This document shows positions 1 through 64,000 of a stretch of 64,000 bases of DNA, in pieces; positions within the stretch are counted from its first letter, which is position 1, and every line of letters starts with the position of its first letter. Under the pieces are notes generated by a model. The model saw nothing but the letters and a program-made list of their open reading frames with translations, was not told where the DNA came from and made no database searches. A program made the position numbers and the translations under genes. The DNA is from Astropecten irregularis (taxonomy: Eukaryota; Echinodermata; Asteroidea; Paxillosida; Astropectinidae): contig OZ020244.1 in the NCBI GenBank assembly GCA_963971285.1, positions 27,156,001 to 27,220,000 on the forward strand. Reading direction: 5' to 3'.

Positions 1-3000
1 CTGTGGTCCAGGGTCTGGTGAAGCATCAGGCCCAGCACTCCGGCTCGGTTGAACATGGCCTGACGGACATTGCGCTCCTGCTCCAGGAGTTCATCTAGTT
101 TCAGCCACTGTCGACAAAACGACCACCAGGAAAAAGAGAAAACCAATCAATTACCACGAGCCCACAACATCTTCGGAACTACAGCATCAAAAACGGCTTT
201 GCTCCTGTATTTTGTTTTGGAGCAGGGGCATGGCATTGCAAAATGGATGAAAAGATCCAGTCGTTGAAATCTCCTGATGTGTCACAAACTTCAACAAACA
301 GTGGAACATAGCACCTCTAGTGTACCACTGGAAAGCACATCTTAACCTTATTTCGATGGTAAAAGTACCGTAACTCCTTTTTCTAATTCATAAGACTTTT
401 ACCACAATATCAGGATCAATACAAGTAAAAAACTGCTGCAAACTTTTCATCAACCAAAATAATGACATGAAATATATAAAAATGCTTGGAGTTAGGAGGG
501 CCTGACGTTTCGATCCTAGCAGGATCTTTCCATAAGGCTAGCCATGAGACCAAGGGCTAGCCTCTGATAATGATCTAGGATCAAAACGGCAGGCCCTCTT
601 AACTCTGAGCAGCCTTTGAGAAAGATCCTACTAGGTTCAAAACGTCAGGCCCTCCTAACTGCAAACAATTTTATGATGTCAGGTCACTTTTAAAACTTCA
701 TGACTGTTTCGCAGATTTTTGATTTGTAATTTCTTCTCTTACCCATCTGACTCTCTCCAGGTCAATCTCGGCCCTCCGCAGCTTCTCCCAGTTGTGATGC
801 TTGGAGCATTTCCTCTTAGCGATGCGGCAGAAGCCCTTAGTCTCCTGGAAGACATCGGCTACTAGAGGGCAGCCACACACCTCATCTACGCTGACCTGTG
901 GACGCAGTAAAATAAAACCATCGTTCAATGTATGTTAGGTTTCTATAAAAACCTTCATTGCTACACATCGGCTAATAACCTAACAGGCAAACGTCCATGC
1001 ATTCTGTAAACTGTATAAACTAGTGCAAACTTCTTGAGAGGGATACAATTGGGCGATGTTGAGTGAGCAAGATTTGGGAGTACAGTGGAACGAACACCGC
1101 TATACCAAACATTCAGCTACACCAAACATCATCCTCGACTCCCAATTTTTGTGTATCCACTAGACCGAGGACCGAGTCTAGTGATTTCAGTGTCGGTCTA
1201 GTAAAGTGTGTACTGCACTAGTCCGGCTGTCTAGTGATTTTGTTTTCATTGCACAATTGAAATGCTACCTAAATTGATGATTTTTGCCACAATACTGCAT
1301 ACAATTACGGTTTTCCTATGCAATGCCTCAGGTCTAGTGAAAAAAGTTCAGGTCTAGTAAAATGCTTCAATTGCTAGACCTTTTTTTCAAAAAAATTGAG
1401 CCCTGCCGTACATAACTAACCAAACATTTAAGTTGAAAAAAAAAAGTCGAAAGATTTTACAGAAACGGGAAATATTGACTGGGTAAATCAAATGCTGCTT
1501 GGCCGTTTGTAATTGCCAAATGTCAATAAAACGGCCCACATTTTATACAAGTTTATACATGAATAGTAACAAGTGGCTATTCTTTCCCCTGAGAAAAGAA
1601 GGGAAAAGCCACTAGTTGCATACACCCACATACGTACAGCAGCATTTCATTGGACAAGAGTGCACTTTATAAAAATGGCCGCCAAACAGCCAGCGGCTGA
1701 AAATCACGAACGACCGCTATACCGAACAAATTTTGTCCATCCCACTATGTTCATTATATCGGCATTGGACTGTATATGGCCAAGATGTGGCTAAGCACAG
1801 TTCATCCGAGCTGTCAACACATCACAAGATGAATTTGCAAGCTGTGATGCAATATCCTATGACACGAACGGATTGCAATGGATTATCTACCTTAGGCTCC
1901 TTCGTGTGTTCGGGGCACAGCACTTTCAATCTCTTGCAGTACGTATTCTGCTGATGGTTGAAGAAATCACAGAACATGGACTCCCTGCCAAAGAACGGAA
2001 GCAAAATCAATCATTGGCGAGACGAAACAACCTACGTAGCCACACTAAATACAGCAGGAGCATTTATTAAACAAATAATTAACACAATGTTAACTTCTGT
2101 TGGATTCGAACCAAAAACATAACAACGGTAGACAAGTGCACACATTACTAACATTACTATCTGATTTGATATTATGCAAATTAGGCTTGCCCTTCACCGA
2201 CGTGGATGAGCACTGTATACTCAGTGCTTGTGAGAGCACGTGAGAAAAAATCACATGCTTGCTCAGGTGGGATTCGAACCCACGACCTCCTGCTTACTAG
2301 TGCAGATGCCTTACCTGCTAGGTGATTTGATATTGATAACTAAGTCAACACAAAAGAGAACAATATTTGCCAACAAAACTTACCCAACAATCTTGGTCTT
2401 GAAAGCAGAACCAAATGATGTCTGACTCTCATACTATGGAAAATAAAAAGGAATATAAATAAATAAGAAATCAGAGAATACATTCTGAAAGACTTTGTGA
2501 CTTTCATTTCAATTGGAGACTTTTGAGACATTGGCGGCAGCAGACTGAAGTCCCTCTTTTCGCTAGCTTGTGAGCATGCGCGCGTTCTTGTGCGCTTGCG
2601 CTATCAAGTTGAAGATCCAGCTCCGAAGTCCAGTCTGCCATTCAAATTCATGTCAAATGGGCAACTAAATGTTCACATATTAAAAAAATTGTACGCAAAA
2701 GTCACCAGGAGTTGAAAATCATGTGCAGCTTTTCAAAGGCAGGACTATGTTGATTTCTAACATTAACCCTAACCCACCTCAATCATAACCACAGTTTACC
2801 ACACATGGCTTTTCCTGCGGTAAGCGTGGTATCCTGAATACCACAATACACCATAGTGTGGTTTGTGTGATACAGTGCCCCAATATGGAGACTATCATGA
2901 CTATAGTAATGTGTGGTAAGCAGCTCTTATCTTGTGGATCATGGATACTGGAAAAATTACTACTCTGTGTAAATGGCATGTACAACGGTCAACAGGTACA

Positions 3001-6000
3001 TAATGTCATTATGTTGCTGGATGGCTTGAATCGCAATGGAAAATAAAAATTGAAAAACTTATGGAACCCACGTTGGTGTAACTCATTATCATCATATTAA
3101 CCACAGGATTTAGTCTGTCCCTCAGAAACCCTTCTGTCAGCCCAAGGCTCTTCTGTTTAAAATTTCAACAACTTAAAGTAGGGCCTAATAATTTTCACTG
3201 CCATTTTGGCAGCAAAAATTATAACAACATGCAATCAAGTAAGGTAGGCTAACTCTTTGAAGACTGGCTAAGCAGTAAGACTGCTTCATTGCAATGGTCT
3301 AACTTATAGACCAACTAGCTCCAAGCCCTTTAAGACCGGCTAAGGCATATAAACAGCTTTAAGACCGCTCATTGCAATCCACCCCAGGACTGTCTCGGGT
3401 TTCAGCAGACAGGAGGAAATGGCATCAGCCTGGGTCACATATAAACAGCTACCGTAATTGATTGTGAGAGAAATTTATGACAAGTTTACAGTCCGAGCAT
3501 ACCTTGCTGTAGCATTTGCTCATGTGCCTGAGAGCTCGGGCTGGGTTGATGGGATGGCCGCAGGATACGCAGAAGATACTCAGGTCAGCCTCCTCACTCT
3601 CACCGTCAGTGCTCTGCATAAGCAAGTGAAAACAAATAGATCCTAATGCTCAGGAACAATGCTTAACTACAGTTGGAACAACTTGACCAAAACTATTAGG
3701 TTGGACTAGCTTCATCAAATATTTAGATTACAAGGCGTGGCTATAGACCCTATTCATGGTGCATCCATCATGTCCCGGCTTCCCTGTATACCCCTTGGAG
3801 AATTCTAAAAAGAAAACGGGTACCAGACTATTTTGAATCCAAGCCTCGGTTTGATTGCACTGCTTCAGATGTAGGATGGATGTACTGTGAATCGGGTCAA
3901 TAGTACTTAGTAGATATATGGGATAGCGCTCCGAACTAATGACGTCACAAAATCCCCGGATGTCAGACAAACATTGACTCACACACATAGAGTACATGGA
4001 CGCGCACACCCATACATGTTTGCATGGTTGCAATGTTTGTCTGACATCCCGTGCTATTTTTAGCGCAAGTGCGGAGCGCTATTGTATCCTCTCACAAATT
4101 TGACAAAATATGGCAAGATCCAAGATGTACTTCCACCATGTGCAACCGAAATCTTTAAATAAAGGTCAATGTGACTCACATCCTGATCCTGGGCCACCTT
4201 CTCCTTCTTGGCCCTCTCGACCAGGTTGTTGAGCTTGACGATCTTGCCGTCCAGCTCAGCAATCTTCTTCTTGACGTCCTCCATCTCGCTCCGCATCTTC
4301 TCCAGTGACTTTTTGTTGTTCTCTTCGGCGATGCAGGGACTGCGCTGCCATTGCTGGATGCGCTGGGGCAGGAACTCAAACAGGCGACTGGGGCAAGGGT
4401 GATAGTAGGAGGACAAAGGAAACTAGTGAGTCTACCCGTAATTTGGTGAAAGGCCAACCCGCCAGGGATTCAAAGCCTCTACTAAGAAACCTACGTGTAT
4501 AATTTCAGTACTCAATTAATCTACATTTGAGATTTCCTCTCCTTGTCAAATGAGCTTTGAGTCTTCTGCTCCATGAGATTCACTGCTAGTTTTCAGAAGC
4601 CACTGCAGAAACATCTTAAAGGTTGTATCATACTTTGGTAAGAGACCAAAACAGAAATGTTCACAGAGTCAGATATACATATAACTTTCAGGGTATGAAG
4701 ATGTTGCTGGTAGAAACCTACCGTTAAAATCGACCGAAAATCTTTTTGATCTTTTAAAAGAGCAAAAATAAAAGAGAAAAGACTTAAGAGATACTGTGGC
4801 TGTTTTTCACTGTTTTCTCTAAAAGTTGGCAACGTATGGGACTGACATTTTCACAGATTACAGTTACTGTATTTTCCTTGATATTTTTGCCCATGAATCT
4901 GTATTTCTTTGACAAAAACCAAAGTATGATATTACCTTTAAAGTTAAGTCTCAGTACTCCTCTCTCCAAAGAATTACAATGCTAAGATATACGCCTTATT
5001 CACAGCGCATCCATTTTTGTCAACTTCCTTGTATACCCGCTGGAAAATATAACACCTATTCTAAAAAGAAAGTGGGTACAAGACTGTTTCGAATCCAAGC
5101 CTCGGTTTGATTACACTGGTTCTTATGCAGGATGGATGCACCGTGACTAAGGTCTACTGCTTACTTTGTTGCTAGTTTTAGACCACACGCCTCGCTGCAG
5201 TACTTGCTACCTGGCCTGGCAGCACTGACACAGCCGGGCCCGAAGCACTGCGGTAGATCCTCCTCGGCTGCCGTGTTGGACCTCAGGACCCTCTTGAATT
5301 TGGGCTCATCGATGGGCTTCTGCTGCGAGCGTTTCCTCTTTCGTTCCTCCTTGCTCGGCCTTTTCTCCTTCTGCACTGGTGTCTGATTGAAACAAGAGGA
5401 AGACACAGAAACAAAATCTGTCACAAATTTGACAAGATCCACCCAAAATAATCTTACAGCAAATGTTTGTAATGTTCCCTTTATGCACATGATTATCAGT
5501 TCATTTTGAGATACCAACTCCTGTCCTAGACCTCAATACACCGATCCAGTGGGCCACGCCCACCATAGCAACGTCCAAGCAACAACGCACACGTGCACAA
5601 CATATTACAATCGCCCACACACAAAGCATCGCATACTCTCAATCACCGAAAGCACCCCTCTTCGTTGGACTTTAGTTTTGGAAAAGACCAAATATGAACA
5701 TTTCCTCTCAGCCAGGGAATCAAGAGTCACAAATATAATGAAAATATAAACACCGCTTGACCATGGTTAAGAATAAAACTCGGATTTGCCACAGAATTGC
5801 CTTGTACATACGAAACAAAAGTAAACTCAACGAAAAGAGTGAAGTAAAGAACACAAAATCTGAAATATTTTGTCAAACAAAATGGAAGCAATTTGTCGGA
5901 CCTTAAATAATGCATTGTGATTGGTCAATTTGTCAGGGGGCGTGGCATGCTGTCACGTGACTTAAAGAGTGTATTCGGTCATCTCATTTGGTGCAGAACA

Positions 6001-9000
6001 GCAGAGGAAACGAGCAAAGAAGACTATCATATCATCCACACTCTCCAAACATTTCCACCGCTGCTCCGTGTCAAAAGAGATCACAAATTACCCACTATAC
6101 GTCACGTGATGGCATGTAAACATTGGTCTTGCAATTGGTCTATTGGTTAAATATTTATCATAAATGGCATTTTGGAGTTGAGTCGTACTTCAACACGTAA
6201 TTAATGAAATCTGCCCAAGGCATGCCAGCATGAAGCACCATGAATCAATGGATGTTTTAAGGAGTTTTTATTAAACAGTCAGGCATTGGAAACAAAGCTG
6301 TGGAGCAACAGATTTATGGTGCAACGTGCGGATAACTTGTCTGACGTTTTGACGTTCCGGCCAGGATATGCTTCCGTTATCTTCAGGCCTATTACAAATT
6401 GCTGGATTGAATGACCTCGCTTCTTTCTCTACCAACCTGTCGTTCCTTGGACTCTGACTGTTTCTCCTTCTTCACACTCCTCTCCTTCCTTTCTTTCCTC
6501 TCGGTGGCCGGGTCTAGCTCGGGTCTCATGGCGTAGTCATAGTGATCCACTAGGTGAGCGTCCACTGTAGGTGGTGCTTGCTGGGAATCAAATCCAACAA
6601 ATCATTGAAATTTATATCCAAGTCTACACACACAGTTCTTTTCAAAACCACATTTCTTTCCAAACGAGTACATGGTGTATCCGCAAACCTTCAACTCATG
6701 TAGCTTCGGCCATGCAATTCTTTAAATCCTACTGCACTTATTTTTAGCATGTAACATTAGAGCTTATACATGTACTTGAATTAGTGCTGGGCAAAATCGG
6801 GTAATTTCATATCCGGTTACTGATTGCAAAAAAAAAAATCAGGTTAATGGTTAACCTATGTTTATGGTATACCGGTATACGCCTTCTTCAATGTGATCGC
6901 CGTTTTCAGAATGCTTTTTACGATATTATTATTTACGATAGATCAAGTACACAATGTCCCTTTTACATCTTGTATGTGAAAAGTATGTTTCTACTTGGCA
7001 AAATGGACAAAATAACTGACTGATGTCCTACGTAGGATAGGCCCCTACGATGCGTTATCCTTTGTAACTCGAGTTACGATCGATCGTAAGGCTTTGTGAA
7101 AATGATTCCCTGGTTTTATACCCAGTTGCTTTCATGTGAGACCCTGGTTGTATTAAACCTAGAACACCCTGTTATATCCATACCCTAGAGAAGCGTTCAC
7201 TCAAGCTGCTCTGGGTATCTGTGTCTGTATCTATGCTCGTTGTATCCCACTCAGACTGGCTTGAATTGTGGTGCTTCCGAAGAACCTTCTGCTTGGGCAA
7301 AGCAAAAACAAAACCAAAAACGAATACTTTAGAACTAAAGCAACCAAAAATTGCTCCTGGAATGGTATTCACCTTTTTTCAAAATGTCAGGATGCCGTTA
7401 TTTGTATAACAAGCCAGTGGTTTAGGGATAAATGCTGTATCATGGCAATCCTTGTTAACTGCACAGGTACCATGTAATCCTGTTCCATAGTCCCTGGTGT
7501 GTTTTAACTTCCAACTGTATTGTGGTCATTCTAATTCCAGGAACAAATAAGAGGATTAACTGCTTTTAACAAAGGAAAGCAGAGGGTACAATTACTACAT
7601 CTGTCTGCAATTCCTTGCCCCAACCTGGTGAAAAAATCAACAAACGTTTGAGAAATAATGACCAAAAGACGGCGATGTTGGGCAATCCCAAGACCGATTC
7701 AAGGGAGGTACTCACACTAGCCAGACGAATGCACTGTTTCAGCCGACATTTCTGTCTCAGTTTGTTCTGTCCTCCGTACTTCTTCATATCCTAAAAAAAA
7801 AGGAGCAAAAAAACGGGGATTAAATACAAATTATTTCACGAGTTTGCTTTGTTCATAATTTCAGTATTTGACCATGAGGTCTATTGAGGATATGTGGATT
7901 TGGAAGTGGAATGAGGATATGTAACTTACCAAGCAGAAGTCACACTTTCCGCAGTCGTTAACGAGCTGACAGGGTTTGCAGTGACCGCATCTCCTGGCAT
8001 GACGCTACACACAGAGAAAATTTGCAATGAAAAACTATCAATACAAGTAATAAACTGCTGCAAACTGCTCATCAGCCAAAATGACCTGAAATATATCAAA
8101 TGCTTAAAGTTAGGAGGGCCTGACGCATTCGATCCTAGCAGGATCTTTCTCAAAGGCTTTTGAGAAAAGGCTTTTGAGAAAGATCCTGCTAGGATCGAAA
8201 CACGTCAGGCCCTCCTAACATTAAGCATTTGAAAAACCATCAACTTAGATGGCTATGCATGGCGAAAGCACATAAAGTAATAGGCTTTGCGGTAACACCA
8301 TGTGACATTTATTGATCTCTTTTGTGAGTATGGGGTAGAAAGACCCGGTTAACTTGATGTTCCGGCCGGGACACTTTGGCATCTTCAGGAGAACGCTGCA
8401 GCTGAAGGTGAAGACTGGACTAGTAGATCTAGTCTGCAATAGAACAATTAGTCCAGCCTCCACCTCACAGCTGCAACATTCTCCTGAAGATGGCCAGAGC
8501 ATACTGGCCGGAACGTCAAGTTAAACTGCTCTTTTCAGAGCCACCCCAAACTAACAAAAGAGATGTGTCAGATGGTGTCACCACAAATCGTCAGTGAAGG
8601 GCAAGCCTAATTTGCATATTATCTATTTCCCGACCAAAATCATTTCATATTCATGATTTACTGCGGTACCCGCCGCGAAATTGGATTTGACTCACCCTGC
8701 TGACCCCAGCTAGCTCGGTGGCCTAGCAGGTAAAGCATCTGCACTAGTAAGCAGAAGGCTTTAGCAGGGCTGAAGACTGTTCAGGCATTTCAGCTGTGTC
8801 TAAATCGATCATCAATAATCACACAACATCAACTCAACAATGCATACTGTATCCCCAACCCCCTGTAATCTGGTTTAAGTCTTCAGATCCTCACCGCTGC
8901 TGCCCCTGTGGCCTTGCGGCCATCCTTATCCGATGAGGAGCTAGACGGCTTCTTCTTCCACTTCATCTTCTTCTCCTCCTTCTTCCGCCTCCGTCGGTCC

Positions 9001-12000
9001 TCCTCTTCCTCCTTCTTCTTCTTTTTCTTCTTCTTCTTCTTGGCCTTCAGCAACTCCCGGGCTTCCCTGGCCTCGCGTTCTCTCTCCTCTCTCACGTCCC
9101 GTTCACGTTCCTTCACCTTGTCCTTCTTGACAGTTTCCTTGGCTTCTCGCTTCTCCTTTATGAGGGTCTTGGCCTCTGGATTTGTCTCTGTTGAGGAAGC
9201 AGGAGAAGAGAAGGAGCAAATGACAAACAGAGACCTTGGAGTGAATTCTTCAGGCAAGTTCACTTTCCCTCAGCAAGAGAGCCTTCCAACAAATCAATTT
9301 AACAAAATTTCTGAGAATGCTTGGGGGTAGGAGGGCCTGACGCATTTTGATACTAGCAGGATCTTTATCAAAGACTGAAAAGATTCTGCTAGGATTGAAA
9401 CACGTCCTCCTAACTCCAAGCATTTTATAAATTTCAGGTTATTATTTTGGCTAATGAGCAGTTTGCAGCAGTTTATTACTTGTATTAAAAATTTCTGGGA
9501 ACACGGTAAGGAGTACCAAAATGCTCAAAACCATGAACAACAAAGTTTGAGATTCCCTCAGAGGTATTCAAACTGTATGAAGCAGTCAGCACAAAGTGAC
9601 GGATTGACACTTACTCTTACAAGGAGGGCAGGCATATCTCTTGATGCTCTTAGCGACGTCCTTCTCGATGCCAATGCAGTCACCATGATACCACTCCTCG
9701 CAGTAGTCACAACAGCTGTGGTGAAAAAAGAGGAGACTGATTAATACCAGGAGTGATAAGGGAACAAATATCAGCAAATATCGTGGAATGCAAGTAGCTT
9801 ATGAAACCTTTCCAAGGGGGAAGGTTTAAAGAAGTGAATCAGTCATTCAGGAATCACAATATAATACAAAAATTTGTGACTGGAATGTTGAATTTGGTCA
9901 CAGTGTGACATTTATTAATTTATTTATTTCTTCTTTAGACTGGGTGTCCCATTCAGTGCTTACAAAGTACTGGGACCCATGTGTAACAATTGGCTACCAA
10001 TGCTGACCAGTGACATTTAATTAACATTCAAAGAAAGGTCTTATATCAAGGGTCACCCTAACTGCCGACATCCACCGACAACTACCGACAACAACTGAAA
10101 ATAACTATTCATATCGCTAGAATTAACAGTTCACAAAACTTTCATTAAACTGCCAAGCACTGAAATTACTACAGGTTACTAGTAGATTGTTTTCTTAACA
10201 GGGGCCGAAAATAAAGTGTTTTGGGGGGTGAAAACTATTAACTATACCTGTCTCGGTGGATTTGTATTGGTTGCCATCTTGTAGTTGTTGTTAGTTGTCA
10301 GCATTTGTCAATAATTGTCGGTTTTTGTCAGTAGTTGTCAAAAGTTGTTGGTAGTTGTTGGTATGTCGGCAATTAGTATAACCAGACTTCATTATTACTA
10401 TCGATACACTTAATGATACTGTTGACCTTCTACAGGGTTTCTCCTGATAAATCAATAAGTTAATATTACTATCACCCAGATAAAAATCAATCATAACAAT
10501 GAAAACAACATCAATAATAACTTTGAATGCCTATTACAGAAGATACCAACATCATAAATCTGGTTCCATCCGTGGATCGACAGATGCAATAATAAATGGG
10601 ATCTCCGGATTCTTCTTCAGTAGTGTCTTTCTCTTTATCCTTGTCCTTATCTTTGCCAGTCTTCTTCATCATGTTCAGCAGGGTTGTAACCTTAGCCTGT
10701 CTCTCTGGAAGGTACTGGAAGGACCTGGCTATGTCATCTTGCTGTAAATTCAGAAGCAAAACAAGTCGTGAAAATATTTGCAAAGAATGTAATCTGTACC
10801 TTAACTGAACTTTGATGAACCAAACCTTAATAATAGGTGATAATGTTGTAGTTTAGGCCAATAATTCATTTGAGGAAATATAAACCACTTTTGCAAAGTA
10901 ACTCCCCTAAATTAAATTGGTGGTGGTGTCCTTTCAAATATTATTATATACGACAACAACACCAGGAGTAATATTGGGCTACAGCTACTGCAGCTAGCAC
11001 AGCAGGTGCAACAGAACATATAAACGGTTGTTACGGCGTGTGATAAAACCACAGCACAGGGGATCCCAAACTAAACAATCGCCCTAAACTACACTAGGAA
11101 TAATTGCAGAATACCTCTCACACACGGCACTATTTCCATCCGTGTTACAGTACATAGGCCTAGGCCTATGCCGGGGAATTTTTCGCTGTGGCACGCGATG
11201 TGCCCTTTACCACCCCATGATACAAATCAGCAAAAGACCTTATTGAGCCATAAACTATCACCGTGTAATGATGGCTAGTGATTAAAATACGTGTGGACGT
11301 CATGATGATGCTCATAAGGTTTCAGGTCAACTCGGTCTGTAACCAACTCGGTCCGAGTCAACTCGGTCCGTGACCAACTCGGTCCGTAACCAACTCGGTC
11401 CGAGGCAAACTCGGTCCGTAACCAACTCGGTCCGTGACCAACTCGGTCCGTGACCAACTCGGTCCCTATGGGAAAATGCACGCAAAAATGTCTGGTAATT
11501 TTGTTGCAGCAAAACGAGTACGTAGTCTCGCAAATTGCGTGAATTTAACTATTTATTTAGGCCTTTTTATTTATTTATTCATTGATTATCTTAAAAAATT
11601 ATAAGAATAAAAAATACATTGGCAGGTGCTGCCAAGGGATGACAAAAAGTAAAAAAAAAAAAAAAAAAAAAACCTGTCATCAAAAGACGTGCCTTCCAAA
11701 ACACCTGCCAATTATAAATCTTATATATGTATACACAGATTAATTAAAACAAAGCTAAAAAACAAAAAACACAAAACACAAAACAATCATCATTATTATT
11801 CATTAATTGATTTATTAATTTTAAACATAAAAAGCACGTTTTCATAAGGCATTTGACTTCGCGTATAATTTAATTGATATTTTAATTAAAATTAATTGTA
11901 TTGTGCCATTTTATCAAATAATTATTGTATTAACATAATATGACATAATTTTATTTCTTGACGGTTTCAGCCACAAGCAAAACATATTATGTTATGATGA

Positions 12001-12417
12001 CATTAAAAAGCAAGTAGCCTACATGTTGTACACTGCTGCTGCAAACTGGATTCTTGTTTGTGTACGTTTTCCCATAGGGACCGAGTTGGTCATGGACCGA
12101 GTTGGTCACGGACCGAGTTGGCCTCGGACCGAGTTGGCCACGGACCGAGTTGGTCACGGACCGTGTTGGCTTCGGACCGAGTTGGTCTCGGACCGAGTTG
12201 GTCACGGACCGAGTTGACTCGGACCGAGTTGGTTACGGACCGAGTTGACTGGCACCCGCTCATAATTTAATTAGTGTCGACAATTGCAGTCCTTTCCATT
12301 GACTTAAGCAGGCGACTGTTCACGGCAAAAGCATTGCAACATTTCATTAAGTGACGATTGATCATTAAATCCCTACAAAAATCTTACCGATGAACTGTTT
12401 CCCTCACTCTCAGACAT
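1..12417 (-). CDS. CXXC1: CXXC1 (CFP1), CpG-binding SET1-complex subunit; 3' end cut off by window edge
   Basis: CFP1 binds unmethylated CpG DNA and recruits the SET1/COMPASS H3K4 methyltransferase in the nucleus. Exons in transcript order: 12388-12417, 10551-10741, 9615-9715, 8895-9187, 7930-8004, 7716-7790, 7184-7288, 6437-6580, 5165-5382, 4180-4387, 3503-3613, 2384-2433, 1891-1984, 743-895, 107-1. Together they give 651 codons with consistent phase; human CXXC1 is 656 aa, so little is missing. The start reads [13 protein letters not shown] finger spans residues 58-105 (YYCICR, then [14 protein letters not shown]). A Lys/Glu/Arg-rich coiled stretch with a run of lysines follows (108-205). 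The CXXC zinc finger spans 206-255 (CGHCKPC, CGKCDFC, then [13 protein letters not shown]). The conserved C-terminal region begins near 395 ([75 protein letters not shown]). Two introns start with the weaker GTTGGT donor. The 7184-7288 exon is the least conserved and least certain. Confidence 0.93.
419..690. mobile_element. Palindromic repeat (GATCCTAGCAGGATC family)
   Basis: Arms GGAGGGCCTGACG...GATCCTAGCAGGATC and their complement; the middle is rearranged. CXXC1 intron. Confidence 0.6.
2245..2335 (-). mobile_element. Second tRNA-like repeat family
   Basis: The minus strand reads CTAGCAGGTAAGGCATCTGC ... GGGTTCGAATCCCACC, a different tRNA-like head from the main SINE. A truncated relative lies at 8705-8765, and both sit near a shared AATTAGGCTTGCCCTTCAC block in inverted order. 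Confidence 0.5.
2511..2641. repeat. GGAGACTTTTGAGAC palindromic repeat
   Basis: Shares GGCGGCAGCAGACT and GAGCATGCGCGCG with 15530-15680; CXXC1 intron. Confidence 0.5.
2763..2945. mobile_element. TTAACCCTA-family MITE, truncated
   Basis: The left end TTAACCCTAACCCACCTC is intact, with the family interior (ACCACACATGGCTTTTCCTG); the right end is lost. Confidence 0.55.
3924..4081. mobile_element. TAGCGCTCCGCAC MITE, copy A
   Basis: 158 bp, ends TAGCGCTCCGAACT / AAGTGCGGAGCGCTA, with CAGACAAACATTG inside. CXXC1 intron. Confidence 0.65.
4616..4941. mobile_element. TTAA-flanked MITE (AGGTAGTATCATACTTTGG family), internally deleted
   Basis: Inverted ends and interior match the three full copies; about 40 bp of the middle is missing. 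CXXC1 intron. Confidence 0.65.
8040..8232. mobile_element. Palindromic repeat (GATCCTAGCAGGATC family)
   Basis: Well-preserved copy with a TGAGAAAGATCCTGCTAGGA arm and the side sequence ATAAACTGCTGCAAACTGCT. Confidence 0.65.
8288..8587. mobile_element. Foldback repeat with ATCTTCAGGAGAA / TTCTCCTGAAGAT arms
   Basis: Arms GACATTTATTGATCTCTTTTG / ACAAAAGAGATGTGTCAGATGGTG-like and GTTCCGGCCGGGACA / TGGCCGGAACGTC; relative of 56258-56516. Confidence 0.55.
9312..9490. mobile_element. Palindromic repeat (GATCCTAGCAGGATC family)
   Basis: Both arms present, with the GCAGTTTGCAGCAGTTTATT side sequence on the right. Confidence 0.6.
10071..10373. mobile_element. Foldback element with short tandem-repeat arms (GTTGTCGGT type)
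   Basis: The left arm carries repeated ACCGACAACT (10071-10100); the right arm (10281-10372) carries about nine degenerate units of AGTTGTCGGT in the complementary orientation. The termini CTGCCGACAT / ATGTCGGCA are inverted. No clear target duplication. It lies in CXXC1 intron 2. Confidence 0.6.
11318..12257 (+). mobile_element. Foldback transposon with 16-bp tandem-repeat arms, copy 1
   Basis: A 940-bp element in CXXC1 intron 1. Both arms are tandem arrays of a 16-bp unit (core GGACCGAGTTGGTCAC; left 11327-11466, right 12077-12250) in opposite orientation, each ending at the word CCCATAGGGACC or its complement. A perfect 8-bp target duplication GCTCATAA flanks it (11310-11317, 12258-12265). 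The A+T-rich core has no transposase. 8-bp duplications fit hAT-type transposition, but the termini are not classical hAT. Confidence 0.85.
11650..11673. repeat. A-run in core of foldback copy 1
   Basis: Long A homopolymer inside the core; copy 2 has the complementary T-rich tract at 42541-42566. Confidence 0.75.
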
Positions 12418-12750
12418 GGCGCCTTCTTTTAGAAATTCGCCTTTTTTTCAGCGATACAAAAATCACACTTTGACACTAGAATTAACATTAACAACACGGA
12501 GAATAACGCTACCGCTAGGCAATGTTGTTTTCAGCTTCTGTACAGGTCATAGGTCAAGATGCTAAAAACAATAATAAAAACACAATTTGTTTCGTTTAAA
12601 AGATATATTATTTCAAAGTATATCTACAATTTATATTTATCATCATTCTACATATATTTTATCACATAGATTTACATGTTAACATTTATTTTAAATAATT
12701 AATGAGAAAATCTAAAATGAAAAATGTTAGAAGCTTAGTTAATTTTCAAG
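12418..12750. promoter_or_regulatory. Divergent promoter region CXXC1 / MRPL46
   Basis: The start codons of CXXC1 (minus) and MRPL46 (plus) are 333 bp apart and face away from each other, so both promoters must overlap here unless an unseen 5' non-coding exon exists. I see no clear TATA box. The middle is A+T-rich. A YY1-like AAGATGGC word overlaps the MRPL46 start codon at 12748. Promoter activity is inferred from position only. Confidence 0.55.
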
Positions 12751-12758
12751 ATGGCTGC
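12748..12758 (+). promoter_or_regulatory. YY1-like site overlapping MRPL46 start codon
   Basis: AAGATGGCTGC contains the YY1 core AAnATGGC and includes the MRPL46 ATG. This placement is typical of downstream YY1 sites at TATA-less housekeeping promoters. The motif is read directly; binding is inferred. Confidence 0.45.
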
Positions 12759-15700
12759 GCCCTGTAGAGCCTTTCGTCGCCTCGTGAATTTAAAGTTTGT
12801 TACAACGACAGCTTTAAGAGGTAAGATTGTTTGATTTCATGGAAACTTAGCACCATTCTTTGGTTTGCAAACACACTGTCAAGATTTTGTGATCTTTAAA
12901 TCTTCTCAAAAGCTAAAAAGTAGGTGGACATTATCACATTTGCACATTTGATTTGAGTGATGCAGTGTGTATGATGAGCTGCAGTCTGACTGCAGTGTAG
13001 TAATGAATGGAAGTTGAAACTGTGCGACAGAGGGCGCTATATAGCTTCTGTGCCATACGTCAGTGAGTTTTGGCCACCTAAAACAAATCCATTATTTAAG
13101 TTCTTAAAGAGCTAAAATGAGATAGAAACTTGCAGCAAATGTTCTCAAATCCTTAAATTTAAAACCCTAACGTTAGTAAAGAAATTTTGAAAAAATTTTC
13201 AGTGTAATAAAAATACAATCAAATACGACACCAGGCCAGCAGCAAATGCCGGGAAAACGGAAAAGTTAACCTAATAACTATGACCCTAGGGCCTCCGTTT
13301 CCTAGGGCCTCCGTTTTCCCACTTGTTGCAAATTGCCTGTCCGCACTTGCATCCCGCAACGTTCTGGTGTGGGTAGTCTCAGTCTGTTTAGTCCTGTTAG
13401 TGTAATAATACCAGACCCATCAGATCAAGAGTTGTCCTAATCAGACCGGAAAACTTTATTCAGCTAAGGATTTCGTATGTGAAATGTCGCATATATTAGT
13501 TACCATTCCCCCCATAATTTCCCTCAAAATAGAAAGCTCTGACCGCCTTCCACAAATTAAACCTTGCTAATATAATCAAGATCGAGGACACCACCACTAT
13601 CATATTTAAGTAGACCCAGTAACTGGGGTGCTGAACTTCCTTTTTTTAATTTTGGGGTTGACAGTCGGTATAGCACCCCAGAGAATTGCATAGGCTTAAA
13701 TGTACACAGAAAAAATTGTAGTTTTTGTACTTAACCAATGGTACTTGCGATGAAAATGTCCCCAAATGATAACAAAGTCATCATAGATCGGCTTGAAAAT
13801 CGCTCAGTCTCTTCTCAGATTGTCAGGGATGAAATGCAGCTTATCAAAACCCAGGCGATCACGATCAGACGGCGGCCATTTTGTGTGGCTCTGTTCCACA
13901 CATTTTTGCCGGCAAAAATATGAGTGTAAAGTTCGGAGCCACCTGTTTTTATCATTTGTATTGTTTCCAATATCTCGATAGGTTCTTCTCATCCAAAGCT
14001 GCATCCCTTCTACATCAGAAGATACACAATCCCACAGAGCCAGTCCTCCACCTTGCCCACAGAGCCCAAAGCCCACACATCATGGCAGCTGCTGAGTGCC
14101 GTCTGCCTGGAGCGATACCCAGTCTTGTCTCAAGATCTCGGAGAAATGGAGGCAAATTACAAGGGAATGCTTGAAACCGTTGAGCTTGAGAACAGTCTGC
14201 TCTCGGACCATGAGCTGCAACTTGCACAGGACAAGTACGAAATTATGCAAATATTTGTCATATATCACATTTTGCTTTTTTAATACTTTGGCATTTTACA
14301 AAGCGGCAAGGGTCTGCAATGCCCCCTCACCCAAGAAGGGATGGCTAAATCAGGACCATGGTTTTTCTCTTATGTCTGTGGTACTAATTATAATTCTTAC
14401 TTATTCGACACATGCCATCTCTTTATTTTTATGGTTTGAATTTGTTTGTCATCCTTTAGGGAGAAGGCTTTGAGGAGGCAGAGTGGAGCTGAGGAGGATG
14501 ATGATGATGGTAGTGAGCTTGTCTCTGCCTTGGATCTAGAAGACCAGTATACTGAGGAGCTGAATCAGTTTAATCCAGCCAGCAGGGTTTCAGGTAGTCT
14601 ATGATTTGTTGTCTGACATCGCACAGGGGTGGAAAGTGTCACTTTAATATCCCTAGCCCTCTGCATGTTATGTAACCCTAAACCTCTGCATTTACTGTTC
14701 CTGTATGTGAAAATATCAACCCAATTAAATTTCTGTCAACTCATTTGTGTTTTTGTTTTTTTTCAGAAGCTGACAACCTACAAAGTCTTCAACGACAGCT
14801 GCTGGATAAACTGGTGCTGTTGGTGAAGTGTAAAGTTGGTGATAAAAGCCTATGGATGATGCCTCAGGGTACCAGACAAGATGGAGAGTCCATGAGACAG
14901 GTCTGTTGTGGTTACATTCGGAATTGGCTACGGCTTGATTGTACACCAGTCTATGGCAGCCAAGCTGCAGCTGCTTCCCATAGACCTGTGTGTAATTTCA
15001 AGCAGTGTAGTTAGTATCAGATTTCTAATTGAGATACTTGACCTTCAAATTAATCTTGTCAGTTTCCCTTGTGGTTATTTGATGATAATATTGATTTAAA
15101 ATCCGCATCCTAATAGTGATCAACTATGTACTGTTTCTCAGGTTGCAGCATTGCAGCTGCGAGTATCGATAAAATGGTCCTTGGGATATAGCGGTATTTG
15201 AGTGGTTTCATGGCTTCTGACTGCCAAACGAACACCGCCAACATAGGGCTGGATAGCTAAGTTTGAAAAGCGCTGGTACGGTACTCTGAAGATTGCTGGT
15301 TCAAATCCCACTCCAGTCAATGTGTTTTTGTTCACTTTTCAATGATTTGAAATACTTAAAGGTGACTCTGCTTCATCAGAGGGAGAACTTCTTGTTGTAA
15401 CAGCCGTACTTCAAACTGAAATAATATACAGTACTAGTCTTGCGTCAATTGAACCATGCACATCTATGGCGGATCCCTCTTTTTAAAGTTCAGTGTATTT
15501 GCTCAGATGAGGCACAAGTCTTATGTAATGGGAGACTTTTGAGACGTTAGCGGCAGCAGACTAACTCTCTTTTTGCTATCACTGAGCATGCGCGCGCAAT
15601 TGTGAGCATGTGCGCGTTGTTGTGCGCCTGCGTGCGCGTGCGCTATCAAGTTCAATACCCAGCTCCAAAGTCTCCCATTAAAAGCTCTTAATGCTGGAAA

Positions 15701-17234
15701 GTTTCTGCAGTAACCTACATTAAGCGACCAAGAATGTGTTGGTAGGGAGTTTGGGTAGGCAGCATGTAATGTGGGTTGTGGATGAGTGGAGAGGGCTTGT
15801 TTGTTTCAGGCACGAGATCAGTGATCCTGCTGCTCCGGATCCTGCATGGGACGTGGATCTGCAAGATCGCTGATTGCGTGCCTGAAACAAACATGCCCTT
15901 TGTTTGAGTAGAGGTTGTAGTATCTGAGATGAATCTCAACCTTCAGTTCTGCATTCTGTGTCCTGCTGCAGGTGGTGGACCGCATTCTACGTTCCCACTG
16001 TGGCATGATGGAGATGTGGAGGGTCCGTGTGTTTGGCAACGCCCCCAGCGCCTGCTTCAAGTACGTCTACCCGCTGGAGATACAGCAAGAACAACAGTGC
16101 AAGGGAGCAAAGGTAAAAACAAACTAGACATTTATGTCTGTTGATAACAGAACATAAGGCTTTTCCGATCGTGCTATAACAGACTTTAATGTGTCACAAA
16201 GAAAGACCTTCCATATAGGGACTTTGTTTGGACTACGTTTGGTTTAGTAAGATTGACAGTTTAAAAGTAACAAAAGTGGGGTCCAGAAAACCCTTGTGTT
16301 GAGGCTATGGGCTTTTTTGACAAGAAAAAGAGGAAGGAAAGAAGAAGAAAAACAAAAATCCAAACAAAAGCAAAGGCTTTTCCGCTTTGCTCGGAAAAGC
16401 AAAAAAAAAAAAGGTTTCTATTACAGGCCCACTACATTGTATCTATGGCATGTTATGTGTATTGCAAGGGACAGATAGCTTTTTTCTGTTCTGCAGTAAT
16501 AAATGTCAGGATGATTTTCCACTTTAATAGCAAAATTACTCAACAGATTGACATTTTGGCCTGGGTCTTTTTAGCAGGTTAAAGGTAGTATCATACATTG
16601 GTTTTTGTCAAAGAAATACAGAATCATGTGCAAACATATCAAGGACGATACAGTAACAGTCCTCTGTGAAAATGTCAGTCCCATACGGTGCCCACTTTTT
16701 GAAAAAAACAGTGAAAAACAGCCACAGTATTTCTTAAGTCTTTTCTCTTTTAATTAAAAGATCAAAAAGATTTTCTGTCGTTGTTTTACTAATTTCTGGA
16801 TAAATATACCATTTCATGCGGAAATATTTTTAATAACGGGAGGTTTCTACCACCACCATCTTCATACCCTGTAAGTTATACGTAAATCTGTGAACATTTC
16901 TGTTTTGGTTTCTTACCAAAGTATGATACTACCTTTAAGAGCAAAGCCTGGACAGTCCATATTGTAGGCACTTGCATGCATTTTTTATATTGGTTTTAAA
17001 CCAATGAATTCTGAACGTGGACACCTTTTCAAAGTTTTTTCTTTCCGTTGTCTATGTGTTCCTGTTTAGATCTTCTTCTACAAGGCCAGATTACTGAGCG
17101 GAGACATCAAGGTCAACGACAGTATCATTGAAGACTATGCTTGGGTCAAGCCAAGTGAATTGGACAAATACCTCATCCCATCCTATCTAGACACAGTGAG
17201 GAAATTCCTTGTGCCCATTCATGTACCTGTATAG
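12751..17234 (+). CDS. MRPL46: MRPL46, mitochondrial large ribosomal subunit protein
   Basis: Component of the mitochondrial 39S ribosomal subunit, carrying a Nudix-like fold. Exons: 12751-12820, 13982-14234, 14460-14593, 14767-14900, 15972-16112, 17070-17234; 298 aa with an in-frame TAG at 17232. Human MRPL46 is 279 aa. The N terminus (MAAPCRAFRRLV...IRRYTI) is basic and Ser/Thr-rich without acidic residues, as expected of a mitochondrial targeting peptide. Conserved blocks: SWQLLSAVCLERYPV, ENSLLSDHEL, LVLLVKCKVGDKSLWMMPQG, FGNAPSACFKYVYP, GAKIFFYKARLLSGD, YAWVKPSEL. The exon 2 acceptor at 13980-13981 follows a good pyrimidine tract; an alternative in-frame acceptor would start the exon at 14063 and shorten the leader by 27 aa. 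Intron 4 uses a weak GTCTGT donor but joins two conserved blocks in frame. Confidence 0.93.
15138..15365 (+). mobile_element. tRNA-derived SINE
   Basis: Family copy with a degraded A box and a GGTTCAAATCC B box, tail TTCACTTTTCAATGA. MRPL46 intron 4. Confidence 0.65.
15530..15680. repeat. GGAGACTTTTGAGAC palindromic repeat
   Basis: ATGGGAGACTTTTGAGACG at left and AAAGTCTCCCATT at right, with a run of GCGCG/TGCGCG words inside; MRPL46 intron 4. Confidence 0.55.
15796..15899. mobile_element. Short palindromic MITE (GTTTGTTTCAGGCACG family)
   Basis: About 104 bp; arms CTTGTTTGTTTCAGGCACGA and its near complement GCGTGCCTGAAACAAACATG; MRPL46 intron 4. Confidence 0.65.
16579..16938. mobile_element. 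TTAA-flanked MITE (AGGTAGTATCATACTTTGG family)
   Basis: TTAAAGGTAGTATCATAC at left, GTATGATACTACCTTTAA at right, about 360 bp, in MRPL46 intron 5. The flanking TTAA fits piggyBac-type insertion. Confidence 0.7.
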
Positions 17235-17937
17235 TGTGAAGAAGTCAATGCGTTTTAATACAGGCTTGTGTTGCAAGGAACTTTGGACAGAAACTTCATG
17301 GTTGACTTTTGTGAATACCGGTAACTGTCGGAACTAGCTTTAATCTTGGATCTTGTGGAGTGGATCGTGTCAACTATGTGGAGCCACCATATTAGACTCG
17401 GTTATACCGGCTGTCTAGAAGCCTTTTCTTCTTGGGAACTATGAGATGGACGTGGGTGAGATAGTCAGGCCAGCCCTATGGGCCATCTCCAAAAACACAT
17501 GCTCCAGTGTGGCTATGTTCTTCTGTTTCAAATGTGTGACAACTAATAATTGGATATTCGGCAATTCTGTGTAATGGCTTCAAGTGGATCACAAAGTGTT
17601 TCAATGGGAGACTTTTGACTGACCATTGTTTATCTAAAGAAAGTGCATACGTCCGGTGTCCAGTGCTCTACGCCAAGAGTACGCGAAAAAATTAAACATG
17701 TTTATTTTGTGCGTACGTGTCGCGTACTCCTTATGCGTACTCGGCGTATTGTTACATAAGCCAGCGTAGACTAGTGTAGGAACAGCGTAGGAATAGCGTA
17801 GGGCAGCGCAGTCCCTACGCAACGCTACTGTATACATAAGGCCCGGTGTGAAAGGGGCTTTTAAATGAATCCATTCGGTTTCCCTTTATTGATTAAAAAG
17901 TTGTACATCCTGTTTTAGTAATCCTTCATGTTCCGTG

Positions 17938-18236
17938 TCTCAGGTTGCATCATTATTAATGCTGCACGTATCTCAGATGATCCTTGGGATATAGCAGTAT
18001 GTGACTATGTGAGTGGTTTCATGGCTACTGACTGCCAAATGAACAAAGATAATTGACTATTGGGGACGGACACCACCAACATAGGACTGGATAGCTCAGT
18101 TGGTAAGAGTGCTGGTACGGTATTCCTGTGGTCACTGGTTTGAATCCGCCTCAAGTCAATTTTTCTTTGTTCACTTTTCAAATGACTTAAAATTAATCCA
18201 GTCAGTTTCCCTTGTGGTTATTTGATGATTATGCTT
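17938..18236 (+). mobile_element. tRNA-derived SINE
   Basis: Full-length copy with A box TAGCTCAGTTGG, a mutated B box and tail CAGTTTCCCTTGTGGTTATT. Confidence 0.7.
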
Positions 18237-18938
18237 TACCATTTGACAAATGTTGAGAAACACAAAAGACACACAGTTTGCTATGTCAAGTTACTTCACC
18301 CGTAAGTTGGTTTTTTTTTTTTTTTATTACAAATCTCTCTTTGCAATGAGCGGATATAATATATACAAAGTTAACATTTTTACAAGCCGCTTCATTCTAA
18401 ATTACTGGAAGAATCTACTGAGAGTTAAAAAAAAATTAATTGTTTTGACTACTGACATACATCTCTTCTCTTTTGTACAATAAAATGATGCAGATGATTC
18501 AATGCCAAGGTATAATATGCCTACCCTCTCATTTAACCAAAAAATGACACAAATAGAAGAGAAAATGCTGACAATACTTCCTTTCTATTCAAATCAGGAT
18601 GACCGATTCAAAGTTTGTAATTTTTCAGCAGATAAGTTTAAAATCATTCAACAAAACAAAAACTAATTTAGAACATAATCACTTCTTCTACCATCTTCAT
18701 AGATGTAGTTTCAATCAATTTTTCATCTTACCTCTACATCTTCTCCATTATGAGCTTAATAATACTCGGTAAAAATAAATCCATGAACAAGAAATATTTT
18801 CATATTTTTGTTCTGAAACTACTTTGAAATTGTGAATGTTGATTCTCCCTACACTTTGTACCTAACCACGGTAGCAGAGGTAGGTAACTGCATGATTTCA
18901 ATACGTTAAATTGCCAAGGCTAATGTCAACAATACAGG

Positions 18939-19303
18939 TAAAGGTAGTAACATACTTTGGTAAGACACCAAAACAAAAGTGTTCACAGATTTACCTATAA
19001 CTTACAGGGTATGAAGATGTGGTGGTAGAAACATACCGTTAAAATGTTTCCGCCTGAAATGGTGTATTTATCCAGAAATTAGTAAAACAATGACCGAAAA
19101 TCTTTTTGATCTTTTAAAAGATCAAAAATAAAAGAGAAAAGACTTAAAGTTAAGAAATACTGTGGCTGTTTTTTACTGTTTTTGTCAAAAAGTGGGCACC
19201 GTATGGGACTGAAATTTTCATAGATGACTGTTACTGTATCTCTCTTGATATTCCATGAATCTGTATTTCTTTGATAAAAACCAAAGTATGATACTACCTT
19301 TAA
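18939..19303. mobile_element. TTAA-type MITE (AGGTAGTATCATACTTTGG family)
   Basis: Same family and length; the left TTAA has decayed to GTAA. Downstream of MRPL46. Confidence 0.65.
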
Positions 19304-21488
19304 ACAGAACAGGCACTCTCTAATAAAACATGTCCCAGCGACCCTTACCAATCCACATTTGATGTCAAACCAACAAATACACCAGAGTACATGTATTACT
19401 TGAAGGCTACATATGTATATAATATATATATGAAATAACAGACTGATATATCCTTCAGTGTCATCATTCATGATTTACAACAGTCCTGAGAAACTTGCTA
19501 CATGCTATCTGCCCTTCTACTCTCTGAAACCTTGAAAAAAAATCTCTGAGCAACCATCTGCCAAAAAAAACATGAAAATTTGGACAGCACAATCTTGCCT
19601 TTATAGCTGCTCTCTCTTATACGTTCACCATTATTTAATCGAGTTTGTTGTCCAAAGACGATAAAAAGATACATTTAGACTTTATAACTGGAATAAGATT
19701 TCAAAAGGTGCTGCCTACTTTTGCAGCATTCAACAAATTCTCTAAAACTGTACAAACCTGACGTTTTTGCTTTGTTGCCTTTATGCGGCAACAATACACA
19801 ATGCCAAAACAAATGTTAGAATTTACATTCAGAGGAATACATGGAATAAAGTACACACACTTTTTCGCTAATTAATTGGTGTTTTTTTTATATGAAAGCC
19901 CCAAAGCAAGGACATAAATATCTCTCAATATTAAGAATTCCTGCCTACAAGGAAAGGGACACATGTCTGTCCTTGCATAACAGCGGGAAGTGTGCATTAT
20001 ATTTGGGAGAAATAATTTACAATGTGGCTCACATACTCTCCTGATGTTTACTCCTGAAATTCATCTCTATAATATACATTATTATATAAATAATAAAAAC
20101 AAATTCAAACCTCCAAATTCCTACAGTCGCAGGTTTGAAATCTTGATTCAGGCAGTTTTCCTTGAAATGAACTTCAAACCTTTTCTTAGCATTCTCAAGT
20201 CTAAAATTTGCATTGATGCAATAGTTTTCTGGAAGTCACTTGGCTGGAACTCCTTGTCAACCAAAGAAATATGTATTAAGCAAAGCAGATTTTGCTTAGC
20301 TAATAAGACATGATAACCAGCTAATGCTGCATTGCATTGTCTCAGGAATGGCTCTGTATATGCCAGAGACACACAAAAAAACTGCTCCCTACAAATGGTC
20401 ATACTAAAGTGTCTCACCCCAAGAAAATCATAAGAAAACTCAAATAAAATAAAGTCATTTCCTTTTTTGAATATCACTTGAAACTGACTGCACATAATTT
20501 GCCTCACGTTATATGGGCTTGGGCCTAGTTACGCAATTCGCAAGTCAACAGCCAGTTAAAGTTACAATGGTGTACTGCTTTTCGATTGTAGCTTTTGTTT
20601 GTGCAAAGAACAAATATCTGCTAAGAAACAGGTTTGTGCTACAGCAGTTCTACACAATTGAGCTCTGCTGTCATAGTAAACACAAGGTTCCTTCAGAGAG
20701 AAGAGACGGACTAAGAACAATTGATTCCATTTTGGAACAAAAAAACATTAATGAAGACCATGATATACAAGATTTAGGAAGACATTCCCCTACAAGGATA
20801 TCTTAATACTTAAACAATCTTAATACTAGCATGATAATGCAACTCAACTAGCTAATTAAAGCAAGTTACAGAATGCTTAAAACCTACATAAATCGTTCCT
20901 CCTGTTTCAATAATCATTATATTACAAAAACGTCTTCGGAACTCAAATCTTACATAGAAATGGTGCAGACTTGAGAGAGGTAACACACAATGCATGGGGT
21001 AATTGCTGCGTTTGACAACTTACCTGAGATTTTCACACAAAATGATGGCATCTTGTTACACCATATGAATGAATGGGTCTAGGGGGAAAAACTTCCCCCA
21101 TTCCCCCAAAACGATCCCCCAAACACTACCCATAAGTTTTGGCACCTCTCAGTTTAAAAAGACAACACAAAAACACCTGCAGCATAACATGATGTCCCCC
21201 CCTAAAAAAACACAAAAAAAAACCCAAAATTAATCCTCAAAATCATCTGAAACAAAAGCCGGATCCTCAAAATCACCTCAAAGAAAGAAATCCTAGAACA
21301 CAACATGCTATTAAGAAGTGTGGCAGTCACGGCTAGGAGTTTGCTCTGGGCAACCCCTCAACCCCTACTTGCTAATGCCGACAGCGAGTTCAAGAACAAC
21401 ATCGTCACTTTCTTTTCTATCAGAACGAAAATGAAGCTAAAACCAGAAGTGAATAAAACCGAGACCTGATAATTGTTGTTTTCCATTT

Positions 21489-24400
21489 TCACTCCATCTC
21501 CTCAAATCGGTTACGCATGACCTTTTTGACGGCGTCCCTGTACGTGTCGGTTGCTGCGATGTCATAATTTCCGCCTTTTACTCCGAGACCAGCCCCAGCT
21601 TGCCTCTTCTGGACCTGTAACAGAAAAAAAACGACGACCAATAGTTCAAACGAAAGAACATCATTAACACTAGTGGGTTAACCGATCCACAAAGGAACAA
21701 TGTTTCATCTGCATTTAAACATGGCAAAGTGCTGTAGCAATTTGAACAATTAGTCAATCTGTTGTACAATGGGAAGTCAAATTCGCACATTTTCAAATTT
21801 TACCAACATCGTTGGTCGGAATTGAGACGAGGGCGGATATTACATTTGTATTAATGAATACAGAAATCTAAATGAGGGTAAGAATTGAAAAACCTGTGTA
21901 TAAACATTGAGACAGCAATGAAAGTTATTGTTTGGTATGGACATTTATATTTAAACAGCACTGCTACTGTACGGACCATTAACCCTTTCAGCCCGGGCAT
22001 GCCTGGTGTTTTTTTGTTTTGTATACTGGCCTCATTATCAGTCACTGGTCAAAAAGAGATGTCATGTGTGCAGGGAGCTAGGCCTAAACAATGGTTGAAT
22101 ACCATCCAACAATACCCCGAATTCCAAGCAGAGGTAATCGGTGTCACAGCAGCTGTGTTCCGAACTCACAGATTGCAGCCTGCTTGAAAATGCCAAACTA
22201 TTCAAATGCAAATTAAGGGGGGTAGATGTACCACAATGAGCAGAAAATAAAGGTTCATTAAACCTCTTGTTCCAGACAGTACCCCCATTCAATGTATTTC
22301 AATGGAAATAACGAAACAATCACGAATATTCTCACGCCATGATGCAAACTGCTATAGCTGCTTCCCTAGCAGAAGGGGTTAATGGAAACCACAACCTTGG
22401 ACCTTAGACCTACCTGGATTGGATCGGTACGTCCCTGTTGCTTCTTGCCCAGTCCTGTTCCCTTGTTCCATCCCATCTTCTGCAGCATCTGATTGCCAAT
22501 GTTGTCTTCTTTCAAACCCGCCTTGGTAGGTTCTTCATAGGGCCTGTTGCACAGAAATAAGGTCGGAGATGGTCAATACAAAGATAAGAGTACTCTATAA
22601 CATTCATTCTCAAATATCCACCCAAACTGCCCGCCCCCACTCAGAAGACGTTTGGCTGGAAAATCTCCCGACTCCAACAAAGTCCAACCACAGTACCTGT
22701 ATGGCAATTCATTGGCTCAAGTTAGGCTGTAAAGGCTCCACATGTGACCTTCTCCGTCAAAATGAGTCATAATCCACAATTTTGCAAACGGATTTATCTA
22801 CATGATCAATGCCCATGTAGCATGCATCATTTGCTATATTGCTGCGCTAGCGAAATATGTCTGTGAAAACTGTTCATGGGTTGATTTCACGAAGCCCTAC
22901 GATCGATCATAACTCGAGTTACACACAAAGAATATCCAATCATATCCTACATAGGGCAGCAATCATAGGTCCTACGATTGCTAGTAGATTACAATGAGTT
23001 TGGTGAAATTGACCCAAGACCTAATAAAAAAGCACTAAGCAATCCAACTTATCATCTGAGAGTGGGTCATAGCCTCATGGTATTGGTTCCAGTTCAACTT
23101 ACACTGTGGGTTTCGGAGGACGGAACTTCTTCTTTGGCGGTGTTTCGTCCACCCCAAACTTTTGCCGTCTCTCCTTTGCTCGATCCCGATACTGATACTG
23201 AAATGAAACAGCAAAGATCGACATAGATCAGGTCATGTGGTTCCTCTCAGGTGGGAAGCTTCAAGGAGGCAATGACAGCAACTGCCATGATACCCCTGGC
23301 CATCACCTTAGTTCTCCTTCAAATGTTGAAGTAGGCTTTTTAAGAAGGATTCTAACTAGGAATAGAGCCGGCCTTGATCTTGTGCTTTAATGAGCAAGGC
23401 ACTTACATCAGTATAGGGCAGCTTCCATTAGAAGATCAAAATGTCTACGATGACAGATGTTGAAGGCACGATGGCCAAGACATGAGCCACACAGGCCACA
23501 ATATCTCCTCTATATTCCATGCTAAGGTCATGTCCCAAATCTCTGGCCGCAAATTACACATGCACCTATGGCAGCCAAAAGTAAGTGACTGCAGCCGTTT
23601 CCATAGACTTCTTGTGTGTGTTTGCAGACACAGCCAGAGATTTGGGACACAGCCTTAGTAGTGTTGTAATGGGGCACTATCGCCATTGAAGCCCTGCTTG
23701 CAGTTGCAGCGGCGGCAGCGGCACGGACACGGTCACATCAGTAAGACAAGAGACACACCTGTTCTGTTGTATGCCACACTCAAGACTGACACACTGTGGG
23801 CAGTGGCCAAGCCACTATATCAATGGACACACTTGGGTGATTTATTATAAATATTCATCAACACCATACATTCACTATAGTAGTGACTTAATAATGTTCT
23901 TCCAGTAGGCTAAGGCTTTGTACTCACATCGACATCCCCCTCTTCCTGATCGGCATATTCATGTGACCCCTGCTTGAGGTTGGCCAGATTCTGCTTGTGA
24001 AGCTCCGAGAACTGCTGGTGCTTGACCAGGATCTCCTTGGAGGGGAACTGGCGCTTGCACAGTAGGCAGATCAGCTTGGACCAGTCCGTCAGTGCATCCA
24101 GCGTAGTGGACTGGTTGCCGGTTGCAGAAGCGGGATTCGCGGCGGCGGAAGCTGGGTGGATATCAGGTTCGGGGTCACTGTCGCTGCCTCCTCCGTAAGA
24201 AGCCACGATGCCGAGCTGTAATCCCAATAACACCACATCAACTTATGTCTGAATGTTTTTTGAAGGCTTCCTACCAATCAATTTTTTACAAAAATGTCAT
24301 CAGGCTAGACCACCTCACCCAAAATTGATTCCTTCAAGTGAACAGTTTCCTTTGACTCGTTATTGAAGTACAATATGTGGCTATGAATTCAGAGGCTAGG

Positions 24401-27400
24401 AATCACCTCTTGGAAGTCACTTAGTCTGGCATGGCCTACCTTACTGCTCCCTGTACCAGGATCACTGGTCTGTTTTTGTAGGACATGTTGGAGCGTTGCC
24501 TTGGTGTCTGCTGGACTAGCCTGGATCGAGGACAAAAATTGAAGAGTTTTTAAGCAATCAAAAAGAATTTCCTGTGTCGGTACATCTGATTTAACCATTT
24601 TGTTAACAAAATTGTTTTGTTGAGTTCCTGTGAATGATTCTACGAAGAGAAAGGTGCAGTAAATGCAATTTGGCATCCCAAAGTTGTAACCAAGACGGAG
24701 TGGACAGTGCTCGGAATAAGGCAAAAGGGATGGACCGATGTACATGCCAATCAAACTCTGACATGTTTATTTTATTTTCCACTACTGGCAAATGACAGAC
24801 AATACTTACCAAAAATATCATCAAAATATGAGAATAGCTTGTCCAGTATATCATAAAGAATCTTTTGATGTCCTGAACCAAGAAATTTGTTTAAAATGTC
24901 TCAGGTTTTAGCATGCCGACTGCACCCCAAAGAGAAACACACCATGACAGAGCTCTCTTTCAGGCAATGATACCTCAATTTTAGATGTGAGACTCGCTGC
25001 CCATTTGGGGATTTTCTATTAAGACACAAATGGTTTTTATGTGATAAACTAGCGCCCTTACCTTCTTCATGAGCATTGCAAAGCCTGCATCGGCTGCCCC
25101 GACCGTGAAGCCAAAGCCTTCCGCCCCACCAGCCCCCTTCTTTGCAGCATTGGCCTTGGACGAATTCATGCTCTTGGCCCAACGTGCCATGTCTTTTGCA
25201 AGCTGCCGGAAAAGTACAGTGTTATTATACTGCTTATTAAGTAAGTCATTATATTATTCTTCTGCAAGCCTACCAAATAAGGATGTATTGCAATCTTCTT
25301 CTTATCGAGTCACTACACTACTCCAGTGCTGCACACAGATCCTTGACTGGTAAGTCGTATCTCGAGTTAAGATCAATAGTAGGGCTTCGTGAAATCGACC
25401 CCTGGCCTCATAGGTGCCAGAAGGAAGGGACTCAGTTTGGGTAAGAGAGATCTATGTATGGTGACAGGCTTAGCTAACCTTCTTGGCCATCTTGTTCTTG
25501 TCATTCTTATCCTTCTTGTCTTTCTCCTTGGTTTTCTCTGAGGCTTTGTCCGAGGCTTCCTGGTCCACCTTGGCAGTGGTTTGTTCGGGCTCTGGTTTGG
25601 CTTCCGGAGCTGGGAGGTAGGTGGATGCCGTGGCGTCCCAGTACAAGTACCTCTGGGTCACGCTATTGAAGTAATAGTGTGAATTGGCATCATAGTAGAG
25701 TCCAACGGTAGCATCGTAATAGAAACCAGACATCTCATCGTACTGGTACTTGGATACGTCCGGGCTGGGATACTTGATGCCCTCGACAAACACCACCGGG
25801 ACTGCAGGAGCAGCAGTCTCTCCACTAGAATCCTGCAGACGACCAAAAAAAAAATAATCCAACAGTTGAACAATCTAGCCTCATCATGAAATGCAACTCG
25901 AAACTTTCTGATTTTGGGGAGTTTCTTGCAGACCTGCACACCAGGGCCCAACTTTATAGAATCCGTTACCATAAGCAAAAATTCTTTGCTTACGATAGCA
26001 GAATTTTTTGCTTACGGATAGCATATTTCAGGGGTTTAGTTTTCTTTCTCGCTATGCTAAGCAAGGAATTTCTGCACTGCATTAGCAGAACAAAATCAAG
26101 GATAGCCTAGAAATTCTTCGCTAACCGATTAAGCGCCAAACATCTTGCTTACGGATTCCATGAAATAGATTTCACGAAAAGCAGTGCCCGTAAGCACACA
26201 AATAGTTTGTAACGGATTTCATGAAATTGGGCCATGCTTAGACATGTACTAAAGAAGTTGTACACTTTACATGCTGGTAACTATACATCTGGAGTAAAAT
26301 CATCCTTGAATCTTAAAAGGAAGACAACTAAACTTGTTGACTGCTAAGGCAAGTAATGTTTATGATTTGTGGCAGGAAGTTATAGAATAACAGGCTGTTA
26401 TACTCACTTGTTTCTTCCTCCTCTTCTTCTTGCTTGTTGCCGTGGCAGCTCCTCCCTCATCCCTCTCACCAGCCGTCCTCTCCAACTCCGCCTCCTCCTC
26501 TTTCTTCCGCTTCTTCTTCTCCGTCCACTGCCTGGACTTCTCATTGAGGGCCTCCTCACTTTCCTCTCCAGCTGCTGACGCTGCTGTGGAGACCACTGTC
26601 CCCGCCACTAATGCTGCTGATAGTGATACTGGCTCAGCAGTCTGAGCTGCTAATGCCGCCACGTTCTTCCTGGCTTCCTCTTGCAGCTTAGCGGTGACTA
26701 TAAGCTGCTGCTGCAGCTGCTGCTGTTGCTGGAAGATTAGGATTTTTTTAAATGAAGACAGCAAAGTTTAACACACAAGATAGATTTCAATGAAACTGCG
26801 AGCCCGTTTGTTTCAGGCACGAGATCAGTGATCCTGCTGATCCGGATCCCATTTTAGTGTATCCTGCATTGGACGTGGATCTGCAAGATCACTGATCGCG
26901 TGCCGAAACAAACAGGCCCCACATGTTAACCATCGAATGGGAAACAATGACCGGTTGTTAATCTGCAATTACGCAATTCCTTCCTTGCAGACGAAATATC
27001 GAGAAAAATTCTACAATAGCTACAGGTACATGTAAAGCATTGATTCAAGTACTTGAGGAAAACCTTTGTGGAACACTCAGGCCGTGTCTGAAACGGAATT
27101 CCACAGCTACGGCTAGGACTATTGTCTAGGTGTCTCTGCGTATTTCCAATGGAGTGAAGACCTAGACCTAGCTCTAGACAGGAGATTCGGATGCAGCCTC
27201 AATTGTGACTTTCATTTACTTCTGTGAAAGAGACAGTTGCATACCTGTAGCTGTAGCTGTCTGGCTGCTTCCACTTGCTCCTGGGCCACAGTGGCTTTAT
27301 CTATCCACAAAACAACAAAAATGACATCAATGAGACAATCGTCTTCATGAATCAGCAAGACTATTGGGCAAATGAACTCAAACAAGCGATATAACAACAC

Positions 27401-30400
27401 TGAAATGCCCCCCCAAAAAGGATTCGCTGCCCTGCGGTCAAACCAACAATGGAAGCCAGAGGAGTTGTACTAGGAGCCATCTCAATGTCTGTTTCTTTAC
27501 TAATACTTGCTAATCAGGAATTTCAGCAGGGGCCAATTTCATGGAGCAGTTAAGCACAACAAAAAAATAACTTAGCACAAAATGTCTTGCTCAATAAAAC
27601 AAACCACCATTAAAAATTCCATTAGATATTCATGGTCAGCGAAAAACAGACAAACAACAATCACAAGAGATACACAACACATGAAAATTTGCCTGCGAAT
27701 CCTGTTTTTATTAAGACAGAAATTTTATGGTTAGCAAACATTTTTGCTAAAGCAGGGCCGTAAAATTGGCCCGAGATTGGTTCAGTGTTCCTACTCACAT
27801 TGGTCCTTGTGAGCCGGTACGACTGCCGCCCTCTGTAGGGTCGTTGATGCTGTAGCATTGGTTCCGATCACAACGCCTGGTGCTGGGTAACCGGCCTGAC
27901 CTGGTAGCCCTGTGCTAGCTGCCGGGATGATATGTGACTGGTAGGGGAACCCCTGGGACTCTGTCAGTTTTGTAGGGTCAGCGTTGCCTTCTTGGTAATA
28001 GGCGGTACTGGCAGCAATGTCGGAGGATGGTTGGGTGGTGGCTTCTACATTGTGGGTGCCATACTGTCGGATAATGAATATTTATGAGTTATATCTCATG
28101 CATATGCAAGAGTTGCATGCATATTCATTGTCAAAAAACATTGACAAAATTTACATTAGAAATAGGGCAGAAACTGCCTTGATGTGGAATAACTACATCT
28201 TCTAGTAGTTTCCTTAAAGAAACTGCTTAAACCCTCCTAGCTTAGCATCTTTTGCTTAACCATCTTTGTGTGAACAGAGAATGCTATACATTTACCTGAC
28301 AAATCTGCATTAAACAATATGCTATAACATTTTGTTTTACTTTTAAAACTTAGATAACTTACTGCTGACCACTTGGGTTCAATAGCCGCAGGATTGGTGA
28401 CCCTTGAAACGTCAGGAACGCGTTGCTTGCGGAAGTGAACCGATACTGCGAGACAAAAACGTACAAATTAATCAAGACCATGAGGATGATTGGTTGATCG
28501 TGGTATTAAACTTATGCTAGCCACGGATAAGTAATCCGTCAATTTCATAGAGCTGCTTAAGCACAAAATTTGCTTAAGCATGAAAAGTCTTCCTTGAACA
28601 ACCAAAACTGCCAACCAAATATTAAAGTGGCACTTACTGCTTTTGTCTTGTATTCGGCCATTGTATGCTAAGCATAACATTCACAAGGCGTCGAGGATGG
28701 CATGCTAATATTATTTAAGGTTTTTGGCACTAAAGCAGATATATGAAATTGGCCCCAGGGTTATGAAAATGGCAAGTGCCAAAATAATGTCAAAATAAAT
28801 GTCTGTGTTATAGCTTGATAGACATTAATGCACTTCATGTAGACACACAGCACGATCCGAGGCAGTGCTGCAGAAGATAATTGAATATCATCAAAGGAGA
28901 CTTGAAAATAAATTGTACACTAAAAAAAAATGAAAATTGGATTTGGAACAAAAAATAGAAATAAAACTGAAAAGTTGCATCTCAACACAAAATTGCTGAA
29001 GAATTCAAATACACAATCTACAGCACCAATGCGCTGTTGTTCTTATACATTGTCACGTCAATTGCTACTTTATATGTAGTCATACAATAGGTTCCTCCCT
29101 ACACTAAAGCCTATCTCGGCTGATTTCAGTCTCACCAGATTTGCCGTCAATCTGAAACGGCGGCTGCATGGAGGCCAAGATGTTCATGAGGTGCGTGGCC
29201 GTTTCCGGTGTGCTCATCTCCACGTAGCAGTAGCCCCGTGAGGTGTGGGTCAGATCGTCCCGGGCGATGCTGATGACCATATGGGCAGAGGAGATGTACT
29301 CCAGGACTTTGGTCACCATCTCCTCCGTCGTCAAGGCGTCCAAGCCCATCAGAATCAAAACTGATGTTCAAGGGTGAGATGAGATAGAAGGACCAGGTTT
29401 AATATACTACTGGATGTTTTGTGGAGTAATAGGTCGACAGTTTGCTGAGGTTGGGGTGTGATGGAAACTGGTATCACTGGATGTTTGAGACCTGCTATCA
29501 CAAAATGTCAGAAGGTGTCATCAGACCGTCCAGACGCAGCGAGGCAGCATTTCACTGGCCTTGCAAGACAGTGACCCATGTACAGTTGGAAAAGCTCTCT
29601 ACCGGTTCAAATGAGTGAACAATATCATCTCAATTTAGAGTTGTTGTAACTTCCCAACTACTCCACATGAAGTGCATCTTGGTGTCTAGTTACGGAGAGG
29701 CAAAGGGTAGTAAAGGGACAAGTTTCTGTCCTAACAAGATGTGCTCATCAGTATCATAGACACTCTTAACTTAACCCTCTTAATCTTAAACCTAACGCTC
29801 TCCACCTGCCACACAAGACAGAGCTGCCTACTACACATTACCACAGTCTCCGCAAGGAAAGTGGATCATAACCCGTGCATTATCACGCACACCACACTGT
29901 GGATCACACACTGTGGTGTATTGTGGTACAATGGAACGCCACTATACCGAACATTTGGATATACCAAACATCATCCTTGGCTCCCAAATTTTGTGTACAA
30001 TGTATAGGCATGCTGAACATTGTTCACTATAAGGAACAACCACTATGACGAACAATTCTGTGCATCCCGGCATGTTCGTTATAGTGGCGTTCCACTGTAT
30101 TTAGGATACCATATTTACCACAAGGAGACCATGTGTGGTAAACTGGTATGGAGGTGGGTTAGGGTTAATAGGGTATTGAAGAGCAGGCAATGTGTTTCTT
30201 TCCAAGCATGAAATGGCTCACCATTTGACGCTACATCTCCTATTTCACTGTATCTCTCCGAATCTATGGGTGAAAGAAAAGACAAGGCAGAAATGAGAGA
30301 CCCATCATCACACATGGACGATTCTCCGGCATGTACTTCACAAGAACAGAATGTTTTTTTGGGGGGAGCTGGGTCTTGCTCTTCCAGAAGTCGAGGGGTA

Positions 30401-33400
30401 GGGGTGCCATCTGGTTAGCGCTTGGTTTGCTGCTTTCGAAGCCACATCAAAAAAGTTCATTTCTCAAGAACAAAAGAACACTTTCAGCTTGGGCCTTTCT
30501 CAAAGCTCGGCTCCGGGCTTTGGCTCCGGCTTCGTGTCTGTTTTCATAAAGGTTGTGGTTTGCCATTGAAGCTGAAGCTCTGTTGTCCTTTTCAAACCAC
30601 AGAATCTACTTCCTAACTGCAGCCAAAAGCTTTTATTTTGATACCTTTAATTTTGAAATGGATTCATAAAATGGAGGCGGAGCTGGAGCCGAGCTTTGAG
30701 AAAGGCCCCTGGTGTACAAGCACAAACATGTCTTTGTACTAGCTCACACAGAGACTTTACAGGGATGTGAAATTACACATTTAAATCTGAATTCCGATTT
30801 TTTGGTTTAGATTTTAACTCAAGAATTTCAGCTTTTTTTGAACACCTAGTAGTGTTTCTATAAAGTTCACTACTGATTTTGTTCATCTTTTTATTTTTTT
30901 TAATAAAGATACTTTTTTTGAACACCTGCTCAGTACAAAAGAATAGGAACGTTTACATTTCAGGTTTTTCTGTGGTATTTTCAGATTTTTTGTGTGGCCA
31001 CACTTACATCCCTACTTTTAAGAAAACATTCTAAGTTCTACCACATGTTTAGCCTTTAAGAAAGATCCTGCTATGATTGTTTGGTAGTGTTTCTATAAAG
31101 TTCACTACTGATTTTGTTCATCTTTTTATTTTTTTTAATAAAGATACTGTACCAATTAAAGAACATTTGAACAAAAATACTAACTTCACTCCATCCATGT
31201 AGATGCAAGCAGACTTAACTAAGTTTTTGAAAGATAAGAAGACCTGTTTCTTTGCTGATAAACCGCAGCCCTCATCCCGAGGGTTTGTTGACGGGGACTG
31301 GGGGGGGGGGGGACGGGAATCCGTGGCTTGTGCCTCGGTCAAATACAAAGGCATTTACTCCTTACCATCTTTGCTGATGCTACACTTGAAGCAATACTCT
31401 CTCCGCTTGAAGTTATGCGTACCGCACTGAGGTGAAAACAACATAGCAATATAGAAACCTGCCAACAATTTAGCCCATGAGTCCGGGACCAGACTTCTCC
31501 TCGGATACCAAAACCAATGCAGAATTCTTTCTTTTTTCCCAAGAGGCAAGCATTCTCCGCTATGTTTGTGAGGAGAATATCATTCTTTTCCCCATGGAAA
31601 CATTCAAAGCTAGTTCAGTTAGAATTTCCAGTTTTCAACTGATAGTCTTTACTTCACTGACGAAAACATCTTAGGTCATGTAGGTATAAGATATCATTCT
31701 CCTATCCAGAATGAGTTATGTCGAATGGTTTGTGAAGATAAACAGATAAAAAATTCCACAAGTCAAAAGAAAATATTTTCTGGGCAAATGAGAACAAAAT
31801 ATTCTTCACTGTATTTTATGAAAATGCTCATTCCTCACACACAACTTTTTTGTTCTCGCAACTTTTTTATCCTCTGCCATTTTTTTTCAGAAATGGTTCA
31901 AGTAAAAAAAAAAGAGTGCGCAAAAAAACATAATAATAATACTGGTAAAAAAACAATATCAAATTCCAGTGATTGAACTGATCAACAAAATTGATAAGGG
32001 ACTTCAAATTGAGTGGAAAGTCAGTTGGTGTCATTTGCGAGTCCCGCCATTAAAAGCCAATATTCTGCTTCTCAATTTCTGAAAAAGCTTGATCACAGTA
32101 AGACACCACCCCTGAGCAGAGTCATCAAAGAGCTAAAAGCTCTTCGATGACTCTGCTGAAATAGTGTTTTGTAAATATTGGGACATTTGTGACTTTCTAC
32201 CCACTTTTCAGAGCCTTGACCCGTCAACTCTTCTGGTGCCAACCGCATAGAGCTGCTTAAGCAAACAATGTGCTTTAGCATGAAAAGTCTTCCTTTATCA
32301 AACAGGATTACCGATCAAAATGTTCATGTGATGTTTACTGCTCTTGACTTGTACTCGGCCATTGTTTGCCGAGCACAACATTCAAGGAGTTTTGGCGGGC
32401 ATACTGATTTTCCTTAATACCAAGGTTTTTGGTGCTTAAGTAAATTTTGGTGCTTAAGCACTTTAAGCAGCTCTATGAAATTGGCCCCAGGGGTGAGTGA
32501 AGCTGATGCGAAAACGAGGAAAAGCTCCCAAGATGGCACGTACCTGAGAACAGAACCAGTCTTCTTCCCTGTCCTTATTGGAACTGTACACCAGCTGCGT
32601 GTCCTGTCCGGCCAGACTAATGTGACTCTGCAAAGGGAAAGCACAGGGTACGGACATGAGTGGACCTGAACGATCACAGACATTCACCCTTGGAACAAGT
32701 CGCTTGCTAAACGAGCAAGCCGTTTCTGGTGTGCTTGATTCTTTTTTTTTTTCTTTTTTTCTGTGGGGGCTTTTGCTACTGGCCGGTGACTAAACGTGAG
32801 AGTGGACGGGGGGAAGGGGGGAATACAAGGTGGAGTAGGCCGCAGCTGCGCTGTATTACTTGGCAAAGCTTGCCCTACTTTCGTTTGAAGACAGCTTACC
32901 ACTTCATTCTACCAGTAATATAACCCCTCAGTTTCACTGGCCCACACCTTCAGACAACTTTTGCAAAACATTATCTAACCCCTAAACAACAGTTTGTTAG
33001 TGTCACTTGTGTTTTTGTGGGTTTTGTTTTTTTCAAAGGAAGGATAACCCTGGTAGGGATTTTTGTAATTTAGGTATCTTTCTTTCAGTAGTTTTAGGTA
33101 TCTGACACACCTTTTACCAAGTGAAAGGCATGATCATGATGTTAAGGGAAACAAAAACCCAACCAAAAGTTATCCAGCGTGTGTCGTAATCATTAAACCA
33201 TCTCCCCTCCGTCTCTACAGATTCAATTTAGTTGTGAAGTCAGTGCACTCAACATCTAACCTCTTGACACTGAGTTTTGTTTATCATCAGAAGATCTGTT
33301 CAAACTACAATTCACAGAACAGCAATGTCTCGGTATGTAGAGTTCCCCTTTTCAATTCTTTTAACCCTTGCCATCTCAAAAATGCCAAAAATAAGCTCCC

Positions 33401-36400
33401 ATGAATGACAGGACTTTGAGGCTTGGGACAGTAGGGAACACTGTACTGTGTCCAGGTGTTTGGTGGATTGAGGAAGGCTCATAGCAAAGAATGCCCTTGA
33501 GTTAGGATTATTCGAGTTATTAGCCAGCCTGTTGCATAAACCAATGCAGACCTTGCTGTGTAGTAATAGTCAACAGCCGATGCTAAACACATAATACACA
33601 TCCTAGACATGGTGTACATAAACCATCGGCTACCACTTCATTGTGACATCATTCTTACTTGTTTGGATTGCACTGACTTGTCCTTCATCCGGCCATTGGA
33701 AAAAACAGAAAGATTTGTACCCATCCTTGAATCATACAGGTTGAAAGCAACACACCTAACCATATGATCCTTGCAAAGAGGACTTCAGGTTTAACATGTC
33801 TTGATAAAAAAGCTGCATCCTCTTTGAGCGATCCCCAATGTCCAATTTCTCAGGTTGCAGCATGGCTAATTGCGCATTTCTTAAATGATCCTTGAGATAT
33901 AGCGGTATTTCATGGCTTCTGACTAACAAACGATCAAAGATGATTGGCTATTTGGGACACCCCCAGCATACGGCTGTATAGCTCAGTTGGTAGAGCGCCT
34001 GTACGGTATTCTGGGGGTCGCAGGTTCGAATCCCGATCCAAATTTTTCTTTGCTCGCTCTTCAATGTCTTGGTAAACGCGCCAACAAAAAAGTGATCAAA
34101 CATCTCTAATTTAAGTCTTAAACAGTTTTTCACCGATGAAGTCACTCAACAGTCTATCTTTCCAACATGAACTGACAGCTAGACTTCGAGCTAAATTCCC
34201 TAAGCCCGTTGTTCTCTGACTGAAGACACTTTAAATCTAAACCAAATTCTGAATGAGACGAGAAATAACCCCTATGATTTTTCAAATAAGGTTCAGCACC
34301 CAAAACTTTGAATTCATCAGTTATCGTTCAATACTTGTCTTTCAATCACTTTTTTCAACATTTTCTTTCAAAATGCTTTCAAGTAAAATGCTTTCAAGTA
34401 AAGGCAAGTAAAGGAATTTTAGACAATGGGAACTTGAACTTAAACCTGAGCTCCTGCATGAACATGCCAGTGTTCTACCAATCTGAGGTATGTCACCCTT
34501 ATGAGAGGGTCCTTCTTTAAAAGTGATCAAATGAGATACTCAACCAGGAATTATGACAATTCTCACATTGCTCCCTTTAAAGGGAGCATATATGATTTGC
34601 AAGGCCTCCAAAAAAATTGTATTGAGTTTGAGACAGAAAATGGACTCAACAGTTCGTAAACAGTGCATACAGTCACCATGGGAAATCTTGGTTTATCAGA
34701 TGCTGGGTTTTTCAAGCAAATCAAGATTTAGTGTCTTTTCCAAAGATCGTTCGTCTGAACGATTTTTGGAACAAACACAAAGTAAACTATTCTTCATGTT
34801 TTATAAGCAAAATCAAGTCGGGTTTTCGCTATTTTCTCGTGACTCAGATGTCCGATTGAGCTCAAATTTTCACAGGTTTATTATTTCATGTACAGTGTAC
34901 ATGTTTGATCAGACAAAGTACGAGTGCTGTCCTGTGACCTTTACCAATCACGTATTGTACCTTTAAGTGCAATAGCCAAAAGGAAGGCCTAATCATGGGC
35001 TGAATATCTCAGGAGAGAGAGACCACTGGTCAAATATTCAAGCAATCCTAGGTTCAGGTCTTGGTTTGGTCACTTTTTTGTCACTTACAGCTCCCCACAA
35101 AATGCTTAAACATAAAAATCTTAGTGGAATCTGAACTACAAACTTGGATAAAATGTTGTCTTTTTCAGATGTTAGATGGTGTACATGTTGTATCAGAATT
35201 TGTGAATGGTAAAGAAAAGTGTTGAATGTTCCAGTCTCTCTGTGATCACTGGTAGGCAGAGAAATTTTGGAAAACCGACGGCACTGCTCAAAATCATCCA
35301 CATAACAGTCACATGTATGAGAATAGGGAACCAGAGGTACCAGATGCAATGATTTAGCAACCTACAGGAAGATTTCCCGATGAATCAACGTCACTAATTA
35401 TCCTTCCGTCAACAATTGGCGGAATAGCTGCCGCACCAACATTCACTCATTGGATTTTTCCTACTTTCCTAATACTTCATGAAATTACTTGATCCCTATG
35501 TACAAAGATTTGTTCCGTTACCAAACGAAAAAACAAAAAGCGACTCCATACAAAAAACCTCGATGCAAAACAGCAAACGCAATAAGCAACTGTGAACAAC
35601 CTGTACTGCCGTTTGCGCATCGCGTACAATGTATGGGTGAAACAGCGTATTGTTAACATAGGCGCGAGAGGAAAAATATGCAGCGCTGTCGCAAAACATT
35701 GTGAAGGGGACCGGGGGGGGGTGTGTTTTCGATTTCTGTTTTTGGTTGGTGGGTCCGAGAAAAAAAAAAGACCTGAGGGTACAGACATGCAGGAAAATAC
35801 ACGAAACCTGGTTCTCTTCCATCCATCGTTGGGCGTCGGGTAGAAACTGAAACTCCACAAAGGCAAAGCCCCTGGATGCACCTAGAGTCGAGGCACAATA
35901 ACATTCAGAACAGCAGGGTGTTAAAAGGGGAAAAAAAACACATTCAGTTCTGACAAACCAATCAAGCCACGGTTAGAATGCAGCACGCTTCCACTGCTTT
36001 GGTTGGTGGGTGATTTGGGTGTTCATTTCCCTGCCACTTGAGACAGGAAGCCGTGGTTTTCTGCTGTCATTTCAGTGCTGTATCATACACACCAATATCC
36101 TTCATTTTTTCGTTTCATGTTCTATTTTGGTTTTGTTTTTGGCGTCCACAAAAAAAAAAAATCAATATCCAAAACCTCAGATTTTAACATTGTTGAGTTC
36201 TGAAGGAATTTTGTGTCGATCTTCCATTCACCATCTGGGATTAAACAAAACCAACTAACTTCCAAAAACAAATCTATTTCTAAAATTTTTACATTGGATA
36301 TAAGATGAAATCTGACTTATTTCCGCAATTAGACAATCGACACAAACATTTCCGTTACCTGTAGAAGCGCAGCCACTTACCTCTTATCCTTCTTACACAA

Positions 36401-39400
36401 AAATTTACCACCATGCCAGGCTGAGATCGAATACTATTTCTAGTCAAGATTCAATTTGCTACAAAATTTCTTTTCGAAACGGAGGCTGAGAGTTTATATC
36501 CTGAGAAAGTCTGACAAACTCCACTAGAAACTGACAGGCCGACAGAACAACTCTTCAGTTGAAACCAAATCTATGTCTAAGTATCCACAGATAGATGAGT
36601 GGAAGACCATGTAGCAAATAAACCACTGAAATTACCGTAAAGTGCCATGTATACGGCGCACTTTTTTTCACCTCGGCAAAAATCAAAAGTTGGGGGTGCG
36701 CCGTATACATGGGTACAGCCCGCTGGCGGTCTCGAGAGTGTGGGTTGTAATCATTGCGCCGCGCCTAGTTAAACTAAGCATGTGATGCACCGGCAGCGAC
36801 GGTAACCAATTAGCACGATGTCTGACTGAAAATTGAGCGAATGATTCATGAAAAATGCCACTTAAAAAATCTAATATTTCCGACTCTTGCGATTGGCCTA
36901 GGAAAACTGAAGTGCAAAATTCGATAAGGGTTAGGACTAGATCGAGACACCGAAAATAGCGTGCGAAAACACAGTACGTTGGAGCGCCGTTATGTGCACG
37001 CGATGACGGGTGAGTGGACATGTGCATTTACATTACAGTAAATGCAATCTCCGGGCCGTGACGGTCCGATCGTTGGACTATGGTCGGACGTACATATTTC
37101 ATTTAAGAATGTCGTGATTGTTCAATAAATTATCAAACCTGTGTCTGGAGTCATTATTGTAATCAACAATAGTCACGTTTCCATTGGGAAATATCCTTAT
37201 CCTCATGGGTAAAAACGTCAAGTTCGCGACAGCATTTTGCTGCAACGTGAACCGCCATTTTGATTTGTTCTAATGTAAAGATGACAATTTGTAAAGCGCG
37301 CGCAGATCGTCTAGCCAATCACAAAATTCGCTCGCGCTATTGCGGACGTAGGATGAACAATTTGAGGTGCAATTGAGCCAACTCGTACGCCGCTAAACCC
37401 GTACGCCGACGCGACCAACTCGCCGTGCGGTAATTACCAACTCGTAAGATCGGGTCGGCGTGCGAGTTGGTCGGCGACTCGGCGTATGGTTGGTACGAGT
37501 TGCCAGCATTCGTCGGCCCGACCACGTGCAAGTATTTCGTGCGAGGAAAATGCCGATAGTTTTGGATCGAGTCGAACGTTATGATCATGATAGTTGGACA
37601 CGCAGCGCTTGCAACAAATTGTCCACTCACACAAAAATCCGAAACGGGAATGTACAATTGAGGAAGTATATGGTGGAGATCGAATACTGTTTGCACGTGT
37701 GCACGACAGGATGTAGGCCGCGCCGCACGCTTAACGATATTAGGCCTACATCACGTAGGCCTCCGTACGTACTGCTTTCTGCAGCGTGGCGTGGCGCAGC
37801 ATTGCGTGACACTGACGCTTCGGGTTGTTGCAAACTCGGGCAAAACATCCCTGAAAGTTGTGAGTTGGATTGAGTAATTCATTGTTTTTATTTTTCTCGA
37901 ATTTGAAATTCTCAATTGAAATAGAAATCACAAATGAGCTGAGAAAAAATAGCGATGCAGTTTTTATAATTCTTTTTGGTCGTTCACGGCCGATTTTTTT
38001 TTTTCTTCCGGCTGATGTCAAAAGTTGGGGTGCGCCGTATACATGGGTGCGCCGTATACATGGCACTTTACGGTACACAGCATGATTTCATGGGGACACT
38101 GGAGAAAGGATTCGCTTCGGATTGGGCAGGGGGGCAACCGGGGAAAGTGCAGAGGGGGTTTCATCATGTTCTCACCTGTGTCTCGATTTCTGACCAATCG
38201 GACGTCCTTGATTGGGGCGCCAAACATCTGCAACACCGCTCGGATCTGAAAAATTCAAGATACATAGAAGTTTTTTTTTCAAATACAATACTGATTTGAG
38301 GTTAGCGAAGTGATAATCATACCATTGAAAATCATTTTCTGGTATTACAAGCTGTTTAAATGAAATAGGACTGTAGATTCCTGGCCAATGTGTACTGCGA
38401 TTCTAAAAGACTTACAAAGGAACATGGGTTAAGGAAAATATCAGGGACCACACTGTGCTGTCGTTTCCAGATTTGTGATCAAATAACCACAAGAAAAACT
38501 GACTGGATTAATTTTAAAAGATTAAAAAGCCAACACAGAAAAATTGATTGGAATGGGATTCGAACCAGTGACCTCCGGAATACCGTTCCTGTGCACTTCC
38601 AACTGAACTATCCAGCCCTATGTTGGTGGTGTCCCTAATTTTTAATTACTTTGTTCGTTTAGCAGAATGATGAAACCATTCACAAACCGCTATATCCCAA
38701 GGATAATTTAAGATACGCACAGTATTAGTGATGCTGTAACCATTTGGACCAAGCTGGTCACTGAATCCACAAGATACTCACATCGTGGTCGGTCACAGAG
38801 CTATGTAGACTCTTCAGCATGACGGTACGGCTGGGTTTCTCCTTCTTCATCGAGCCTCGGTCCCGGCTGTCCCCGTATCGGTCCCCTCTATCCCCTCGGT
38901 CCACTCTGTCCCCTTGTCTGTCGCTGCGTCTGCCGCCGTATCTGTCATCGTGACGATCCCCGCGCCTGTCACCCATTGGCCCCTCTCGTCTCTCGTCATA
39001 CTGATCATGGAGTCTATCTTCCCCGCGTGGATATCTCTTAGAATCCTCGTATCGGTCGCCAAATCTGTCATCGGATCTTCTATCGTTAAAACTTTCGCCA
39101 CTGTGTTGGTCATCACGTCTACTACTCCGATAAATCTAGAAATAAAAACAAAACAAATAAAAACAGGTAATATCACATCTTTGAGATTCAGACAAACTTT
39201 TAAACTACATACACTGTAGTAGAATCAAACACACTGCTACGAAATGATGAGTAGTTAATTACAGAGTTTAATTAAATTTTCAGGGCACATTTTGCTGGGA
39301 CCGGCTTTCTTCCTGCAAACGCAATTTTAACATTCCTCACTCGTGTTGGCAAATTTTCATCTTACGTTATATGCCAGGAGAAACGTACCTCTGACAAATA

Positions 39401-40697
39401 ACATTTAGAGGAAGTAGGCTGCCATGACGTTTTGCAAATGCCAGCACCTGCAAAATATACACTTCCAAGAAATAAATGAATACCTCCTGTTCCCGGTAAT
39501 CTTTGGTATCTACTCCACCATCGTAATCTCGTGTCTGCATCATCTGCTGTGGCATTTGCACTGCATTATCCTCATCTACGTCATTGAACCGGCTTGGACG
39601 TGAGCGATTCCTTCTTCGTTCTCGTCCTGGGTTTCTATCCCAGTTATAATCCCGTCCCCTACGATGCAGTCAGAAAATTTGTATATTTAAGCATATTTAC
39701 AAGTTTTCTATTTAAAAGAAAAAAAATATTTGTAAAATGTAACTTCTCATTTAGCATTGGAGAACGATCCTGCTAGGATCGAAACACATCAGGCCCTCCC
39801 AACTCCAAGAAAAACAAAATATTGATTAGTAGAAACACACTGAAATTTGACAAATAGAAAGACAAAGCGTTTGTGGAACTTTTTTTTCATAGCATTCTAT
39901 GTCAAAATTTGCAAATGTGATGCGTTCAGATTCCGTTTTTTTCGTTCCGGTGCTCCAATGAAACAATAAAGCACATGAGAAATACTTTTTATTCAATTTT
40001 CTTTTTAAAATCTTAATAAAAATTACGTATCGTTCATCAATCTAACCAATCGTAAAGTTATACTTTCTGTAGCGAAAAACAGGATTTTTTAATATGTTTT
40101 TCTTTATTTTGGGGGATCACCAAAATAGGTAATTGTTCGTGAATAATTAGGCTAGGCCTAACATTATTAGTTAGGCCTAATTTATTGGAAGAACGGATCC
40201 CGACCGAAAAACCCGGTCGGGTTCCGGAACAAAATAATTCTGTGACGACTCAGTCAAAGCCCTAATTTCAGATTTGTATTCTCAACAAAAACAAAGTCAA
40301 GTCACTAAAACTTCAAAGTCAAAGTCAAATGCATGCAGTGAATGTCACTGATCTTACCCAAATAAATACTGAAAATAAATATCTGAAAATGGGTGGCGTA
40401 AAAGACACTAATTATGCCATTTTAAGTATATTATAGGCCCCTAACTATTTTCAAAGAACATAACCGACGTGCCGACAGCTCGACAGCCACACAGCAAATT
40501 TTTACAAAGTCGATAGGCCTATTATAAAATCATGATAAAGATGGCGCGCCATCATCGATATCCGACGTAAACCCGATCCTCCCGAAAGCGCTAGAAAATG
40601 TTCATCTAAGTGTATATTACCGATCGCGTCTGATCTCCATTTGTTCTCCTGCCATCTCTCTCTGTTGGGCTAAGTACTGGTTTATTTCAAGCTCCAT
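21489..40697 (-). CDS. RBM5: RBM5/RBM10-type RNA-binding splicing regulator
   Basis: Spliceosome-associated alternative-splicing regulator. Twenty exons in transcript order: 40621-40697, 39484-39658, 38782-39135, 38176-38245, 35808-35881, 32544-32627, 31366-31426, 30222-30263, 29136-29360, 28363-28445, 27799-28063, 27245-27300, 26408-26728, 25479-25832, 25062-25202, 24440-24520, 23928-24215, 23103-23191, 22414-22543, 21489-21614; 3096 nt, 1031 aa plus TGA. Domains: Arg/Asp-rich N terminus (about 26-185), RRM1 (187-262; [17 protein letters not shown]), RanBP2-type zinc finger (272-293; DWFCSQCGTHNF, YCFKC), RRM2 (313-395; [17 protein letters not shown]), a Q-rich then K/E-rich segment (523-629), OCRE tyrosine repeats (about 648-706), C2H2 finger (867-900; [23 protein letters not shown]), G-patch (962-1005; [19 protein letters not shown]), C-terminal [21 protein letters not shown]5 and RBM10 are vertebrate paralogs, so this may be their common pro-ortholog; the symbol is approximate. 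Human RBM10 is about 930 aa and RBM5 815, so this protein is long, mainly in the N terminus and the linker before OCRE. Confidence 0.93.
25945..26236. mobile_element. GGGCCCAACTTTATAGAATCCG palindromic element
   Basis: Inverted ends (GGGCCCAACTTTATAGAATC / CGGATTTCATGAAATTGGGC) with repeated TTGCTTACGGAT words inside; intron of the RBM5/10-like gene. Confidence 0.6.
26808..26918. mobile_element. Short palindromic MITE (GTTTGTTTCAGGCACG family)
   Basis: Second copy, 111 bp, in an intron of the RBM5/10-like gene. Confidence 0.65.
27532..27775. mobile_element. GGGGCCAATTTCAT palindromic MITE
   Basis: Left GGGGCCAATTTCATGGAGCA, right GGCCGTAAAATTGGCCC; A-rich interior. Intron of the RBM5/10-like gene. 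Confidence 0.55.
28536..28758. mobile_element. GGGGCCAATTTCAT palindromic MITE
   Basis: CAATTTCATAGAGCTGCTTAAG at left, ATATGAAATTGGCCCCAGGG at right, same family as 32247-32492. Confidence 0.6.
29771..30168. mobile_element. TTAA-flanked MITE (TTAACCCTAACCC family) carrying a nested MITE
   Basis: Ends TTAACCCT / GGGTTAGGGTTAA, with an interior of TGTGGT and ACCACA words, as in the related copies. A second element sits inside at 29929-30097. TTAA target use is characteristic of piggyBac-type elements; the assignment is inferred. Confidence 0.65.
29929..30097. mobile_element. TA-flanked MITE nested in the TTAACCCTA MITE
   Basis: A 169-bp element with inverted ends CAATGGAACGCCACTATA / TATAGTGGCGTTCCACTG, flanked by TA (29927-29928, 30098-30099). 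A related but split copy occurs at 1082-1158 plus about 1705-1776. Confidence 0.7.
30222..30263 (-). other. RBM5: 42-nt micro-exon of the RBM5/10-like gene
   Basis: This 14-codon exon (reads about [14 protein letters not shown]) links the RanBP2 zinc finger to RRM2. It was found by phase: the zinc-finger exon ends after one base of a codon, and RRM2 begins with two. The flanks are a GTGAGC donor and a TTTCACCCATAG acceptor. Its length is a multiple of three, so skipping would keep frame. It lies just outside the nested MITE cluster at 29771-30168. Confidence 0.75.
30491..30712. mobile_element. GGGCCTTTCTCAAAGCTCGGCTCC MITE
   Basis: About 222 bp, inverted ends GGGCCTTTCTCAAAGCTCGG / CCGAGCTTTGAGAAAGGCCC. 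Intron of the RBM5/10-like gene. Confidence 0.65.
31300..31312. repeat. G13 homopolymer run
   Basis: Thirteen G in a row, 54 bp from an RBM5/10-like exon; an assembly-sensitive and possibly structure-forming tract. Confidence 0.8.
32247..32492. mobile_element. GGGGCCAATTTCAT palindromic MITE
   Basis: CATAGAGCTGCTTAAGCA at left, CTCTATGAAATTGGCCCCAG at right. It ends about 50 bp downstream of an RBM5/10-like exon on the minus strand. Confidence 0.6.
33805..34110 (+). mobile_element. tRNA-derived SINE
   Basis: A box TAGCTCAGTTGG (33979) and perfect B box GGTTCGAATCC (34023); intron of the RBM5/10-like gene. Confidence 0.7.
34565..34972. repeat. Dispersed repeat shared with 47640-47810
   Basis: TCAGATGTCCGATTGAGCTCAAATTTTCACAGG and following sequence recur downstream of 47640. 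The ends CTCCCTTTAAAGGG / TACCTTTAA are weakly inverted. An open reading frame crosses it but resembles no protein I know. Confidence 0.5.
36633..38075. mobile_element. 1.44-kb TA-flanked DNA transposon, non-autonomous
   Basis: The inverted ends read TACCGTAAAGTGCCATGTAT and its complement, with TA on both sides as for Tc1/mariner-type insertion. The word GTGCGCCGTATACATGG recurs internally next to both ends. A separate palindrome lies at 37377-37504. No transposase recognised. It occupies part of the RBM5/10-like intron between 35881 and 38176. Confidence 0.65.
37377..37504. repeat. Palindrome (CCAACTCGTACGCC) inside the 1.44-kb element
   Basis: About 128 bp folding on itself, GCCAACTCGTACGCC at left and GGTACGAGTTGCC at right, with repeated ACTCGCCG-like units inside. 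It may be a nested insertion or part of the host element. Confidence 0.5.
38495..38750 (-). mobile_element. tRNA-derived SINE
   Basis: Reverse-oriented copy with GGATTCGAACC marking the B box, followed by the family leader; intron 3 of the RBM5/10-like gene. Confidence 0.7.
39752..39812. repeat. Half copy of GATCCTAGCAGGATC repeat
   Basis: One arm only, in intron 1 of the RBM5/10-like gene. Confidence 0.55.
40538..40553 (+). promoter_or_regulatory. YY1-like site in first intron of RBM5/10-like gene
   Basis: AAGATGGCGCGCCATC holds two YY1-core words (ATGGCG) as a palindrome, about 70 bp inside intron 1. Binding is inferred. Confidence 0.35.
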
Positions 40698-41183
40698 TTT
40701 GTAGAAATTTGACGGCAAATTGCCGGCTATTTTACGTCTGAAACTGGAATCGGTGACTTTTATGCGTCACCTCATTGTTGATAAATGCGCATGCGTGAAC
40801 CTATATAAGCTGAAGTCGTATGTCCTGACTTCGACAACGTGAAAGATGCGTTCACTGTTCATTCAACCGACTAAAAGTATCCTCGTATGCAGTAGTTTGG
40901 ACCCAATGATAGATTTCTGAGCCGAAGCTACCATAGGCCTTCACTAAATAAACACAGTGGGGTCGCTTTTGATGAGATCGAGTACCACTGTACGGTATAA
41001 ACGTGCGTAAACTGGCAGTGAATAGGGTGGGTGTTTTTCTGATTTTTCTCATATGTACTGTACTCTGTAGCTCTCTGTTTTAGGCTTCTTTCACCTTTTC
41101 AAACCTCCCCCTCGCTCTGGCCCTGGACACTGGAATGATTGCAAGTCAGTTTGCCCTCCCTGTTTAACTCTAAGACTACGTTA
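40698..41183. promoter_or_regulatory. 5' flank of RBM5/10-like gene
   Basis: Sequence immediately upstream of the minus-strand start codon. It contains a CTATATAAG word near 40801 on the plus strand and no recognisable coding exon. Promoter role is inferred from position. Confidence 0.35.
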
Positions 41184-41191
41184 AGTTAGAT

Positions 41192-42969
41192 GGGTGCCAG
41201 TCAACTCGGTCCGTAACCAACTCGGTCCGAGTCAACTCGGTCCGTGACCAACTCGGTCCGAGACCAACTCGGTCCGAGGCCAACTCGGTCCGTGACTAAC
41301 TCGGTCCGTAACCAACTCGGTCCGTGACCAACTCAGTCCCTATGGGAAAACATACACAAACAAGAATCCAGTTTGCAGCAGCAGTGTACAACATGTAGGC
41401 TACTTGCATTAATGTTTTTTAATGTCATCATAACATAAGATGGTAATCCTGGGTTTTAGGTGGCCAAATTATTTTGGTCGCTAACTTCAGCCAATGCATC
41501 ACAGAGTAGCGGACTGTTGTATGGAGGGCCAAAATGACAAAATCTGATTGTCAGATTTTTTTCATTTTTGGCGAGCTGCAGTGAAGCATGCAGTGCGAGT
41601 CTATGTAATGCCGATAAATTTCCGTCCGTCCGTAAGTGGTTTTTTTTTTTTGTGGGGGGGTTGGTTTTGTCTTAAAATTAATTACCGGTATTTCACCGGA
41701 ATAAAGTTGTTCTTTAAAAGTTCTTTTCTTCCCGTTTTTTTCCTTCTCACCACGACCCTCTCCCATCCCTATACCCTTCTTTCAAACCCCCCCCCCCTAC
41801 CCCTCCCCCCACCTTCCACCATCTAAAGAATTATGCTATGCCTCTTGAAGTTTTTTTTTAGCTCGATCACACTAATATAAGCTCTTTAAACTTCTAAGAG
41901 AGCAGTCCGGTTTTTCCTTTTTCTGAGCTATCATGGAGGTAGAAATAGAAAACCAAGATGACTCTATAAGTATAACTTTGTATGTGTCTGTCATTTTGTT
42001 GGCATTGTGGTAAGACCATTTGGGTCCACTCTCCTGATTTGTGAAACACGGCTACATGTATGATTTTGCCTTTCCCTCCACACACACAATGAGCAAACAA
42101 ATCTGACAATCAAATTTTGTCATTTTGGCCCTCCATACAACAGTCCCCTACGCTGTGATGCATTGGCTGAAGTTTGAGACCAAAATAATTTGGCCACCTA
42201 AAACCCAGGATTACCCATAAGATATATGTTTTGCTTGTGGCTGAAACCCTGAAGAAATAAATTATGTCTTATTATGTTGATAGGCCTACCATAATTATTT
42301 GATAAAATGGCACAATAAAATTTTAATTAAAATATCAATTAAATTATACACGAAGTCAAACGCCTCATGAAAACGTGCTTTTTATGTTTAAAATTAATAA
42401 ATCAATTAATGAATAATAATGATGATTGTCTTGTGTTTGTGTTTTTTATTTTTTTTAGCTTTGTTTTAATTAATCTGTGTATAAACATATAAGATTTATA
42501 ATTGGCAGGTGTTTGGGAAGGCACGTCTTTTGATGACAGGTTTTTTTTTTATTTTTTTTTTTTTTACTTTCATCCCTGGGCAGCACCTGCCGATGTATTT
42601 GTTATTCTTATAATGTTTTTAAGATAATAAATGAATAAATAAATAAATAGGCCTAAAGTAAAATTCACGCAATTTGCGAGACTACGTACTTGTTTTGCTG
42701 CAACAAAATTACCAGACGTTTTTGCGTGCATTTTCCCATAGGGACCGAGTTGGTCACGGACCGAGTTGGTCACGGACCGAGTTGGTTACGGACCGAGTTG
42801 GCCTCGGACTGAGTTGGCCTCGGACTGAGTTGGCCTCGGACCGAGTTGGCCTCGGACTGAGTTGGTTACGGACCGAGTTGGTCATGGACCGAGTTGGTTA
42901 CGGACCGAGTTGGTCACGGACCGAGTTGACTCGGACCGAGTTGGTTACGGACCGAGTTGACCTGAAACC
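41192..42969 (-). mobile_element. Foldback transposon with 16-bp tandem-repeat arms, copy 2 (interrupted)
   Basis: Same family as 11318-12257, inserted in reverse orientation. Arrays lie at 41200-41340 and 42742-42960, and the target duplication AGTTAGAT is perfect (41184-41191, 42970-42977). The core matches copy 1 except for a second element inserted at 41441-42217; without it the length is about 1 kb. Array unit numbers differ between copies and arms. Confidence 0.85.
41441..42217. mobile_element. Nested foldback element with about 115-bp inverted repeats
   Basis: It begins TGGTAATCCTGGGTTTTAGG and ends with the inverted complement; the repeats extend to about 41560 and 42100 and include CCTCCATACAACAGTCC. 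It is flanked by a 5-bp duplication TAAGA (41436-41440, 42218-42222), and copy 1 of the host element shows the uninterrupted site. The interior holds a pyrimidine-rich stretch with C-runs and no recognisable gene. Confidence 0.8.
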
Positions 42970-43239
42970 AGTTAGATACTATAGCCAGTATAGGCTAGGC
43001 CTTCAAAAAAATAACTGTCAAAAAGTGTCTTTTTAATTTTATATGTCAACAATTGAACAAATGAAATGCCAATGTTTTACAAAATAACAGTCACTTCGCC
43101 CATTCACCACTTCGCCAACGCCGCCATACACAACAGCCGTACATGAACAGCCGCAACATAACAGCGCACGCACTGCAACTTCATTTTTGAAAAAGGCTGA
43201 ACATATGTCATAATTATTGTGTGATAGGCTAGGTAATAC

Positions 43240-43410
43240 TAGCGCTCCACACTTGCACCTGATTTGCGCTAAAAATAGTAGCGGATCTCAGACAAACATT
43301 GCAACCATGCAAACGTGTGATGGTGTGCGCTTGCATGTACACTACGTGTGAGACAATGTCTGATATCCGGGATTTTGGGGATTTTGTGACGTCATTAGTG
43401 CGGAGCGCTA
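43240..43410. mobile_element. TAGCGCTCCGCAC MITE, copy B
   Basis: 171 bp, same family as 3924-4081 in the opposite orientation, upstream of TIMMDC1. Confidence 0.65.
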
Positions 43411-43934
43411 TTGGGTATATTTTGAGGGTTGTGAAGGAAAGAGTCATTATCATGTTATTATTATATGAGTAATAATAGGTAAATATCCCACTCAACACGT
43501 ATAGACCTATACTATAGGTAGACCTGTACCCGTAAAGAGGGCCAGAATCCAGATACATCGCTACGCTCAGACCCCCAGGGTCTGAGCATAGCGATGCAAC
43601 TGGGACCTGCAGCCAATTTCGTGAAACTTAATGTTGCGTAACTTACAAAGTTACAGCTCTTTTTTCACTAGTATGAGTAGACCCTATGTTGATAAGGAGT
43701 TGGATTAAGTTAAATTTGATTTTTGTTTGTTAGAACAAATCACTCTCCTTATATTCTCTCCCTTGATTTCAGGGTCGAGATTTGCAGCTCTCCTTATTTT
43801 TATTAAAATGAAGGCCTTGTTAACTGAGCCAACATTAAATCAAATATCCCCGTGTCAGACCAAAGGTTACGATTATTGCAGCTATTTCATCAGTATCTCA
43901 CAATATGTATACAGGTTGATGCCTGGTGCGTGAT

Positions 43935-46900
43935 ATGGATACTTCAAGAAGTGAGAGTGTTGCCGTAGCAACATCTGACAAGCAAGAGAAAGAGGAAACG
44001 GGATGGGATCGGCTCAGACGAGTGTTCACCATTCAGCATGAGTAAGTCTAAAGATCAATCCGTCGTAAGTTGCGTATTGTCTGATGAAGGAGCATAATTA
44101 TAAACTTTAAACCCCATAGAGCGGGATAGCTCAGTTGGTAAGAGCGCCGGTATGGTATTCCAAGGGCCACAGGTTCAAATCCCACTCCATTTGTCTTTTT
44201 TCACTTTTGAATAACTTAAATTTATTCCAGTCAGTTTCCATTGTGGTTATTTGACCATTCTAGTCATAGATAAATCTATGTTTAATAATTTGTGTAATCG
44301 GACAAGTGTTATTTTCTTTTCATTCAGCCGTGATGATACTGAGATGCCTAGGGAACTGTATGAAATGTTCATAATGGCAACAATAGGCATGATGATGGGA
44401 TATGTGTATGGGGGAATCCCAGCAGGAAGACAAGCCAGGCAACGTTACATCCAGAAGAGTGGTGCAGCCATCTACAGCAGTCGTCTTGAAGCCACGGTAA
44501 GGAATTGTCTTTACCTTTTCTTTTGTTTTCTTAGTTTGTTTGTTTTCTTTGTCTGTTTGTTTGTTTGTTGTTTTTTTGACAGGGTAGGCAACCCTTTTGG
44601 AATACAGGGATGTGAGTGGCCACACACACAAGAATCTGAAAACACCAACACCAAGGAAAAGGATGAAATGTAAAAGCTCCTATACTTTTGTACAGAATAG
44701 GTGTACAAAAAACTAAGCTGAAATTTTGAGTTCAAATCTAAACCAAAAAATCAGAATTCAAATTAAAATCTGAATTTTTACATGTACATCCCTGGGAATA
44801 ATATTTAATTTTATGCGTTTTAATTTCTTCATTAACCCTAACCCAAATCCATATGTACATGTACCACAGTTGACCACTCATGGTTTTTCCTGTGGTAAGC
44901 GTGGTGTTTTGAATACCACAATACGCCATAGTATGGTTTGTGTGGTAATAGAAAAAATGCGTGGTTTACAGTTCCCCTGTGGAGACTGTGGTAGTGCGTG
45001 GTAAGCAGCTCTTGTCTTGGGTGCTAAGTTTGGTTAGGGTTAAATTGCTGTAGTTTTATTATCTCCAGTCAAGTTGTGTGAAATTTTTTTCTGGAAACAG
45101 GGAGCTTCCTACAATGCAGGAGTGAGGGGCTTCATTCGCTATGGGTATCGGTGGGGCTGGAGGACTGCCCTGTTGGCCACCAGCTTCCAGTAAGTGACCC
45201 TTGGTTGTATTGGGCCAATAGGAGAGAGTCCAGTTATGATTTTATCATTCGGTCAATACCGCCCTCAGACCACAGGACCTTTTAGGGCACCACTGCCACT
45301 TTGCTGACTTAGGGCCTTTCTCAAAGCTCAACTCTGGCTCAGACTCAGGCTCCAGTTGTGAATCCATTCTAAAATTACAGGTATCAAAATAGAGACATTT
45401 GGCTGCGATTTGGAAAATAGATTCTCTGGTTTGAAAAGGATAACAGCTTCAATGAAAAAGCACAACCTTTATTTTCACCATATGGATAGAGATGAAGCCG
45501 GAGCCGAGCATTGAGAAAGGCCGCCAACTTTAGCTCCTGTCGAGGCCGACATTATAGATGGGATTCCAACTGTCGTAAACCTTTTTTTAATTTTCATGGA
45601 TGTTTTCTTGGTTAATGTGCCTCAGATGGGTCTGATGCAGTTTCTCCTGACAGGGTGTTTGAGCATAAAGCCAGGCTTAAATCATCTTTCTCTTGCCCAT
45701 AACATAAGCTTGCGGAGAAGTGCAACTAAGAGCTAATCCAACAGCTTGTTTCCCATACTGCTTCTATTGGTTTTTCTTCCTTCTAGAAGTCATTCTAGTT
45801 AGTTTGAAGAGGAATATTCATTGCCATCTTTTCCGTGTGTGGGCTGTAGTTTTCCTGCAGCCTCGACTCAGCTACATGTAGAGTGCCACACAGTCTTGTT
45901 TTTGGAACAGTTAATCTAAGATTTTCTCCTCCTGTTTCTGAAATTAAGCAATTCCTCTTCATCTTCTTTCCATGAGTACCAGTAACTTTCAGGCTTGCAA
46001 GCTACGGTACTTGGGGCACTTTTGGTAGGTCCAGTATCACAAAGTAATGATAATTGTATGATTGGAGTGGGATTCGAACCTGTGACTCCCGGAATACCAA
46101 ACCTGTATGGTATTCTGGTATTCCAGGGGTTGCAGGTTCGAATCCCACTCCAATCCTATTTTTCTTTTTTCACTTTTCATTGACTTAAAATTAATCCGAT
46201 CAGTTTCAATCAGTTTGATGATAATTGTATGATATTTTAGCCTATGAGAAAGCTCCTGCTAGGATCGAAACGTGCCAGGCCTAACTCCAAGCATAATTCT
46301 ATGATGTTCATTTGTTACATACCTTCAAGTTGCCTTCATAATTTTCTTTCTGCTTTTGATTTGTTTTGTTAGTGGCATTAGTACAGGCTTGGCAGTGTAC
46401 AGAGATAAACAAAAACTGACAAACTATGTCACAGCCGCAGGTGAGTCAGTTTCATATTTCTGAATTCCCATTAACCCTACCCCCTTCCTCCCCCACCCCC
46501 ACCCCAGGTACATTTGGAATCTTTCTGAATCTATAAGAGCTCAAACCTGTGTAGTATCCCAAAGGTGTAAGACTTCACTTGGACCAAGCTTGGCCAGCAA
46601 GCCCCCATAAAAAGTCATCAGCTAGTCCTGGTATCTATAATCTAAGTCATTCTCCTGAGGACGAACAGAGCACACTGTTCGGAACGTCGAGATAATACCA
46701 CCGGTTCTTCTCAGAACCACACACTCTCACAGAAGAGATTACATGGTGTCACCGCAAACTTACCTTCATTTATCTATAATCTATAACCTTCAATATCCTG
46801 TAGTACCAGAATTGGATTTTTGCAAATTTTAAATGTTTGTAGCAAAGTATTGTCGAGAACCAGTAAGTTGCAAAACACTGGTGATATTTTAGTTAGTGAT

Positions 46901-49440
46901 CTTTTCTGATTTCAGCAAAAATGTTGTGCATAGCAGGTCTATATGAAACACCTGTCCGAGATTGTTCATTCATGAGCAAATCAAGTTTCAATATGCCTCA
47001 TACAAAATTCTCATTTAAAAAGCATTGGAATATCACCTCTGAGCTCTATTAAAAAGATAATTGTACTGTTGTGTTGATTTAATATGGCATCACAAAATGT
47101 GTGGAAAGTCACACTTGATTTAATTTAGATGCTTGGAGTTACGAGGGTCTGACACGTTTTGATCCTAGCTGGACTAGTGGCGTTTTGGTCCTATCTTCGA
47201 TAAAGATCCTGCTAGGATCGAAACGCGTCAGGCCCACCTAACTCCAAGCATTTTATAAATATATATTTATTATTATTTTGGCTGATGAGCAGTTTGCAGC
47301 AGTTTTTACTTGTATTGACTTGATTTAGATGTTAATTTGTGCCACCAAAATAAGCTGAAAAACTGGTTCACGTATCCTTGCTATTTGCTTTTCCCCCCAG
47401 TGGTAACTGGTTCCCTGTATAGAATCAACCTGGGCCTAAGGGGTCTGGTGGGAGGTGCCTTTGCAGGAGCCCTCGTTGGGTGAGTTTGTGTAATAGTGTT
47501 TTAACCTTTCACAGAGGCTTCCTCCAGTAAACTGGGGCCTATTTCACCAAACACTATTGATCAATCTTAACTTTGTCTTGTCAGTGCCACCATAGTGATA
47601 TGTATTGTAAAAAAAAATTCTTAAAATTGAGTTGGTTGAGAAAAATTGTGTCTTGTGACTCAGATGTCAGATTGAGCTCAAATTTTCACAGGTGTGTTAT
47701 TTTATGTACATCATTGTACTTGTTGGATTTAATAGACAAAGTGTGAGTGCTGTTCTGTGACCGTGGTGACCTTTACCATGTTTACCAATCATGTATTATA
47801 CCTTAAATATTAATCTTAGTGTTTGGTGAAATCAACTCCAATCATGGTGGCCACTCAGTTATCAACCGTTCCTACAATTATAACACATGCATCTACATGT
47901 ATGCACCTACATGTATGCGCTTGAAGTAAACAGGTGAATTCTAAATAGCAGGTTGAAACATTTCAGGGTTTTGGTTAAATGGTCAGTAAGGTAGTTCCAA
48001 AGCTTGTAGTGAATTAGAAGTCTTGTTGGCCATATGATTTGGTCATTAGATAGCATGGAGAAGATAAACAATCAGTGCTCACTCACCAAGTATAGTGGAG
48101 GCAAAATTTTCAACTTAACTAGAAGACCTAGAGTTAGGTCAAAAAATTGCCTTCCACAATCTTTTCCATGTTATCTATTACTCACAGTGCTACGCAGGTG
48201 CTCTAGTTTCATCATGTTATTTGGTCATTGCTGGATTTGGAGACAGAAGATCTTTCAAACTCAGGATAAAGAGTTCATGCCAGTTCACTGGATTAGTATT
48301 ACTGCCAGAGACAATATGCAGAATTAATCTTAATTTAGATGATGTAATGTTCACTTGATTGGCAGTATCCCAGCTGGCCTTCTATTGATGGGAGCACAGA
48401 AACTCCAAGGAGAGACGATGTTGGAGAGGAATAAACGGGAGCGACGAGAAAGAGCTATGTCCATACAACATAACTTGTGAGTATTGAGCAAGCACTTCTT
48501 TAAATGCCAGTATGTCTATGTCTATCGACCCCCGGAATGGACCGTTCCAGCTTTGCTCTTAAAGGTAGTATCATACTTTGGTAAGACACCAAAACAGAAA
48601 TGTTCACAGATTTACGTATAACTTTCAGGGTATGAAGATGATGCTAGTAGAAACCTACCATTGAAATATTTCCACCTGAAATGGTGTATTTATCCAGAAA
48701 TTAGTAAAATAACGACTAAAAATCTTTTTTATCTTTTAAAAGATCAAAAATAAAAGAGAAAAGACTTAAGAAATACAGTGGCTGTTTTTTTTTACTGTTT
48801 TCTCAAAAAGTGGGCACCGTATGGGACTGAAATTTTCACAGATGTCTGTTACTGTATATGTCTTGATATTTTTGCCCATGAATCTGTATTTCTTTGATAA
48901 AAACCAAAGTATGATACTACCTTTAAGCCCCACCCACCTTAGCAATGGCACATGTTTTACATTGAGGTTATGGACGACAGTGACTCCAATTGGTCAATGC
49001 ACTCTATACCAACTTAGTCAATTATCTTTGTTTATTTTGCAGTCAGAAGCCATGAAACCAATCATTTTTATTTCTTGTGGTACAGTGTGATTAGTGTAGT
49101 TTGTAACTCAATACTATACACACTCCAAAAAAGACTTTTGGCATAAATGGAAATTGCCATTTTTATTCTGAATAAAGAACATCTTCATTAAAGAACGAAA
49201 TATAGAATAAAAAATGGCTACCCTTTTTTAATAGTCTTTTTTGGAGTGTGAATAGTATTGAGTTATCTGAATATTATCAGTGGATCACCAACTCATGTTA
49301 TAGTTTTTGTTTATTAATACGTTCCCTGAACCCGCCACAGGGTATACCGGAAAGAAGTCGTGCCTCAGATGTTCGAGTATGTTGAAGAGAGCATGGACCT
49401 AGGAAAGGAGCCCACTGACTCAGAGACTGCATCCAGTTGA
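43935..49440 (+). CDS. TIMMDC1: TIMMDC1, mitochondrial complex I assembly factor
   Basis: Inner-membrane protein of the Tim17/Tim22/Tim23 superfamily, needed for assembly of the complex I membrane arm. Exons: 43935-44041, 44328-44496, 45101-45189, 46373-46440, 47401-47479, 48366-48476, 49341-49440; 240 aa plus TGA, against 285 in human, the difference being a shorter N terminus and tail. Conserved segments: ETGWDRLRRVF, a first hydrophobic segment (about 46-67) ending YVYGGIPAG, RGFIRYGYRWGWRTAL, then TNYVTAAVVTGSLYRIN, LGLRGLVGGAFAGALVG and IPAGLLLMG, the glycine-rich membrane helices of the family. A charged segment (RNKRERRERAM) follows the last helix. All introns are GT-AG and phases agree. 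The ATG lies shortly after an in-frame TGA at 43932, which fixes the start within this exon. Confidence 0.93.
44118..44262 (+). mobile_element. tRNA-derived SINE, 5' truncated
   Basis: A box TAGCTCAGTTGG (44127), B box GGTTCAAATCC (44172), tail present; ends about 65 bp before TIMMDC1 exon 2. Confidence 0.65.
44832..45043. mobile_element. TTAACCCTA-family MITE
   Basis: TTAACCCTAACCC at left and GGTTAGGGTTAA at right, 212 bp, in TIMMDC1 intron 2. Confidence 0.65.
45311..45525. mobile_element. GGGCCTTTCTCAAAGCTC MITE, second copy
   Basis: Same family as 30491-30712, in TIMMDC1 intron 3; the right end is GAGCATTGAGAAAGGCC. Confidence 0.6.
46052..46215. repeat. Inverted pair of SINE 3' halves
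   Basis: GGATTCGAACC (46070) and GGTTCGAATCC (46135) face each other with a shared centre, so two SINE fragments form a palindrome. Confidence 0.55.
46236..46300. repeat. Half copy of GATCCTAGCAGGATC repeat
   Basis: One arm only, adjoining a SINE fragment in TIMMDC1 intron 3. Confidence 0.55.
47128..47325. mobile_element. Palindromic repeat (GATCCTAGCAGGATC family)
   Basis: Both arms plus the right side sequence; TIMMDC1 intron 4. Confidence 0.6.
48559..48926. mobile_element. TTAA-flanked MITE (AGGTAGTATCATACTTTGG family)
   Basis: Complete copy with TTAA on both sides, in TIMMDC1 intron 6. A diverged relative lies at about 55085-55415. Confidence 0.7.
49104..49265. mobile_element. Palindromic MITE (TAACTCAATACTATACACAC)
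   Basis: 162 bp; ends TAACTCAATACTATACACAC and the near complement GTGTGAATAGTATTGAGTTA; TIMMDC1 intron 6. Confidence 0.65.
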
Positions 49441-51542
49441 TGATGCTGGCTCTCTGCATCAGACTTGGTTGCTAGGCACTGGCCTGTTACTCCAGCAACG
49501 AACCCAGCCTGGATCATCACATATGATAACAGGTCAGACAGTTTTGTCCTCTAGATCCATGGCCAGACGATGCTGACTGGTTTTTTATGACCATTACTCC
49601 AACTGATCAGTGAAATGTTGGGTTGTAACAGGCAGAACCTAAGGGGAGCACGTGGCATCATGTACATGAATGTTTTTCGGACCTTGGAGAACGTTAGTCG
49701 AGTATCACCCATTCTACTCCGTGTCACTTTGTATGAACGTCTGATACATAATTTTATGCGACGCGGTACATCAGCCAATCAGATCTGTATTGAGAACATT
49801 TCCATCTGGATCGTGGCAGAGGCCGAGGATGTTGATTGGTCAAAACCTAGAGGTCAGTGCTGGGTTGGCTTGCATAATTAATCAGGAAATCTGCACGCAT
49901 GTAGTAGACGCTCACTCGCTGTACAGTGAGTATGTCTATCAGATAGACTACGAGAACGTAAGGTCCTCTATGCATAACACTGTTGGAATCAGTAACTTTG
50001 CTCACACCTCTACTGTATATGAGCTAGACTTTCATCTGGTGTTCCTTGCACCTGCAAGTTTCCCAATGAAAAGTTGCTTAGTGCTGGCATCAACTCATCT
50101 TTCTATACCTTTGAATCTGGGAACAATTTCCATCTGTGCATCAGGCGTACATGTTCTTCAACATCTACCGATCATAGACAGTATTCAGCTTGATTGTTTA
50201 TGTGATTGAGTATGATGAATCTCTTCCATTATGAATATTATTATGAATACCCATTTTCAGAATCACAGTCATCAATTGTCAAGAGGTTGTGGTATTGTAG
50301 TGCACGCAACCAAACGATCAGGCCCAACTTCAAAGTTGAAATATCAGAACTGATTGTATTAGCGAGGTATTTCAGTTTGTGCATGTGTGAATTTGTAATT
50401 AAGGATTTTGTACGAAAAGAGTAAGCATGTGAAATGCTTCGCTAACCTTGTTCAAAAAGGTGATCATTGGCATAGAATTCCATTTGAACAGTAAAATTGG
50501 GCACAGCTGTTAATGTACAGTTCAATTACAGCATAGTGTGTGCCCCCATACAAGGATTGTATCCACCAATTGTCTAAATTATTCAATGACTATATGATGT
50601 ATCAGTGCCTAGGTTCTACTGCCCTATGTTCCCTTCTGTTTGACTGTACCATCATACCATTGACTCAAGCGATTTGAAGTGGATAGGTCTAGTGAGTGAT
50701 TCGTTCAAAGCATGTATTTTAGTGTTGGATTTTGAATTTGAAGTTTATTAAAAACAGTGTTGGCTTTTAAGAAACATCTTGATGTCGGATTAGTAGTTTT
50801 ATTCATGTAAACCCAGTGCAGCATTGGTTTTAATCCAGATTTGTGCATGATTGTTTTTTTACACTAAGAATTTTGCTTATAATTACATCAAACTAATAAG
50901 CAGTGTATCATCTATTTCACCTTTTTTATTTTTAAGAACAATCCTTAAAGTTCCTTCCAAACTTGAAAATATTTCCATAAAACATCTTTCTTATAATGAA
51001 ACAAACTCGGAGACAATTGTTTTTCTTTTCGGGCTAGACAAATTTTATTCTCTTCAAATATCTTATGACTAGAATTCAATTAATTTGACGTATATAAAAA
51101 TCAATACATTTCCTATGCCAAATCCACCAATCAGGAAACTCAATAATATTCAAAATTAATTCATATTCCAAAAATTGTACACGGAATGATTAGTATATTT
51201 CACTGTTACTTGCAACGAGGTATTGCTGGAAAAAAATTAGAACAGTGGTAAGTTGTTAACCAAGGTAACCGATAAAACAATGTCGGTTGGATCCAGATCT
51301 TCTGCTGTTTGCCAGTGATGTTTCTATGCACTAGCTATGCTTCAGTACAGACAAACACGCAGTTGCCCTTAGCAACAGCCGTAACCATAGCAATACATTT
51401 GGATACAGCAGTATTCATTATACATGTACCAGAGAATATCAGAAAGTGACTTAAATATAGTCTGTGATATTTCAATTGGTCAAGCAATGCCTAATTTGAA
51501 AGTTCAAAACCTGTGGAATCCAAAACAATCCATTGAATAATA

Positions 51543-51635
51543 AAAATACAAGTAATAAACTGCTGCAAATTGCTCATCAGCCAAAATGGATGACCTGGAA
51601 TTTGCTTGGAGTTAGGAGGGCCCCACACGTCATGG
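51543..51635. repeat. Partial GATCCTAGCAGGATC-family repeat
   Basis: Side sequence and GGAGTTAGGAGGGCC only. Confidence 0.5.
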
Positions 51636-52754
51636 CCTTGAATAAAAAGCTGACAAAGTTGCTTCAAACAGCTTATTGTCTCAAGCAACTGTGTAGTCAT
51701 GATGTAATATTGAAAGTATTACTGAAATGAAATTTCAATTGAAAATTTGATGCAAAATTATAATAATTCTTATCATTATATAGCAAAATCATGATCACGC
51801 ATGTTTTCGGACCCCATTGAGATTTGTTTGACTTGTACTTCATTATATAATTTGTTTATAATGATGATCATCATCAGCATTTGTAAATACATAATGAACT
51901 CGCATCAATACATCTCATTACTGATGATACACATAATTAGGCCTATACCGTAGTGCTTTCCAAGCTTATCTTGCATTCCCTCTCAATATGACAGACCTGA
52001 CACTTGTTTCACAGATTGAGACAAAAAATAACACACTGAATATTTAGTTGGGAATTTGGGAAAGGCATATGGCACCCAAATTCAACACCAATCTATAAAA
52101 CAATCCAACCCAATATGTAAATATAAAATTTAAGTATGCATGACTCATTAGTAAAATGATTTTGTATTATAGGTATTTTTGTGTTTGAATCATTATGTAC
52201 ACAACTTTAAGATATGAATGTAATAGATGTTAACACCCCTCCCCCCAAGAAAATGTCTGATTACAGAAAAAATCCATTGAAATATAAACGTCACAGTTTA
52301 TTTAACAACTTCCACAGTAGTCCCATTAATTTCCTAGATTACTCTTGCAAAAATATATTTCTTGCAAATCAGTCATTTTGTTTTTACAAAGACCGGGAAT
52401 TTAATACACATTTATATTTAAGTATAAATGCAAATGACACAAGTTACCTATATCTGACGTCTACAAGACTCCATCTTGTAGACAAGTTCTGACTTAGTAT
52501 GAAATTACCTTTAAAGAGTCAAGTTTGCCTTTACCTTTTCAGAACAAACTGAATAAATGAAATGACGTATACATGTAGGTGTGTTCATTTCGCACTGGAG
52601 CTCATATTCTTAATGCTGTTGAATTGATATGTTGACTTGCAATCATCATCCTACCATTTAAGAATTGACCTACATGTGTGTATATGTGTTTCCAACAGTT
52701 GCAACTGTACTAAGATTATTGAAAAGTGAACAAAGCTATACATGTACAGTATTT

Positions 52755-52985
52755 ATGAGTTATGAGATATAGCGATATATGTGCATGGTTTTATGGCTTC
52801 TGACTGCCAAACAATTAGGGACACCACCAACAGAGGGCAGGGTAGCTCAGTTGGTAGAGCTCCGGTACAGTATTCCGGAGGTTACTGGTTCGATTCCCAC
52901 TCCTAATAATCCAGTCAATTTTTATTGCTCACTTTTCAACGACTAAAATTCAGTCAGTTTCCCTTGTGTTTAATAGATGATATTA
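52755..52985 (+). mobile_element. tRNA-derived SINE
   Basis: A box TAGCTCAGTTGG (52843), B box GGTTCGATTCC (52887), downstream of TIMMDC1. Confidence 0.7.
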
Positions 52986-53647
52986 TTCTAAGATTACTTA
53001 GGTGTTCACTTTATAATGGTTTCTGCTCCACGGATGCCCCTGCAAATCAGGTACAAGATACCCCTAAACATGCTAAATCGGCACTATATATTAATTTTAC
53101 CGGTAGATTACATTAAACAAATTGTCAACAAATTTTTTTTTTTTTTTACACAAACATTTAGAATCATTTCACACACTGTATGAGCTTTTCTTAGAAATGT
53201 CTGGCCATGCAATCATAGGGCATCATGCAAGGCAGAGTGATTATAATACCACACATTATTAATGGAAGCCATATCAACAAACCAACGGGAGAAGAAAAAA
53301 CCGATTCAAACTGTGCTGAGCACTTGGTATTAGGTAGGTGCTCTCAGCATCAGGGGTTTGTATTCTTCAGAGCAACGGGAACATTTCGGCCATTTCCCCT
53401 GGTGTAACATACACACCAAGGAACAAGAATCCGTGGTAGAAAGCAAACAAACTACATTAGCATGCTGAAGAGGGACACTGGTATAGACAGTATCGAGGAG
53501 CTAAGGACTGTCATGTTGGATAGAGGGAATTCCCTCCTAGGCCTGGAGGGATTATGTTCATGGTGAATGAAGTCAGCATATTACAAAAAAAAAACATATT
53601 TTCATGAGACGTGAAAGGCATGAATGAAATTGCCATATATGTATTCA

Positions 53648-53854
53648 TTAACCCTTACCCACCTCCATACCACAGTTTACCACACATGATTTGTCCTGTG
53701 GTAAGTGTGGTACCCTGAATACCACAATACACCACAGTGTGGTTTTTGTGGTAATAAATTATGTGGTTTATGTGGAGATGTGTGGTATGCAACTCTTGTC
53801 TTGAGTGTGTGGTAGGTAAGTGCATATAGGGCATAGAGCAATAGGTTGGGTTAA
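53648..53854. mobile_element. TTAACCCTA-family MITE
   Basis: TTAACCCTTACCCACC at left and GGTTGGGTTAA at right, downstream of twinfilin. Confidence 0.65.
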
Positions 53855-54147
53855 TAAAAGAGAACGCATTTACTTAGATTTGTTATGATCAGTGGAACTG
53901 AATTGGAACTAAAAATGAAAAAAATAGGAAAAAACAATGATGAGGTGTACACAGGCTTCTGATTGGAACTCTGCAGATCGATTCAAGCTGAGCATGGCAA
54001 TTTTGCTTAGCGAAATATTCTCCACCAAGCAGCTCCACGAGACATACCGATCCGATCTGGCAGGGGGAATTAGTATTCAAGGTCACTTCTGTAAAATTAA
54101 AACAATCTTTGGGAGGCTCACTGTGAGTTCATGAGAGTCCGTACTCG

Positions 54148-57100
54148 TTACTGATTATTCTCCTCCTTGACCAGTCGCCGTTGACCCCGCTTACCGGCCG
54201 GTCCTTTGGGCTTGGCGAATGCCGGCCGATGCACGTTACGGACGGGATGGACTTCGTCCATTAGGAAGGCTTCGGTCAGCACCTCTCCGCTGCTTATTTC
54301 AATCTAAGGGAGATGAAATGAAATCAAAAGATGTCACAGCAAACATAATGAAGTAATCAGTCAAATTAGCCAAATAAAATTGGATCTTTGCACACTGAAA
54401 CAGAATGTCATAAAACTGGACGACGAATCTGATTTAATAGCACAAAACAGGATTTTTTGGCCAATGCTGTTTAGCAGCTAAAATCTTTACCATATTATTG
54501 ATTATGATGGGCACACTAGCTTATTTAATCATGTTTGTTCAGTGTAGATGAATGCTAAATATGATTTTCTGCTTAGCGTAAATGCAGAAAATACTGCTTC
54601 AAAAAAAGTTATACAAAATAAACAAAAAACAACCGAACACCACACAGAAGGCAAACAATGTTTATGCAATTTGGATCAGTGAGACGTGTTAACTATTATT
54701 AAAACAGCAACAAGTTTCTGAGTAAAATAACATAGGGTAGGATAGCTCAGTAGGTAGAGCGCCGTCACAGTATTCTTGGGCTCACAGGTTCGAATCCCAC
54801 TCCAGTCACTTTTTCAGTTTTTCTTTGTTTACTTTTCATTCAATTAATTTGTAACTCCATAAAATCTGGCCACTTGTTGATTTTAATCATACTCACCCTT
54901 TTGACGCAACTAATTCCAAAATTGACTTCTAGCTGACTCATAAGAGGTCCCAGGCAACTTGTGTACAACATCCGCTCCTTGACTGGACACTTGTAGCCAG
55001 GCATCGAATATATGAAAACTGGTTGAGCAAGAAATCAGATTCCAAGGAAATATCAATTTCCGGAATGAAACTTTGACTTTAAAATGTGTTTATATGGTAT
55101 CTTCATACTTTGGATTTTGTCAAAAAACTGCAAATTCATAGGCAAAAATATCAAGAAAGATACATTAAGTTTATAACAGTCATCCGTGAAAATTCCAGTC
55201 CCATACGGTGCTCACTCTTTTGAGAAAACAATGAAAAACCCTCATGGTGTTTTCAAATCTTTTCACAGCAGTTTTGATCTCACCCAGAGACTCTTTCCTG
55301 GATATAGCATTTCAGGCAGAAAAATTATAACGTCTACCATCACCATCTTTATACCCTGTAATTATAAGTTATAGGTAAATCTGTGAACATTTCTGTTTTG
55401 GTATGCTACCAAATTCAAACTACAGTATTATATTTAATACGTGATCTCAGGTTGTGGCAACTGTATCTAGACAGACAGAAATTCCCTTGCAAACTCTTGC
55501 ATAATGTGTAAGAACACCTTCTACTGGGATTGGATCCCACATACTCGGACTGTGTGTAAACGCCTGAAATCGTGGACCCCTATTGTTCCTCTTTTGTTTG
55601 GCCATAACATTTTTGGCAGCAGCTCCATTGGTTTTGCACATGCTTTTCAGTTGTGGACCTTTTTCAAGTCATGGACCCTATTGTCCCTTTTGTTATTAGT
55701 CCACGGTTTGACTGCTGATCAAACTCACCCATACTCTCTTGGTAATCGCCTTCGTGCGTGTGTTTGAAGACAAATAGATGGTAGCCAGCCTGTTCTTCTG
55801 ACACCTTTGCTGGAAGACCGTCAACTCCAATACTGTCGGCGTCATCCAAATAAATTTCTTCTTTGGCTGTGTCAACACACTGAAGAAAAAAGAAATTGAA
55901 ATGGTCTTCCTAATTTTTCCTTCTTTTATTTAACCCTATTACACTCCACATTCACCACACAAGATAAGACATTACCACAGTGTCTACTGAAGGGGACTGA
56001 ATCATAAAACATGCATTACCACACAAACCACACTGTGGTGAATTGTGTATTCACTAACCACAACCACACTCACCACAACCACACTCACCACAACCACACA
56101 CACAACAGTGTGTGTTAAACTGTGGTATATAGGTGGTTTAGGGTTTAAAAATGCAAGTGGCCTACCACTTGGCCAATCACCCACTTCAAGTGACGCTATA
56201 CTGTATATGGAACATAACACATAATGGAACACATGGGGAAACCAGTCTCTTGCTTATGGAGACACCATGTACCGGTACACTCTTTTCGGAAGTTGTGTGG
56301 TCCTGAGAAAGACCAGTGAGAGAAAATATCTTGACGTTTCAGCCAGTGTACTCAGGCCGTCCTCAAGAGAGAGAGCCTGAAGACTCTCTCACACTCTCTC
56401 TCCTGAGGACGGCTAAAGCACAATGGCTGAAACGTCAAGATATTTTCTCTCACTTGTCCTTCTCAGGACCACACAACTTCCGAAAAGAAGTATACATGGT
56501 GTCTCTGCAAGCCTTACCTAGAGTTCAAGAATTTTGATCTCTATCTAGTACAAACAGGACAGGAAGTGATACCCAGTGCACCTTCTTCAGCAGGAATGAT
56601 AATCCATACAACGCCCCACATTAGCATCAACCAACTGAACAATGTACCAACCAACCACTACCATCTCACCACCATCTACCCCCTGGCATCAAGCCACCAC
56701 TCACCAGCCTAACATAGCTGATCTCTCCACCCTTCAATTCCACCAGCTTCTCCTTAGCCTCCTTGAGGATGGGGAAGGCGATGCCTCTTAGATGGCTCTG
56801 CTTGGTGGAGCTGCCGATGTCCATATGTCCTTCCTCCTCCTTCATCTGCTTCAGCTCTTCCTCACCAGCCGTCAGCGGTGCCGGGGCCTCATCGTGTGCT
56901 TTGTGCTTCAGATAGCCCTCATACGTCAATTCTGACTGTAGATTGGAAAGCAAGTAACACTCAGCGTGTGATATCAATTCTTTTTCCTTGAGAAGCCTAA
57001 CATGCTAGTCAGTAGTCACATGAATTGCAAATTACCCCTTTCAAACTACTTTACTAGTGCAAATGTATGAACATTATTTCACATATCCTTTGACAAATTT

Positions 57101-60100
57101 ATGAGGGTATAAAGGTGATGTCGATGTTGATGATCAACCTGATTATTCCAAAGCAAGTCTGGGGAGTCCAAAGGGCTCTTGACTAGTGTCAGCATACCAC
57201 GCCAGTGTTCCAATTTCATTTCATTTTTCATTTATTGTCCAAATGAAAAATTCCTCTTGTCTAGACACAAATAGGAATCGGAAATCATATATGACCTTGG
57301 TATCAGAAGTTCTAAAGTTTTTCAAATCAATGCTCAAAGTAGTGGAGAAAGTAAACATTTGGTGATTCAATGTATCATATATTACACGTACATGATCACA
57401 GAACAATCAAAAATGGTTTCATTAAAAGTATTAACAAACTGCTGCAAACTACTCATCAACCAAAAGAATGACCTCAAATATAAACAAGATGCTTGGGGTT
57501 AGGAAGGGTCTGACGTTTCATTCCCAGCAGAATCTGATTAGCCATGTAAGCCTTTGATGAGCATGTTGAGAAAGATCCTGCTAGGATCGAAATGTCAGAC
57601 CCTCCTATTAAACTCCAAGCAAAATAGATTCTTTATTAGGGCACCCCTTTTTAATTCTGCGGTTCTCATTTCCGACCGACCCATATTTTGGGCTCCGACC
57701 GAAGAAAAAAAAACTTTCTTTTTTGCCGCCGACCCTGTCAGAATGGCATAATATTAAAAAAATATGAAAACAAAACAGAATTCCCAGAATTTCTGGAGAC
57801 AGAATTTGTCTCCAAAAAATCTGGGAATTCTTTTTTTTTTTTTTGCCAATAGACCTCAATTTTTTACACTTTTTATCACTGAAATAATACAAAAATATTC
57901 AAGCGCGATTACAGTGAATACAATGAACATCATTTTCTTTAGGTTTTTGTGTATTCAGCCAGATTTTCTTTTCTACCAAACTTTTTTTTTTTTCGACCGA
58001 CCAACCCTCCCTCAAGGTGAAAAAGAAATGAGAACCATAGAATTAAATGGGAGCGCCCTTAGCAAAAACAACCTGTTGAAGTTTGTACATACCAGTAATA
58101 CCTCAATTACATGGTCATAACATTTTCCTTATCTGAATGTTTGATGCATCCCAAAAGACTGGAGTCCTGGCGTTAGTTTAATGAGTCAATAAGAGGAGCA
58201 ATGATGACCATTTATATACTCACCTTTGCCGTTGCAAATACTTCATCCCGTATCTGTCCTGTGCCAAATATCGTCTTCAGCGTTGTATTGGTTGCTGCAT
58301 AGACCATTTTTTGTTTCACCTAATGAAAGAATTAAATTAATCAACACAAAAGCTATAATTAATATTGCTATGAAAAATGACATGCCAGTTCAATAAAGGT
58401 TGGCTGTTGTGTATGCATTAGAACTTTAATTGAAAAGTTTTCCTTTTGTCCTTTTCTTTTCCATGAAAACATTACGTCATGTACGTCGACGCATGTGAGT
58501 CCACATAATAACGTCTTGGGATCCTGCATTATGTGGACACTCTTTGTCCTGAAATCCGCAGTGTGTATATTACAAGCGCACATTGGGACTGACCACACGT
58601 ACACAGAAAACATCCCCTACCTGAGCCTCATCCGGGGAGAACCTCATAAAGACCCACATGTACTGGCTCTGTGCGTCCTGTTCATCCAGACGGTAAAACA
58701 GATAACACGGCTCCTTGTCCTCTAGCAAAGGTTGGATCATGACGTCAAAATGTGTCCAAGTTTTACATCAAGGAAAAAACTGAGAATAGTGGGAATTCAC
58801 AATAAAGCCGTTTGCGCATATCTGCATGAAAACCGAGGCAATCTGTGCTGAACTTCAGCAGTGCCTCCGCTGTGGCCACTGGACACAGTACGACCTGCAT
58901 GGTTGACACGAACATCACACTCTCAGCTCAGGTATGAGTTGGCGTGCTTCGCTCTAGCAGGCCATGAAAGTGCATTGTGTATGTACACGTACATGCGTGT
59001 TTGAGACCTGCGTGAGCAGATCAATTGTAAATGCATTGTATTAGGATCCGTCTATGAAGTAACTTGCAATCAACATTCCCGATAAACGTATCTTCTCAGG
59101 ATGTGGAGATACAAACTCCTCCTTTATAACCTTCAAGGAACAATTTAAATTTCCAATAAATTGTAATCCAAAAGGCTCATGACTTAATCCTTAAGAAACT
59201 CTTCATCATCAACATTTTGACATTATTATTATTTCTGGTTATTAGAAATCAAGGATTCTTCAAGCTCCCTAGGCACTGTAACTTGAAAGCCTAATGAAGC
59301 ATTTTATGGAAAAAATGGTGAGAAGATGATACAGTTTTATTAGAGGTGGGAGAAAAACCCCAGAGTTATATTCTGGGTAAAACCCACAGAATCAGGTAGG
59401 GACTGAAAACCCAATCCACTTGTGGACCGAGCCGGAATCGAACCCAGGCTGCCAGAGGTGGAAGGCGAGGAGAGAACCGCCACCCCAACCTGACTCAACC
59501 TGTTTAACCCTAACCCACCTCCATACCACATTTCCACAAATGGCTTTTCCTGTGGTCATGGTGGTTAAGTGTAGTGTCCTGAATACCACAATATACCACA
59601 GTGTGGTTTGTGGTAATGCATGGTTTATGACCAGTTCCCCCTGTGCAGACTGTGGTAATGTGTGGTCATCAGCTCTTGTCTTGTGTGGTAAGTGCAGAGG
59701 GTTAGTGTTAATATCACTAAAACAGGGTCAACATTTCAGAAGTTGTTTTAGTACAAAATACAAATTCCATCCAAAGGATATCTTCTTCCCATGTTCCTGA
59801 CCCACAGCTGTGGTCTCTGGGAACCAGCTTCTCTGCCACTGAAATAAACAACAACATCAACGACTGTGTAAAACAACAAAATAAAAAACACATTGTACAT
59901 GTGAGCATGTGTGTCAGCAAGTAAACTGCTGCAAACTGCTCATCAACAAAAATAATGACCTGAAATTCATCAAGATGTATATATAGAGTTAAGAGGGCCT
60001 GGCGTTTCAATCCTAGCACAGTTCTTAGACATGTTAGAGAAACATCCCATGAGAGTCGTAACATCAGGCCACTCTAACTCTAAGCTTAAAATTCTGTTGG

Positions 60101-60723
60101 TAAAACAAATGCAATTGTGATTTACCCAAATCGATGCAAACCTTGATGACCCGGTGGTCATTCAGTTTGGCATCCGCAAACGCTTTCTTCAATTCATCAG
60201 ATGCTGCCAAATACAAATAGACGAAAATTGTTATAAGTCCAACTTCCAAGTATTAAACTGAGACACAAAAATTGGCTGTTGCAACCTGCAGCTAACCTAA
60301 ATCATGAAATAATATTTCTAACGTTAGTTTAAATAATTAATGTCAAGTGACCAGTGGTTCCTAAAACTTAAAAGTAAAACAATAAAGGAAAGGACAAGTG
60401 ACAAGGACAAACACATACTTTTTGACTGAAATGTTGGAGAAATTTCTTCAGTCTAGGCCGTTTAACTTTAAGGACTCTGGAACATACGTTACACTGAAAG
60501 TCAAAAATATCGTTTGGGAGCAGTAGACTAGTTGCTATAGGCCTATAAAAAGTTGCTTTCATTTCCTATTAACTTAAGAAACCACTTTCCTTCAAGTTAA
60601 TCATTGGGCCTACATGTAGTTTTGGGAACCACCACTTGTCCACAATTACCAAAATATCTTTAAAAAATCTGAAACAGATGATGATTGCAGATACTTACCT
60701 TTGATTCCAGTCTGATGTGACAT
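54148..60723 (-). CDS. TWF1: Twinfilin, actin monomer-binding and capping-protein-binding protein
   Basis: Cytoplasmic regulator that sequesters ADP-actin and binds capping protein. Exons in transcript order: 60699-60723, 60126-60203, 59782-59838, 58621-58751, 58224-58319, 56705-56935, 55729-55879, 54897-55018, 54148-54303; 1047 nt, 348 aa plus TAA (human TWF1 350). It starts [21 protein letters not shown] domain 1 (about 5-135) includes [20 protein letters not shown] and [13 protein letters not shown]; the linker includes [20 protein letters not shown] domain 2 (about 170-300) includes [20 protein letters not shown] and [19 protein letters not shown]. The tail [16 protein letters not shown] matches the family's capping-protein-interaction and basic region. 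Intron 3 reads as AT-AC, U12 type (separate entry); the others are GT-AG. Vertebrates have TWF1 and TWF2; this may be the single ancestor, so the symbol is approximate. Confidence 0.93.
54733..54845 (+). mobile_element. tRNA-derived SINE, truncated
   Basis: A box TAGCTCAGTAGG (54743) and B box GGTTCGAATCC (54787); antisense to twinfilin, 50 bp from its penultimate exon. Confidence 0.65.
55930..56148. mobile_element. TTAACCCTA-family MITE, diverged
   Basis: TTAACCCTATTACACTCC at left, TTTAGGGTTTAA at right; a CCACAACCACACT tandem run has expanded inside. Twinfilin intron 6. Confidence 0.6.
56258..56516. mobile_element. Near-perfect foldback (GAGACACCATGTA...)
   Basis: About 115-bp inverted arms (CGGAAGTTGTGTGGTCCTGA and complement; TATCTTGACGTTTCAGCCA and complement) around a GAGA-rich loop at 56386-56400. 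Related, more diverged palindromes lie at about 8288-8587 and, as halves, at 46655-46765 and about 6337-6390. Twinfilin intron 6. Confidence 0.65.
57425..57625. mobile_element. Palindromic repeat (GATCCTAGCAGGATC family)
   Basis: Both arms, in twinfilin intron 5. Confidence 0.6.
57632..58064. mobile_element. MITE with AGGGCACCCCTTTTTAATTC ends and an inner palindrome
   Basis: Right end GAATTAAATGGGAGCGCCCTT. A second palindrome GAATTCCCAGA...TCTGGGAATTC lies at 57778-57830, with several long T and A runs. Twinfilin intron 5. Confidence 0.55.
58752..59781 (-). other. AT-AC U12-type (minor spliceosome) intron in twinfilin
   Basis: The minus-strand donor after the exon ending GAAGAAG is ATATCCTTT, a perfect U12 AT-AC 5' splice site. 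Near the 3' end, TTCCTTGAT (58767-58775) matches the U12 branch consensus TTCCTTRAY, and its branch A lies 16 nt before the junction ...GGACAC. Joining there gives [16 protein letters not shown] in frame with twinfilins. A U2-type join fails: the only nearby AG (CTCAG) leads into an in-frame TGA, and the next AG (GCTAG) would delete conserved residues. Intron length 1030 nt, phase 1. Confidence 0.88.
59504..59711. mobile_element. TTAACCCTA-family MITE
   Basis: TTAACCCTAACCCACC at left, GGTTAGTGTTAA at right. It lies inside the U12-type intron of twinfilin, 70 bp from the donor. Confidence 0.65.
59918..60098. mobile_element. Palindromic repeat (GATCCTAGCAGGATC family), diverged
   Basis: Both arms recognisable but mutated, in twinfilin intron 2. 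Confidence 0.5.
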
Positions 60724-61300
60724 GGTTCTCGAGAACTGTTCTGTTGCTGAATGTTAATTAAAGCCGAACTAAAGTTCTAACGTTACTGCGCTGCCCTTTG
60801 GCCCCCCTTTGGAGTTTTGGCAACCAATAACAAGACCTGAGTCGATCAATATAAATAAAACGGCAGGTTGACAGTAATATTACACTATGACGTCCTCCAA
60901 GTATGGACAGTAATAGTACAACTATTCAATGGCAACCTATTTCCTTTCGCTAGTTTACTTGATTACTTTCACAAACCAGGAAGCCGGCAGCAATCCCTCT
61001 TTCATGCAAATCACGTTTAGTGGGCGTCTGGTCTATATCCTTTAATACCGGCATCGGTGATTGGCTTAATTATGGCCAGTTGCGCAGATGTGACCAATTA
61101 AATTCGGGGTAGCATGCTGCAAAAACCTCGCCCTTTGCCCTTCGCTTTTAAAGATGGCGGCGCCCATGGAACACCCGCGTCCTGTGCACGGGTTTTTGCG
61201 CGGCAAGAAGTTTAGAGTTACCAAGATATTAACGGGCTAGCATGCCCGTTAATCAAGAGATTACGGTACATGTAGACAATCTCTTTTGAAAACATCGAAA
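60724..61300. promoter_or_regulatory. Divergent promoter region twinfilin / DDX20
   Basis: Head-to-head start codons 577 bp apart. AAGATGGCGGC at 61151-61161, a strong YY1-type word, lies 150 bp before the DDX20 ATG and just downstream of an inferred G+C-richer core. No TATA box is evident. Activity is inferred from gene orientation and the motif. Confidence 0.55.
61151..61161 (+). promoter_or_regulatory. YY1-like site upstream of DDX20
   Basis: AAGATGGCGGC fits the YY1 consensus closely and lies between the divergent twinfilin and DDX20 starts. Confidence 0.45.
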
Positions 61301-63949
61301 ATGGCTCATGACTACTCTATGAAAGATCGCACAAGCGATGTTTTGAATGACCACAACAAAAATATCGACTTCGCATCGTTGTTACTGTCACCGGACGTTT
61401 TGACTGGGCTGTCACAGGCAGGATTCGAGCGCCCATCTCCTATACAGTTAAAAGCAATACCGTTAGGGCGATGTGGACTAGGTGATCAAATTATTTGTTA
61501 TTGTCATTAATTATTTAGGCCTATGGCTATTATTATCTTCTAACTTTTCATTTCAGTCTCGTTTACTTTTTTAGTACTAGGGGGCCTACCGACTACCGGT
61601 ATATACAACAAATACTAATGAACTAAATCATTACGTTATCCCTACTGCCCAGGCCTAATTTGGGCAAAGATTTTGTAAGTAGCCTAATAAACTTCTGAAA
61701 ACTGCTTATAATAACATGTAGGCCTAAATTTTATAAAATCAATGTCAGACAAGTTGACCGTGAGACAACTCGACTTGAGACAACTTTACCACAAAGACAA
61801 CTCGACTCCAAGACAACTTGATTTCAAAGACAACTCGACTTCAAAGACATCTTGACTCCGAGAAGTTGTCTTTGTAGTCGACCTGTCTCAGAGTCGAGTT
61901 GTCTTTGGAGTGGAGCTGTCTCAGAGTCTAGTTGTCTTTGCAGTCGAGTTGTCTCGCGGTCGACTTGTTCGGTACCCTATAAAATCCTTGGATGGCCTGA
62001 TGCGTTTCGAATTCGATCCTAGCAGGATCTTTATCTTTATACTACATATGTAATTAAAGCCTTTGATAAAGATCCTGCTACTAGTACTACTACTAACTTA
62101 GGATAGAAACACATCAGGCCCTCCTAACTCCAAGCATAAATAATTTAAAAGATTTGACATTTATTTGACATTTTCGTGGCAAATATATTGCATTTAATAA
62201 ATTGAAGTGAATTATTTATGTAGTGTAAAGTTTTTAATTCAATAGCACAATTTTATTCATTTCCATTTAGGCCTAATTACTGATTTATTGAAAACATTCC
62301 CATATAATGTTTTCCCACCATGCAGATTTGATTGTCCAAGCCAAATCAGGAACGGGGAAGACGTGCGTTTTCAGCGTCATCATCTTAGAGAGCCTTGACC
62401 TGCAATGTGCCAACGTGCAAGCCCTCGTTCTGACTCCAACCAGAGAGATAGCCACCCAGGTGCAAGGAGTCATCCAGTCCATAGGGGGCGCCTTCCTGGG
62501 CTTGAGGTGCCATACGTTCATTGGTGGTACACTCTTTGGGCCAGACCGTCAGAAGCTGAAGAAGTGTCACATAGCCGTTGGTACCCCAGGTACATACAAA
62601 TATTACATCCTTTTTCAAAGCCAAATTGAAGGTCCAGAAAAATTAAAACTCATGGTATTAGGATTAGCCCATATCAGAAATTTTCTGACTGCCAAACAAA
62701 CAAAGATAATTGACTATTAGGGACACTGCCAACATAGGGCTGGTTAGCTCAGTCAGTTTTTCTTTGTTTTTAAACTTGTTAAAGACTTAAAACTTAATCC
62801 AGTCAGCTTTTCTTGTGGTTATTTGATGATTGTATCAATGAAAACAAAACAAAATTGCATCCTCTTTGAGTGATCCCCGGACCCCCATGTACCGTTTCTC
62901 AGGTTGCAGCATTGCTAATACTGCACATTAGCATGGGATATAGTGGTATGTGAGTGGTTTCATGGCTTCTGACTGCTAAACGAGCAAAAGATAATTGACC
63001 ATTAGGGACACTGCCAACATAGGCTAGATAATAGGCTAGATAACTCAGTTGGTAAGAGCGCCGGTACGGTATTCTGGAGGTCGCTGGTTCGAATCCCTCT
63101 CCTGTCAATTTTTCTTTGTTCACTTTTCAATATCAAAGAGAGGGACTATGAGGCATCTTATAAGTAGCATCTTATGACTGAGTGGCAAACATTTTCTGTT
63201 TTGTAGGTCGTGTGAAGCAGCTGATAGAGTACTCTGTTATGCCGACAGACAGTATCCGCCTGTTTGTTCTAGACGAGGCGGACAAACTGCTCGAGGAGAA
63301 ATTCCAGGATCAGATCAAGTGAGCTCATTATGTCATGTTAATACAAGAAGACGAGGGGTGCAGTCATCCTGGCAACTTCTAAACCGATACCATCCCCAAA
63401 TCCACATCAAGTTTATATATTGTTGGACAGGAGCCTAGGCCCCATGATGGCCCAGCTTGTTCCAAATGTAAATACTGTTCCATGGGATACTGTGTCTAGT
63501 ATAAAACGTGGTGCAGATTTTAGAAGATGGTTAGGCTTTGAGCAGCACCTCATTGACACATTTGGGAGGGAGAGGCTTTTTGAACATCTTGGGACAAGGT
63601 TGATAGGTTTCCTATTCCTTATCCATTGAAAGAGCTTTTTACACAACACATTGAGAGATTGCCACAAGTTTTCCATATGCCAGGATCAGATTAGAGATTT
63701 GAATGAGTGGGGGAAGCATTTTTCTCGAATATGACTAAAATGGAAATTCATCCAAGGAGAAGCTTTCAACTAATAGTCTTGAACTTTTTTGTATGATTTG
63801 AACCAGCTGGATCTACAACCACCTGCCGGTCAACAAGCAGATGCTTGCCTTGTCTGCTACGTACCCGGAGACCCTGGCTCGAGGGCTGACCGCCTACATG
63901 AGAGATCCTACCTTTGTCCGTCTGAATCCCAGGAACGTGGCCCTCAAAG
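61301..63949 (+). CDS. DDX20: DDX20 (Gemin3) DEAD-box helicase, 5' part; 3' end beyond window
   Basis: DEAD-box RNA helicase of the SMN complex (snRNP assembly). Exons: 61301-61481, 62326-62589, 63207-63318, 63807-63949, the last ending in a GTTAGT donor; 233 complete codons, with the rest off the right edge. Visible helicase motifs: Q motif ([16 protein letters not shown]), motif I AKSGTGKT (about 67-74), motif Ia PTREIA, IGG/VGTPGR (Ib region), motif [12 protein letters not shown], motif III SAT (LSATYPE), then [12 protein letters not shown]. The leader is shorter than in human. The first intron sits between the Q motif and motif I and joins as [14 protein letters not shown]. Intron 2 contains two SINEs in a row. 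Confidence 0.94.
61749..61968. mobile_element. Foldback palindrome with GACAACTCGACT tandem arms
   Basis: Left arm: five degenerate units of AGACAACTCGACTCCA; right arm: their inverted complements (TCGAGTTGTCTTTG). The outer ends ACAAGTTGACCGTGAGAC and GTCTCGCGGTCGACTTGT pair. It lies in DDX20 intron 1. No protein and no clear target duplication seen. Confidence 0.65.
61985..62145. mobile_element. Palindromic repeat (GATCCTAGCAGGATC family)
   Basis: Both arms, with a small ACTAGTACTACTACT insertion in one; DDX20 intron 1. Confidence 0.55.
62680..62845 (+). mobile_element. tRNA-derived SINE, deleted between A and B boxes
   Basis: Family leader then TAGCTCAG fused directly to the 3' tail (TCAGTTTTTCTTTG), so the middle of the tRNA part is missing. 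First of two head-to-tail copies in DDX20 intron 2. Confidence 0.65.
62848..63140 (+). mobile_element. tRNA-derived SINE
   Basis: Full leader, A box TAACTCAGTTGG, perfect B box GGTTCGAATCC (63086); lies directly after the preceding copy. Confidence 0.7.
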
Positions 63950-64000
63950 GTTAGTCATTACATCTGTTGACACATCACTTGCATTTGTGGACAAGCCCAC

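Follow-up and report, generated by a model that had tools for sequence, protein, structure and literature searches.

The third of the eight introns in a predicted twinfilin gene begins with AT and ends with AC, and the signals at its two ends, together with the place at which they stand in the reading frame, make it very probably a U12-dependent, minor-class intron. The gene lies in the window, by which we mean the whole stretch of DNA that was analysed (64 kb). Here nine exons on the minus strand, running from 60723 down to 54148, join into a single reading frame with both a start and a stop codon, encoding a product of 346 aa. The exons are as follows.

60699..60723, minus strand, exon 1 (MSHQTGIK), followed by a GT-AG intron
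60126..60203, minus strand, exon 2
59782..59832, minus strand, exon 3, ending in ...WEE and the first base of an Asp codon
58621..58751, minus strand, exon 4, beginning with (D), the rest of that codon, and 12 further residues
58224..58319, minus strand, exon 5
56705..56935, minus strand, exon 6
55729..55879, minus strand, exon 7
54897..55018, minus strand, exon 8
54148..54303, minus strand, exon 9, including the stop codon

The predicted product contains two Cofilin_ADF stretches, and its two ADF-homology domains followed by a conserved tail give it the make-up of a twinfilin. By sequence alignment, residues 1-341 correspond (E 1.1e-109) to the PDB chain 7ccc_B, a Twinfilin-1, and the best nine among the 25 PDB matches listed comprise eight that bear the name twinfilin and a ninth called 'A6 gene product', an older name for twinfilin. 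Seven of the eight introns have GT-AG ends, the third being the exception, so in other respects the gene model is unremarkable; the other introns span 293-1288 nt, a range that includes the 1030 nt of the AT-AC intron. At the start of exon 3, a tandem acceptor (CAGTGGCAG, 59833-59841, minus strand) offers two in-frame AGs at a spacing of 6 nt, of which the upstream AG would give an alternative exon start at 59838 and the downstream AG gives a gapless alignment. The AT-AC intron itself has the following features.

58752..59781, minus strand, predicted U12-type AT-AC intron, third of eight, 1030 nt, phase 1
59773..59781, minus strand, 5' splice site ATATCCTTT of the AT-AC intron, agreeing with the published consensus
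58767..58775, minus strand, branch-like site TTCCTTGAT, with the presumed branch A at 58768
58752..58755, minus strand, tandem acceptor ACAC, in which the frame is kept only by the second AC (ending at 58752) and not by the first (ending at 58754)
59504..59711, no strand assigned, TTAA-flanked MITE within the AT-AC intron, bounds set by eye

The first bases of the intron are ATATCCTTTGGA and the last are TTCCTTGATGTAAAACTTGGACAC. When the donor ATATCCTTT was compared with the U12 donor consensus /RTATCCTTT, as it is quoted in PMC2846911, all nine positions agreed, giving an extended 5' splice site. The branch-like site, read as TCCTTGATG, differs at three of nine positions from the strict consensus UCCUUAACU quoted in the same source. 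Compared over eight positions, TCCTTGAT differs from TCCTTAAC at two, and on this comparison of consensus sequences the site belongs with TCCTTAAC-like branch sites. The site fits a looser branch pattern, TTCCTTRAY, whose RAY ending allows both of the departures from TCCTTAAC. In pairing with U12 snRNA, G-U wobble would still be expected to accommodate two of the three differences from UCCUUAACU (A to G, C to T). The initial annotation had described both donor and branch site as matching the consensus exactly; this is right for the donor, and for the branch site its departures make 'exactly' too strong a word, since it fits the loosened consensus only.

AC dinucleotides end 8, 14, 16 and 24 nt past the presumed branch A, and only the one at 16 nt, which is the distance originally annotated, is in frame. 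The optimum distance between branch site and 3' splice site is given as 11-13 nt in the relevant part of PMC3584512. By eye, a run of T precedes and overlaps the branch-like site, and no distinct polypyrimidine tract is seen in GTAAAACTTGGACAC, which follows it. Minor introns are described as biased away from phase 0, which averages 22%, and phase 1 of the twinfilin intron agrees with this bias.

The AT start and the AC end sit where the frame is kept, as expected of the AT-AC subtype. Joining them yields, in frame, a 16-residue segment that aligns without a gap to WDKDYDSFVLPLLEDK of 7ccc_B, and the predicted junction 59782/58751 reads ...GAAGAAG on the exon 3 side and ATTTTGAC... on the exon 4 side. 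The placing of the intron at 59781..58752 (minus strand, 1030 nt) in the initial annotation was correct to the base. Extended upstream, the exon 4 frame stays open only as far as 58767, the stop falling within the branch-like site, and this stop prevents the closest AG before the acceptor from serving in that frame.

GT-AG introns are the usual rule, and the gene's other seven introns follow it, so we weighed the possibility that the third is also a GT-AG (U2) intron, with the exon ends lying elsewhere or with a further, unrecognised exon separating exons 3 and 4. Single joins between exon 3 donors at 59829-59613 and exon 4 first bases at 58900-58641 were scored by comparison with the N-terminal portions of two Twinfilin-1 chains. 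There were 18806 such joins in frame and 4698 stop-free, and the AT-AC join was among three tied at the top of the latter, all three encoding the same protein; the best GT-AG join, in contrast, ranked 1349th of 4698 and drops ten residues. Models with two GT-AG introns were built with an internal exon of 6-200 nt and gave 26242 in frame and 5180 stop-free, the best of which scored 330.5 compared with 356.5 for the AT-AC join and loses nearly the same segment as the best single GT-AG join. Both sets of GT-AG models (4698 and 5180 stop-free) were rejected by score, and an extra exon with GT-AG introns, named at the outset as a competing case, finds no support among the 5180 models; a GT-AG intron at this place is thus extremely improbable.

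The other two joins in the three-way tie have AT-AT and TA-CA termini. They differ from the AT-AC join by a shift of one or two bases in the cut, which leaves the protein unchanged, so that the exact cut is set by the consensus and not by the protein; of the three, only the AT-AC join begins with a U12 donor and has U12 termini. AT-AC introns removed by the major (U2) spliceosome do exist, for example in sodium-channel genes according to the passage concerned in PMC2831892, and their terminal dinucleotides are like those of the twinfilin intron. However, the sodium-channel introns of this type carry G at +5, whereas the base at +5 of the twinfilin intron is C, within a full ATATCCTTT donor. 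A U2-type AT-AC intron was rejected on account of this C, and removal of the intron by the major spliceosome is accordingly most unlikely.

To judge how often such motifs arise by chance, their counts over both strands of the 64 kb were compared with 300 first-order Markov simulations. RTATCCTT sites numbered 8, compared with a control mean of 4.2 (5.7% of controls reach 8), ATATCCTTT sites numbered 3, compared with a mean of 0.79 (4.3% reach 3), and TTCCTTRAY sites numbered 4, compared with a mean of 3.5 (47% reach 4). The single donor-branch pair found on the same strand within 10 kb compares with a control mean of 1.05 (reached by 56% of controls), and this pair also has its terminus, one case compared with a mean of 0.50 (reached by 35%). 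Since chance yields about one donor-branch pair per 64 kb, the motif pair alone proves nothing. The joint chance of finding a donor in the 21-nt zone and a branch site in the 13-nt zone set by the protein was about 5e-7, a figure for which the zones were picked after the site had been seen and the window frequencies include the site itself. As far as the sequence goes, the convincing point is that both motifs lie at the places the protein demands, and not the motif pair itself.

For the U12-dependent reading, the signals, their position and the frame are taken directly from the DNA, and removal by the minor spliceosome would follow from what is well established about signals of this kind. On this reading, ATATCCTTT and TTCCTTGAT would be recognised jointly by the U11/U12 di-snRNP, after which U6atac would displace U11 at the donor, and a cut between 59782 and 58751 would keep the ADF-homology frame. 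Points against this reading are a branch site that is off the strict consensus, a distance of 16 nt that exceeds the optimum, and ACs nearer to the branch A that are out of frame. Scanning the 64-kb window with Rfam gathering cut-offs gave no minor snRNA, a result that is hardly informative for the genome as a whole, and an ortholog look-up in viral contigs gave three pattern matches with no relative among them.

Compatible with the U12 AT-AC reading is the further idea that both ACs of the ACAC acceptor serve as splice sites, leaving part of the transcripts frameshifted. The first AC, at 14 nt from the branch A, is nearer to the published optimum, and some frameshifted product is therefore possible; against this, the frame is kept solely by the second AC, and we consider use of both ACs doubtful. 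That twinfilin is a so far undescribed minor-intron gene in which the minor spliceosome's choice within ACAC sets productive against frameshifted transcripts, and in this lineage thereby regulates from within how much twinfilin is made, is a good deal less probable still. Among the papers searched, none linked twinfilin, TWF1 or TWF2 with minor or U12-type introns, or twinfilin with the minor spliceosome, and where twinfilin and such introns were named in one paper they stood in unrelated places; the gene lists of intron databases may include twinfilin. In broader searches, none of the matches listed combined a term for twinfilin with one for minor or U12 introns.

The TTAA MITE, noted earlier at about 70 bp from the donor, is real: it lies 70 bp inside the donor, and both donor and branch site are untouched. 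Six other stretches in the window match it by blastn (near 2763, 29783, 30117, 44832, 53648 and 55969), and those at 29783 and 30117 may be one copy. The family has TTAA flanks, is rich in ACCACA/TGTGGT words, and occurs in several copies, in both orientations, within the 64 kb. Copies delimited by eye include 53648-53854, 55930-56148 and 59504-59711, of which two lie in introns of twinfilin and the third just past the gene. A twinfilin intron also holds an inverted repeat (56281-56488) with 100-nt arms that are 90% complementary and 8 nt apart. Elsewhere in the window, tRNA-like stretches lie on the plus strand at 15247-15319, 18085-18158, 52836-52905, 54736-54808 and 63034-63107; two are barely above the Rfam tRNA cut-off and three are below it, the latter having a common 60-nt repeat, and ARAGORN found no tRNA in these stretches. 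They are probably a tRNA-derived SINE family.

Head-to-head with twinfilin, a DEAD-box helicase gene (Pfam DEAD) occupies 61300-64000 on the plus strand and seems to run past the end of the window; for 100 of its residues the top PDB match, among the best 60 of 100 matches, was DDX20 (Gemin3), with E 3.4e-31. An OCRE domain is encoded at 25470-25874 on the minus strand (E 8.1e-17), in what may be a gene for an RBM5/RBM10-like splicing factor. A histone 3' UTR stem-loop lies at 46698-46742 on the plus strand, above the Rfam cut-off.

Gene predictors limited to GT-AG and GC-AG introns would misplace twinfilin exon 3 or 4, and an extra minor intron is useful for tracing how U12 introns have been gained, lost and converted in animals. 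As to its kind, the twinfilin AT-AC intron adds a further case to a well-known type and is in this sense ordinary. The initial annotation had called AT-AC introns a small minority of U12 introns, which overstates their rarity, their share being 8-47% in the tabulated animals having any U12 introns (Table 2 of PMC7367187). For mouse and human, PMC6717393 gives shares of about 24% and 22%, respectively. The mouse twinfilin-2 gene has nine exons according to the section of PMC3158069 that describes it, the same number as in our model. Animal U12-type AT-AC introns, as collected in U12DB, IAOD and MIDB, likewise have a ATATCCTTT donor, phase 1 and a TCCTTRAY-like branch site near the AC end, and likewise occur as a single such intron among GT-AG ones; compared with the optimum for these introns, the branch site of the twinfilin intron is weaker and lies further from the end.
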